A DNA stretch of 47,882 nt from Thermoplasmata archaeon (GTDB lineage: Archaea > Thermoplasmatota > Thermoplasmata > Lutacidiplasmatales > UBA184): positions 1 to 47,882 of the forward strand of contig JAJYWS010000058.1 of assembly GCA_021791335.1 (NCBI GenBank). The letters run 5' to 3'. Under the pieces are notes generated by a model. The model was not told the DNA's origin. It worked only from the letters and a program-made list of their open reading frames with translations, and did not search any database. Positions 1 to 47,882 of the stretch are shown here, piece by piece. Within the stretch, counting starts at the first letter, position 1. Every line of letters begins with the position of its first letter. The translations under genes and the position numbers were made by a program.

Positions 1-2
1 AG

Positions 3-158
3 CTGCCGGACCCGGATGGGGCCCGGACCGAGATCCGATGTGCCGGCTGCGGAGGGCATCTGGGACACGTCTTCCAGGGTGAGCGGTTTACTCCCAAGAA
101 CACCCGCCACTGCGTCAACTCCATTTCCTTGCGGTTCGTGCCCGACCCGTCTCCCTGA
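3..158 (+). CDS. msrB: Peptide-methionine (R)-S-oxide reductase MsrB, 3' fragment
   Basis: Only the last 51 residues are in the window; the gene begins to the left. MsrB reduces the R-sulfoxide of methionine in proteins. The fragment carries the MsrB C-terminal signature: a zinc-binding CAGC pair followed by GGHLGHVF, then [13 protein letters not shown], where the Cys before VNS is the family's catalytic nucleophile. It ends at a TGA at 156-158. The reading frame is open back to the window edge. The motif match is strong although the fragment is short. Confidence 0.9.
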
Positions 159-888
159 GTCAAGGGTTCTCCGACTGCCGCGCTCGGGCAAAGAGGACCC
201 GCCCCAACCCCCATCCCTACGCCCTTCGGGGAGGCTTTCCGAGTCTGGGGCCGGAGCTGCCGGAAAGGGGAGAGCAGCTCCGTTCAGTGAATCATTGCGG
301 TCGAACGTCTCAGGGATGGTGGCGGAACCCCCACTTCGTCGCCCTACGGAGGGTGGGAGGGCCAATGGTCCAGGGCGCTGGGCGGCCCCGGATCCAGCGA
401 GACCCAGTCTCGGACGGCGGGGGTCCCCTGGGCTCCGCCCACAGGACACACAGGAATCCTTCGCCACATAGTCGGAGGGCGAGGAGCCCCACTCTCCTTC
501 AACCGACCCTCGTGCCCTGTGACCGGCCCACGGGGGCTCACAAGAGACCCCAGTTCGGTAAGTGCGGACCCCGCAGAAGGCGCACCGACGAAACGGTCGG
601 GATAGAACGGTCTTGGCCGGGCGCGTGCCCCGCCTTGGCAGACGGGGTGTTCCACATACGTTCCCTAGCGCCGGGGTTAGGGGTCGATGGGGAACCATAC
701 GGGTAGGTATTCATGAGTCCCATCGCTGGGATGGACGGAGGGATGAATCCACTGGGCCCGTTGCCTGCCATTGGATGCCTCGCTCAATGTCCAAAAGCGA
801 GGACGGGGCGTTCCAGTGCCCCCATCCGACATCCCTCGCGATTAAGCCCACCAACCCGCCGGGACTCGGGCGGGTTACGGTTTGGGAG
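159..888. other. 730-nt stretch with no convincing gene
   Basis: Open frames here exist on both strands but have no recognisable motif, none has a well-placed start, and composition looks less like the neighbouring genes. Several strong local inverted repeats are visible: a 9-bp stem around 252-282 (CGGAGCTGC with GCAGCTCCG), GAGAC/GTCTC near 399-412, CCCCG/CGGGG near 628-647 and GGGGC/GCCCC at 805-822. I compared it by eye with archaeal RNase P RNA and SRP RNA signatures and found neither. It may be a long intergenic region or hold an unrecognised structured RNA. Confidence 0.4.
853..876 (-). terminator. Perfect 8-bp hairpin downstream of tRNA-Thr
   Basis: AACCCGCC at 853-860 is the exact reverse complement of GGCGGGTT at 869-876, with an 8-nt loop. 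It lies 12 nt past the 3' end of the leftward tRNA-Thr. There is no clear U-run on the minus strand, so a role in termination or 3'-end processing is only a guess from position. Confidence 0.3.
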
Positions 889-961
889 AGCCGCTGGAGG
901 GATTTGAACCCCCGACCTGCTGATTACAAATCAGCTGCTCTACCGACTGAGCTACGGCGGC
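889..961 (-). tRNA. tRNA-Thr (anticodon UGU)
   Basis: This is a complete 73-nt cloverleaf with no intron. On the minus strand it has a 7-nt acceptor strand, a GCTC/GAGC D-stem, a GCTGA/TCAGC anticodon stem with loop TTTGTAA (anticodon TGT, reading ACA), a 5-nt variable loop, a T-arm with TTCAAAT, and discriminator U73. CCA is not encoded. The only blemish is a C6-A67 mismatch in the acceptor stem. A weak A/T-rich element (plus strand 985-996) sits about 24-35 nt upstream. Confidence 0.95.
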
Positions 962-1181
962 GCGCGGGCAAGAGTCCGTCGGCGGTATTCTACTTTGCCT
1001 GGGGGTAGTAAAGCCCTTCCGGACCTCGGGGGGTGTCCGACGGATCAGCGAATTCTCCGCGGCCGCCGGCTCGCAAGAGAGCCAGCGGGAGAGATCACAG
1101 CATTCCGATGCCGAGCCGAGGCATCCGCTGGGGTCCCCCCAGGGTCGATAGAATTGTAAGGCTGTGGGGGCTCCGCCGTCC

Positions 1182-2843
1182 GTGAACCAACCCACGGACG
1201 CCGTCCCCACGGTTCGAGCTCCCCGAGGTCCGGAGAAGCGCTGCCGCGGTTGGGCCCAGGAGGCCGCGTTGCGTCTGCTGATGAACAACCTGGATCCCGA
1301 GGTGGCGCGGGACCCGGCCCACCTGATTGTCTACGGGGGCCGGGGCAAGGCGGCCCGGAGCTGGACCGACTACCATCGGATCGTTCGGGCGTTAGAGACC
1401 CTGCCGGACGATGCGACGCTGCTGGTCCAGTCCGGCCGGCCCGTGGGGGTCTTCCCCACGCATCCGGACGCTCCCCGCGTCCTGATTGCGAACGCTCTTC
1501 TCGTTCCCCAGTGGGCCACCGATGAGATCTTCTGGGACCTGGAGGCCCGGGGGCTCACCATGTACGGGCAGATGACGGCCGGAAGTTGGATCTACATCGG
1601 GACCCAGGGGATCCTCCAAGGAACGTACGAAACGCTGGCCTCGCTCGCCCGGATCGAGTTTCAAGCCCCCGATCTGCGGGGCCGGTGGATGCTCTCCTCG
1701 GGGCTGGGCGAAATGGGCGGCGCCCAGCCGTTGGCCGCCACCCTGTTGGGCGGGGTGGCCCTCGTAGTGGACGTCGATCCCCGGGCCCTCCGGCGCCGCC
1801 TGGACCACGGATACCTTGCGGAGCAGGCCCGCGACCTGGACTCCGCACTCGCTTCGGTTCGCTCGGCCGTTGCCGCCCAAACTCCCCGATCCATCGGCCT
1901 GGAGGCGAATGCCGCTGAAGTGTACCCGGAGTTGGTCCGCCGGGGGGTGACCCCGGACATCGTGAGCGACCAGACGGCCTGTCACGACCTGAGCGTCGGC
2001 TACATCCCCCTCGGCGCAACGGTCGAGTCGGCCCGTGCTCTGAGGGAGCGGGATCCCCGGGCCCACCGCGAGAGGGTGCTCGAGTCGATCGCCACGGAGT
2101 GCCGGGCGATCCTCACCATGAAGTCCCGCGGCGCGCACGCCTTTGATTACGGTAACAGCTTCCGTCACCGGGCCCAAGAGGCCGGGGTCGCCGAAGCGTT
2201 CGAGATCCCCGGGTATGTGCCGCGCTATATCCGGCCCCTCTTCGCCGTCGGCAGCGGACCGTTCCGCTGGGTGGCGCTCAGCGGCTCACCGGAAGACATC
2301 TACCGGATCGATGAGATGATCCGGACGGAGTTTGCCGACCACAAGCATCTGATCCGATGGATCGAACTCGCCCGACAGCACGTCCACTTCCAGGGGCTGC
2401 CCGCCCGGATCTGCTACATGGGCTACGGCGATCGGGAACGCTTCGGGACCCGGGTCAACGAGATGGTCCGGGACGGCACGCTCGAAGCCCCCATCGCCAT
2501 CGGGCGCGACCACCACGACACCGGAAGCGTGGCCAGCCCGTATCGGGAGACCGAAGCCATGCGGGACGGGTCCGATGCCATCGCCGACTGGCCGATCCTG
2601 AATGCTCTGCTCAACGTCGCGAGCGGCGCCAGCTGGGTATCGGTCCACCACGGAGGAGGGACGGGGATCGGCACCTCCATCCATGCGGGACTGGTGGTGG
2701 TGGCCGACGGGACCGAGGCGGCCGAGCGGCGGCTACGACGCACCCTGCACAACGATCCGGGAATCGGGGTGGCGCGTCACGCCGATGCCGGCTACCCGGA
2801 ATCCCGGGCGCTCGCAGAATCGGCTCGCTTCCACATCGCCTAA
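1182..2843 (+). CDS. hutU: Urocanate hydratase (urocanase)
   Basis: The enzyme converts urocanate to imidazolonepropionate in histidine degradation using tightly bound NAD+. The 553-residue protein matches urocanase from end to end, with segments [63 protein letters not shown] (holding the conserved Cys) and [18 protein letters not shown] at 1182 is preferred over an in-frame GTG at 1164 because an A/T-rich element at 1149-1156 lies 26-33 nt upstream, fitting a leaderless transcript. No other hut gene is in the window. It converges with the NUDIX gene, overlapping it by 4 nt. Confidence 0.96.
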
Positions 2844-3307
2844 TCGGTCCGGCCCCGGACCGTTGGGGGTTCGGAGGCGAGGAGGGTCTCGAGGGGAGCC
2901 CGGTCGGCCGGATACCTCACCCGTACGAGCGCCTCGGACGGGGCCAGCCACTCGGCGCGGTCGAAGATCGGCTCCAGCCGGCCAACGTCCGAGTCGGTGC
3001 GGCCGAGAAAGTACACGGTGGTCTTGAAGACGTTGACCCGCCGCCGCAGGTCGAAGAAGCGGTACCGGCTTTCAGCGAGCTCCCGGTCGACCGAAAGTTC
3101 CGCCAGGCCGGCTTCTTCCATGGTCTCGCGCCGGGCCGCTTCGACCAACGACTCCCCGGGTTCGACATGTCCCTTCGGGAAGCACCATCGGTCCTCCTCT
3201 CGTTCGTGGAGCAGCAGCACCCGCTGGTCGGAGCGCCGACACAGGATCAATCCCGCGGCAAGTTCGGCGATCGCCGGGGCGTCCGGGTGGAACGGTTCCG
3301 ACCTCAT
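2840..3307 (-). CDS. NUDIX hydrolase (Ap4A-hydrolase-like)
   Basis: This 155-residue protein has a full Nudix box, [22 protein letters not shown], matching Gx5Ex7REUxEExGU, which binds the divalent metal and cleaves nucleoside diphosphates linked to another group. The preceding RWCFPKGH resembles the diadenosine polyphosphate hydrolase group; the substrate is not determinable from sequence. ATG 3307 is chosen because upstream in-frame codons run into the poxB-like gene, which ends 10 nt before. The short spacing suggests cotranscription with it. Confidence 0.9.
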
Positions 3308-3317
3308 GCCGGGCCGC

Positions 3318-4994
3318 CTAGGGAAAGAACTTCTCCCGGAGGAGGGATTTCGCAAAACCGGCGGCCTGGGAGAGGGTGATGTGGGGCGGCATCGGCCGCT
3401 CGTCCGGTCGGGTCATGACATCGACCACCGTCGGGCGGCGGTCGGCAAACGCCCGGTCGAGGGTGGGCGCCAGCTCGGCCGGATCGCGCACGGTGTAGCC
3501 GACGCCCCCGCAGGCGCGGGCCCACGCGGCGTAGTCGGCATTGACGAGATCGGTCCCGTAGTCGGGGAAACCTTCGACCTCCTCTTCAAACTGGATGAAC
3601 GCGAGCTTCCCGTTGTTGAAGACCACCACCACGATGGGTAGCTGGTACCGCACGGCCGTGACGAAATCGGTCAGGGTCATGGCGAAGCCGCCGTCGCCGA
3701 CGGCCGCGGCGACCCGGCGGTCGGGGTGGACCCACTGCGCGGCGAGAGCTCCCGGGAGCCCGGAGCCCATGGTGGCCAGCCAGCCCGAAAAGAGGAGCCG
3801 TTGCCCATCGATCACGGGAAAGTTGCGGGCCATCCAGACCGTTACCGTGCCCACATCGACGCTGACGATACCCTGAGGGCCGATGGCCCGAGCGAGCTGC
3901 CGGGCAACGACCTGGGGCCGGATGGGCGTGGAGTTGTCGTTCTCGGCGGCAGCCTGGACCGCCCGCCACTTGACCATCGACTCGCGACCGGCGGCCAAAA
4001 ACGACTCGTCGGTCCGGGCCGGAAGTCCCTGGAGCAATGCGAGGAGGGTTTCCCTCGCATCCCCGACCAGCGCCACATCGACCGGGTAGCGCTTCCCGAT
4101 CTGCTCGGGGGCCCGGTCGATCTGGACCACCTGGGCTTGGGTCGGGAGGAACTGGGTGTAGGGATAGGAGGTACCGATCATCAGGAGCGTATCGGCCTGC
4201 TCCAAAGCGTCCTGGGCCGGTCGGGTGCCGAGGAGTCCGACGCCCCCGAGCGCCATCGGGTGATCGTCCGCCAGCAGATCCTTGCCGTGGAGGGTCTTGA
4301 CGATCGGCGCCCGTAACCGTTCGGCGAGTTCGAGGACCTCGGGCCGGGCGGCCCGGGCCCCCTTACCGACCAGGAGGACAATCCGCTTGCCCTGAGCGAT
4401 CACATCCTGGGCGGCCCGGATCTGCGCGGAGGAGGGAACGGCACAGCTCTGGGCGTAGTCGATGGGCGAGGAACGGAAGGTGTGGCTCGACGCGGCCCGG
4501 GCCAGATCCTCCGGAAGGTTCAGATGGGCCACGCCCCGCTCACTCCGCGCGGCTCGAATGGCCCGCTCCACCATGAGGCCGGCGCTTTCCGGGGACACCA
4601 GCATCTGGTTGAAGACCGTGACGTCGTCGAAGAGCCGAACCAGGTCCACCTCCTGGAAGTAGTCGGTTCCGATCATCGGCAGGGCGACCTGGCCGGTGAG
4701 GGCGAGGACCGGCACGCCCTCCATCTTCGCTTCATAGAGCCCGTTCAGCAGATGGATCGCGCCCGGGCCGCCGGTACCGACGCAGGCGGCGAGCCGACCG
4801 GTCAACTTGGCCTCGTAGGCTGCCGTGAGCGCAGCGGTCTCCTCATGCCGGGTGAGAATGAACCGGATCCGCTCGGATCGTCGGCGAATGGAATCCAAGA
4901 GCGCGTTGATCGCGTCGCCGGGAACCCCGTAGACCCTCTCGACCCCCTCGGCGATCAGGGCGTCAATGACGGTGTCCGCAACGGTCGATCCCAT
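3318..4994 (-). CDS. ThDP-dependent pyruvate oxidase/dehydrogenase (quinone)-like enzyme
   Basis: This 558-residue protein has the three-domain architecture of the acetolactate synthase/pyruvate oxidase family. The N-terminal pyrimidine-binding domain has GVPGDAINALLDSI and the RHEETAA catalytic Glu, a central domain follows, and the C-terminal ThDP domain has GDGGFAMTLTDFVTA followed by VVFNN (the GDG...NN Mg-ThDP motif). The ending QAAGFAKSLL resembles E. coli PoxB, which oxidises pyruvate to acetate and CO2 with FAD and quinone. An alternative GTG start at 5021 lies about 30 nt from an A/T box at 5051-5058, so the start is uncertain. Acetolactate synthase activity is less likely. Confidence 0.85.
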   Translation of the reverse strand: MGSTVADTVIDALIAEGVERVYGVPGDAINALLDSIRRRSERIRFILTRHEETAALTAAYEAKLTGRLAACVGTGGPGAIHLLNGLYEAKMEGVPVLALTGQVALPMIGTDYFQEVDLVRLFDDVTVFNQMLVSPESAGLMVERAIRAARSERGVAHLNLPEDLARAASSHTFRSSPIDYAQSCAVPSSAQIRAAQDVIAQGKRIVLLVGKGARAARPEVLELAERLRAPIVKTLHGKDLLADDHPMALGGVGLLGTRPAQDALEQADTLLMIGTSYPYTQFLPTQAQVVQIDRAPEQIGKRYPVDVALVGDARETLLALLQGLPARTDESFLAAGRESMVKWRAVQAAAENDNSTPIRPQVVARQLARAIGPQGIVSVDVGTVTVWMARNFPVIDGQRLLFSGWLATMGSGLPGALAAQWVHPDRRVAAAVGDGGFAMTLTDFVTAVRYQLPIVVVVFNNGKLAFIQFEEEVEGFPDYGTDLVNADYAAWARACGGVGYTVRDPAELAPTLDRAFADRRPTVVDVMTRPDERPMPPHITLSQAAGFAKSLLREKFFP

Positions 4995-5081
4995 GGCTCC
5001 CGTCAGCCGTAGGCAGGGCACCGTAAAAGGGTGCCCGGCTCCGACTCAACGTTATCTTTCCGGACGGCTGCCACCGTTTCG

Positions 5082-6668
5082 ATGCCCCCGACGGACGGCC
5101 GACCCCACGACCTGGCCACCCTGCTCCGCACCCGGGCGAAGACCTACGGATCGAAGCCGGCCTTCAAGTTCGCCGAGCGCGAGATCCGCTACGATGAGCT
5201 GGATCGCGAAACCGACCGGGTGGCGGCCGGGCTCCGGCGCTCCGGCCTCCGCGCGGGCGATCGCGTCGCCGCCCTCCTCTTCAACACCCCCGAGTTCCTG
5301 CTGCTCTGGTTCGCGCTGGCCAAACTCCGGGCCGTCCTGGTGCCGCTCAATACCGCCCTCAAGGGGGAGATCCTCCGGTACGAACTGGAGGACGCCCGTC
5401 CGGCCGGCCTGGTCATCGACCGCCGCCTGTGGCCCGTCTATGCCGACGTCCGGTCCCGGAGCTCGATAGCCCACGAGTGGTGGACCGGCCCCGCCGAAGG
5501 CGACGAGCCCCCAAGCCCCGTGGCCGCCTGGAGCAGCCTGGCGGTCGAAGGGTCGGTGGCGGACGAGGCGCCGGACCCATGGGACCCCGCGGCGATCCTC
5601 TACACCAGCGGGACGACCGGCCCCCCGAAGGGGGCGATCATCCCGCACGAGAAGATGCTCACCACCTCCTGGGAGATCGGCCAGCGGAGCCGGCTCGAAC
5701 CGGAGTCGGTGCTGTTCACGGCCCTCCCGCTGTTCCACTGCAATGCGCAGGAGATGACCACCCTCACCTCGATGCTCTACGGGACCACGGCCGCCTACGA
5801 CGAGCGGTTCCACGCCTCCACCTACTGGACGACGGCCGCCCGCTTCGGGGCGACCCATGTCTCGCTCCTGATCTCCATGATCAACGTGCTCTACAAGCAG
5901 CCCGAGCGCCCCACCGACCGGCAGCATTCGGTCCGCACCGCCCTCACGGCGGGAACGACCAAGGCGCTGTGGACCGACTTCGAGCGCCGCTTCGGCCTCA
6001 CGATCCTCGAGCTCTACGGGATGACCGAATGCGGCTGCACCACTCTGATGAACCCGCCGGGCGCCGTCCGGGTGGGCTCGATCGGTACCCCCCTTGGGTT
6101 CGTCGAGGCGGATGTGGTGGACGACCACGACCGGCCGGTTCCCCCGGGGACCCGGGGAGAACTCGTCGTCCGGCCGCGGGCGCCCTACACGATGTTCCTC
6201 GGGTACCTGAACAAACCCGAACAGACGGTCGAAGCATGGCGCAATCTCTGGTTCCACACCGGCGACTACGTGGTCCGGGACGCCGATGGTTACTACTACT
6301 TCGTCGACCGGAAGAAGGATGTCATCCGGCGCCGGGGAGAAAACCTGGCGCCCTACGATGTGGAATCGGTGCTGAACCGGCACCCCTCCGTCCTGGAATC
6401 GGTCGTGGTGGGGGTACCCTCCCCGCTCGGGGAGGAGGACGTCAAGGCCTTCGTCCAGCTCAAACCGGGGGTGCCCGAAGACCCCCGGGGCCTCTTCGAG
6501 TTCTGCGCCCTGGAGCTGCCGTTCTTCATGGTCCCCCAGTACATCGAGTTCATCGATGCGATCCCGAAGACCGCCAACCAGAAGGCCCAGCGGTTCCAGC
6601 TGCGCGGACGCACCGGAGGTCGTCAGTATGACCGCACCGAATTTGGGATCCAGCTCCGCAAGCCCTGA
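5082..6668 (+). CDS. Acyl-CoA synthetase, AMP-binding (CaiC/fatty-acid ligase type)
   Basis: This 528-residue ANL-superfamily enzyme activates a carboxylic acid through an acyl-AMP to its CoA thioester. It shows the phosphate-binding loop YTSGTTGPPKG, the adenine motif YGMTECG, the hinge region HTGDYVVRD and the DRKKDVIRRRGEN core, with the C-terminal domain following. The substrate cannot be read off; the closest look is crotonobetaine/carnitine-CoA or medium-chain acid ligases. ATG 5082 lies about 25-31 nt after TATA-like GTTATCTTT (5051-5059), fitting leaderless transcription. The 3' end overlaps the PIN gene by 41 nt. Confidence 0.93.
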   Translation: MPPTDGRPHDLATLLRTRAKTYGSKPAFKFAEREIRYDELDRETDRVAAGLRRSGLRAGDRVAALLFNTPEFLLLWFALAKLRAVLVPLNTALKGEILRYELEDARPAGLVIDRRLWPVYADVRSRSSIAHEWWTGPAEGDEPPSPVAAWSSLAVEGSVADEAPDPWDPAAILYTSGTTGPPKGAIIPHEKMLTTSWEIGQRSRLEPESVLFTALPLFHCNAQEMTTLTSMLYGTTAAYDERFHASTYWTTAARFGATHVSLLISMINVLYKQPERPTDRQHSVRTALTAGTTKALWTDFERRFGLTILELYGMTECGCTTLMNPPGAVRVGSIGTPLGFVEADVVDDHDRPVPPGTRGELVVRPRAPYTMFLGYLNKPEQTVEAWRNLWFHTGDYVVRDADGYYYFVDRKKDVIRRRGENLAPYDVESVLNRHPSVLESVVVGVPSPLGEEDVKAFVQLKPGVPEDPRGLFEFCALELPFFMVPQYIEFIDAIPKTANQKAQRFQLRGRTGGRQYDRTEFGIQLRKP

Positions 6669-7146
6669 TCGTCCCCGGGTCCTGGTCGACACGAACCTGC
6701 TCCTCCGGGCGGCCCGTACTGGATTCCCGCTGTTGGCCGAGCTCGCCCGGCTCTCGGAGTCGGCGATCCCCACCCTCGCCACCCCCGTCCGCCGGGAGTT
6801 GCTGAGGCTCTCCGAGGACGGTTCTCGGGAGGCCGCCATCGCCTTGAACCGGACGGGGGCCTGGCCCCGCGTCCTGGGCCCGGGCACCGGGGACGACGCG
6901 ATCCTTGCGGTGGCCCTGCGCCACCGGATGCTGCTGGCGACGGCCGACCGGGAGCTTGCCGAACGCGCCAGCCGAGCGGGGCTGGACGTATTGGTACCGC
7001 GGGACCGCAGCCGGCTCACCCTCCGATCGGGCCGGGCCCGAGCGCCCTCGGCAACGGTTAAGAACCGAGGGGGGCATCGCGACGGCCGAGCGGACCATGC
7101 GCGACGACGACCGCCTGCTGAACCTCCCCGACGTCGAGTTCGGTAG
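6628..7146 (+). CDS. PIN-domain protein
   Basis: This 172-residue protein begins its fold with VLVDTNLLLRAARTG (first acidic PIN residue), continues with VRREL, then GTGDDAILAVALRH and LLATADRELAERA, which provide the remaining acidic residues, and ends in DVLVPRD. It resembles the Fcf1/VapC-like archaeal PIN family of Mg-dependent RNases. The last ~45 residues are Arg-rich, low complexity and overlap the next gene. No antitoxin partner is visible, so a toxin role is not supported. ATG 6628 lies inside the end of the acyl-CoA synthetase gene. Confidence 0.8.
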   Translation: MTAPNLGSSSASPDRPRVLVDTNLLLRAARTGFPLLAELARLSESAIPTLATPVRRELLRLSEDGSREAAIALNRTGAWPRVLGPGTGDDAILAVALRHRMLLATADRELAERASRAGLDVLVPRDRSRLTLRSGRARAPSATVKNRGGHRDGRADHARRRPPAEPPRRRVR

Positions 7147-8110
7147 CGGGGTGATTGGGGTCTGCGACGTCTGCGGCCTCCGTCAGGCCGTCATCGTGCT
7201 TCAGAAGGAGCGCTTCAAGCTCTGCGTCCTCGACTTTCTCAACAAGACCTGGACCAAGACCAAGAATCCTCCCGGGGCGCCGCTCCCGCCGTATCGCAGC
7301 GAGCGGATCTGGTATTCCACCGCCGCCCTGCCGACCGGCCGGGCCCCGGCGCTCCTCCTGTCGCCCACCCGCCCCGTCCGCCGTCCGGTCGCCCTCGTGA
7401 CCCCGGACCTGTACGGCATCACCACGTCGCTCCTGGACGCCGCGATCCGGCTCGCCAAGGAGGGGTTCGAGGTGATGATCCCCGACCTTGCCAAGACCGA
7501 GGGGATCGGACCCGGGCAGCACTGGTCGCTCCGGGCCGGGGTCCGGTTCGGCGGCGGGGTGCCGGCCTCCTCGCCGGCGGTCCGCACCCTCACGGGCCTC
7601 TACGCCGACGCCCTGCGGACCCTCCGGGAGCGGGAGATGGTCGATCCGGCGAAGACGGCCCTGGTGGGCCTCTCCTATGGGGGAACGCTCGCCACCGTGC
7701 TGGCGAGCCAGGAGGCATCGATCGGCGCTCTGGCGCTCACCTATCCGGTCCCCTTGGCCCCTCCCGAGCTTCCGCGGCTGGTGACCGCGCCCGTCTTCCT
7801 CGCCCTCGGCGGCCGGGACCGAAGCGCGGCGCGGTCCCGGGACCAGTGGCTCGACGCCCGCCGTTCGGCCGGCGTCGACCTGGAGATTCTCGAGCTTCCG
7901 GAGGCCCGGGGACTTTACCTCTCCCGGGATCTTCGGGAGTACGACCTGGGTGCCGCCGAGCGGACCTGGTCGGGCCTGCTCGCCTTCCTCAAGACGCGGC
8001 TGTTGCCGCCGCCCCCGAAACCCCCCGCGCCCCGATCGGCGCCGGATCCCTTGGCCTCGGGGGTCGCTCCACCGTCGGCGCCCTCGCCGGCCGCTCGCGC
8101 TCCGGCCTAA
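7097..8110 (+). CDS. Alpha/beta hydrolase, dienelactone-hydrolase family, with N-terminal Cys domain
   Basis: This protein has 337 residues. Residues ~15-60 form a small domain starting VCDVCGLRQAV. The following alpha/beta-hydrolase domain has VALVTPDLYG, a nucleophile elbow GLSYGG (Ser rather than the Cys of classical dienelactone hydrolase) and APVFLALGGRDRS, typical of DLH-like hydrolases. The C-terminal ~35 residues are Pro/Ala-rich. The substrate is unknown. The start overlaps the PIN gene by 50 nt; the N-terminal Cys domain argues for ATG 7097. Confidence 0.82.
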   Translation: MRDDDRLLNLPDVEFGSGVIGVCDVCGLRQAVIVLQKERFKLCVLDFLNKTWTKTKNPPGAPLPPYRSERIWYSTAALPTGRAPALLLSPTRPVRRPVALVTPDLYGITTSLLDAAIRLAKEGFEVMIPDLAKTEGIGPGQHWSLRAGVRFGGGVPASSPAVRTLTGLYADALRTLREREMVDPAKTALVGLSYGGTLATVLASQEASIGALALTYPVPLAPPELPRLVTAPVFLALGGRDRSAARSRDQWLDARRSAGVDLEILELPEARGLYLSRDLREYDLGAAERTWSGLLAFLKTRLLPPPPKPPAPRSAPDPLASGVAPPSAPSPAARAPA

Positions 8111-8141
8111 CGCGGACCGGGGCCCACGCCCGTCGCGGCCG

Positions 8142-9104
8142 TCAGAGATACTCGTAGAAACCGCGCCCGGTCTTCCGACCCAGGCGGCCGGCATCGACCA
8201 TCCGGCGCAGCAGCGGGGAGGGCCGATACTTGGGGTCACCCAGATCCCGGAACAGGGTCTCGGACACCTCGAGTCCGATGTCGAGTCCCACCAGGTCGGC
8301 CAGCTCAAAGGGGCCCATCGGCATGCCGGCCCCGGCCTTCATGGCGAGATCGATGTCCCGGGCGTTGGCCACCCCTTCGTCCAGCAGGAAGCAGGCTTCG
8401 TTCAGGATCGGCATCAGCAGCCGGTTCACGACGAAGGCCGGGGACTCCTTGACCCGGATCGGGACCATCGGCGAGCGGTGGTTGCGGAGGCCGCCGAGGA
8501 ACTCGAGGGTCTCCTGCACGGTCTCTTCCCGGGTATCGAGCCCACCGGCCACCTCGATGAGGGGCAGGGTCGACGGCGGGTTGAAGAAGTGGACGCCGAG
8601 GGTCTGGCCGGCGTGCCGGAGGCCGCGGGCCAGCCGGGTGATCGATAGCGCGGACGTGTTGGTGGCCAGGATCGCGTGGTCCGGCACCCGGGCGTCGAGC
8701 CGCTCGAGCAGCGGCCGTTTGACCTCGACCCGTTCAAAGACGGCTTCGACCACCAGGTCGACCCCGTCAAACCCGGTGAGGTCGCTCCCGCCTTCGACCC
8801 GGTCGACGATCTCCTTCCCCCGGGCCGGATCGACCTTCGGCGCGAGCCTCTGGCGGAGCGCCACGATCTGGGCGTCGGTGAGCTGGATCCCGAGATCGGA
8901 GATCCGGCGGATCTCCCGGTCGGCGCGCTGCGCGTGAAACTCGACCAGTTCCTGAACCAGCGCTCGGACCCGGTCGAGCCCCCGGCGGATCGCGGCGGCA
9001 TCGACATCGGTCAGCAGCACCCGGATTCCGTTGTAGGCGAACAGCTCGGCGATCGCGCTGCCCATGGTTCCCGCACCGACCACCCCGACCTTCTGAACCC
9101 GCAT
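8142..9104 (-). CDS. 3-hydroxyacyl-CoA dehydrogenase
   Basis: This 320-residue NAD-dependent enzyme oxidises 3-hydroxyacyl-CoA to 3-ketoacyl-CoA in beta-oxidation-type pathways. The N-terminal Rossmann fold has [17 protein letters not shown], then [11 protein letters not shown] and [16 protein letters not shown] with the catalytic His. The C-terminal domain has AFVVNRLL and the family ending [17 protein letters not shown]-like element (plus 9136-9146) lies just upstream of ATG 9104. It stands alone transcriptionally but fits with the nearby acyl-CoA synthetase. Confidence 0.95.
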
Positions 9105-9180
9105 CGTCCCGCTCCGGCCGGGGGAGGGGCCCGGAGGTAATAATCTGGCGACCGGAGGGGTCCGCGGAGCGGGGGCATGA

Positions 9181-9188
9181 ATCTTTAT
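9181..9188 (+). promoter_or_regulatory. TATA-like element of tRNA-Ser(GCU)
   Basis: ATCTTTAT lies 27-34 nt upstream of the tRNA 5' end, the usual archaeal TATA spacing, in otherwise GC-rich DNA. Confidence 0.55.
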
Positions 9189-9214
9189 GCCCGTCCGTCT
9201 CTCGGCGGCCTCGC

Positions 9215-9330
9215 GCGGGGATGGCCCAGCCCGGCAAGGCGCTGGATTGCTAATCCAGTGGTGGTTTCACCTCGGGGGTTCAAAGGGTCGTCGGGATCCG
9301 CCCGTCGACCGGAAGCTCCCCCTCCCCGCG
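9215..9330 (+). tRNA. tRNA-Ser (anticodon GCU) with 32-nt T-loop intron
   Basis: Exons are 9215-9284 and 9317-9330, the intron 9285-9316. The acceptor GCGGGGA pairs perfectly with TCCCCGC (9323-9329), and discriminator G is 9330. Anticodon GCT is at 9249-9251 in loop TTGCTAA, and the long variable arm is typical of Ser. The T-stem GGGGG (9274-9278) pairs with CCCCC (9318-9322). The T-loop TTCAAA|T is split between positions 59 and 60. The intron folds as GGTCG/CGACC plus CGGG/CCCG. Its 3' GGAA (9311-9314) opposes loop TTCA (9279-9282), leaving 3-nt bulges AA|G and GC|T at the two junctions, as in an archaeal bulge-helix-bulge. CCA is not encoded. Confidence 0.93.
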
Positions 9331-9333
9331 TCC

Positions 9334-9681
9334 CTACAGCTCCGGTCGAGGCCCGGAGGCCGGCCGGGCACGGTAGCGTCCGTCCGCGAATTCGACCCGG
9401 ACCCCGACCCCCGGTTCCGGCCGCCGGTCGGTGGTCCACTCGACCAGCACCCGGATGCCGCCCATGAGCTCGACCAGCGCGATCCGGTGCGGCGCGGCCC
9501 AGCCCTCGGCCGGAGTCGAAAGTTCGGTCGCCGCGAGCACCGTCGCCTCCGCCGATACGCGCCGGGGGGTTCGGGAGGTCCCGCCGCAGACCGGACACGG
9601 TCCCGGCCGGGGCAGGTAGAGGGTCGGGCAGGAGCCGCAGGCAAAGGCCTCGAGGCCGTCCGGGGCGTCCGACGCGCTCAT
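9334..9681 (-). CDS. DUF35 OB-fold zinc-ribbon protein (thiolase partner)
   Basis: This 115-residue protein has an N-terminal rubredoxin-like zinc ribbon (FACGSC ... CPVCG, residues ~14-38) followed by an OB-fold with HRIALVELMGGIRVLVEW. Members of this family act as acyl-CoA carriers or scaffolds that bind thiolase and HMG-CoA synthase in archaea. Its ATG overlaps the TGA of the upstream thiolase-like gene (ATGA), so the pair is translationally coupled. The 3' end stops 3 nt from tRNA-Ser on the opposite strand. Confidence 0.88.
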   Translation of the reverse strand: MSASDAPDGLEAFACGSCPTLYLPRPGPCPVCGGTSRTPRRVSAEATVLAATELSTPAEGWAAPHRIALVELMGGIRVLVEWTTDRRPEPGVGVRVEFADGRYRARPASGPRPEL

Positions 9682-10814
9682 GCACCCCCCTCGGCGCCGA
9701 GGATCGTGACAAAATTCTGGGCCCCCAATCCGCCGATCGACTGGGCGAGTCCCCAATGGGGAGGCCCCGGCAACTGGGTGGCTCCCGCATCCCCGCGCAG
9801 CTGCGCCGCGATCTCGGCGATCTGGGCCAGTCCCGATGCGCCCACGGGGTGTCCCCGTCCGAGCAGCCCCCCGGAGGGGTTCAACTGCAGGTGGACCACC
9901 GGTCCCGATCCCGAGGGAGCGAAGTAGCGGGCCCCCTGACCGGGCTCGGCGAAGCCCAGATCCTCGAGATTGATCAAGGCGAAGGGCGCGAACGCATCGT
10001 GGATCTCGGCGACCTGGATCTGGTCCCGGGAGCATCGGGCCGCCTCCAACGCCTGGCGGGCCGCCTCCCGGGTCGCGGCAAAACAGGTGGAGTCCGGCCG
10101 GTCCGCGAGGGCGGGAGGGCTGAACGCCTGGCCGATGCCGGCCACCGTGGCGGGACCGCGGCCGCGTTCGACGACCACGGCCGCCGCCCCGTCGCTGATG
10201 GCGGCGCAGTGGAGGAGCCGGAGGGGCGGCGCCACCCAGCGGCTCTGCTCGACCGCCTCCCGGGAGACCGGGGACGAAAATTGCGCGAAGGGGTTGCGGG
10301 CGGCGTTCGACCGGGCCCGTACGGTCACCTCGGCGATCGCCGCTTCGGCCCCGGGGTAGCGCCCCAGGTAGCGCTGGGCGACGAGGGCCGCGAGTCCCGG
10401 CATCGTCGCACCGACCGCCTGCTCCACGGGGGCGAGGCAGGTGGCGAGGCGACGGGTCACCTGGGCTGTCGGGAGATGGGTCATCTTCTCCACCCCGATG
10501 ACCAGGGCCCGCTCGTACCGGCCGCTCGCCACCGCGAGGGCCGCCGAGTGAAACGCGGCCGCGCCCGACGCGGACGCGGCATCGACCCGCCAGCCGGCGG
10601 CCGGCCCGAGTCCGAGCCGTTCGGCGAGGTGGGCCACCAGATGGGAGACCCCCTCCCCGTCTCCGCTCAACATCTGCCCGACCACCAAGAGGTCGATCGG
10701 CTCCCGGCCGATCCCCTCCAAGGCGGCCCGCCCGGCGGCGGACGCGAGGTCGAGGAGCCCCTCGCTCCGCCGGCCGAACCGGGTCCATCCGGACGCGATG
10801 ACCCGGCAGTTCAT
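9678..10814 (-). CDS. Thiolase-like protein (SCP2-type) with Cys-to-Ser substitution
   Basis: This 378-residue thiolase-fold protein has MNCRVIASGWTRFG at the start, CAAISDGAAAVVV, the EIHDAF motif and the C-terminal NPSGGLLGRGHPVGASG with the catalytic His. Where acetyl-CoA acetyltransferases have an active Cys in the N-terminal CASG motif, this protein reads DAASASG (Ser81; codon tcc). In known thiolases that Cys carries the acyl group, so it may be non-thiolytic, a scaffold or of changed chemistry. It is coupled by 4-nt overlaps to the resolvase gene upstream and the DUF35 gene downstream. Confidence 0.88.
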   Translation of the reverse strand: MNCRVIASGWTRFGRRSEGLLDLASAAGRAALEGIGREPIDLLVVGQMLSGDGEGVSHLVAHLAERLGLGPAAGWRVDAASASGAAAFHSAALAVASGRYERALVIGVEKMTHLPTAQVTRRLATCLAPVEQAVGATMPGLAALVAQRYLGRYPGAEAAIAEVTVRARSNAARNPFAQFSSPVSREAVEQSRWVAPPLRLLHCAAISDGAAAVVVERGRGPATVAGIGQAFSPPALADRPDSTCFAATREAARQALEAARCSRDQIQVAEIHDAFAPFALINLEDLGFAEPGQGARYFAPSGSGPVVHLQLNPSGGLLGRGHPVGASGLAQIAEIAAQLRGDAGATQLPGPPHWGLAQSIGGLGAQNFVTILGAEGGA

Positions 10815-11362
10815 GGCACCGGCACCTTCGGCCGCTCGGTGAGGAAGTGCACGGTCTCGAGGAAGCGGACCAGCGGCATCCCGTGCTCCCAACGGAGGAC
10901 GGCGTGGCCCTCCCGGGTCGTCTCGACCGGTGGAAGCCGCCGGTAGAGGTAGCGGATACTTCCGGTGTCGGGCGGATCGGTGGCCCCGAAGAGCCGCCAG
11001 GGATCGCCGCCTCGGTGGCCGATGCGCCGGTAGGCGTAGAGGACAACGAGCCCGACCGGCCCGACCGCGGCCCGATGGGCCTCGAGCTGGTCGGAGGCCC
11101 GGCCGCTCGCCGCCGAGAAGTGGATCGCCTCGGACCGGGACGACTTCACCTCGAGGGGAAAGGCGAACTCCCGGCGGAGCGCCACGAGATCGAAGCCCAA
11201 GGAGCCGGCCGCACGAACCACCAAGAACGGCTCCCGCTCCACCCGCTCGATCAGAGGACGGTCGGTGGGGGGCAACGCCCGGGCGAACCGGCGGATCGCC
11301 TCGGGCTGCCCCTGGAGCAGCTCCTTGAGTTCCCGCTCGTACCCCGACCCCTGGGCGCCCAC
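10811..11362 (-). CDS. Hjc-type Holliday junction resolvase/endonuclease
   Basis: The protein has 183 residues. The core resembles archaeal Hjc: YERELKELL (catalytic Glu region), VVRAAGSLGFDLVALR and the nuclease FPLEVKSS motif (E-x-K), with QLEAHR after it. Known Hjc proteins are ~130 residues; here a C-terminal extension of ~60 residues is present. GTG 11362 is 23-31 nt from the TATA-like element at 11384-11391, fitting a leaderless mRNA. It shares overlapping stop/start codons with the thiolase-like gene, an odd operon partner for a DNA repair enzyme. Confidence 0.8.
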   Translation of the reverse strand: MGAQGSGYERELKELLQGQPEAIRRFARALPPTDRPLIERVEREPFLVVRAAGSLGFDLVALRREFAFPLEVKSSRSEAIHFSAASGRASDQLEAHRAAVGPVGLVVLYAYRRIGHRGGDPWRLFGATDPPDTGSIRYLYRRLPPVETTREGHAVLRWEHGMPLVRFLETVHFLTERPKVPVP

Positions 11363-11383
11363 GCCGGGGACGGGGCGAGGGAG

Positions 11384-11391
11384 CTATTATA
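11384..11391. promoter_or_regulatory. Shared TATA-like element between divergent genes
   Basis: CTATTATA is the only A/T-rich block between the two divergent GTG starts. It is 23-30 nt from GTG 11362 (minus) and 28-35 nt from GTG 11419 (plus), so one element could direct leaderless transcripts both ways. Confidence 0.5.
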
Positions 11392-11418
11392 GGTTGGTCG
11401 AGGTTCCGGCCCCGGTCG

Positions 11419-12858
11419 GTGGCATCCGACTCCGCGCCCCCGCCGGGGGAAAAACCCGAGGACGAGCGGGCCGTGGCCCGGGTGCTCGCCGCGGTCGTGG
11501 CCGACGCCGACCGCCGACGCCCGGCACCGGACGGTCGGCCCGCCCAGTTCCGGCTCTCGGAGGTCCGCGGCCGGCTCCTGAGGGACCGGGTCTTCCAGGA
11601 CCCCACCAAACTTCTGGCCCGATTGCGCCGCCGCGGATTCCTGGAGGAGATCGCCGAGGGTCGGAACGACCGGATCTACCTGGTCCGGGCCCCGGGGGAG
11701 CTCCGCCGCCAGCTCGGGAGCGACGCGGAACCGGTCGACCGGACCGCCCTGGTCCCGGACGAGGCGGAGGAGATCCGCGCCATGGACACCGAGTTCTTCC
11801 ATGCGCTCCGCGACCTGCTCGACCACCGGCTCGACGCGACCCTCGAGTTCGGCCGGAGCTTCTCGATCGACCGGCTCGTGGCGTACCTCCGGGAGCTCTT
11901 CGGCGAGGAGCTCTATGCGGACTCCCTGCTCGCCCTCCTCCAGCAGTACGCCCTGAGCGACGTGCCGCTCGTCGCGCCGACCGGCCGGGTCACCGGGTCG
12001 ACCGGCTTCCACCTCGCCCTCTTCGGCCCGCCGGGGACCGGGAAGACCTTCTCGATCGACGACCTGATCCGGGGCAACCCGCGGACCGGGGTCCCGGCCC
12101 ACGGGCTCCCGGGCCGGAACCGCTACTGCGGCGGGATCACCCCGGTCCAGTTCCTGCACGTCGGAGCCGCCTACACCGGCCGCACGTTCAACTTCATCGT
12201 CCCCGAATTCAACGACTGGTTCAAGTACCGCGGCATGGTCGAGCCCCTCAAGCTGGTGATGGAACAGCGCGAGGTCAAGTGGGAGACCACCTGGGGGACG
12301 GTCGGCCCGTACACCTTTCGCTCGTTCTTCACGGTCAACTACAATGTCCGGAGCCTCGGCGGCTCCGACTACTGGACCACGATCTCCGATCCCAACTTCG
12401 CCGCCCTCGAGGACCGGATGCTGCTGCGATTCCACCCCATGACCCGGGCCCGGTTCCGCGCGGTCGAGGCGAGCGCCGAGCGGCTGGAGCTCGGCGAGAT
12501 CGCCTTTGACCTCTCCCCGAGGATCCGCGACCACCTCCTCCTGGTCCATGCGATCCAGACGGGCCACCCGCTGGTCCGCGGACGGTTCGCGCCCCGCCCG
12601 ATCCGCCTCGACCGGACGCTCTACGACCGGCTGAGGGAGGTCTCCGAGCAGGGGCTCGCTCGGTCGGACCAGCCGAACTTCTCGCCGCGGCTCAAGTCCC
12701 GGGCCGTCAAGCTGGCGGCGACGGCGGGGCTGCTCGCCTTCTTCGAGACGCCGGCCGGCGCCCAGGTCGATCTCGGGGACCGGGAGGTCGAGTTCGCCCG
12801 GCGGTTCTACGAGGCCGAGATCGACGTCCGGACCGGCCGGAGGGGCCACGGCGACTGA
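11419..12858 (+). CDS. AAA+ ATPase of MoxR/MCM-like type with N-terminal winged-helix region
   Basis: The protein has 479 residues. Residues ~40-95 look like a winged helix (FRLSEVRGRLL ... LLARLRRRGFLEEI). Walker A GPPGTGKT is at 203-210. A Walker-B-like FNFIVPEFND (~258-267) has PE in place of the usual DE. LKLVMEQREVKWE resembles the pre-sensor helix and insert of MoxR/MCM ATPases, FFTVNYNV is a candidate sensor-1, and LEDRMLLRF resembles the arginine-finger segment. Family and function are not recognised beyond AAA+. A GTG start fits the shared TATA element. Confidence 0.8.
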   Translation: MASDSAPPPGEKPEDERAVARVLAAVVADADRRRPAPDGRPAQFRLSEVRGRLLRDRVFQDPTKLLARLRRRGFLEEIAEGRNDRIYLVRAPGELRRQLGSDAEPVDRTALVPDEAEEIRAMDTEFFHALRDLLDHRLDATLEFGRSFSIDRLVAYLRELFGEELYADSLLALLQQYALSDVPLVAPTGRVTGSTGFHLALFGPPGTGKTFSIDDLIRGNPRTGVPAHGLPGRNRYCGGITPVQFLHVGAAYTGRTFNFIVPEFNDWFKYRGMVEPLKLVMEQREVKWETTWGTVGPYTFRSFFTVNYNVRSLGGSDYWTTISDPNFAALEDRMLLRFHPMTRARFRAVEASAERLELGEIAFDLSPRIRDHLLLVHAIQTGHPLVRGRFAPRPIRLDRTLYDRLREVSEQGLARSDQPNFSPRLKSRAVKLAATAGLLAFFETPAGAQVDLGDREVEFARRFYEAEIDVRTGRRGHGD

Positions 12859-13303
12859 CGACGCCGAGCCGGTCCACCACCGGCCCCCACCCGACCGGAT
12901 CCGCCGGGCCGCCCTCCGGGCCCTCGTCGACGCGGGCGGCGCCTTCGACTCGCTGGAGGCGGCCCGATCGGGCATCCTCCGGCTCCTTCGCCGCGAGGAT
13001 CCCGGCGTTCGGCTGGGCACCGCCCGGCTGCGTCGGCTCCTGGCCCGAACCCCGGGGGTCGGGCTCCGGGTCCGCTACTCGGTGCGCCGGGGCCGGCCGA
13101 TGCCGCAGCGCTGCCCGGTCTGCGGCGATCCCCTGGCGGAGCGGATCAACCGGACGCTGGACGGACGCGTGGCCCGGGTCGGTCGCCGGTGCCGATACTG
13201 CGGGTTCTGGAGCGGAACCGATGCCCGGGTGCCCTGCCGCTACCGGGTCGTCCGGACGGGGATCGACGGCCTCGAAGCCCCGAGCTCCGGGGCGGTCCGT
13301 TAG
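12857..13303 (+). CDS. Conserved HTH/zinc-ribbon protein; start codon not identified
   Basis: The frame encodes ~148 residues: a helical N-terminal part (RIRRAALRALVDAGGAFDSL ... ARLRRLLARTPGV) and a zinc ribbon CPVCGDPL ... CRYCGFW. Coding character continues upstream of the first canonical start (GTG 13082), which would delete the helical part. Between the ATPase stop (TGA 12856-12858) and 13082 there is no ATG, GTG or TTG in this frame, and none nearby inside the ATPase gene. The left coordinate given is where the frame leaves the ATPase gene, not a proven start. Its function, probably linked to the ATPase, is unknown. Confidence 0.6.
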   Translation, partial: DDAEPVHHRPPPDRIRRAALRALVDAGGAFDSLEAARSGILRLLRREDPGVRLGTARLRRLLARTPGVGLRVRYSVRRGRPMPQRCPVCGDPLAERINRTLDGRVARVGRRCRYCGFWSGTDARVPCRYRVVRTGIDGLEAPSSGAVR

Positions 13304-13332
13304 ACGACGTGCCGGTCCCGCCCGGTGACGGA

Positions 13333-14310
13333 TCAGCTGACCGTCCGGATGACCGCGCCGGAGTGGGCGTCGACCAGCACGATCGACTTCTGGCCCTTGC
13401 GCTCGAGCAGGAAGTGCCAGATGGGGACATGGAGGAGTTCCCCTTCCGAGACCTCCACCTTCGCGGTCAGGTTGCTCACCATGTGGTGCTGGCGGTGGGC
13501 CTCCTCCGACTGCAGTTGGGTCACAAAGGCCTGGGCACTGTGGCGGGCGGCGTCTTCCCCCAGGTCCCCGTTCAGGATCGGCGTGCCGTCCGGGATCCCC
13601 TTGCGGTCGAACAGCCCCCGCTCTTCGAGCGCGAACTGGTAGTCGTGGGGTTGGTAGGCGGTGAGCGCCTTGACCGCGACGACGGGGTACTCGTAGGCCT
13701 TGGAGATCGTGGACTGGCGGGTCGATCCGACGGTCGGACCCATCATGATCGGCATCATCATGAATCCGCCCCCGCCCCGGCCGCCCCCCAGCATACCGCC
13801 GAGCATGTCGGCGGCGGCGATCGTGCCGACCGTCGAGCCGACGCTCGCCGCGATGTCCTGGTACTGGTAGTTGGTCACCGCGCTCACCGGCAGCACCCAG
13901 TAGGGAACGAAGGAGAGCTTCTGCTGGGTGACGGTCGACTCCTCGAACGCCTTGCGGTGCAGCAGTCCGACATCCATCGAGCGTCGGACCGCCTCGAGGG
14001 CCGCGTTCGCGTCGGCCAGCTTGAGCGCGAGCATCGAGTGCTTCTGGATGGCCGTCCAGCCGCTGCCGCCCAGGGAGACCGAGGCGCCGCAGTACTCGCA
14101 GGTGATGACCATCTCGCCGAAGACCGGGTGCACCGGGGCGCCGCAGGAGGGGCACTTGAACTCGCTCGCCCCCGTCGGAGCGAGGGGGGCCACCGTCGTA
14201 GTCGGCGCGTTCCCGGAGGAGGGGCCATTGCCTGTCGGGATCGGCGCACCGCACGCCATGCAGAATCGGGCCCCCTCCGGGACCGCCTTGCCGCACTTGG
14301 GACAGAACAT
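13333..14310 (-). CDS. Double zinc-ribbon protein with Gly/Met-rich middle segment
   Basis: This is a 325-residue protein of unknown function. The N-terminal zinc ribbon has CPKCG ... CMACG (residues ~3-20). A second zinc ribbon, CPSCGAP ... CEYCGAS (~53-77), follows. An alpha/beta region with LSFVPYWVLPVSAVTNY comes next, then a Gly/Met-rich stretch (MLGGMLGGGRGGGGFMMMP, ~195-215) that may be a membrane-associating or flexible hairpin. The end, VPIWHFLLERKGQKSIVLVDAHSG, repeats the style of the middle region. The ATG is 25-32 nt from a TATA-like element. Confidence 0.8.
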   Translation of the reverse strand: MFCPKCGKAVPEGARFCMACGAPIPTGNGPSSGNAPTTTVAPLAPTGASEFKCPSCGAPVHPVFGEMVITCEYCGASVSLGGSGWTAIQKHSMLALKLADANAALEAVRRSMDVGLLHRKAFEESTVTQQKLSFVPYWVLPVSAVTNYQYQDIAASVGSTVGTIAAADMLGGMLGGGRGGGGFMMMPIMMGPTVGSTRQSTISKAYEYPVVAVKALTAYQPHDYQFALEERGLFDRKGIPDGTPILNGDLGEDAARHSAQAFVTQLQSEEAHRQHHMVSNLTAKVEVSEGELLHVPIWHFLLERKGQKSIVLVDAHSGAVIRTVS

Positions 14311-14334
14311 ATCGGCCTCCGCCCTAACCTCGGA

Positions 14335-14342
14335 GATTATAG
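14335..14342 (-). promoter_or_regulatory. TATA-like element of the double zinc-ribbon gene
   Basis: CTATAATC on the minus strand lies 25-32 nt upstream of ATG 14310, giving a leaderless transcript separate from the SPFH operon behind it. Confidence 0.55.
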
Positions 14343-14361
14343 GGTCTGCGGGCCGGGCCGA

Positions 14362-15528
14362 TCAGCCGGTCAGGCTCGCCCCGCAGTTCGGGCAGAACTT
14401 GGATGTCCCGGGCGCTTCGGCGCCGCACTTCGGGCACTTGCGCGGAGGCGCGGGCGCGAGGGAGGTCCCACAGTTCGGGCAGAACTTGGTGCCCGCCGGC
14501 GCGGTGGCCTGGCACTTGGGGCAGGTGAGCATCGGCCCGGCCGCGGCCGGGGGCGCGGCGCCCATCGGGTTGCCGCAGGAGGGACAGAAGCGGGTGCCGG
14601 CCGGAACCAGGGCCCCGCACTTCGGGCAGGGCGCGCTCGGGCCCTGGTTGTACATCCCGCCCATCTGACCGGTCATCCCGTAGCCGACGCCCATCCCCGC
14701 GCCAAGTCCGACCCCCGCGCCGGCGAGAGCCCCGGCGGTCCCGCCGGTGTTCGAGGCCGCCTCGGTCATCGCCTGGCCGGCCTGGTACTGGAGGTAGTTC
14801 ACCCCGAGGACGCCCATCTTGGACCGGGTATCGACCGCCTGCTGGACACTGTCGGGCAGGTTGATCGATAGCCCCTGAAGCTGCTGGATCTCGACGCCCA
14901 GCGGACCGAAATGCTCGGGTCCGAACCCCAGCACGGCCTGCTCGATGGTCGTGAGCTGGGTGGCCAGGTCGGTCACCCGGATCCCCTGGTCCTTGAGCTT
15001 GCCGAGGGTATTGTAGACGAGGATGACCATCTGGTCCTTCAACCGGGCCTCGATGTCGGTCGTCGTCGCGGCCCCGAAGGTCCCGACGAACTGCGCGATG
15101 AACCGGTCGGGGGCCCCGACCTTCCACCGGTAGCTGCCGAAGACCCGCAGGCTGACCAGCCCGAAGTCCGGATCCCGGAAGGTGTACGGCTCGGTGCTGC
15201 CGAACTTCCCGTCGAAGATCCGGCGCTGCAGGTAGTAGACCTCCGCCTGCTGCTGGACCCCGGACAGCGACCGGACAAGCCCGCCGACGATCGGGGCGTT
15301 GAGGCTGGTGAGCGCGTAACGATCCGGCTTGTCAAAAAACGCGAGGACCTTCCCGTCCCGGAAGAAGACGGCGGTCTCATCCTCGCGGACCACGATATTG
15401 TCGTTCAGCCGGATGTTGCGGGGCACCCGCCACATCACGTTGGGCCCCTTGTAGGCGTCCTCCCAGGCGATCGTCGTGGAGCCGAACAGGCTGCCGCCCT
15501 TGGGCGGTATCGGTTGGTTGGTGACCAT
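14362..15528 (-). CDS. SPFH-domain protein with three C-terminal zinc ribbons
   Basis: The protein has 388 residues. Residues ~15-245 form an SPFH/band-7-like domain resembling the YdjL/virion-core-like group (AWEDAYKGPNVMWRVP at the start, VYNTLGKLKDQGIRV late). A Gly/Ala/Met-rich hydrophobic stretch (~263-300) comes next. Then follow three zinc ribbons, CPKCGALV...CPSCG, CPKCQATA...CPNCG and CPKCGAEA...CPNCG. Such proteins are thought to assemble membrane platforms; the partners here are unknown. A GGAAGGAG-like ribosome site precedes ATG 15528. It follows the coiled-coil gene by 18 nt. Confidence 0.87.
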   Translation of the reverse strand: MVTNQPIPPKGGSLFGSTTIAWEDAYKGPNVMWRVPRNIRLNDNIVVREDETAVFFRDGKVLAFFDKPDRYALTSLNAPIVGGLVRSLSGVQQQAEVYYLQRRIFDGKFGSTEPYTFRDPDFGLVSLRVFGSYRWKVGAPDRFIAQFVGTFGAATTTDIEARLKDQMVILVYNTLGKLKDQGIRVTDLATQLTTIEQAVLGFGPEHFGPLGVEIQQLQGLSINLPDSVQQAVDTRSKMGVLGVNYLQYQAGQAMTEAASNTGGTAGALAGAGVGLGAGMGVGYGMTGQMGGMYNQGPSAPCPKCGALVPAGTRFCPSCGNPMGAAPPAAAGPMLTCPKCQATAPAGTKFCPNCGTSLAPAPPRKCPKCGAEAPGTSKFCPNCGASLTG

Positions 15529-15546
15529 GGTGGCTCTTCTCCTTCC

Positions 15547-16221
15547 TCAGACCAGGATGCCTTCGATCGCCTTGAGGCGGGCCTGGAACGCCTGGCTCAG
15601 CTGGGCGACCTGCCCACGGGCCGTCGCGATGAGCGCCCGGGAGGTGGTGCCCCCGGCCGCCGCCGAGGCCGGAAGCTGCCCGAGAGTCCCGTTCAACTGG
15701 TCGGCCGCCTGGACGAATCCGTAGTCATACTCGTAGAGCCGGTCGAGCTGGGCATTGCCGACCCGCACCGGAGCCGAAATCCCCGAGTAGCCTTGCTCCG
15801 AGTGCCGGACACTGCCTTCGAGCATCTGGAGGTCGGCGAGCAGCGGGGCGAGATCGGTCAGGGCGGCGAACTGGCCCGCCTGGCTCAGCGCCGAGCGGAC
15901 GTTCTGCAGGGTCTGGATGCCGTTCGCCAGCCGGTTCGCGACCTGGATCCGCAGGAAGCTGTCGGCCTCGCGGATATCCTCCCCCTGCCGGTAGGCCCGG
16001 TACCCGGGCACCAGAAGTTGGAGACGCTTCAGGGAGCCGCGACTCTGGTCGACCCGCTCGCGCAGATCGACCGGCCCGGTCGCCGTCGGGGGCGACGGCG
16101 TTCCCGCCGAAGCGACCCCGGCGGCCGGCGCGCCGCACTGCGGGCAGAACCGCACCCCCGGTGCCATGGGGGAATGGCACTGGGGACAGGTGGTCGCCAC
16201 CGGCGACGGGACGGCCGACAC
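15547..16221 (-). CDS. Zinc-ribbon plus helical (coiled-coil) protein
   Basis: The protein has 224 residues. The N-terminal zinc ribbon CPQCHSPM ... CPQCGAP (~12-31) is followed by a Pro-rich linker and a long helical domain (from VDLRERVDQSRGSLKRL to the end) suggestive of a helical bundle. GTG 16221 overlaps the TAG of the upstream membrane-protein gene (TAGTG), indicating coupling. No function is recognised. It shares the zinc-ribbon theme of its neighbours, so it may be part of the same complex. Confidence 0.75.
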   Translation of the reverse strand: MSAVPSPVATTCPQCHSPMAPGVRFCPQCGAPAAGVASAGTPSPPTATGPVDLRERVDQSRGSLKRLQLLVPGYRAYRQGEDIREADSFLRIQVANRLANGIQTLQNVRSALSQAGQFAALTDLAPLLADLQMLEGSVRHSEQGYSGISAPVRVGNAQLDRLYEYDYGFVQAADQLNGTLGQLPASAAAGGTTSRALIATARGQVAQLSQAFQARLKAIEGILV

Positions 16222-16766
16222 TACCGGCCTCCCGGCGGGGGGGGCGGGCTCTGGGAGGAAGGGGCGGGCATGGGGGTCGGATTGCTCGGGGAGTGGGCGG
16301 TCGTATATGAGAACGCAGAGGGGGAGCCGCCCGACTGCCGCCAGGCCTCCCGGTCTTGGGCCTCCCGGGGCGGTTGGGCGATGCTGCGCCGGCGCCAGCC
16401 GATCGCGATGACGGTCGAGGCGAGGGCGAGGGTGACCAGCGCCAGCGCGACCAACTGCCAGGCCGAGGAGAGGGTCGATCCGGGGTTCACGGCGAGGTCG
16501 GCGTAGAGCAACAGGAAGCCGAGCCCGTAGTAGCCGGCGGCCAGCGCCCGCTGGAACTTCGGGTCGGGCGTGAGCGCCCCGGCCAGGTAGGCGGCGAGCG
16601 CGAAGACCAGGGCCAGGATCCCCACCCAGAAGAGCGCCCAGAACGGCTGGGCCCTGAGGAAGAGGTAGACGCCTCCGAGGAAGAGGCCCCCGATGACCAC
16701 GAAGAGACCGAAGGTGATCCAACCGGTGGGGCTCGTGGAGGCCGGGGGACGGGTCGAGGAGGTCAT
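16221..16766 (-). CDS. Four-TM membrane protein with Pro-rich tail
   Basis: The protein has 181 residues. Four hydrophobic segments lie at about 16-38, 43-64, 74-92 and 101-122, then a charged segment and a Pro/Ser-rich cytoplasmic-looking tail of ~50 residues ending PPPPPGGR. No family is recognised. It is the first gene of the membrane protein, zinc-ribbon coil and SPFH operon. A TATA-like element is 28-35 nt before ATG 16766. Confidence 0.75.
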   Translation of the reverse strand: MTSSTRPPASTSPTGWITFGLFVVIGGLFLGGVYLFLRAQPFWALFWVGILALVFALAAYLAGALTPDPKFQRALAAGYYGLGFLLLYADLAVNPGSTLSSAWQLVALALVTLALASTVIAIGWRRRSIAQPPREAQDREAWRQSGGSPSAFSYTTAHSPSNPTPMPAPSSQSPPPPPGGR

Positions 16767-16793
16767 GGCACTCCCCGATTCAAGGCCCGACCG

Positions 16794-16801
16794 ACTATAA
16801 G
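16794..16801 (-). promoter_or_regulatory. TATA-like element of the membrane/SPFH operon
   Basis: CTTATAGT on the minus strand, 28-35 nt before ATG 16766, is the only A/T-rich block between this operon and the TPR gene stop. Confidence 0.55.
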
Positions 16802-16832
16802 AGGGTGCGGAGGGGCACGCCGGCCGGGCGCC

Positions 16833-19800
16833 TCAGAGCCGGGGTTCATCGTCGTGCGGTTCGGCCTTCGGGCGCGCCGGACGCTCCGGCTTCGCTGCAG
16901 GGGGACCCGGCCGCTCGGCCACGGGCGTTGGAGGCGGGCTGCCCCGGGAGGCCGCGGGCCGGGCCCCGGCCGGTTTGGAGGGCGCGGGTTCGGGGGCCGG
17001 GCGGGGCCGGGGATTCGACTCCCGTGCCGGCGACTCCGGCCCACTGGGGGCACGGCGGGGGGTCGAAGCGGCCCGTTCGGAGCCGCCGGAGCCGGAGGGG
17101 GCGGCGGGGCGCTTCGTCGGGGAAGCCCGGGGGGCCGGCGGAGGGGCCGGGGGCGAGGCCGCGGGGCGGGGGCGGGGAGCCACCACCCGCGCGCCGCACT
17201 TCGGACAGGTACCGAAATGCTGGATGCAGTGGGCGCAGATCGGAGCCCCACAGGAGTGCTGCACCGTCGCGACCCCACCGCAACCCAGACAGCGGGCCGG
17301 AGGGCCGGGGCGGGCGGCGGAGCGGAGCTCGTGGGCCCCGGGCGGCGAAGGCTCCGCGGCAGCCGCAGGGGCGTTTTCGGGGGCGAAGAAGCGATCCCCG
17401 TCGTCGACCGCCGGCTCGGTCGGCCCGCCCTGGAACTCGGGCGAGTAGCGGCCCAGGTCGAGGGCGGGGAGGGCCGAGTGGCTGGCCGAGCCGGTCTGCT
17501 CGACCCGCTGGAGGATCCGGGCAACGTAGAGCCCGATGCCGAGGTAGCGCACCAGACCGAAGAGGGTGCGCTGCTCCGGGGCCAGCTGGAGCGCCTTGCG
17601 GACGAGCGGTTCCACGGGGACCGGCGGAGCCGGAGGGTCGGTGGCCAGATCGATCTCCAGGACCGCCTTCACGTACCCGAACAACTGCTGCATCTCCGAG
17701 AGCTTCGTCCCCGGAGGGGAGAGCACCGCCACATCGGCGAGCGTCAGGCCCCGGTGCTCGACCCCGGCGGGCCGGCGCTCCAGGGCCGCGACGATCAGCT
17801 GGAAGGAGGCCCGTTCGAGCGCCGCCCACTCGGCGGGGCCGAGGGAGCGCAGGTCCACGCTCGGCACCCGTCCCAGGGACTCCATCACCGAATCCAGGGT
17901 GTCGAGCGGGATCTGGAGCTGGACCAACAGGTCGTTGCGGGTCACCGGGCGGCCGAGCTTGGCTTCCAGGAGCGCCGCCTCCCGCGCGAGCGATTCCACC
18001 CGCTCGTCGCGCAACTGCTCCTCGGCGACGCGGGCGCCGTCCCGGGCCGCTTCGCTGGCGGGATCGAGCTGCTTCGCCCGATCGAAGCTTCGGATCGCAT
18101 CGGCCGCCCGGTGCTCGGAGAGCAACGCGGCTCCGAGCGCCACCCAGACGCTGGCCCGATCGGGAGCGGCCTCGGAGGCGCTGGTCAGGAAGGCGAGGGC
18201 TTCCGCCCCGCGACCGAGTTTCTGCGCCGCGGTAGCCGCCCGGAGGAGCCACTCGACGTTCTTCGGGTTGCCCTTGAGGGCCTTCGCGTAGGCCCGGCCG
18301 GCGGTCGCCCAATCCTCACGGGCAAAGGCGAGGTCGGCCCGGCGCCCCCACAGGGACGCCCCCTCCGGGAAGGCCCCGAGGCCGGCCTCGACGATCGTGA
18401 CCGCCGCGTCCGGGTGGCCGAGTCCGCTCTCGGCTTCGGCTTCGAGGAGGTAGAGGGTCTCGCTCGCCGACCCCGGGGTGATCTGGGTCTTCAGGAACTC
18501 GAGGGCCTCGGCGGCACGTCCCTCGTCGAGCAGGCTCCGCGCCACCCCCTCCCGTGCCGGGACCGACTGGGGATCGTGGGTGAGCCACGCCGTGTACGCC
18601 GCCCGCGCTTCCGCCGGACGTTCGAGCGCGGTGAGGATTTCGGCCCGCAGCGCCCAGCCGTCCGTCGAACCCTCGCCGACCGATCCCTCCTCGAGCGCGA
18701 TCAGGGCCAGGTCGGGTCGGCCGGCGTGGAGCCGGGCCCGGGCGAGCCGGAGGGCCGCGGGGGCCCGCAGCGAAGGGTCAATGCGGGTGGCCTCCTCGAG
18801 CGCGGCCTGGGCCTCCTCGGCCCGACCGAGCCCCAAGGCGAGCTCGCCCTTGAGCAGCAGCAGCTGGGCCCATTCAGGCCCCGGGGGTGAGGGGGCTTCC
18901 AGATCCGAGAGCTCGGTGAGGGCATCGGCCGCCTGCCCCGCGGCGGCCCGGAGCCGGGCGAGTTCGATCAGGGTCGCCCGGTTGGACGGTTCGAGACGAC
19001 GGAGCGCGGTGAGCGAGTAGATCAGTTCCTCCGCGCGGTCCAGCGCCCGGGCGGCATCCGCGCGGAGCCGCCAGGCCGGGAGGAGGCCGCTATCTTCGTG
19101 CAGGAGATCGTCGGCGGTGGCCATCGCGGCCGCCGCCTGGCCGGAGAGGAGGAGCGCCTCGCCGAGCGAGATCCGCCCCGACCGGTCGTGCGGGGCGAGC
19201 GCGAGTCCCTCCCGGTAGGCCGCGATCGCATCGACATAGGCCCCTTGGGCGCGGAGCGCATCGCCGATCGCCCAGCGGGTGCGGGGATCTCCTTCCGCTG
19301 CTTGGACCGCCCGGCGGAACACCGCCATCGCCTCGACCCGACGTCCCTCCTCCAGCAGGAGCTCGCCCTTGCGGCGCAGGTAGAGAGGGTTGCCGGGCTC
19401 CTGGGCCAGGAGAGGTTCCAGCAGGTCCAGCGCGGCGCCCGAACGGTGGAGGTGGCCGAGCGCCTCGATCTCGGCCCAGATGACCTGCGGATCGGTCTCC
19501 CCGGCCCGGATCTTCGGACCGAGCCAGTCATCGATCTCGGCCCAGGCCGACGCGGCGAGCAGCGCCCGGGCGAACTCGGCGCGGATCCCGTCCAGATGCG
19601 CGGCCCCCGGGAGCCGGACGAGTTCACGGTACCGATCGAGGGCCTCGGCGTCGCGATGGAGGAGACGGTCGAGCCGGGCCACCTCGCGCAGGGACTCCGG
19701 GGTCGGGCTCTGGAGGGTATGGAGCCGGTTCCAGGAAGCCAGGGCCGTCTCGGCCCACTCGATCTGGGCCGGGCTCGCGGCGACCGCCTCCCGGGCGCGG

Positions 19801-21266
19801 CGAGCGTAGCAACGGGCCCGGGCCTCGGCGACCTCCGGCCGCTCGGGGAAGTGGTCGTACATCCAGTCGACCGTGGAGACCGCCTCCGCCGGGTCGCCCT
19901 CCGGATCGATCAACCGGAGGGCCTCCTCGCGCAGGGCCGCGTCGTCGGGGTGGGCCTCGAGAAGGTGCGCGCAATCCCGGCGGGCCCGGTCGATCGCGCC
20001 GGCCTCGCGGAGATCCCGGACCTCGGCGGCGGTCGACGCGGGTGGGAGCGCCGCCCACCGGTCGGTGAACCAACCGATCAGCTCCGGGGCGCCGACCTCC
20101 CGGGCGAGCGCGAGCCCCCGTCCGATCGGTTCCGCCGCGGGGTCGGTCGTGGCGACCGCCCGGTACGCTTCCAGGGCGCCGGCCCGGTCGCCGGTCGCCT
20201 CCCGGTCGGCGGCGAGGAGCCGCCAGGTCGGTCCATGGGCGGGGTCCAACGAAAGGCGGGCCTGGGCGGCCCGGATCCGCTCGGCCCGATCCGGCCCGGC
20301 GCCGGCGGCCCGGATCCAAGCGTCCAGGTTGGCGAGGTTGCGGGGGGAAAGCTCGGCGATCCGGTGCCGCAACCGGACCGTGAGGTCCGGGCGGGCGGCT
20401 TCCCACTCGGTCGCCCATCGCTCGAGCTCCGGGAGCTCCTCGGGGGACGCCTCCGGAATCAGGCGGACCGTCTCCGCCACGGCCGAGTCGATCCGGCCGG
20501 CCGCCCGGTCGGCCGCGACGCACCGCCAGGCCGCCGCACGTCCTTGCGGGCCCCCCGACTGACGCAGGGCCTCCAGGCCCTCAAGCGCACCGTCGGGATC
20601 GTTCATCTCCAGGGAGAGGTCCGACCGCAGCAGGGTGATCTCCGGCGCCCGGCCCTCCGCCGGGGCCCAGAGGTCCAGCTGGGCCCGGAGTTCCTTGATC
20701 GGGGTGTGGCCCCGGGCCGCCGACACCAGCGCCTGGACGGCCGGGGCATAGCCGGGACGACCGTTCAGGGCCGCCATCGGAAACCGCGGCTCCGTCGGGT
20801 CGACCGACGCGCAGCGCATCCAGGCTTCGGCGGCGGCCGCGCCGCCCTCGAGTTTCTCCGCGAGCAGGGCCCGGACGACCAGCAGGGGCAACGCGCGGGG
20901 GTGGGCCCGTACGGCCTCCGCCACCGTCGGGAGGATCGTCGCGGGATCCGCGCCCCGCTCCAGTCGGAGCTCCGCCCACCGGGCGGTGGGCACCGGGCTC
21001 GCGGGTGCCTCGGCGCGGGCGAGCTCGGCGACCCGTTCGGCGGCCTCCAGCGCGCCGAGCTCCTGCAACCGGTGGCTCCAGCGGTCGAGAAGGTCGAGCC
21101 GCTGGCCCAAGGAAGGACCGGCGGGCGCCGAAGAGGCCGTGGCCCAACCGTCCAAGAGGACCTTGGATTCCTCCGGAAAGCCGGCCCCCTCGGGCGCGGC
21201 GTCGAGGAGACGGACGAGCGTCGCCCACCGATCGGACGGATCGGTACCGGTCGAGGAAACGGTCAT
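16833..21266 (-). CDS. Giant TPR-repeat protein with C-terminal zinc ribbon
   Basis: The protein has 1477 residues. Residues ~10-1180 are almost entirely TPR-like helical pairs (recurrent A..W.....A.......P motifs, for example WRLLAADREATGDRAGALEAY). A further helical domain precedes a zinc ribbon at ~1320-1360 (CLGCGG ... CGAPICAHC ... CPKCG). The last ~115 residues are Pro/Ala/Arg/Lys-rich and probably disordered. Such proteins are usually scaffolds for protein complexes; the partner is unknown. ATG 21266 is preferred to an upstream start because a TATA-like element lies 26-34 nt before it. Confidence 0.85.
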   Translation of the reverse strand: MTVSSTGTDPSDRWATLVRLLDAAPEGAGFPEESKVLLDGWATASSAPAGPSLGQRLDLLDRWSHRLQELGALEAAERVAELARAEAPASPVPTARWAELRLERGADPATILPTVAEAVRAHPRALPLLVVRALLAEKLEGGAAAAEAWMRCASVDPTEPRFPMAALNGRPGYAPAVQALVSAARGHTPIKELRAQLDLWAPAEGRAPEITLLRSDLSLEMNDPDGALEGLEALRQSGGPQGRAAAWRCVAADRAAGRIDSAVAETVRLIPEASPEELPELERWATEWEAARPDLTVRLRHRIAELSPRNLANLDAWIRAAGAGPDRAERIRAAQARLSLDPAHGPTWRLLAADREATGDRAGALEAYRAVATTDPAAEPIGRGLALAREVGAPELIGWFTDRWAALPPASTAAEVRDLREAGAIDRARRDCAHLLEAHPDDAALREEALRLIDPEGDPAEAVSTVDWMYDHFPERPEVAEARARCYARRAREAVAASPAQIEWAETALASWNRLHTLQSPTPESLREVARLDRLLHRDAEALDRYRELVRLPGAAHLDGIRAEFARALLAASAWAEIDDWLGPKIRAGETDPQVIWAEIEALGHLHRSGAALDLLEPLLAQEPGNPLYLRRKGELLLEEGRRVEAMAVFRRAVQAAEGDPRTRWAIGDALRAQGAYVDAIAAYREGLALAPHDRSGRISLGEALLLSGQAAAAMATADDLLHEDSGLLPAWRLRADAARALDRAEELIYSLTALRRLEPSNRATLIELARLRAAAGQAADALTELSDLEAPSPPGPEWAQLLLLKGELALGLGRAEEAQAALEEATRIDPSLRAPAALRLARARLHAGRPDLALIALEEGSVGEGSTDGWALRAEILTALERPAEARAAYTAWLTHDPQSVPAREGVARSLLDEGRAAEALEFLKTQITPGSASETLYLLEAEAESGLGHPDAAVTIVEAGLGAFPEGASLWGRRADLAFAREDWATAGRAYAKALKGNPKNVEWLLRAATAAQKLGRGAEALAFLTSASEAAPDRASVWVALGAALLSEHRAADAIRSFDRAKQLDPASEAARDGARVAEEQLRDERVESLAREAALLEAKLGRPVTRNDLLVQLQIPLDTLDSVMESLGRVPSVDLRSLGPAEWAALERASFQLIVAALERRPAGVEHRGLTLADVAVLSPPGTKLSEMQQLFGYVKAVLEIDLATDPPAPPVPVEPLVRKALQLAPEQRTLFGLVRYLGIGLYVARILQRVEQTGSASHSALPALDLGRYSPEFQGGPTEPAVDDGDRFFAPENAPAAAAEPSPPGAHELRSAARPGPPARCLGCGGVATVQHSCGAPICAHCIQHFGTCPKCGARVVAPRPRPAASPPAPPPAPRASPTKRPAAPSGSGGSERAASTPRRAPSGPESPARESNPRPRPAPEPAPSKPAGARPAASRGSPPPTPVAERPGPPAAKPERPARPKAEPHDDEPRL

Positions 21267-21291
21267 CCCGAGAGGGCAACCGCGGGCCTCG

Positions 21292-21300
21292 GTTAAATAG
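21292..21300 (-). promoter_or_regulatory. TATA-like element of the TPR gene
   Basis: CTATTTAAC on the minus strand sits 26-34 nt upstream of ATG 21266. The divergent HD gene has its own element (GCTTATCC, 21343-21350). Confidence 0.6.
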
Positions 21301-21373
21301 ATTCGGCGGAACCGGCAACCCACCGTCCACCGGCCGGCCGACGCTTATCCGCAACCGAGCGCTGCCCGGGACC

Positions 21374-22648
21374 GTGCCGACCTCCCCGGCCCGATCCCGG
21401 CGTCGCAAGTCGATCTTCGATCCGGTCCATGGCCCCATCCACTTCGACTCCGAGATGCTCCCCCTGCTCGGAAGCGCGGCGGTCCAGCGGCTCTGGGGCG
21501 TCCGGCAGACCGGCTTCGCGCACCTCGTCTTTCCGGGGGCGAACCACACCCGGCTCGAGCACTCCCTGGGCGCCTACTGGACGGCCCGCGGCATGGCCGA
21601 GGCGATCGGACTCTCGACCGAGGAGCGGAACGTGGTGGCGGCGGCCGGCCTCCTCCACGACATCGGACACCCCCCGTTCTCCCACACCCTCGACGGGCCG
21701 ATCGCCGAGGCCCTCGGTGCGACCCACGAGGGGATCGGCCGGGCGCTCGTCCTCGGCCGCGCCGGCCCGGGGGTTCCCGCCGACGCCCGGCTGCGGGAGG
21801 CGCTGGAAGGGGCCGGGATCTCGCCGGCCGCGGTCGCCGACCTCATCGACCCGCCTCCCCGGACCGAGCGGCGACCGCTCCTCCGGCAGCTGCTGCACGG
21901 CGCCATCGATGCCGACCGGATCGACTACCTGCAGCGCGATGCCCACTACACGGGGGTGGCCCACGGCTTCATCGACGCGGCGCGGCTGCTCGCGACCATC
22001 GACCAGCGGCGGGGCCGGCTGGTCTTTGCCTCGAAGGGGCGCAGCGCCATCGAGGGGTTTCGGGTCGGCCGGGCGCTGATGTACGCGAGCGTCTACTACC
22101 ACAAGACCGTCCGGGCGGCCGAAACGATGGCCCAGGCGGCGGTCGAACGGTCGGACGACTTCGGCTCCCGGGCCCACTCGTGGGTTCGGGCCACGGACGG
22201 GGAGCTTCTGACCCGGCTCGAGACGGAAGGGGGCCTGCCCGGCGAGCTCGTCCGCGGCCTGATCGAGCGCCGCCTCTACAAGCGGATCTACAGCGGACCG
22301 GGTCCGACCGACCCCGGCGAGACCGAGGCCCTGGCCCAGGGGCCGGCCCGCCGGGCCCTCGAGGACGCCTGGGCCGACCGTGCGGGGGCCCCGCCGGGAT
22401 CGCTGCTGATCGACCCCGCGGCGCTGCTCGAGCACCGACAGGGCCACCCGGAGTGGGCGGAGGTCGCCCTCGCGGTGGACGGACGGATCGAGTTCCCGTT
22501 CCGCCGGTCGCCGGTCGCCCGGTTCTGGGGGGATGGAGAACCGGCCGTCGCCGAAGTGGCGGTCTATGCGGACCGGCGGTGGCGCGCACGGCTCGAACGT
22601 CGCGGCCCCGCCTGGAGCCGGGGACCTCCGGGCCGGGCGAACGGTTAA
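21374..22648 (+). CDS. HD-domain phosphohydrolase (COG1078/SAMHD1-like)
   Basis: The 424-residue protein contains the HD metal-site residues in order: TRLEHSLG (His), GLLHDIGHPPFSH (HD) and DADRIDYLQRD (Asp), as in the dGTPase/SAMHD1-like HD superfamily that hydrolyses dNTPs or other phosphoesters. IFDPVHGPIHFD at the N-terminus is a hallmark of this subgroup. GTG 21374 is chosen from a TATA-like element 24-31 nt upstream. The actual substrate is unknown. Confidence 0.9.
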   Translation: MPTSPARSRRRKSIFDPVHGPIHFDSEMLPLLGSAAVQRLWGVRQTGFAHLVFPGANHTRLEHSLGAYWTARGMAEAIGLSTEERNVVAAAGLLHDIGHPPFSHTLDGPIAEALGATHEGIGRALVLGRAGPGVPADARLREALEGAGISPAAVADLIDPPPRTERRPLLRQLLHGAIDADRIDYLQRDAHYTGVAHGFIDAARLLATIDQRRGRLVFASKGRSAIEGFRVGRALMYASVYYHKTVRAAETMAQAAVERSDDFGSRAHSWVRATDGELLTRLETEGGLPGELVRGLIERRLYKRIYSGPGPTDPGETEALAQGPARRALEDAWADRAGAPPGSLLIDPAALLEHRQGHPEWAEVALAVDGRIEFPFRRSPVARFWGDGEPAVAEVAVYADRRWRARLERRGPAWSRGPPGRANG

Positions 22649-22672
22649 CTCCGCGCCGACCTCTCGGAGTTT

Positions 22673-23728
22673 GTGCAGGTCGTCCTGGTCGGCACCGGGG
22701 TGGAACCGATCCCCCCGACCGGTTACGGCGGGGTCGAGCGGAGCCTCGCGGAGTATGCCGAGGCCCTGCGGAGGGCCGGCCACGCCGTACGCATCGTCCA
22801 GACGATCCGCCGTCGGCGCCCGATCGACGAGTACTGGTTTGCCTGGGAGCTGGGCGCCCTGACCGTGCGCCCGGGGGAGGAGGTCCTCCATGCGTCGACG
22901 CCGGTGGTCGCGAACCGGCTCGCCCAGCGGCATCTGCCGTACGTCTACACCACCCATTCCCGCCACTGGTTCCTCGCCCGGGGCCTCACGGACCGGTGGG
23001 GCGCCTTTCTCGAACGCCGGGCGGTCGCTCGATCGTTCACCACCGTCGCGCTGACGCCGCGGCTCGCTGAGACGATCACCCGTCGCCTCCCCGAACGCTC
23101 CCGTCCCCCCCTGACGGTGATCCCTCTCGGGGTCGATTCGGAGCGTTTCCGTCCGGGCCCAACGCCCGGAGATCCGACGATCGCGCTCGGGGTCGGCGCG
23201 GTCATTCCGGCGAAGCGCTGGGAGGTCGCGGCCGCCGCCCTGCGCGGCACCCGGATCCGGCTGCGCCTCGTCGGACCGACGCCCGATCCGGCCCTCGCCC
23301 GTCGGCTAAGGGAGAGCGGTCCGGTCGATCTGCTCGGGGAGGTCCCGGACGAACGGCTGGTCGGGGAGTACCAAGCGGCCGGGATGCTCCTCCACCCAAG
23401 CGGGGTCGAGCTCTTGCCGGGGGTCGTGCTCCAAGCGTTCGCCTGCGGACTTCCGGTCCTCGGAGGTCCGGCGCTGGCCGGCCTCGTGCACGACGGGGTC
23501 GACGGCCGGCTTCTGCCCGGGCCGGACCCGGCACAGCCCCATCGGGAGGTCGACGAGTGGCGGGCGGCGGCGGTCGCCCTCGCGGAATCGGCGGCCACGC
23601 GCCGGGCCTGGGGACAGGCCGGCCGGCTTCGGGCGCAGACCGAGTTCACCTGGAGCTCCGTGGTCGAGCGCCACCGGCCGATCTACGAGCAGCTGCTCCG
23701 GGCCCCGACCCTCCCCCGCAAGCGCTAA
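22673..23728 (+). CDS. Glycosyltransferase, GT4 family
   Basis: The 351-residue GT-B protein has the donor-domain GT4 signature: ALGVGAVIPAKRWEVAAAAL, the E-x7-E-like segment GVELLPGVVLQAFACGLPVLGG, and the N-terminal GYGGVERSLAEYAEALRRAGH acceptor fold. It probably transfers a sugar from a nucleotide-sugar to a lipid or glycan; specificity is unknown. GTG 22673 fits a TATA-like GGTTAACT (22643-22650) that overlaps the stop codon of the HD gene. Confidence 0.88.
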   Translation: MQVVLVGTGVEPIPPTGYGGVERSLAEYAEALRRAGHAVRIVQTIRRRRPIDEYWFAWELGALTVRPGEEVLHASTPVVANRLAQRHLPYVYTTHSRHWFLARGLTDRWGAFLERRAVARSFTTVALTPRLAETITRRLPERSRPPLTVIPLGVDSERFRPGPTPGDPTIALGVGAVIPAKRWEVAAAALRGTRIRLRLVGPTPDPALARRLRESGPVDLLGEVPDERLVGEYQAAGMLLHPSGVELLPGVVLQAFACGLPVLGGPALAGLVHDGVDGRLLPGPDPAQPHREVDEWRAAAVALAESAATRRAWGQAGRLRAQTEFTWSSVVERHRPIYEQLLRAPTLPRKR

Positions 23729-23752
23729 TAGAGTTCGGCCCCCGGCGGAGCG

Positions 23753-24796
23753 ATGACCGCCGCTTACCGGGCCGGTGTCGACCGGATGCGCGCCCTCGCG
23801 CTGGAGTTTCCCCGGCAGTTGGAGGAGGGTTACCGCGCGGGCCGGGAGCTCGACCTGGGTCCGTTTCCGGGGGCGACGACCCTCCGGGCGGTTGGAATGG
23901 GAGGCTCGGCGATCGCGGTCGACCTCGCCCGGATCCTGATCGATGCCGAGACGCCGCTCCACCTCGCCCTGCAGCGCAGTCCGGTGCTCCCCCGGGGGCT
24001 GGGCCCGGGCGACCTCATCCTCCTCGTCAGCTACAGCGGCAACACCTGGGAGACGCTCGAGGCGTACAAGGAGGCGGGGCGCCGGGGGGCCCGGCGGGTC
24101 GTCCTGTCGTCGGGCGGAGAGCTGACCGACCGGGCCGAGCGCGATCATGCCCCGCTCGTGGTGCTCCCGCCGGGTCTCCCGCCGCGGTCGACCGCGGCCT
24201 TCCAGCTCGGCAGCCTCCTCGGCGCCTTCGATTCCGCCTTCGCCGAATCCAACGAGGCCCGGATCCGCCGGGCGGCCGAGAGGGTCCGCGCCCAGGGCCG
24301 CGCATGGACGGCGCGTAACGGCCCCGCCCACCGGCTCGCCCAGGCGATCGGGCGGGCCGTTCCGGTGATCTATACCGACAGCCAGTTTTCCCCGGTGGCC
24401 CGGCGGTGGTCGACCCAGGTCGAGGAGAACGCGAAGCGGGTCGCCTTCTTCGACGAGGTGCCGGAGATCCTCCACAACGCGCTGGTCGGTTGGGATGCCA
24501 CCGGGCGGCTCGCCGCCCGCCGGTTCGCCCCGGTCCTGCTCCACCGCTCGGGGGTCCCCCCGCTGACCCTCCGGGGATTCACCCACCTCGCCCAGGTGCT
24601 CGGGCGGAAGGAGGCGCGGTTGGTGGAAACGACGATCCCCGGCGACGATCTGCTCGAGCAGGTGGCGCTCGCCACCGCCCTCGGCGACCACGTGAGCCTT
24701 CATCTCGCCGAGGCGGCCCGCGTCGACCCGTATCCGGTCGAATCGATCGTGCGGCTCAAGGCCGCGCTCGGTGGGCCGGGACGCCGCCGCCGCTGA
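23753..24796 (+). CDS. Bifunctional phosphoglucose/phosphomannose isomerase (SIS domain)
   Basis: The 347-residue protein belongs to the archaeal PGI/PMI family, which interconverts fructose-6-P with glucose-6-P and mannose-6-P. Two SIS domains are visible: AVGMGGSAIAVDLAR and LVSYSGNTWETLEAYKEA in the first, and VEENAKRVAFFDEVPEILHNALVGW in the second (the ENxKxxxxxxxxPExxHN segment holds the catalytic Glu and His). ATG 23753 is preceded by CTAATAGAG (23725-23733), overlapping the previous stop codon, at 20-28 nt. The phosphohexomutase at 40030 is a likely pathway partner. Confidence 0.93.
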   Translation: MTAAYRAGVDRMRALALEFPRQLEEGYRAGRELDLGPFPGATTLRAVGMGGSAIAVDLARILIDAETPLHLALQRSPVLPRGLGPGDLILLVSYSGNTWETLEAYKEAGRRGARRVVLSSGGELTDRAERDHAPLVVLPPGLPPRSTAAFQLGSLLGAFDSAFAESNEARIRRAAERVRAQGRAWTARNGPAHRLAQAIGRAVPVIYTDSQFSPVARRWSTQVEENAKRVAFFDEVPEILHNALVGWDATGRLAARRFAPVLLHRSGVPPLTLRGFTHLAQVLGRKEARLVETTIPGDDLLEQVALATALGDHVSLHLAEAARVDPYPVESIVRLKAALGGPGRRRR

Positions 24797-24802
24797 ACGA
24801 AT

Positions 24803-24811
24803 AGTTATTAT
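24803..24811 (+). promoter_or_regulatory. TATA-like element of tRNA-Ser(CGA)
   Basis: AGTTATTAT lies 25-33 nt upstream of the tRNA 5' end and just after the PGI/PMI stop codon. Confidence 0.6.
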
Positions 24812-24835
24812 CTCCCCCCTCTTCGGCACGGCGGT

Positions 24836-24955
24836 GCTGAGGTAGCCTAGCTCGGCCAAGGCGCCAGATTCGAGATCTGGTGGTGCGTATGCATCGCGGG
24901 AGTTCAAAGGGCGCGCAGGACCCGCTGCGGTCGCCGGAGAGTCTCCCCCTCAGCG
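24836..24955 (+). tRNA. tRNA-Ser (anticodon CGA) with 33-nt T-loop intron
   Basis: Exons are 24836-24908 and 24942-24955, the intron 24909-24941. The acceptor GCTGAGG pairs perfectly with CCTCAGC (24948-24954), discriminator G is 24955. The anticodon stem CCAGA/TCTGG encloses loop TTCGAGA with anticodon CGA at 24871-24873. The long variable arm fits Ser. The T-stem GGGAG (24898-24902) pairs with CTCCC (24943-24947). The T-loop TTCAAA|T is split at 59/60. The intron forms GGCG/CGCC plus CGCAG/CTGCG. Its 3' GGAG (24936-24939) opposes loop TTCA (24903-24906), giving 3-nt bulges AA|G and AG|T. CCA is not encoded. Confidence 0.93.
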
Positions 24956-24972
24956 CCTCCGCCGCCCGCCTC

Positions 24973-25185
24973 ATTCCGGTCGACCTCGAGGTCACCCGCG
25001 CCGGCCGTTCGATCGACCACCACCTGGAGCTCCCTGCCGGGACCCGGGTGCGGGACGCGCTCCGGAGGATCGACCTGCCCCCCGAAGGCTGCCTGGTTCT
25101 GGACGACGGCCGCTCCCTCCCCCTCGATGCCCCGCTCGATCGCCCGCGTCGTCTCCAAATCGTGCCGACCCACTCCGGGGGTTAG
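24973..25185 (+). CDS. ThiS/MoaD-like ubiquitin-fold protein ending in Gly-Gly
   Basis: This ~70-residue beta-grasp protein has LELPAGTRVRDALRRIDLPPEGCLVLDDGRSLPLDAPL and ends PTHSGG, the terminal Gly-Gly used for adenylation and sulfur transfer or protein conjugation (ThiS, MoaD, SAMP). By alignment to the family the protein should start near 24973, where the codon is ATT; no ATG, GTG or TTG lies in frame between the tRNA-Ser 3' end (24955) and there. The only upstream in-frame starts are inside the tRNA gene. It may be transcribed with the tRNA and start at a non-canonical codon. Confidence 0.68.
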   Translation: MPVDLEVTRAGRSIDHHLELPAGTRVRDALRRIDLPPEGCLVLDDGRSLPLDAPLDRPRRLQIVPTHSGG

Positions 25186-25260
25186 CCTACCCCCCCCGAG
25201 CCTGGGCCGCGTCGACCGAAGGGGAAGCCTCGAGAGGGCCGCCGGTCGGCAAGGTAAAGT

Positions 25261-25269
25261 GTTTAAATA
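25261..25269 (+). promoter_or_regulatory. Strong TATA box of gar1-tfb
   Basis: GTTTAAATA lies 25-33 nt upstream of the TTG start of gar1, with a purine-rich BRE-like AAAGT just before it. It is among the clearest TATA boxes in the window. Confidence 0.7.
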
Positions 25270-25293
25270 TCGTGGTGACATGCGGTATATTAC

Positions 25294-25563
25294 TTGTCGC
25301 TGGACGAGCGTCGCACGGCATCGCGAGTCACGGGTCGGATTCTCGCGATTACTCCGAAGGGGAGCCTCACCGTGCGCTCCGACGGCCCCGCCTATCCGAG
25401 AGAAGGCACGATCGTCGGAGTCCCCCGCCGATCCTTCGAGGGCAAGGTGGTCCGGATCTTCGGGCCGGTCGCCCGCCCGTACTGGAGCGTCCGGCCCCGG
25501 CAGGTTCCCTCGGTGGACGAGGCGGTGGCCCTGCTCGGCTCCACCCTCGAGCCGATCCGCTAG
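25294..25563 (+). CDS. gar1: H/ACA RNA-protein complex component Gar1
   Basis: The 89-residue protein works in archaeal H/ACA snoRNPs that guide pseudouridylation; Gar1 binds Cbf5 and promotes turnover. The Gar1 core is visible: GRILAITPKGSLTVRSDGP, EGTIVGV, GKVVRIFGPVARPYWSV. A TTG start is taken because it sits at leaderless spacing from the TATA box. It is directly followed by tfb, a pairing widespread in archaea. Confidence 0.88.
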   Translation: MSLDERRTASRVTGRILAITPKGSLTVRSDGPAYPREGTIVGVPRRSFEGKVVRIFGPVARPYWSVRPRQVPSVDEAVALLGSTLEPIR

Positions 25564-25575
25564 GAGGACTCATCC

Positions 25576-26532
25576 GTGGAACGCGCCGGTACCATCGACA
25601 AGGTGGGACCTCCGGCCGAGGGTTCGATCACCGTCCGCTGCACCAGTTGTGGATCGACGCATCTCACCCGGGACTACGAGCGCGGGGAGGTGGTCTGCGA
25701 GGAGTGTGGTCTCGTTCTCGAGGAGGCGATGATCGATCAGGGGCCCGAGTGGCGGGCCTTCGACAGCGAGCAGAACGAGAAGCGGGCCCGCACGGGCGCG
25801 CCGAGCTCGCTCACGATCCACGACAAGGGGCTCAGCACCGACATCGGTTGGCGGAACCGGGACACCTTCGGCAAGTCGATCCCCACGCGCAACCGGGCCC
25901 AGCTCTACCGGCTCCGCAAGTGGCAGCGTCGGATCCGGGTCTCGAACGCCACGGAGCGGAACCTGGCCTTCGCGCTCGCCGAGATGGACCGGATCGCCTC
26001 GGCACTCTCGTTGCCCCGCAACGTGCGCGAGACGGCCGCGATGATCTATCGGCGGGCGATCCACCGCAACCTGATCCGGGGCCGGTCGATTGAAGGGGTG
26101 GCGGCGGCCGCGCTCTACGGAAGCTGCCGGCAGTGCAACGTCCCCCGGACGCTCGACGAGATCGCCGGCAAGTCCCGCATCAGCCGCAAGGACATCGGCC
26201 GGACGTACCGGTTCATCGCCCGGGAACTTCGGCTCAACCTGGTGCCGACCCGGCCCCAGGACTACCTGCAGCGGTTCTGCTCCGAACTCAAGCTCAAGGG
26301 GGAGGTCCAGGGCCGGGCCAACGAGATCCTGAAGCAGGCCATGGAGCAGGAACTCACCAGCGGTCGGGGGCCGACCGGTGTCGCGGCCGCGGCGATCTAC
26401 ATTGCGAGCGTCCAGGCCGGGGAGCGACGGACCCAGCGCGAGGTGGCCGACGTCGCTGGGATTACCGAGGTCACCATCCGCAACCGCTACAAGGAACTCA
26501 CCGACCGGCTCGAACTTCACCTCCAGATCTGA
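25576..26532 (+). CDS. tfb: Transcription initiation factor B (TFB)
   Basis: The 318-residue archaeal TFIIB homologue bridges TBP-TATA and RNA polymerase and reads BRE. The N-terminal zinc ribbon has Cys 22, 25, 41 and 44. The B-reader region has [18 protein letters not shown], and two cyclin repeats follow ([24 protein letters not shown] in the first; [23 protein letters not shown] in the second). GTG 25576 has a strong Shine-Dalgarno AGGAGGA 7-13 nt upstream, so unlike many genes here it is translated from within the gar1 message. Confidence 0.97.
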
Positions 26533-26549
26533 GGCCCAGGCCGCCCACG

Positions 26550-27212
26550 ATGCCGGCGACCCCCATCTTCCGGCCGCCGATCGCCTTGGGGGTCTTGGTC
26601 TCCGGGGAAGGCCGGACCCTGGAGGGGATCGCCAGCGCGATCGATGAGGGGCGGCTCGCCGCACGGATCGCCCTCGTGGTGAGCGACCGGTCGAAGGCCC
26701 CGGCCGTGGACCGGGCCCGGAACCACGGCTGGCCGGTCGAGGTGATCGCCCCCGGGGGACTCGATCGGGAGGCGTGGAGCGCGGCGCTCACCCGACGCCT
26801 CGAGGCGGCCGGGGTTGAGCTCGTGGTCCTGGCGGGATTCCTCCGGATCCTGCCGGCCGCCTGGGTCCGTCGGTGGGCCGGCCGGGCGATCAACCTCCAC
26901 CCCTCACTGCTGCCGGCCTACGGCGGGCCCGGGTTCTACGGGCTCAAGGTCCAGGAGGCGGTCATCGCCGACGGCCTCACGGAAACGGGCGCCACGGTCC
27001 ACTGGGTCACCGGTGATCTGGACCGGGGCCCGATCCTGGGACAGCGTCGGATCCCCGTCCGGCCGGGGGAAACCCCTTCGGGACTAGCCGATCGGCTCCG
27101 GCCGGTGGAGATCGCGCTCCTCGTCGATGTGCTGAACGATCTGGCCTTCGGCCGGCTCAGGTCCCCGGAGGCCGGGCCTCCGCCCGGCGAGGCCGGACCC
27201 CGAGCTGTGTGA
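26550..27212 (+). CDS. purN: Phosphoribosylglycinamide formyltransferase PurN
   Basis: The 220-residue enzyme transfers a formyl group from 10-formyl-THF to GAR in purine synthesis. It has the N-terminal phosphate loop variant SGEGRTLEGI (usually SGxGSNLQ), the catalytic INLHPSLLPAYGG with the conserved Asn and His, and the later GATVHWVTGDLDRGPI containing the catalytic Asp. The last ~20 residues are Gly/Pro-rich. It starts 17 nt after tfb and converges with the ParB-fold gene, overlapping it by 56 nt. Confidence 0.92.
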   Translation: MPATPIFRPPIALGVLVSGEGRTLEGIASAIDEGRLAARIALVVSDRSKAPAVDRARNHGWPVEVIAPGGLDREAWSAALTRRLEAAGVELVVLAGFLRILPAAWVRRWAGRAINLHPSLLPAYGGPGFYGLKVQEAVIADGLTETGATVHWVTGDLDRGPILGQRRIPVRPGETPSGLADRLRPVEIALLVDVLNDLAFGRLRSPEAGPPPGEAGPRAV

Positions 27213-27591
27213 GGGGCGTGGGCCGGGCGGGCAGATCGGCCGCGATGGTGTGCCGGGTCGTCTGGATCGAGAACAGGTGGCCGGCCCGGGCGCGCGCCAC
27301 GACCTCCGCCTTCGTGATCGGCGGACCGGGGCTCCACCGGTCGAGCCGGACTTCCGGGGCATCGTACTCCAGGACCCAGGCGGGCACCCGCTCGGCCCCC
27401 AGCTGGAGGAGGGCGGCGTACCGGTGGTGGCCGTTCAGGATGACCGCGCTGCCGCGCGCGACCCAGATCGGCTCCTGCACCACCCCCGCCTCGGCGATCG
27501 CCCGGGCGAGCTCCGCCACATGGACCGGATCGGTCTCCTCATGGATCCGGAGCCGCTCCACCGCCACCAGTTCAAAGATCGGCTCGATCAT
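27157..27591 (-). CDS. ParB/sulfiredoxin-fold protein, last gene of the hcr operon
   Basis: The 144-residue protein has a ParB-like nuclease domain: LRIHEETDPVHVAELARAIAEAGVVQEPIWVARGSAVILNGHHRYAAL spread over residues ~14-60, including the GHHR motif. This fold covers ParB CTPases, sulfiredoxin and the ADP/ATP-dependent free-serine kinases of archaea and bacteria (SerK/SbnI). The single-domain, ILNGHHR form most resembles the kinase-like group. ATG 27591 directly abuts the TAG of hcrB, so translation is coupled. No DNA-binding domain follows. A role in the molybdoenzyme system is inference from position only. Confidence 0.8.
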   Translation of the reverse strand: MIEPIFELVAVERLRIHEETDPVHVAELARAIAEAGVVQEPIWVARGSAVILNGHHRYAALLQLGAERVPAWVLEYDAPEVRLDRWSPGPPITKAEVVARARAGHLFSIQTTRHTIAADLPARPTPLTQLGVRPRRAEARPPGT

Positions 27592-28572
27592 CTAGTCCAC
27601 CCGCCGGCGCATCCGGTCGATGGCCCGGCGGACGTAGACCCCCGCCATCCGCTTGCGGTAGTCGGGCGCGAGCGAGGTGTTCCGGACCGGCCGGACGGCC
27701 GCCGACACCGCCGTCGCCAACTGCCGCAGGCGCTCCTCCGACCACCGCTCACCGGCGAGCGGAGCGGTAAGCTCATCGAACCGGCGCGGGTAGCTCTCGA
27801 GCCCGCCCACCGCCAGCCGGAGGTCGTCCCACCGGTCGCCGTCGATCCGGGCCGCCACGGCGACCCCGAGCTCGGGAAAGTCGAAGGATGGCCGAATCCG
27901 GAGCTTGAGGTAGCTCGCCCGGTACTGCCGGGCCGTCGGCGGGAGATGCACGGCGACCAGGAGTTCGCCCGGGGCCCAGGCGAGCCGCCGGATCCCGTCG
28001 CCGTCCCGATCGTAGAGGTCGCTCAGCGGGATCCGTCGGACCCCCGAAGGGCCGGCGATCTCCACCTCGGCGTCCAGCACCATCAGCGCCGGGGCCAGGT
28101 CCCCGGAGAAGGTGGCGTAGCAGCGTTCCTTCTGGGGCACCACATGGCACCGATCCCCGTCGGCCTTGAGGCAGTAGCCGAGGCTCTGCCGCCAGAAGTG
28201 GCTCTGGTTGAAGAAGAAGCACCGGGTCTCGACCAACAGGTTGCCGCCGACCGTCGCGGTGGCCCGCACCAGCGGCGTCGCGACCTCCGCGACCGCATCG
28301 GCGACCCCCGGGTACGCCGAGGCGAGCCCCGGAAACCGCTCGAGCGCCCCCAGCGTGGCCGTCGCCCCGAACCGGTCGAGCGACAGTCCACCGAGCTCGG
28401 GCACCCGGTCGAGGGCGATCAGGTGGGGCTTCAGGTTGAGATGCATCTTGTAGTTGGGCAAAAGGTCGGTCCCCCCCGCAAGATAGTCGGCCTGGCCCGC
28501 CCAGGTCCGGGCCAGCGAGACCGTCTCCGCCAGGCTCTCGGGCCGGTGCAGTTCGAACGCGTCGAGATGCAT
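27592..28572 (-). CDS. hcrB: 4-hydroxybenzoyl-CoA reductase-type beta subunit (FAD and 4Fe-4S)
   Basis: The 326-residue FAD-binding subunit of the xanthine-oxidase family has the FAD motifs YLAGGTDLLPNYK and TVGGNLLVETRC. It carries the insertion unique to 4-hydroxybenzoyl-CoA reductases, with four Cys at 118, 134, 142 and 151 (spacing 16-8-9), matching the ligands of the extra [4Fe-4S] cluster described for Thauera HcrB. That insertion is the main reason for choosing this enzyme over xanthine or CO dehydrogenase. It starts 2 nt after hcrA and runs straight into the ParB-fold gene. Confidence 0.88.
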   Translation of the reverse strand: MHLDAFELHRPESLAETVSLARTWAGQADYLAGGTDLLPNYKMHLNLKPHLIALDRVPELGGLSLDRFGATATLGALERFPGLASAYPGVADAVAEVATPLVRATATVGGNLLVETRCFFFNQSHFWRQSLGYCLKADGDRCHVVPQKERCYATFSGDLAPALMVLDAEVEIAGPSGVRRIPLSDLYDRDGDGIRRLAWAPGELLVAVHLPPTARQYRASYLKLRIRPSFDFPELGVAVAARIDGDRWDDLRLAVGGLESYPRRFDELTAPLAGERWSEERLRQLATAVSAAVRPVRNTSLAPDYRKRMAGVYVRRAIDRMRRRVD

Positions 28573-28574
28573 CG

Positions 28575-30905
28575 CTACTCCCCCTTCCACGGCCGTCCGG
28601 CCGACCGTCGGACATCGATTCCCTTGAGGAGACGGTCCGGGGTGATCGGGACGGCATGGCATCGGACCCCGACGGCGTCGTACAGGGCGTTCGCGACCGC
28701 GGGGAGGATCGCCACCAGCGGGCCCTCGCCGGCCTCCTTGGCCCCGAAGGGGCCTTCGGGGTCGTCTTCGCCGACGAGGAGGACCTCGATCTCGGGCATC
28801 TGGCCCGGCATCGGAATCTTGTAGTCGAGCAGCGACGGGTTCATCAGCCGACTGCCCCGGTACTCCATCGACTCCCCCATCAGCTGGCCGAGACCCATGT
28901 GGATCGATCCCTCGATCTGGCCCTCGACCGCCAGCCGGTTCAAGGGTCGGCCGCAATCGAAGGCCGCCCAGACGTGCGTGGGCCGGTAGACCCCGGTCTC
29001 GGGGTCGACGTCGACCTCCGCGACATACGCGGCGAAGGAGTAGGCCGGGGCGGTCCCCGCCCGGGCGCCCTTGAAGGTGCCCCCCATCGGGGGGGAGCTG
29101 TAGGCGCCGGAACTCTGGAGGGCGCCTCCGGCCTCCATCGCCCGGTTGAGCGCCCCCATGAAATCGACGCCCACTTCGGGGCGGTGCCGGACCTGGATCC
29201 GCTCGTGGACCACCTCCAGCTGCTCGGCCGGATACCCCAGGAGGGCCGCCGCGGCCTCGACCAGCTGACGGCGCATCCCCTCCGCGGCCCGCCGGGCGGC
29301 GTTGCCCATCATGAAGGTCACGCGGCTCGAGTAGCTGCCGAGATCGATCGGGCTCACGTCGGAATCGACCCGCTGGACGTGGACCCGCTCGAGATCGACC
29401 CCGAGGACTTCGGCGACGATCGCGGCCATCAGGGTGTTTGACCCCTGGCCGATGTCGGCCTGCATGCAGTGGACCGCGATCCCACCGTCCATGTCCGCCT
29501 TGAGGTGGACCGTGCACTGGGGCATCTTGGGCGTGAAGTGGATCGGGCTGTTCGAACCCGAGATGTAGAACCCGCAGCCGAGCCCGATGCCCCGGCCGTA
29601 CGGCAGCCGGCGGAACTTGGAGGCCCAGCCGCTCCGCTCCCGCACCGCCCGGAGGCAGGCCCTGAAGGAGGTCGACGTGATCCGGAACTGGTTCACGGTC
29701 GTGCTGTGGGGGGGCAGGGCGTTGCGCTCCCTCAGATCGAAGGGGTCGATCGAGAGCTGCTCCGCGAGTTCGTCGAGCCCGACCTCGACCGCATAGCGGA
29801 TGTTGGTGCCCCCGTGGGCCCGCATCGCTCCGGAAGGGGGCTTGTTCGTGTAGACCCGCCGGCCCCGGTACCGGAAGTTCGGCACCCGGTAGGGGCCCAT
29901 CGCCAGCACGCCGTTGTAGTAGGTCGTGACCGTGCCGAAGGAGCTCCAGGCTCCCCCCTCGATGATGGTGTCGATGTCGTAGGCCAAGAGGGTCCCGTCG
30001 GCCTCGGCCGCGATCCGCACGTCGTTCTGGGTCGGGTGCCGGCCGTGGTTGGTGTAGAACACCTCCTCCCGATCGAACAGCATCTTGACCGGCCGACCGG
30101 TCGCGAGCGAAAGCGCCGCGCAGGCCAGTTCGTGGGGCAGGGGATCGGATTTGCCCCCGAAGCCGCCCCCGACCTCGGGCTTGATGACCCGGATCCGGTG
30201 CATCGGGATCCCCAGCACCTCATGCAGGGTCCGGTGGAGGTAGTGCGGCACCTGCGTCGCGCTCCAGACGGTGAGCCGTCCGTCCGGGGTCGCCTCCGCG
30301 ATCGTGACCAGGGGCTCGGTGAAGGCATGCGTGACGCCGGCGAACTGGCCCCGGACGCGGACCGTGGCGCCGGCCCGGGCAAACGCCGCGTCCACGTCGC
30401 CGAAATGCTGCAGCACCTGCTTCTGGATGTTGCTGCCCAGCAGGCCGCGCTCATGGATCGGCTCCGGCACCCGGGTGAGGCCGGTCCGCGGGTCGGAGAA
30501 CTCCGGGAGGGGCTCGACATCGATCCGGATCATGGCGAGGGCCCGTTCGGCGGTGGGTTCGTCGACCGCGGCGACCGCGGCGATCATGTCGCCGATGTAG
30601 CGGACCTTCCCGACCGCCAGCATCGTCTCATCGTGGGTGATCGGAAGCACGCCGAAAGGGGTCGGATAGGCCTCACCGGTGAGCACGGCGGCGACACCCG
30701 GAAGGCTCCGGGCCTCGGTCGTGTCGATGGAGCGGATCCGCGCATGGGCCCAGGGGCTGCGCAGCACCCGGCCGACGAGGGTCCCCGAGCGGTGGATGTC
30801 GTCGGTGTACTCCGCCCGACCGGTCACCTTGAGCGGGCCCTCGACGTACGGGATGCGGCCCCCGAGGAGCCGATACGGGGAGCCCGAGGCCGTCGCGGGG
30901 CTCAC
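28575..30905 (-). CDS. hcrA: 4-hydroxybenzoyl-CoA reductase-type alpha subunit (molybdopterin)
   Basis: The 776-residue catalytic subunit binds molybdopterin cytosine dinucleotide. It shows VTGRAEYTDDI, GGGFGGKSD, AMRAHGGTN, QADIGQGSNT and the C-terminal GPFGAKEAGEGP containing the catalytic Glu. In 4-hydroxybenzoyl-CoA reductase the enzyme removes the para hydroxyl of 4-hydroxybenzoyl-CoA to give benzoyl-CoA with reduced ferredoxin. GTG 30905 overlaps the TGA of hcrC (GTGA). The longer frame upstream is a shadow of hcrC. Another aromatic or aldehyde substrate cannot be excluded. Confidence 0.88.
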   Translation of the reverse strand: MSPATASGSPYRLLGGRIPYVEGPLKVTGRAEYTDDIHRSGTLVGRVLRSPWAHARIRSIDTTEARSLPGVAAVLTGEAYPTPFGVLPITHDETMLAVGKVRYIGDMIAAVAAVDEPTAERALAMIRIDVEPLPEFSDPRTGLTRVPEPIHERGLLGSNIQKQVLQHFGDVDAAFARAGATVRVRGQFAGVTHAFTEPLVTIAEATPDGRLTVWSATQVPHYLHRTLHEVLGIPMHRIRVIKPEVGGGFGGKSDPLPHELACAALSLATGRPVKMLFDREEVFYTNHGRHPTQNDVRIAAEADGTLLAYDIDTIIEGGAWSSFGTVTTYYNGVLAMGPYRVPNFRYRGRRVYTNKPPSGAMRAHGGTNIRYAVEVGLDELAEQLSIDPFDLRERNALPPHSTTVNQFRITSTSFRACLRAVRERSGWASKFRRLPYGRGIGLGCGFYISGSNSPIHFTPKMPQCTVHLKADMDGGIAVHCMQADIGQGSNTLMAAIVAEVLGVDLERVHVQRVDSDVSPIDLGSYSSRVTFMMGNAARRAAEGMRRQLVEAAAALLGYPAEQLEVVHERIQVRHRPEVGVDFMGALNRAMEAGGALQSSGAYSSPPMGGTFKGARAGTAPAYSFAAYVAEVDVDPETGVYRPTHVWAAFDCGRPLNRLAVEGQIEGSIHMGLGQLMGESMEYRGSRLMNPSLLDYKIPMPGQMPEIEVLLVGEDDPEGPFGAKEAGEGPLVAILPAVANALYDAVGVRCHAVPITPDRLLKGIDVRRSAGRPWKGE

Positions 30906-31378
30906 GGCGCCGCCTCCGCTGCCCGCTCGATCGCCTGAACGATCTTGGTGTATCCGGTGCATCGGCAGAGGTTGCCCGAGATCGCCCGGACGATCGTCTC
31001 CCGATCGGGATGGGGGTGCTCCCGAAGCAGCGCGACCGCGGTCAGGACGAACCCCGGCGTGCAGAAACCGCACTGGGTGGCGCCGCATTCGACAAACGCG
31101 GACTGGACCGGATGCAGTCGCCCGGGCTCCCCGATCCCCTCGATCGTCGTCACCGACTTGCCGTCCGCCCGCAGGGCGAGGGTGAGGCAACTCAGGACCG
31201 GGACCCCGTCGAGCAGGACCGTGCAGCAGCCGCAGGTGCCGAGGTCGCATCCGCGCTTGGTCCCGGTCAGACGGATCTCATCCCGGATCAGGTCCAGCAG
31301 AATCCGCTCGGGGGGGACCGCCCGTTCCACGGGGAGCCCGTTCAGCCAAAAGCGCACGGGGATTGTTCGTGAACTCAT
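30902..31378 (-). CDS. hcrC: 4-hydroxybenzoyl-CoA reductase-type gamma subunit (2 x 2Fe-2S)
   Basis: The 158-residue electron-transfer subunit has a plant-type [2Fe-2S] site, Cys 44, 49, 52 and 64 (GCDLGTCGCC motif), and the second helical [2Fe-2S] site, Cys 103, 106, 138 and 140 (CGFC ... CRC). This is the standard layout of the small subunit of molybdenum hydroxylases. ATG 31378 overlaps the stop of xdhC (ATGA). Confidence 0.93.
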   Translation of the reverse strand: MSSRTIPVRFWLNGLPVERAVPPERILLDLIRDEIRLTGTKRGCDLGTCGCCTVLLDGVPVLSCLTLALRADGKSVTTIEGIGEPGRLHPVQSAFVECGATQCGFCTPGFVLTAVALLREHPHPDRETIVRAISGNLCRCTGYTKIVQAIERAAEAAP

Positions 31379-32202
31379 CTCGGATCCGTCTCCTGCTGGT
31401 TCTCCGCATGCGCCCGGGTAGGTAAATTCTCGGGGTGAAGATCCCGCACCAGTTCGGCCGCCATGCTGATCGCGATCTCGGCGGGGCTTTCGGCGCCGAT
31501 CGATAGGCCCACGGGGGAGCGGATGCGGCCGAGCCAGTCCGGGGGGATCCCCCGCTCGCGAAGCCCTCGGAGCATCCGCTCCCGCTTGGTTCGGCTCGCG
31601 ATCAGCCCCACGATTCCCGGGAACCGACCGGCCGACACGGCGAGAACCTCGAGGTCCTTCGCCGCGTCATAGCCCAAGACGTAGAGATGGGTGAATTCCG
31701 TCGGCTCGAACCGCTCCCAGAGCTGGTCGGGCGCCACCACCTCCCGGCGGGTCGCGTGGGGAAACCGCGCCTCGGTGGACCACTCGGGGCGGTCGTCCGC
31801 CACGGCGAAGTCCACCTCGAGGGCCGGCAGGAGTTCCGCGAAGGCCCGGGCCACATGGCCTCCGCCCCAGAGGAGGAGGTGAGCGCGGGAGGGGACGTAC
31901 TCCACCGAGATATCCACGGCCCCTCCGCACAGGCTGGGGAGGCCCCCCGGCCGACCCGTTTGGAGCTCAAAATGGTAGAGGTCGCTGCGCCGCTCCTCGA
32001 GCGCTCGCCGGGCGAGATCCTTGACCCGTTCCTCGAGGGCCGCTCCCCCCACGGTCCCGACGACCGTTCCGTCGTTCCGCAGGATCAGCGCCGCGCCGAC
32101 CTTGCCCGGGACGGAGCCCACGGCCCGGACCACGGTCGCCCGCACGAAGGGTTCGTGCCGGTCGAGGAGGCGGAGGGCCTCGCGGGTCAGGGTGCGGTTC
32201 AC
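31375..32202 (-). CDS. xdhC: XdhC/CoxI-family molybdenum cofactor insertion protein
   Basis: The 275-residue protein has the N-terminal XdhC_CoxI domain (VRATVVRAVGSVPGKVGAALIL ... GTVGGAALE) and a C-terminal Rossmann-type domain (HLLLWGGGHVARAFAELLP, then GLIASRTKRERML and GLSIGAESPAEIAISMAAEL). These proteins sulfurate or insert the Mo cofactor into the molybdoenzyme encoded nearby. GTG 32202 overlaps the TGA of the mocA-like gene upstream, and its own stop overlaps hcrC. Confidence 0.93.
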   Translation of the reverse strand: MNRTLTREALRLLDRHEPFVRATVVRAVGSVPGKVGAALILRNDGTVVGTVGGAALEERVKDLARRALEERRSDLYHFELQTGRPGGLPSLCGGAVDISVEYVPSRAHLLLWGGGHVARAFAELLPALEVDFAVADDRPEWSTEARFPHATRREVVAPDQLWERFEPTEFTHLYVLGYDAAKDLEVLAVSAGRFPGIVGLIASRTKRERMLRGLRERGIPPDWLGRIRSPVGLSIGAESPAEIAISMAAELVRDLHPENLPTRAHAENQQETDPR

Positions 32203-32828
32203 CAGTCTTCCCCCCGGGCCGAACCCGCCTCCCGAAACCTTCGATAGGCCTCGGGGGTGTCGACGTTGGCCACGACACCGGGATCATCGACCGGAAGCCG
32301 GCACAACTCGTCCGGAGGCTCGGGTCGGGCCTCGCGCAAGGACGCCTCGACGGGCAGAGCCCGGATTTGGGGCAGGGCGTTCGCCGCAATCACGACCGGA
32401 TGGCCGGATCGGCCCTCGAACTCCGGCACCCACCAGCTGGGCCGCCCCCGGGCCCCCCGCGCCGCGAGGAGAGCGGACACCGTCTCCGGCCGGACCAAGG
32501 GATGGTCGACCGGCCAGAGGAGCAGGTCGAGTCCGCCCGGCACCGTGGCCAGACCGGCTTGAATCGAGCCGGTGCGGGCCTGAGGGTGATCGGGGACGTG
32601 GACGATCCGGACCGGGAGGCCGACCACGGCCGACTCGGCCGACTCCTGGCCGGGGCCGAGGACGGCCACGATCGGGTCGCAACCGGCCCGGAGCGCCACC
32701 TCAGCCATGTAGCCGAGGGCCGGTCGGCCTCGGACGGGGAGGAGCGACTTCGGCGCTCCGCCCCACCGCCGCGAACCCCCGCCGCTCAACAGAAGGGCGG
32801 CACATCGGCTTCCCATCCCCACGCCCAT
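32199..32828 (-). CDS. MocA/MobA-like molybdenum cofactor nucleotidyltransferase
   Basis: The 209-residue nucleotidyltransferase has the signature LLLSGGGSRRWGGAPKSLLPV (residues ~10-30) and LLLWPVDHPLVRPETV, in which the acidic residue binds Mg. Homologues add CMP (MocA) to molybdopterin; a CMP form is expected because the enzyme downstream belongs to the MCD-using family. ATG 32828 is chosen for its adjacent GGAGGGGAGG ribosome site and the TATA element ~42-50 nt upstream. It is the first gene of the operon mocA-xdhC-hcrC-hcrA-hcrB-parB-fold. Confidence 0.88.
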   Translation of the reverse strand: MGVGMGSRCAALLLSGGGSRRWGGAPKSLLPVRGRPALGYMAEVALRAGCDPIVAVLGPGQESAESAVVGLPVRIVHVPDHPQARTGSIQAGLATVPGGLDLLLWPVDHPLVRPETVSALLAARGARGRPSWWVPEFEGRSGHPVVIAANALPQIRALPVEASLREARPEPPDELCRLPVDDPGVVANVDTPEAYRRFREAGSARGEDW

Positions 32829-32868
32829 GTCCCTCCCCTCCGAAGGAGGACGAACCATGCGCCCCCCG

Positions 32869-32878
32869 AATTTAAATA
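32869..32878. promoter_or_regulatory. Near-palindromic TATA box shared by mocA operon and rps19e
   Basis: AATTTAAATA holds the palindrome TTTAAA and lies alone between two divergent genes. It is 28-37 nt from ATG 32906 (plus) and would place the minus-strand transcript start near 32845, ahead of the mocA ribosome site. Confidence 0.6.
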
Positions 32879-32905
32879 CCCCGGTCTCGTGGGCGCCGCG
32901 CGTCC

Positions 32906-33361
32906 ATGAGTCACCCCAACGATGTGCCCCCGGGCCTCCTGCTGCCCCGACTCGCCAGTGAGCTCAAGAACCGTCCCGAGATCCGGCCCCCCGACTGGGC
33001 GTTGTTTGCCAAGACCGGGGTGCACCGGGAGCGGGCTCCCACCGACCCCGACTGGTGGTTCCTGCGCAGCGCTTCGGTGCTCCGGAAGGTCTATGTCCGG
33101 GGCCATATCGGCACGACCCGGCTGAGCGCGGAGTACGGGGGCCGCCGGGATCGCGGGAGCGCTCCGTATCATGCCCGGACCGGTTCCCGGTCGATCACCC
33201 GGGAGATCCTCCAGCAGCTCGAAGCCTCCGGTCTGGTGCAGCCGTACAAGAACGAGGGCCGCCGCATCAGTTCGGAGGGTCAAAAACTCCTGGACACGAC
33301 GGCCCGGCAAATCCTCGTCGAGCTGACCAAGGCTCGCCCCGAATTGGCCAAGTACCTCTGA
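32906..33361 (+). CDS. rps19e: Ribosomal protein eS19
   Basis: The 151-residue small-subunit protein is found in archaea and eukaryotes. Recognisable eS19 features are DWALFAKTGVHRERAP, WWFLRSASVLRKVYVRG, GTTRLSAEYGGRRDRG and SRSITREILQQLEASGLV. It is the first gene of a translation operon with PDCD5, eL39, eL31 and aIF6, and is leaderless from the shared TATA box. Confidence 0.97.
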   Translation: MSHPNDVPPGLLLPRLASELKNRPEIRPPDWALFAKTGVHRERAPTDPDWWFLRSASVLRKVYVRGHIGTTRLSAEYGGRRDRGSAPYHARTGSRSITREILQQLEASGLVQPYKNEGRRISSEGQKLLDTTARQILVELTKARPELAKYL

Positions 33362-33397
33362 GGCGATGGTACAGGCAGGCCACGGCGGAGGCGAAGG

Positions 33398-33760
33398 ATG
33401 GCGGCCGGAGACGAGGCAGAACTCAACGAACTGAGACGCCGGCGCGTGCGAGAGCTGCAGGAGATGCAGTACGCCGCCGGGGGGGGCCCAGCGGGAGCCT
33501 ACGCGGCCCAGCAGGCGGAAGCCGATCGCCGGGAGGCCGAGCGTTCGGAGGCCCTGAGGCGGATCCTGACCCCGGAGGCCCGGGAGCGGCTCGGGCGGAT
33601 CCGACTCGCCAAGCCCGAGGTGGCGCAATCGGTCGAACAGCAGCTCCTCGCCTTGGCGGCGTCCGGGCGGCTCGCCCGGGCGGTGGACGACACGATGCTG
33701 CGATCGTTGCTCGAACGGATCATGCCCGAGAAGCGGGAGATCCGGATCACGCGAAAGTAA
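33398..33760 (+). CDS. PDCD5/TFAR19-family DNA-binding protein
   Basis: The 120-residue helical protein belongs to the archaeal/eukaryal PDCD5 family: ELNELRRRRVRELQEMQ at the start, RILTPEARERLGRIRLAKPEVAQSVEQQLL in the core and a basic tail EKREIRITRK. Archaeal members bind nucleic acid; the role is unsettled. It sits between rps19e and rpl39e, the usual archaeal order. Confidence 0.93.
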   Translation: MAAGDEAELNELRRRRVRELQEMQYAAGGGPAGAYAAQQAEADRREAERSEALRRILTPEARERLGRIRLAKPEVAQSVEQQLLALAASGRLARAVDDTMLRSLLERIMPEKREIRITRK

Positions 33761-33775
33761 GGAAGGGGAACTCGT

Positions 33776-33934
33776 ATGGCAAACCGGAGAAAGTCGCTGG
33801 CCCGAAAGATCCGTCTATTCCGCGCGGTGAAGACCAACCGACGGGTGCCGGCCTGGGTGATGCAGCGGACCAACCGCGCCGTCACCCGCCACCCCAAACG
33901 TCATAGCTGGAAGCGGGGCCACCTCCACCTGTAG
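33776..33934 (+). CDS. rpl39e: Ribosomal protein eL39
   Basis: This 52-residue, very basic protein lines the exit tunnel of the large subunit. [19 protein letters not shown] and the ending [15 protein letters not shown] match eL39. A GGAAGGGGAA ribosome site lies upstream of ATG 33776. Confidence 0.95.
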
Positions 33935-33946
33935 AGCGAGGCAACC

Positions 33947-34237
33947 ATGGCAGACACCACCGGCCACACCGAGGAACTCGAGCGTGAGTACGTGATTCCG
34001 CTGCGGCGCAGCCAGTTCGCACCGTCCCGACGCCGGCGGGCCGGCCACGCACTCGACACGGTGCGTCGGTTCGTTGCTCGGCACATGAAGGGGCGGGTCG
34101 AGGACGTCTGGATCGACCCCCGGCTCAACGAGTCGATCTGGGAGCACGGCATCCAGCACATTCCCTCCCAGGTTCGGGTCAAGGTCATCCGGTTCGAGGA
34201 CGGTCTCATCGAGGTCGACCTCATGGACCGGGCGTAA
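33947..34237 (+). CDS. rpl31e: Ribosomal protein eL31
   Basis: The 96-residue large-subunit protein has REYVIPLRR, RRRAGHALDTVRRFVARHMK and VWIDPRLNESIWEHGIQHIP, all typical eL31 segments. It starts 12 nt after eL39 and precedes aIF6. Confidence 0.96.
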   Translation: MADTTGHTEELEREYVIPLRRSQFAPSRRRRAGHALDTVRRFVARHMKGRVEDVWIDPRLNESIWEHGIQHIPSQVRVKVIRFEDGLIEVDLMDRA

Positions 34238-34260
34238 CCGGCGCCGGAGGTTCGGGAGGC

Positions 34261-34926
34261 GTGCCGATCGGCCGCGGCCTGTTTGGAGGTAGCCCCTACT
34301 TGGGGGTCTACCTCCGGGTCTCCGACCGAGTGGCGCTGGCGCCTCCCTCGGTGTCGGAGAGCCTCGCCCAAGACCTCGAACGGATCCTGGGCGTGAGGGT
34401 CGAACGGACGACTGTCCTGGATTCAGAGGTCCTGGGGGCGCTCGTCGCGCTCAACCAGACCGGGGTGGTGGTCACCGAACGACTCGACCGCTCCGAACAG
34501 GCGGCGCTCGAACGGGTCGCGCCCGTCACCGTCCTGCGGACGCTCCAGAGCGCCTTGGGCAACAACATCCTGGTCAACGACCGGGGGGCGCTGGTCCACC
34601 CGGAGTTCTCCGATCGCGCCGTCGCCGCGATCTCGACGGCGCTCGGTGTCCCGGCCCGGCGCGGCACCCTCGCCGGTCTGGGCACGGTCGGCATGGCCGG
34701 CCTCGCCACGAACCGGGGCGCCATTATCCACCCCAAGGCCACCGATCGGGAGGCCGAGGTGGCGACCGAGGTGCTGGGCGTCCCGGTGCACCGGTCCACC
34801 GCCAACTTCGGAGTCCCCATCGTGGGGGCCTGTATGGTGGCGAACTCTCGCGGCATGATCTTCGGTCGCCCTACGACACCGGTCGAGACCGTCCACCTGC
34901 AGGACGGACTCCAGCTCCTCGATTGA
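34261..34926 (+). CDS. eif6: Translation initiation factor aIF6
   Basis: The 221-residue pentein-fold protein binds the 50S subunit and prevents premature joining. The five-fold repeat is visible through recurring segments such as NNILVNDRGALVHPEF, ATNRGAIIHPKA and VANSRGMIFG. GTG 34261 gives the standard length. It is the last gene of the rightward ribosomal cluster and converges with rps17e. Confidence 0.95.
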   Translation: MPIGRGLFGGSPYLGVYLRVSDRVALAPPSVSESLAQDLERILGVRVERTTVLDSEVLGALVALNQTGVVVTERLDRSEQAALERVAPVTVLRTLQSALGNNILVNDRGALVHPEFSDRAVAAISTALGVPARRGTLAGLGTVGMAGLATNRGAIIHPKATDREAEVATEVLGVPVHRSTANFGVPIVGACMVANSRGMIFGRPTTPVETVHLQDGLQLLD

Positions 34927-35033
34927 CGGAACGGGGTGGCCCAAAGCCTCCCGGACCGGCACGGCTTCCGGTGGACTCCATCCTTCTGAGTCCGGGGCGC
35001 GGGCCGGCGCCCCGATTTGCGCGGATGGATGAA

Positions 35034-35264
35034 TCAGGCGACGACGCGCTGTTGGCGCTTCGTGTACCGGGTCGCGTACCCGGCGATCCGGTTGGCGAGC
35101 TTCTTATGGATCGCCTGCAGGTGACCGTCCACGGTGACTCCGAGGTCGGTCAGCTCCAGGACCTTCTGCTTGTTGTGGGCAAAGTCGGCTGTGAACTCCT
35201 CCGGGTAGTGTCGGATGAGTTCGATCGCCACCCGCTTGATGTAGGTCTGGCGTATATTGCCCAT
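35034..35264 (-). CDS. rps17e: Ribosomal protein eS17
   Basis: The 76-residue small-subunit protein has MGNIRQTYIKRVAIELI, YPEEFTADFAHNKQKVLEL and NRIAGYATRY, the full eS17 pattern. The longer upstream reading frame is not coding. The ATG is 25-33 nt from a TATA-like element, so it is leaderless and transcribed alone. Confidence 0.96.
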   Translation of the reverse strand: MGNIRQTYIKRVAIELIRHYPEEFTADFAHNKQKVLELTDLGVTVDGHLQAIHKKLANRIAGYATRYTKRQQRVVA

Positions 35265-35288
35265 GCGGGAAGCGCCGACACGAGCCCC

Positions 35289-35297
35289 CATATAACC
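35289..35297 (-). promoter_or_regulatory. TATA box of rps17e
   Basis: CATATAACC (plus-strand reading) is 25-33 nt upstream of the rps17e ATG. Confidence 0.65.
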
Positions 35298-35435
35298 ATT
35301 TGCGGCGGCCGGGGAGGCTGTGGAGCTCGGAGGCATTTCCGTGGGGGATGAAATCGATCGGCCCGGTGGGCCGGCCTTAGCCCATGAAGCACTCTCGCCG
35401 CCAAGGATAAGGGGAAGTCGGATGTCGTTTGGAGC

Positions 35436-35630
35436 ATGCAGGCGATCGCCGACCACCACCACTGCAAGACCTGCGGGAACCCGTGTGACCCGACGGAGGA
35501 GACCTGCAGTGTCGAGTGTGCCGAGCGCCGTAGGGCGGCCCTGGACTCGCGGCGCACGACCACCTACGTGCTCTACGGGATCATGGCCCTCATCATCCTG
35601 CTCTTCCTGGTGAGCTACGTCCGGATCTGA
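35436..35630 (+). CDS. DUF2116-type zinc-ribbon membrane protein
   Basis: The 64-residue protein has an N-terminal zinc ribbon HHHCKTCGNPCDPTEETCSVEC (residues ~7-28) and one C-terminal transmembrane helix (TYVLYGIMALIILLFLVSYV). This layout is the archaeal DUF2116 family, often found beside ribosomal or CoA genes; its function is unknown. ATG 35436 is 26-33 nt after GGATAAGG (35403-35410). Confidence 0.85.
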   Translation: MQAIADHHHCKTCGNPCDPTEETCSVECAERRRAALDSRRTTTYVLYGIMALIILLFLVSYVRI

Positions 35631-35655
35631 CCCCCGGCGGCGCCCGAGGCGCCGG

Positions 35656-36222
35656 GTCGTCGCTCTGGGCGGCACCTTCGATCGGCTCCACCGGGGGCAT
35701 GAACGGCTGCTATCGGTGGCCAACCGGCTGGGAGGCGAGCTCCGCGTCGGTTTGACCACCGCCCACTACCTTCGGCTCCACCCCAAGCCGGACGGGGATC
35801 GGATCGAGTCCTACCGGCGGCGCCGCCGCCATCTCCTGGCCTGGCTCACCCGGCACCGCCGACGGCCGTACCGGATCGTTCCCCTCAGGGACGGGGTGGG
35901 AGGCGCCCTTGAAGCCGACGTCACCCATCTGGTGGTCTCCGAGGAAACCCGGCCGGCGGCGCTGAAGATCCAAGCGATGCGTCGCTCGAGAGGGCTCCCG
36001 TTGGTCCAGCTCGTGACGGTTCCTTTGCTCCGAGGCGAAGACGCCCTTCCCATCCAATCCCGTCGGATTCGGGCCGGTCGGATCGACCGACGAGGCCGAC
36101 CGCCCCTCCGTATGCCCGGACAGTCGAGGGGCCGGGGGACCAAGCCCGGGGCCGATGAAGTCCGGGGCTCCCGCCCGGGGCGCCCTCGACCGACACCCGG
36201 ACCCGCCCGCCGCCAAGCGTAA
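35656..36222 (+). CDS. Archaeal phosphopantetheine adenylyltransferase; start codon not identified
   Basis: The frame encodes ~188 residues of a nucleotidyltransferase of the CoaD type, which makes dephospho-CoA from phosphopantetheine and ATP. GGTFDRLHRGHERLL is the diagnostic nucleotide-binding motif, and VVSEETRPAALKIQAMRRSRGLPLV follows. The last ~45 residues are Arg/Pro-rich and beyond the usual length. The motif lies upstream of the first canonical start (GTG 35716). The frame is closed by a TGA at 35611-35613, and no ATG, GTG or TTG lies between. The coordinate given is where the first beta strand begins (GTC), not a proven start; CTG 35665 is another candidate. Confidence 0.72.
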   Translation, partial: VVALGGTFDRLHRGHERLLSVANRLGGELRVGLTTAHYLRLHPKPDGDRIESYRRRRRHLLAWLTRHRRRPYRIVPLRDGVGGALEADVTHLVVSEETRPAALKIQAMRRSRGLPLVQLVTVPLLRGEDALPIQSRRIRAGRIDRRGRPPLRMPGQSRGRGTKPGADEVRGSRPGRPRPTPGPARRQA

Positions 36223-36253
36223 AATTCCCGAGGGCGTTGGTCCCGCCCGACCC

Positions 36254-36514
36254 ATGGAGACCTACCTGCGACTCCTCGTCCACGCCCAGGGAGCCTCTCC
36301 GACCGAGGTCACCCGGCGACTGTGGAAGGTGGGCTTCGTTCCCGTCCAGGGCAACTACGACTTCGTCTACGACTGGGAAGGAATCCCGGACCCGGAGGAA
36401 CTGATTGACCTCACCGAGGAGGTGGGCCGGGCCCTGGCGGGTTGCCGGGTCCTGTTCGAACTGGAAACTGTCAACCGGAGCGGACCGACGAGCTCGGACG
36501 ACCCTACCGCCTGA
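36254..36514 (+). CDS. Conserved small archaeal protein of unknown function
   Basis: This is an 86-residue protein with an alpha/beta look: METYLRLLVHAQGASPTEVTRRLWKVGF, a middle YDFVYDWEG and TEEVGRALAGCRVLFELET. I do not recognise the family. ATG 36254 is 27-35 nt after GTAAAATTC (36219-36227), which overlaps the stop codon of the adenylyltransferase gene, supporting a leaderless start. Confidence 0.65.
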   Translation: METYLRLLVHAQGASPTEVTRRLWKVGFVPVQGNYDFVYDWEGIPDPEELIDLTEEVGRALAGCRVLFELETVNRSGPTSSDDPTA

Positions 36515-36563
36515 CCGAGCCCGAATACTCTTTTATCGACTGACCGGGTAGTGAGAGCGGCCC

Positions 36564-36887
36564 GTGCAGCGATATCCGGTCCGCCGAAGCCACCTGCGCC
36601 GACTCACCGACGAGGAGATCGACCGTCTCCTGCGGGTGCACTTTACCGTCCAACCCGGGACCGGCGGGGTTCCGGAAGCCCGCTTCGGGGCGATCGCTCA
36701 CCTCACCGCTCGCCCGGTCGACAAGGAGCTCGAGATCGACGTGCGGATGGATCCGAAGGTCCCGGAGGAGATTGCCCGCGAGACGATCCGCCGGTACAAT
36801 GCCTTCCTCGAGGAGGCGACCGGATTCACTGCCAAGGAACGGGCGAAGCGACTCAAGAAGGCGTCCTCGCCCTCTGACGAGGAGTGA
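36564..36887 (+). CDS. DUF5611-like small archaeal protein
   Basis: The 107-residue protein has YPVRRSHLRRLTDEEIDRLL, LTARPVDKELEIDVRMDPKV and IARETIRRYNAFLEEATGFTAKERAKRLKK. It resembles an uncharacterised archaeal family (I think DUF5611); the function is unknown. GTG 36564 is 26-34 nt after CTTTTATCG (36530-36538). It ends 3 nt before the site-2 protease gene, so the two are probably cotranscribed. Confidence 0.65.
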   Translation: MQRYPVRRSHLRRLTDEEIDRLLRVHFTVQPGTGGVPEARFGAIAHLTARPVDKELEIDVRMDPKVPEEIARETIRRYNAFLEEATGFTAKERAKRLKKASSPSDEE

Positions 36888-36890
36888 TTC

Positions 36891-38483
36891 GTGTCGGCCG
36901 GCGCCGGCCCCCCCCACCCGGGGGGCACGGAACTGGAGCGCCTCCAGGCCCTCGTCGCGCGCCACTTCGCGGTCTACGAGACCCGGGTCGGACCGCGGTC
37001 GGTCGTCTTCGCCGTTCATCTCGATACCGGGAGCATCGCCCGGGGATTCGATGACCTTCGACGGGAACTGGGCCCGATGGGCTATGTGCCGTTCCTCCGC
37101 TACACGGGCGGCGAACACTTCATCGAGATCTTCCGGGGCTCGCCCCGGGCCGCCGGCCCTCGCCCCTCCCGCTCCTGGATCAACCTCGCCCTGCTGGTCG
37201 GGACCGCCGCGACGACGACCTTCGCCGGGGCCCTCATCTACATGGCGTTTGTCGGAGGGTATACCCTGACCCTGGGCGACTTCGCGGGGGGAGCCCTCTA
37301 CTTCGCCCTACCGTTGATGACCATACTGGGCCTCCATGAGCTGGCCCATTATCTCGTCGCGCGGCACTACCGGGTGGACGCCTCGCTGCCGTACTTCCTC
37401 CCGCTCCCGCCCCCGGTCCTCTTCGGCACGATGGGCGCCTTCGTGAACCTGCGCGAGCCGATCCCGGACCGGAAGATCCTCTTCGACATCGGCATCTCCG
37501 GCCCGCTGGTCGGCTTTGCCGCCACCATCCCCATCCTCCTCACCGGCCTCTACCTTTCGGCCCACACCGTCCCTTTGTCGGTCACCTACTGCGCGCCGAC
37601 CCTTCTGGGGGTGAGCTACGGCAATCTGATCGTCGGCCTGCCGCTGTTCATCCAGGCCCTCACCTACTTCTTCCCGTCGAGCCTCATCACCCTCCACCCG
37701 CTCGCCCTCGCCGGCTGGTTCGGGGTCTTCCTGACCGCCATCAACCTGCTTCCCGCCGGCCAACTGGACGGGGGCCATGTGTTCCGGGCCCTGTTCGGGG
37801 ACCGGGCCCGGTTCGTCAGCTACGGGGCGATTGTGCTCATGGTGTTCCTTTCGATCTTCTACCTGGGTTGGCTCCTGTTCGCCCTCCTGGTTTTCATCTT
37901 CGGGCCCCGGCACCCTCCGCCCCTCAACGACCTGGTCCGCCTGGACGTCTCGCGCTATGCGCTCGGGGCGTTGGCGGTCGCGATCCTGCTCACCGGAATC
38001 GCCCTGGTTCCGCTGGCCGTTCCGGCCGGGTCGGTCGCCCTTTCCGACTCCGGGCTGACCCCGTTGCCCAACCCGCCACCGTGGGCGCACGTCGCGGCCA
38101 ATCTGTCGGTGCTGGTCCAGAACGGCGACCCGGTCGCCCACGGCTTCCTTTTCGGAGGTTCGGTCTTGGGCGTGACGGTCGCCGGGCCGAACAACACCAC
38201 CGAGATCCTCACCGGGGCCGCGTTACGTCAGTACGCCGCGAACTCGACCTGGGTCTTCTACCTGCCCAACGGCAATGTCACCGCCCTCACCGGGGGATCG
38301 GTCACCACCCCCACCGCCGAGTACTCCGAACTCGCCGGAGGCGCCCAGTGGACCGTCTTTGTGAACTACCTCAACCCCGACCCCGCCCGATCGATCCTCT
38401 TGGAGGTGGCCAGCAGCGAGCTCTGCCAGTCCAGCGGGGGCACCGCGAGCGTGAACTTCACGATACTCACGCTGGCGCCCTAA
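36891..38483 (+). CDS. Site-2 protease-like membrane metallopeptidase (M50) with C-terminal ectodomain
   Basis: The 530-residue intramembrane protease has HELAH at residues 149-153 and LDGGH at 292-296, the two zinc-binding motifs of the M50 family, within several transmembrane segments. Residues 1-95 form a soluble cytoplasmic domain. After a last membrane segment (~355-380) a ~145-residue domain rich in beta-type sequence carries several N-x-S/T sequons (NLSV, NNTT, NSTW, NVT), suggesting an exported face. The substrate is unknown; relatives cleave anti-sigma factors or transcription factors. GTG start. Confidence 0.9.
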   Translation: MSAGAGPPHPGGTELERLQALVARHFAVYETRVGPRSVVFAVHLDTGSIARGFDDLRRELGPMGYVPFLRYTGGEHFIEIFRGSPRAAGPRPSRSWINLALLVGTAATTTFAGALIYMAFVGGYTLTLGDFAGGALYFALPLMTILGLHELAHYLVARHYRVDASLPYFLPLPPPVLFGTMGAFVNLREPIPDRKILFDIGISGPLVGFAATIPILLTGLYLSAHTVPLSVTYCAPTLLGVSYGNLIVGLPLFIQALTYFFPSSLITLHPLALAGWFGVFLTAINLLPAGQLDGGHVFRALFGDRARFVSYGAIVLMVFLSIFYLGWLLFALLVFIFGPRHPPPLNDLVRLDVSRYALGALAVAILLTGIALVPLAVPAGSVALSDSGLTPLPNPPPWAHVAANLSVLVQNGDPVAHGFLFGGSVLGVTVAGPNNTTEILTGAALRQYAANSTWVFYLPNGNVTALTGGSVTTPTAEYSELAGGAQWTVFVNYLNPDPARSILLEVASSELCQSSGGTASVNFTILTLAP

Positions 38484-39484
38484 GGCTCCCGCACGTAGCG
38501 GGAAAACTCCCGGGTCAGGCTCCGGTGGACCCGGACCGGGATCGCTTCGACTCTCCGCCACGGCGGGTCGAGCGGTGGGCTGCCGACCGGGGCGATGACT
38601 ACCGCTCGGGCGCCGATCGGCATCCGCTCCGCATACCGCGCGAGCACCCGCCGGCGGGCGGTATCCGGTGACTCGCGGCCGGGGGTCGAGGACCGACCGT
38701 AGGGAGGGTCCGTCACCACGGCGTCCCCCGAGGAGGACGGAAAACCCGCCGGGGAGGCGCCGCCATCGTCGACCGCGACGGCCTCGGGCGGGACCCCGAG
38801 GTAGGTCAGGTTGCGGAGCGCGCCCTTGACCATCTCCTCCGATCGGTCGATCCCGTAGGTCCGGGCCCCGAGGAGCCCGGCTTCGGCCAGGAGGGCTCCC
38901 GTGCCGAGGAACGGATCGACCACCGTCTCGCCGGGCCGGATCCGGGCCAGGTTCATCGCGGCCCGAGCCAGCCGGGGATCGAGGGCGATGGGGCGCTGGT
39001 ACGGGAGTTGGGGCATCCGTCGGCGTCGGTAGGCGACCCGATCGACGGCGGCCACCTCCTCCAGCAGCCGCTCCTCGTCCCCCTCCGGAACTATCCAAAA
39101 CCGGCGGTCGGGATGGGCGAGGTCCACTCGCCCCCCGGCGGCCTTGAAGGCGGCGACCGCCTGCCGAAGCCGAGGCGACTCGTCAGGGGCCCGGGACGGA
39201 TGGCCGAGCGTCCGGAAGGCCCCCGTCGTCCCCGGCGGGAGGGGGGCCTCGGCCCACCGCTGCTCCCCGCCGTCCCGGCGGACGAACACGCGGCGGGCCA
39301 GGGCGAGCCGGGCGGCCAGATCGACCGGAGATCGGTCGTCCGGAAGCTCGACCGGAACCAGCTCGAGGTCCACGTCAGCGTTCGTTCGCAGGGTGCCGAG
39401 GAGAGCCTCGGCCGCGCCTTCCAGCTCCGCCCGAGCGAGCATTGGCGCCTCACCCGAAAGCTCCACGAGGACCGTGCGGCTCAC
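38480..39484 (-). CDS. THUMP-domain tRNA guanosine-N2 methyltransferase (Trm-G10-like)
   Basis: The 334-residue protein has an N-terminal THUMP-like RNA-binding region and a Rossmann methyltransferase domain: MNLARIRPGETVVDPFLGTGALLAEAGLLGA (SAM loop) and TDPPYGRSS, the N-methyltransferase D-P-P-Y motif. Archaeal relatives make N2-dimethylguanosine at G10 of tRNA. GTG 39484 overlaps the TGA of the Mut7-C gene, so the two are coupled. It converges on the protease gene with a 4-nt overlap. Confidence 0.9.
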   Translation of the reverse strand: MSRTVLVELSGEAPMLARAELEGAAEALLGTLRTNADVDLELVPVELPDDRSPVDLAARLALARRVFVRRDGGEQRWAEAPLPPGTTGAFRTLGHPSRAPDESPRLRQAVAAFKAAGGRVDLAHPDRRFWIVPEGDEERLLEEVAAVDRVAYRRRRMPQLPYQRPIALDPRLARAAMNLARIRPGETVVDPFLGTGALLAEAGLLGARTYGIDRSEEMVKGALRNLTYLGVPPEAVAVDDGGASPAGFPSSSGDAVVTDPPYGRSSTPGRESPDTARRRVLARYAERMPIGARAVVIAPVGSPPLDPPWRRVEAIPVRVHRSLTREFSRYVREP

Positions 39485-39963
39485 GCCTGCACCTCCCCGA
39501 TCCATCGGGCCAAGTCGGCCGCCAGTCGGTCCAGATGGCTCCCGATCCAATAGATGTGCCCGCAATTCGGACACCTCCAGATCGGCTGATCCGAACGGCG
39601 GAGCCGCTCGGGAGCCGCGAGCGCCTCGCGCTCCGAGAGGGCCACCGGATTCAGGAGCCCGTTGCAGAGAGTGCAGCGCACCGGCCGGGGGGTCCAACGC
39701 AGTTCCGGGCACTGGCGGTGGAGCTGCTGCACCTGGCGGGAGATCTCGACCTCCGTCAGGAGGATCGCTCCGTCGATTCGGGCGGCCCGTCGACGATCCC
39801 GGGTCAGCAGTCGACGGCCTTCGAGTCGCGCCCGCTCGGCGACCTCCGAATCCGTTGCGCCCCGGAGGTCGGCCGTGTCGCAGCCCACCATCCGCAGATA
39901 CCGGGCCAGGCGGCCCAGCATCTCGTCGGCCAGAAACCGCACAGCGGCCTCCCGGGGTTCCAC
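39481..39963 (-). CDS. Mut7-C RNase domain protein
   Basis: The 160-residue protein has the Mut7-C layout: a PIN-like N-terminal domain (VRFLADEMLGRLARYLRMVG, LLTRDRR) and a C-terminal zinc ribbon (RCTLCNGLL ... WRCPNCGHIYWIGSHLDR). It is expected to be an RNase or RNA-binding protein; no substrate is known. GTG 39963 (MEPREAAVRFLADEM) is preferred to GTG 39942 because a TATA-like element lies 30-37 nt upstream. Confidence 0.87.
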   Translation of the reverse strand: MEPREAAVRFLADEMLGRLARYLRMVGCDTADLRGATDSEVAERARLEGRRLLTRDRRRAARIDGAILLTEVEISRQVQQLHRQCPELRWTPRPVRCTLCNGLLNPVALSEREALAAPERLRRSDQPIWRCPNCGHIYWIGSHLDRLAADLARWIGEVQA

Positions 39964-39992
39964 CGGTGACGGGGACGCGTGTCGCCGCTTTT

Positions 39993-40000
39993 CATATAGG
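39993..40000. promoter_or_regulatory. Shared TATA-like element between Mut7-C and the phosphohexomutase gene
   Basis: CATATAGG lies 30-37 nt from GTG 39963 (minus) and 30-37 nt from ATG 40030 (plus), so it could serve both divergent genes. Confidence 0.5.
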
Positions 40001-40029
40001 GTAGGATTCTCCCCCACGGGGCGAACGGT

Positions 40030-41409
40030 ATGCGTCTCTTCGGAACCAACGGGATCCGGGAGGTGGTCGGCACCACCCTCACCCCCGGCTTTGCCCTTCG
40101 GGTGGCCCGCGGAATCGCCGCGACGCTGCCGGCGGGGTCCCGGATCGCCGTGGGCTGGGACGGCCGCACCTCGAGCCCATCGCTTGCCCGTCTGGTCGGG
40201 GCGACCCTGGCCCTCAGCGGGCACCGGGTCCTCGAACTTGGCCTGCTCGCGACACCGGCCTTCCAGTACAGCGTCCCTCGGACCGGGGCCCAGCTGGGCG
40301 TCATGATCACGGCCTCCCACAACCCCCGGGAGTTCAACGGCCTCAAATGCATCGCCCCGGACGGCCTCGAGATCCCCCGGAGTTGGGAGGAAGCGATCGA
40401 GGAGGCGGCGGCGCACCTTCCTTCGACCACCCCAGGGTTCGATCGGATCGGATCGATCCAGGCTTCTACGGAAGCGCCCGAGCGGTACATTGACGGCATC
40501 CTGGAGCGGGTCGATGTCGAGGCGATCCGACGGCGCCGGTTCACGGTCGTGCTCGACTGTGGGAACGGGGCCTCGATCCCGACCAGCCCCGAACTCCTCC
40601 GGCGCCTGGGCTGCCGGGTGGTCACCCTGAACGGCCATGTCGATGGGACCTTTCCCGGACACCTCTCCGAACCCACCGAGGCCAACGTCGGCGACCTCTT
40701 GAAGACGGTCGTCGCCCTCGGCGCCGACCTCGGCATCGTCCACGACGGTGACGCCGACCGGGCGATCTTCGTCGATGCGGCCGGCCGCTACATCCCGGGG
40801 GAGGCGAGCCTGACCCTCCTGGCCCGGGATCGGGTCGCCCAGCATGGCGGCGGCGTCGTGGTCACGCCAGTAACGGCCTCCCAGTCGGTGGAGGATGCCG
40901 TGCGGCCCCTGGGCGGCGAGGTCGTCTATACCCGGGTGGGCTCACCGACCGTGACCCACGAGATGCAAGCCCGCCAAGCGGTCTTCGGGGGCGAGGAGAA
41001 CGGAGGGCTCATCTTTCCGGAGTTTCAACTGGCCCGCGACGGGGCGATGAGCGCCGCGGCCATGCTGGACCTCCTGGCCCACCACGAGCTCACGCTCGCC
41101 GCCGCCCTTGAGCGGATCCCCCGCTACACGCTCCTCAAGGAAAAGCTACCGTGCCCCGCCGAGATCCGGGGGAAGGTGCTCGAACGCCTTGCCGCCGAAC
41201 TTACGCCCGGCAGCGACCGACTCCTGACCATCGACGGCGTCAAGGCGTTCCGCGACGGCGGCTGGGTGCTGGTTCGGCCGTCGGGCACCGAGCCCCTGCT
41301 CCGGGTGTTCGCCGAAGCGCGGGACCGGCCCCGGGCCGAGGCCCTCGCGGCCTTCGGTGTGGAGCACGCCCGGCGGCTCGTCGCCGAGCTCGCCCCCGGC
41401 GGGAAGTAG
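40030..41409 (+). CDS. Phosphohexomutase (phosphoglucosamine/phosphomannomutase family)
   Basis: The 459-residue alpha-D-phosphohexomutase shows all four active-site loops: the phosphoserine loop ITASHNPREFNG, the Mg loop DGDADR, the sugar loop GGEENGG and the phosphate loop RPSGTEP. MRLFGTNGIR is typical of archaeal GlmM/ManB enzymes. Substrate preference (glucosamine-6-P, mannose-6-P or glucose-6-P) cannot be read off; the PGI/PMI and glycosyltransferase genes elsewhere in the window fit a sugar-nucleotide pathway. Confidence 0.93.
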   Translation: MRLFGTNGIREVVGTTLTPGFALRVARGIAATLPAGSRIAVGWDGRTSSPSLARLVGATLALSGHRVLELGLLATPAFQYSVPRTGAQLGVMITASHNPREFNGLKCIAPDGLEIPRSWEEAIEEAAAHLPSTTPGFDRIGSIQASTEAPERYIDGILERVDVEAIRRRRFTVVLDCGNGASIPTSPELLRRLGCRVVTLNGHVDGTFPGHLSEPTEANVGDLLKTVVALGADLGIVHDGDADRAIFVDAAGRYIPGEASLTLLARDRVAQHGGGVVVTPVTASQSVEDAVRPLGGEVVYTRVGSPTVTHEMQARQAVFGGEENGGLIFPEFQLARDGAMSAAAMLDLLAHHELTLAAALERIPRYTLLKEKLPCPAEIRGKVLERLAAELTPGSDRLLTIDGVKAFRDGGWVLVRPSGTEPLLRVFAEARDRPRAEALAAFGVEHARRLVAELAPGGK

Positions 41410-41414
41410 GCGGA

Positions 41415-41825
41415 TCAGCGGATCGCCGGCCCCAGATAGAGCAGACCGACGATCAGCATGCTCAAGACCGCCAGGGTGACCCAGGTCATCCCGCGCTCGT
41501 GGTTATGCTCGAAGAAGATCACACCGGTGGCCACCCGGGCGACGGGCGTCGCCACCATCAGCAGCACCCCCACCGTGAGGTAAGCCGAGTCCTGCAGGGT
41601 GACGAGGCCCCGGTAGAGCCCCCCGACCGACAGGTAGAGGCCGATCGGGTTGTTCTGGATCAACGTCGTGGGATCGGCGTTCCAGTTGTGGGCGACGAAC
41701 AACACGGCGAAGACCACGAAGAAGGTGACCGACGAAAAGAGACCGACCCGGAGGACCCGGGACATGATGATGTAGTCCCGAGGGGGGAGCGAGCCGTCAG
41801 TGGAGGCGGGAGGAGTGGCGCTCAT
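41415..41825 (-). CDS. DUF1634 membrane protein
   Basis: The 136-residue protein has three predicted transmembrane segments (~27-47, 74-95, 113-131) separated by SVGGLYRGLVTLQDSAYLTVGVLL, the characteristic DUF1634 stretch. DUF1634 genes usually accompany TauE/SafE transporters, as here: its ATG overlaps the stop of the TauE gene (ATGA). It is probably a transporter accessory subunit; its function is otherwise unknown. Confidence 0.87.
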   Translation of the reverse strand: MSATPPASTDGSLPPRDYIIMSRVLRVGLFSSVTFFVVFAVLFVAHNWNADPTTLIQNNPIGLYLSVGGLYRGLVTLQDSAYLTVGVLLMVATPVARVATGVIFFEHNHERGMTWVTLAVLSMLIVGLLYLGPAIR

Positions 41826-42679
41826 GCCGCGAATCCCACCCCCCGGAGGATGACTTCGATCGCGAGCGCGAAGACCACCACCACGAAGATCCATCGGACC
41901 GCCTCATTGCGCAGCCGCGGCAGGTAGCGACTGCCGACATACGAACCGAGGGCGGTCCCGATCGCGGCCGGCGCCGCGAAGAGCGGGTTCACATACCCGG
42001 CCATCAGCAGGACACTGGCCCCGGCGGCGGCCGTCACCCCGATCATGAAATTGCTGGTCGCGGTGGCGACCTTCATGGGAAGGTTGAGCGCGCCCTCCAA
42101 GGCGAACACCTTGAGGACGCCGGCCCCGATGCCGAAGAGGGCCGAGACGACCCCCGCACAGAACATGACCCCGAGGGCGCCCTTGGTGTTCTCCCCCTCG
42201 TAGGAGACCGCGGTCCCGAGGGCGTGGTCGTGGTAGGTGCCTCGGAACCCGAAGTACCGGGAGATCCGGTCCGGCCGCCCGCCATGCGTCGAGGTCTGCC
42301 GGCCCCTCAAGAGGCTGCTGACCGCGCTGAGGATCAGGACGGCGCCCAGGGCGACCAGGAGGGCATCCTCTAGGTTCGACCGGGCGAGGAAGATCGCCAC
42401 CACCGCGCCGACAAAGGCGCCGGGCACCGTGGCGATCTCGAGGAACATCCCGATGCGCAGGTCGGTGATGTGGTCGCGGACATAGGCGGCCCCGCTGGTG
42501 GTCGAGGTGGCCAGGATGGTGATGAGGCTCACGCCCACCGCATCCACGAACGGGAACTGGAAGAAGACGATGAGGACCGGCACGGCCACGACCCCGCCGC
42601 CCAGGCCGGTCAAGGAGCCGAGGAGGCCGGCGGCAATGGTCATGAGCAGGATCAGCGACAGAAAGAGGGCGAGATTCAT
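41822..42679 (-). CDS. TauE/SafE-family (DUF81) sulfite/anion exporter
   Basis: The 285-residue integral membrane protein has about eight hydrophobic segments and two family half-repeats: GLLGSLTGLGGGVVAVPVLI near the N-terminus and ALFGIGAGVLKVFALEGALNLP in the middle. TauE/SafE proteins export sulfite, sulfoacetate or related anions; the substrate here is unknown. ATG 42679 is taken; a TTG at 42706 is also possible. It forms an operon with the DUF1634 gene. Confidence 0.88.
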   Translation of the reverse strand: MNLALFLSLILLMTIAAGLLGSLTGLGGGVVAVPVLIVFFQFPFVDAVGVSLITILATSTTSGAAYVRDHITDLRIGMFLEIATVPGAFVGAVVAIFLARSNLEDALLVALGAVLILSAVSSLLRGRQTSTHGGRPDRISRYFGFRGTYHDHALGTAVSYEGENTKGALGVMFCAGVVSALFGIGAGVLKVFALEGALNLPMKVATATSNFMIGVTAAAGASVLLMAGYVNPLFAAPAAIGTALGSYVGSRYLPRLRNEAVRWIFVVVVFALAIEVILRGVGFAA

Positions 42680-42773
42680 GCCCGCCCCCGAGCCGCGCGG
42701 GCGCAAAAAGCCATGCGTGCCAGGTCGGCCCGCCGGCCCCAGCCGTTAAACCTCACCCCGCGTTCCCGGACCG

Positions 42774-45188
42774 ATGGCGATTGTGGATTCGCCCCTGCTG
42801 CGGGGAGACCGGACCGCTTTCGGGGCGCCCGGACTCCCGCCCCGCTGGACCCACAGCAACAAGGAGGGCATCGGCACCGCCTATTCGGCCGATTCCCGAC
42901 TCTGGTACACCCTCTGGCGCGGTTCCGTGAGCGAAGTCTACGGGCCGACCATCGACCTGCCCCAGGTGCGCGATCTCGGATTCCTCATCACCGACGGCGA
43001 GTCGTTCTTCCACGAGGAGAAGCGCCACCTGGAGCATACCGTCACCCGGCCCTACCTCCACGCCCTGGGCTATCGGGTGGAGTCCCGGGACCCCGCCGGC
43101 CGCTACCACCTGGAGAAGCGGATCCTCGGTGACCCGCACTTGCCGGTGTTGCTCACCCAACTGAAGCTGTCGGTCCACGATCCCCAGCTCCGGACCAAGA
43201 TCCGGGTGTACGCGCTCGCGGCGCCCCACCTGATGGGCGGGGGCTCGGACAACAGCGCGGCCGTGCTGAATGTCCTCGACCGCCCGCTCCTCGCCGCCGA
43301 GAAACCCGGGGCGGGACTGGCCCTCGGTACTGCCCACGGCTGGCGCACCGCCTCGGTCGGCTACGTCGGCGCGAGCGACGGTTGGACCGATCTGGCCGGC
43401 AACTATCGGCTCGACTGGGAGTTCGACCGGGCCCCCCATGGCAATGTCGCCTTGATCGGCGAACTGCCGATGCGCTCGGACGAGCCGGTCACCATCGGCC
43501 TGGCCCTGGCCCAGTCCACGTCGGCCGCGATCACCGCCCTCTACCAGTCCCTCGGGACCGGATTCGCCCAGCACGAGAAGCGGTTCGTCGAGCAGTGGGA
43601 CCGCACGGTCGCCCACACGGTCCCGCTCGCCCGCGCCAGCCACGACGAGGGGCGTCTGTGCCGGAGCAGCCGGTCGGTGCTGCTGGCCCATGAAGACAAG
43701 ACCTTTCCCGGAGCGTTCATCGCCTCCCTGTCGATTCCCTGGGGCGCCTGGAAGGGGGACGACGACCGGGGGGGCTACCACCTGGTCTGGACCCGGGACA
43801 TGGTCCAGACGGCCTCCGCCTTGCTGGCCTCGGGGCACAGCGAAGGCGCTCTGCGGGCCTTGGTCTACCTCGCCACCCGCCAGCATCCCGACGGCGGTTT
43901 CCCCCAGAACTTCTGGCTCAGCGGCCGCCCGTACTGGAGCGGCGTCCAGCTCGACGAGGTCGCGTTTCCCTTGCTGCTCGCCCACCGGCTCGCCCGGGAT
44001 CGGGAATTGGGGGACTTCGACCCGCTTCCGATGGTGCGCCGGGCCGCCCGATTTTTGATCCACGAAGGGCCGGTGACTCCGCAGGAGCGCTGGGAGGAGC
44101 TTTCCGGCTATTCCCCTTCGACCCTGGCGGCCACCATCGCCGCCCTCACGGCGGCCGCCGAGCTCCTCCGCGGGGCGCGCGACCTCGCCAGCGCCGAACT
44201 GGCCCAGCGGTATGCCGACTTTCTCGAGTGCCACCTCGAGGCCTGGACCGTCACCGATCATGGGAGCGCCGTCCCCGGCCTGCGCCGACACTACGTGCGG
44301 ATCCGGCCGGCCCGCCCCGGCGACCCTCGCCCGAACGAAGGACCCGACATGGGATGGGTGACGCTGCCCAACCTGGCCCCCGCAACCCCGAACCGGTTCC
44401 CGGCCGAATCGATCGTGGATCCGGGCTTCCTGGAGCTGGTGCGATACGGCATCCGGCGGGCGGACGATCCCACGATCGAGGCGTCGGTGAGGGCCGTGGA
44501 CGCGCTGCTCAAGGTGGAGACGCCGTTCGGCCCGACCTGGCGACGGTACAACCATGACGGCTACGGCGACCGGGGCGACGGGGGTCCGTACGAGGGCTGG
44601 GGCGTCGGCCGGGCCTGGCCGCTCCTCACCGGAGAGCGGGGCCATTACGAACTCGCCCGAGGCCACGACCCCGGCCCCCACCTCGCGACCCTCGAGCGGA
44701 TGGCCACCCGCACCGGGCTCCTTCCCGAGCAGGTTTGGGACGAGCCCGACCGGCCCGGGATTCACATGATTCTCGGCGAGCCGACCGAAGGGGCGATGCC
44801 GCTCTGCTGGGCGCACGCCGAGTACCTGAAACTGCTCCGTTCGGCCGCGGATCGGCGGGTCTTCGACCGGATCGCCTCCGTGGAGGCCCGCTACGCCGGG
44901 GCCCCTCGGTCGCCGCCTCCCCTCGAAGTCTGGAAGTTCAACCGCCAGCCGACCACGATCGGTGCCGAGCTTCCGCTGCGGGTTCTCGCCGACCAGCCCT
45001 TCGTGCTGCACTGGAGCGACTCCGACTGGTCCCGGGTCACCGACACCGAGGCGGTTTCGACGCCCCTCGGGCTCCATTATGTCGATCTACCGCCCCTCGG
45101 GCGGGCCGACCGCCGGTACCGGTTCACCTTCCATTGGACGGCCGTCGACCGTTGGGAAGGCCGGGACTTTGCCCTCCGCTCCGTCTGA
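42774..45188 (+). CDS. Glycoside hydrolase family 15 (glucoamylase/glucodextranase-like)
   Basis: The 804-residue protein has an N-terminal beta-sandwich domain (~1-270) typical of archaeal/bacterial GH15 and an (alpha/alpha)6 catalytic domain with WTRDMVQTASALLASG, PDGGFPQNFWLSG and VQLDEVAFPLLL. The second conserved Glu region is PYEGWGVGRAWPLLTGERGHYEL. A C-terminal ~110-residue extra domain follows. The enzyme releases glucose from starch or dextran ends. No signal peptide is seen, so it may act on internal glycogen. ATG 42774 is 23-30 nt after CGTTAAAC (42744-42751). Confidence 0.92.
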   Translation: MAIVDSPLLRGDRTAFGAPGLPPRWTHSNKEGIGTAYSADSRLWYTLWRGSVSEVYGPTIDLPQVRDLGFLITDGESFFHEEKRHLEHTVTRPYLHALGYRVESRDPAGRYHLEKRILGDPHLPVLLTQLKLSVHDPQLRTKIRVYALAAPHLMGGGSDNSAAVLNVLDRPLLAAEKPGAGLALGTAHGWRTASVGYVGASDGWTDLAGNYRLDWEFDRAPHGNVALIGELPMRSDEPVTIGLALAQSTSAAITALYQSLGTGFAQHEKRFVEQWDRTVAHTVPLARASHDEGRLCRSSRSVLLAHEDKTFPGAFIASLSIPWGAWKGDDDRGGYHLVWTRDMVQTASALLASGHSEGALRALVYLATRQHPDGGFPQNFWLSGRPYWSGVQLDEVAFPLLLAHRLARDRELGDFDPLPMVRRAARFLIHEGPVTPQERWEELSGYSPSTLAATIAALTAAAELLRGARDLASAELAQRYADFLECHLEAWTVTDHGSAVPGLRRHYVRIRPARPGDPRPNEGPDMGWVTLPNLAPATPNRFPAESIVDPGFLELVRYGIRRADDPTIEASVRAVDALLKVETPFGPTWRRYNHDGYGDRGDGGPYEGWGVGRAWPLLTGERGHYELARGHDPGPHLATLERMATRTGLLPEQVWDEPDRPGIHMILGEPTEGAMPLCWAHAEYLKLLRSAADRRVFDRIASVEARYAGAPRSPPPLEVWKFNRQPTTIGAELPLRVLADQPFVLHWSDSDWSRVTDTEAVSTPLGLHYVDLPPLGRADRRYRFTFHWTAVDRWEGRDFALRSV

Positions 45189-45209
45189 ACAGAGCGGAGG
45201 GACGGGGCC

Positions 45210-45443
45210 TCACTCGACGACGAACTTCTTGGTGGGCGCCGGGAACTGGTCGGGGACTTCGACCCGCTCGTTCGCCGGGTTGTAGACATAGATCTGGCCG
45301 GGGGCCTCTCCCTGGGTGGCGCGGTGGCTCCCGTCGCAGAATGGCTTGTTCCGGCTCAGTCCGCACTGACAGACCGCCACCACCTTCTCGCCGACCATCA
45401 CAATCGCAGGACCTTGGGCATCGTGTCGCACCAATCGGCTCAT
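45210..45443 (-). CDS. CDGSH iron-sulfur domain protein
   Basis: The 77-residue protein has [16 protein letters not shown], the CDGSH motif whose three Cys and one His bind a [2Fe-2S] cluster. Small single-domain members act in redox or Fe-S handling; the partner is unknown. ATG 45443 is preceded by a GAGGGGA ribosome site, which supports this start over an upstream frame extension. Confidence 0.92.
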
Positions 45444-45551
45444 GTTCCCCTCAGCCGCGGAACTCCCCAGCCCTACTTGAGGGTGCGCTGAACGGCCGGC
45501 CACCTAACGGGTCCGGGGAAAGCTGGACAAGGACCGCCGTCCCCGGACCCC

Positions 45552-46763
45552 TCACCCCCCGGCGGACGCCGGTCCCTCAGGGACTCCGTGTTCCACTCGG
45601 CTGCCAAGTCGGCGGCCCAGAAGGAGGAAGAGGATGGAGACGAGCAACGCGACCCCAAAGATGGAGGACCACCAGACGGTCGCTCCGAGGGCCAGGAGGA
45701 GCGTACCGAGGACCGGGCCGACGGCGCGCGCGGCGTTGGCCGTGGCATTGAACGCCCCGAAGTAGCTCCCTCGACGCTTCGGCCCGGCGAAATTGGAGAC
45801 GACGGTCTGCTGGATCGGGCTCGTCGAGTTTTCCCCCATCGTCAGCACGATCATCGCCACCGCAAAGATCGGAACGGCGGCGCCCAGGCCGAACAGGATG
45901 AACCCGAGGCCGTAGAGCAGGGTGCCCCCGGCCATCCAGACGAGGTAGTGCCGGGTACGTTCAATCCAACGGCTGATGGGGATCTGCATGAGCACGACCA
46001 GGGCCCCGTTGATGGCGTAGATGTACCCGAACTCAAGGAGGGGCAGTTGCCGCACATCGACCAGATAGAGGGTGAGCGGCGTCCCGAACTGGTTGGCGAC
46101 GACGACCAAGCCGATCAGCAGCGCGAGCATCAACAGGAAGCTCCGGTCCCGGAAGGGGGCCGTGAACTGGGTCCAATGCCGCTCACTGGAGATCTCCCGA
46201 CCGGCCGGCAACGTCTCCCGAAGGAAGAGGAGCAGGACCAGACCCTCGCCGAGGGTGGCGACCGCTCCGAAGAGGAAGAGGTAGCGAAGGCCGATCGTAT
46301 CGGCGATGAGCCCGCCGAGCGCCGGCGAGATGGCGAAGCCGGCGTTCACGAAGACCCGCTGGATGCTGTAGGCCATCGGAAGGTCCAGGGAACGGGTCAC
46401 GTCGCCGATCATGGCGCTCTGGGACGGGCCGGACAGGGCCATGCCGAAGGCGTTGACGGCCCAGAGGCCCATCGTGAGCGCGATGCCCTGGTTCAGAAAG
46501 AGGAAGATCGCGGTCATGCACAGGGCCGAGACGAAGCTCGGGATCGTGGCCAGCCAGCGGCGGCCGTGACGGTCGGACTGGGAGCCGCCCAGGAGGTGGG
46601 CCAGCATGCTGACCGGGACGATCGACGCCACGAGCAGCCCGACGGTGGCGTAGGAGAGTCCGTAGATCTCGACGAAGACCACCGGCAGGAAGATCCAAGT
46701 CGCGGCCCGGCCGAGGGAGCGGATGAGTCCCGCCGACGCGAGCGTATAGACGATGCGATCCAT
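45552..46763 (-). CDS. Major facilitator superfamily transporter
   Basis: The 403-residue protein has about twelve hydrophobic segments. The MFS A-motif is visible between TM2 and TM3 (GGSQSDRHGRRW), and NAFGMALSGPSQSAMIGD and PALGGLIADTIGLRYLFLFGA follow the family pattern. It is probably a drug/metabolite exporter (DHA1-like); the substrate is unknown. ATG 46763 is about 30 nt after a GGGTTAAAG element (46793-46801), and the gene stands alone. Confidence 0.9.
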   Translation of the reverse strand: MDRIVYTLASAGLIRSLGRAATWIFLPVVFVEIYGLSYATVGLLVASIVPVSMLAHLLGGSQSDRHGRRWLATIPSFVSALCMTAIFLFLNQGIALTMGLWAVNAFGMALSGPSQSAMIGDVTRSLDLPMAYSIQRVFVNAGFAISPALGGLIADTIGLRYLFLFGAVATLGEGLVLLLFLRETLPAGREISSERHWTQFTAPFRDRSFLLMLALLIGLVVVANQFGTPLTLYLVDVRQLPLLEFGYIYAINGALVVLMQIPISRWIERTRHYLVWMAGGTLLYGLGFILFGLGAAVPIFAVAMIVLTMGENSTSPIQQTVVSNFAGPKRRGSYFGAFNATANAARAVGPVLGTLLLALGATVWWSSIFGVALLVSILFLLLGRRLGSRVEHGVPEGPASAGG

Positions 46764-46917
46764 GAGAGGAGAGCGCGGTCAGTTCCCGGGCAGGGTTAAA
46801 GCAAGCGGAGGGGCGGGCCGCCGCCGGGGGCCGGCACCCAGGTTGGCGATCGACCCCCCCCGGCGATCCCACCCCGGAGGGCTCGGGCGGGTCGAAGAGC
46901 GACCCCAGGGCCCGGAC

Positions 46918-47826
46918 TCAGGTGGGGGTCCGGCTCTTCGCAAGCGCCCGGGCCCCTCGGCGGGACAGGACGCCCTGGACCGTGAGGGCCAGAGTGACCC
47001 CGACCGAGGAGACGGCGGCGGAAAGCAGGTAGTACGGCTGAATCGTGGCCGTGGCGGGGCCGGCCACCAACGGAACCAGGGGAACGATAGCCCAGATGGC
47101 CCCGATGACAACAGCCGCGGTGGCCAGTTCACGGAGCGAGATTCGCTGGGGGACCCACGGGGCCGAGAGCCCCGGATCGGGAAACCTTGTCGAGACCACC
47201 GCCGAGAGGATCCCAGCCCCGACCACGGCCTTGAGGACGTCACCGGGGAAGAACGGCACCACCGCCTCGGCGAGGGTCGTGGTCCAAGAGGTGTGAAGCA
47301 CCGCCTGGAACTGGAGGGCGCCCATCGCATAGATGACCGCCACCCCGATGAGCAATACCCCCAGCATCGGGACGAACCGCCGCTCGGGGAGCCGGCGATC
47401 CAGCAGCCAGCCGACGAGACCGGCGGCCACGATCAGTCCCAGAAGGTAGCCCCCCGAAGCGCCCAGGACCACCGCGGCCCCCCCGACCGAGAACCAGGGC
47501 CCCCCGAGACTCGTCGCGAACCACGGGAGACCGAGGAAGCCGAGCAGGACATACACCGCCTGGGAAGCCGGACCGAGGTACCGACCGAGGAACCCGCCCG
47601 CCACGAGGGCCAGCAGGACCTGGGCGGTCAGGGGAACGGGGGTGAAGGGAAGGGAAAACGCCAGCTGGGCGGAAAGCCCGGTAAGGCCGGCAAACAGAAG
47701 GACCAGAGCGCATCGGACCGGCCAGGCCGCCTCCTCCCGATACTCCGTCAGGCGGCGCAAGATGAGATCCCAGCGGCCCCACCACGAATCGACCGGCGAA
47801 CCCGGGTGCGCGTATCCTGTGGCCAT
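46918..47826 (-). CDS. bioY: BioY-type biotin transporter substrate-binding subunit (ECF S component)
   Basis: The 302-residue membrane protein has the BioY core: LSAQLAFSLPFTPVPLTAQVLLALVAGGFLGRYLG, VYVLLGFLGLPWFA and GGYLLGLIVAAGLVGW, then FFPGDVLKAVVGAG. BioY binds biotin in the membrane and usually works with energy-coupling ATPases (BioM/N or shared EcfAAT), none of which is in this window. The N-terminal ~30-residue and C-terminal ~100-residue extensions are longer than usual. ATG 47826 is 22-30 nt after GGATATCC (47848-47855). Confidence 0.85.
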   Translation of the reverse strand: MATGYAHPGSPVDSWWGRWDLILRRLTEYREEAAWPVRCALVLLFAGLTGLSAQLAFSLPFTPVPLTAQVLLALVAGGFLGRYLGPASQAVYVLLGFLGLPWFATSLGGPWFSVGGAAVVLGASGGYLLGLIVAAGLVGWLLDRRLPERRFVPMLGVLLIGVAVIYAMGALQFQAVLHTSWTTTLAEAVVPFFPGDVLKAVVGAGILSAVVSTRFPDPGLSAPWVPQRISLRELATAAVVIGAIWAIVPLVPLVAGPATATIQPYYLLSAAVSSVGVTLALTVQGVLSRRGARALAKSRTPT

Positions 47827-47882
47827 CGGCCGTCCCCAAGGCAAGGGGGATATCCTGATTTCGCCCCGTTCCGACCCGGTCC

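Follow-up and report, generated by a model that had tools for sequence, protein, structure and literature searches.

Introduction

Ordinary introns at position 59/60, within the T-loop, are known from tRNA genes of the Thermoproteales. Members of this order such as Pyrobaculum and Thermofilum carry many BHB introns per genome outside position 37/38, and the permuted tRNAs of Thermofilum pendens and Cyanidioschyzon merolae have their junction at 59/60 (PMC3218864). Reviews assign systems of the Thermoproteales type a heterotetrameric EndA of broad specificity. Two Asgard lineages of soil archaea, the Atabeyarchaeia and Freyarchaeia, likewise have many non-canonical tRNA introns; these interrupt 92-95% of their tRNA genes, with several introns in over half (PMC11291895). 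A published rule associates homodimeric or homotetrameric euryarchaeal EndA with single introns at 37/38, and heterotetrameric or epsilon2 enzymes with scattered introns. A 2014 review states that Euryarchaeota with alpha4 or alpha2 enzymes have fewer than 10% interrupted tRNA genes, each with one intron at the canonical position (PMC4090602).

Here we describe introns at 59/60 in tRNA genes of a member of the Thermoplasmata, starting from two serine tRNA genes in a stretch of 47,882 nt, hereafter the window. They share the motif and the enzyme type of the canonical euryarchaeal 37/38 introns, which by eye the same genome also has in Met, Tyr and Leu(UAA), but differ from them in position and number. 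In contrast to the permuted tRNAs, the two gene halves keep their usual order around a short intron, and unlike the Thermoproteales the genome encodes a two-repeat EndA that appears to lack the Crenarchaea-specific loop. The introns are thus of a known kind, in a lineage where the reviews consulted place introns only at the usual position. Across 217 archaeal genomes, tRNAscan-SE 2.0 identified 673 non-canonical introns (PMC8450103), and its supplementary species table may include some of the introns described here. No earlier paper on T-loop introns in Thermoplasmatota was found by title or abstract opening, a search whose scope left subscription journals mostly outside.

Two serine tRNA genes of the window are interrupted in the T-loop

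The features of both serine tRNA genes are collected in Table 1. In tRNA-Ser(CGA), TTCAAA at 24903-24908 and CTCCC from 24943 delimit the insert; its boundaries and length agree exactly with those proposed in a first-pass annotation made from the sequence alone. The hairpin that the annotation had described is likewise present: a single G (24909) precedes GGCG and CGCAG, which pair with CTGCG and CGCC around a 2-nt bulge. The predicted core, UUCA against GGAG, has the proposed 3-nt bulge on each side and three standard pairs (U-G, U-A and C-G), but its fourth position is a non-standard A57·G, so that the 3-4-3 geometry held only in part. The counterpart in tRNA-Ser(GCT) occupies the same place in the T-loop and, as anticipated, has the same build; both precursors combine a 5-bp T-stem, UUC paired with the end of the intron, 3-nt bulges and a GC-rich hairpin. 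The third tRNA gene of the window, for threonine, is free of introns, as had been noted.

Table 1. Positions of the tRNA features in the window (strand as read in the deposited contig)
Feature	Position	Strand	Remarks
tRNA-Ser(CGA) 5' exon (positions 1-59)	24836..24908	+	acceptor GCUGAGG/CCUCAGC, anticodon CGA, T-stem GGGAG; intron model R1 matches 24836-24955
tRNA-Ser(CGA) intron, 33 nt, at 59/60	24909..24941	+	predicted BHB fold; covariation in 28 orthologs; in 44/47 orthologs
tRNA-Ser(CGA) BHB 5' side: UUCA core and bulge AA/G	24903..24909	+	
tRNA-Ser(CGA) BHB 3' side: GGAG core and bulge AG/U	24936..24942	+	
tRNA-Ser(CGA) intron hairpin	24910..24935	+	both-side changes in 9/10 pairs across orthologs
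tRNA-Ser(CGA) 3' exon (positions 60-73)	24942..24955	+	
tRNA-Ser(GCT) 5' exon	9215..9284	+	acceptor GCGGGGA/UCCCCGC, by eye
tRNA-Ser(GCT) intron, 32 nt, at 59/60	9285..9316	+	core UUCA/GGAA, bulges AA/G and GC/U
tRNA-Ser(GCT) 3' exon	9317..9330	+	
tRNA-Thr(UGU), comparison gene without intron	889..961	-	

Fold prediction gave the spliced 87-nt Ser(CGA) sequence a cloverleaf with the long variable arm of serine tRNAs. The single-strand minimum free energy structure of the unspliced precursor retained the acceptor, D, anticodon, variable and T stems and the intron hairpin; in it the partner of UUC is the second GAG of GGAGAG, which differs from the BHB register. Within the window, ARAGORN and Rfam (default thresholds and gathering cut-off) reported tRNA-Thr only and missed both serine tRNAs. 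Searches at these default settings should therefore be treated with caution, as they overlook such genes, and the tRNA counts of such genomes can run low.

Orthologs of the Ser(CGA) intron keep the fold while the sequence drifts

The Ser(CGA) precursor was searched in 61 genomes of the genus, including the one studied here. We read 47 genes in full, in sets of 30 and 17; two others ran off their contigs and one was missed by the script, and the reading set aside partial and second matches and the remaining 11 genomes. The intron was present in 44 of the 47 genes and absent from three; it measured 33 nt in 40 genes and 30 or 32 nt in the other four. Among the first 30 genes the exons differed from the window at 0-2 of 87 letters, whereas the 33-nt introns differed at up to 17. 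A relative (DAHXNZ010000019.1, Thermoplasmata archaeon), in which a neighbouring protein is 89% identical, has a Ser(CGA) intron that differs by three letters.

Covariation was assessed in 28 T-arms of equal length, that of the window included. Nine of the ten hairpin pairs showed changes on both sides, and 39 cells were changed on both sides compared to 16.9±3.0 after shuffling. The covariation measure was 0.233 in register and at most 0.108 in slid registers, a control that takes relatedness into account, which the shuffles do not. RNAalifold, run unaided, recovered 11 of the 19 pairs, six of them changed on both sides, and left out the UUC core. The first-pass annotation had taken compensating stems in the two serine isoacceptors as strong support for a real, structure-defined 59/60 class. 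Such a class is supported by the covariation, by the intron-less alleles and by the genes for splicing enzymes. Two isoacceptors were, however, a thin basis for compensating stems, a point that the set of 28 orthologs carries. In the 44 intron-bearing genes the partner of A57 was G in 41 and A in three, and a single gene (L234, core GGGC) lacked full pairing of UUC.

The three intron-less genes (L229, L230 and L232) read GGGAGUUCAAAUCUCCC, which is identical to the predicted spliced T-arm. The same three genes also differ in the variable arm. Gene replacement, and not plain loss of the intron, may therefore lie behind these alleles.

The orthologs also bear on whether the serine genes are degenerate or decoy copies broken by a small mobile element. 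The inserts are indeed short and change fast in sequence, as such an explanation would expect, yet the exons are near-invariant over 30 genes. In addition, the same 14 genes are interrupted in two genomes, one of which has only insert-bearing copies of its His, Asn and Asp genes among those found (see below). We regard this explanation as scarcely credible. Self-splicing group I introns, which are far larger than these inserts, were dropped as a candidate on the grounds of size.

More than a third of the tRNA genes found in the genome carry a 59/60 insert

The genome comprises 1.41 Mb in 63 contigs and is 93% complete. An Rfam tRNA search gave 34 matches at E up to 10 and was too weak when used alone, as it missed His, Lys(UUU) and Leu(UAG); these were added by R1, an intron model built from four sequences, for a total of 37 tRNA genes. 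R1 was kept to four sequences because larger alignments misplaced the T-arm (with eight sequences) or Arg(UCG) (with five). Fourteen of the 37 genes, serving 11 amino acids, are interrupted at 59/60: Asn, Arg(UCU), Arg(UCG), Ala(GGC), Glu(CUC), Gly(UCC), Gln(CUG), Asp, His, Lys(UUU), Leu(UAG), Ser(GGA), Ser(GCU) and Ser(CGA). All 14 have 3-nt bulges and three UUC pairs. Across the introns read here, splicing in silico restores the T-loop UUCRAAU, or once UUCGAAC. Exon order is normal in these genes, with no 3' half lying upstream of a 5' half as in permuted genes.

An intron class specific to serine tRNAs and recognised via their long variable arm, as the first-pass annotation proposed, is most unlikely given this distribution. 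Three of the four serine isoacceptors found in the genome do carry the intron. However, 11 of the 14 introns, with the same kind of motif, lie in Asn, Arg (two), Ala, Glu, Gly, Gln, Asp, His, Lys and Leu tRNAs, and ten of these 11 (all but Leu) have short variable loops, so that the same build occurs where the arm is short. Conversely, the long-armed tRNA-Ser(UGA) is intact and intron-free, with a plain T-loop that reads GGGAGUUCAAAUCUCCC. A survey of the other serine and leucine tRNAs had been recommended: Ser(GGA) and Leu(UAG) carry a 59/60 intron, and Ser(UGA) does not.

Alternatively, the mature tRNA might retain the insert and have an enlarged T-arm. In favour of this, the precursor is predicted to fold with its T-stem intact. 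However, U54, U55 and C56 are required for the tRNA elbow and would be buried, the core motif is conserved, and three members of the genus as well as the genome's own Ser(UGA) have a plain T-loop. Retention therefore appears very unlikely.

Rfam returned 42 matches in a second genome of the genus (G044; 100% complete, 20 contigs), and Leu(UAG) raised the total to 43. Introns at 59/60 were present in 13 of the 42 and in Leu(UAG), and thus in the same 14 genes as in the first genome. The sole gene found in G044 for each of His, Asn and Asp bears an intron (one match, L163, is perhaps Trp), so these genes can function only if spliced. Orthologous introns of the two genomes were more alike than non-orthologous ones in both sequence and length (0/5000 permutations each). 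This likeness suggests that the introns were inherited, and those of both genomes probably descend from introns already present in the common ancestor.

Introns were also found in the D-loop. Those in iMet and Arg(GCG) of the first genome have clean BHBs; Lys(UUU) and Leu(UAG) probably carry D-loop introns as well, although these resolved less cleanly there. The iMet intron (L029, and L169 in G044) has the core CAGG/CCUG with bulges AA/A and AA/A and is the same in both genomes; that of Arg(GCG) (L027, and L156 in G044), also found in both, has GUAG/CUAU or CUAC with bulges CU/A and AG/U.

The core motif is kept over 104 introns

Three UUC pairs and 3-nt bulges were present in all 11 introns examined first. 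The motif was then assessed in 104 distinct 59/60 introns from the two genomes and from other genus, order and class relatives. UUC was fully paired in the BHB register in 103 of the 104, whereas 2000 shuffles averaged 11.3 and never exceeded 26, although most of the loci were found by intron-built models that possibly favour the motif. For Ser(CGA), the first 30 genes came from an ordinary similarity search with the precursor, and in the larger set 43 of 44 genes pair UUC. Sliding the register by one base left 61 and 14 of the 104 introns with UUC paired. The Asn intron of G044 pairs only two letters of UUC.

The fourth core position was less regular. Position 57 and its partner read AG in 61 introns, GC in 23, AU in 15, GA in three and AA in two. 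Standard pairs thus number 38, and the other 66 are purine mismatches. The 4-bp helix is therefore often imperfect. Even so, R57 and its partner covary: standard pairs at this position exceeded the permuted mean of 20.7 and were never as numerous in 5000 permutations. The partner of A57 was G in 59 of 65 genus introns and U in 11 of 13 introns from order and class relatives. The 3' core half of the intron is mostly RGRR or YGRR.

Splicing enzymes and a proposed route of maturation

The genome encodes an EndA of 354 aa with two PF01974 repeats (alpha'2-like). Residues 78-336 align to A. fulgidus EndA (E 2e-23), and the second repeat to M. jannaschii EndA. One two-repeat ORF was found by PF01974 in each of 20 chosen genomes, the first repeat being weak in two (G030 and G039); the profile found no separate beta subunit in these 20 genomes, and a highly diverged subunit would escape it. 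The tyrosine, histidine and lysine of the catalytic triad are present in this protein, and inspection by eye shows them in the remaining 19 genomes as well. The protein aligns to wild-type A. fulgidus EndA (1r0v) without an insertion at the point at which 3p1y carries some ten additional residues. We take 3p1y, partly on the strength of the alignment, to be an A. fulgidus EndA construct bearing the Crenarchaea-specific loop; on that identification the protein would lack this loop. RtcB gave one match in the genome and one in G044.

Cutting by EndA and joining by RtcB are established functions. We consider it very probable that the inserts are real BHB introns at T-loop position 59/60, which EndA excises and whose flanking exons RtcB joins. 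The basis of this interpretation is sequence, fold, covariation, intron-less alleles, distribution and enzyme genes, and from these we infer the cutting, the joining, the order of events and the choice of site. In the precursor the T-stem (49-53/61-65) would already have formed, and U54, U55 and C56, with R57, would face the end of the intron, so that a 3-nt bulge remains on either side. The two-repeat EndA, which presumably acts as a homodimer, would cut between bases 2 and 3 of each bulge (between A59 and N, and between N and U60), and RtcB would then ligate 59 to 60 to yield the normal T-loop UUCRAAU. The intron hairpin would need only to be helical, so that its sequence could drift fast while fold and length were kept. 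Nearly all T-loops have the UUCRAA exon half in common, so that a single type of intron end suits many tRNAs, and this shared half would account for the use of the site in many isotypes. While U54-C56 are paired with the intron, the elbow contacts and the T-loop modifications should await splicing.

Published work on related enzymes bears on the specificity that such cutting would need. The homodimeric EndA of Ferroplasma, also of the Thermoplasmata, is described as cutting a mini-BHB that lacks a tRNA body, and the same text credits homodimeric EndA with the ability to cut BHL-like motifs (PMC8707768). Cleavage of a mini-BHB lends plausibility to cutting in the T-loop. Elsewhere alpha'2 enzymes are classed as narrow, yet they can cut BHL at 37/38 in a full pre-tRNA (PMC6379350). 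The two sources disagree on how narrow alpha'2 EndA is.

Against the published rule, this lineage combines a two-repeat EndA with 14 T-loop introns and further introns in the D-loop. Either what the rule captures is motif shape rather than position, or the specificity of this EndA is less restricted than its type would imply. The frequent mismatch at the fourth core pair points to the latter as a possibility.

Distribution of the 59/60 introns in the genus, order, class and phylum

A second intron model, R2, was built from nine model-aligned sequences. R2 is biased to tRNAs with short variable loops and to its own training introns, some of its matches are intact tRNAs of 73 nt, and an absent match does not equal an absent intron. 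With these properties of the model in mind, the best locus was a 59/60 insert in all 25 genus members examined (24 others and the genome studied here). In 11 order and class relatives, 28 long or above-normal-length matches were read and those of 73-75 nt were left aside; 26 of the 28 were 59/60 inserts, in 10 of the 11 genomes. The other two, both from class relatives (L132 and L133), have intact T-loops, and in one genome (G032) the matches listed were of 73-75 nt only. When the reading was repeated without the 9-nt minimum insert length, an insert was the best solution in 25/25 genus, 12/12 order and 14/16 class loci.

The reading script was controlled on 48 intact-tRNA loci in which an insert was forced. 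No insert was called in 42; two calls were true intron genes in the neighbourhood, and four were false, with scores of 37.3-39.4. Low-scoring false inserts were also seen in G044, at L163 (36.9), the possible Trp gene, and at L171 (32.8), by eye an intact Leu(CAG).

In a draw of 145 genomes across the phylum, the one studied here included, 38 had a match at E≤1e-13. Five matched through a 73-nt hit only, leaving 33 with longer matches. Reading of 29 loci gave a 59/60 insert in 28, and for the remaining one (L219) the script returned a neighbouring intact tRNA. In family f8 a 20-24-nt intron at 59/60 of Arg(UCU) was present in ten genomes and identical in three. The occurrence of an Arg(UCU) intron both there and in the genus studied here suggests that the site may be old.

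A more far-reaching proposal is that 59/60 is an ancestral, phylum-wide site, reusable despite an EndA of narrow type through the shared UUCRAA half, and that the intron serves as a checkpoint that orders maturation. In that reading the intron hides U54-C56, elbow formation and T-loop modification could follow only after splicing, and a checkpoint would result. We put this forward tentatively and think it rather unlikely as a whole.

The many naturally occurring introns at this single site, together with intron-less relatives, offer material on the spread and loss of tRNA introns. By eye, introns of families f21 and f44 (L198, L199, L201, L202, L215 and L218) share words resembling TTGCA and TGCAT across different tRNAs and genomes, and look as if they had spread by copying. 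Among the order and class relatives, the eight 59/60 inserts read in one genome (G026) are only 13-14 nt long (L101, L109, L119 and L124-L128), with almost no hairpin, and with the core UUCA/UGAA or, once, UUCG/AGAA.
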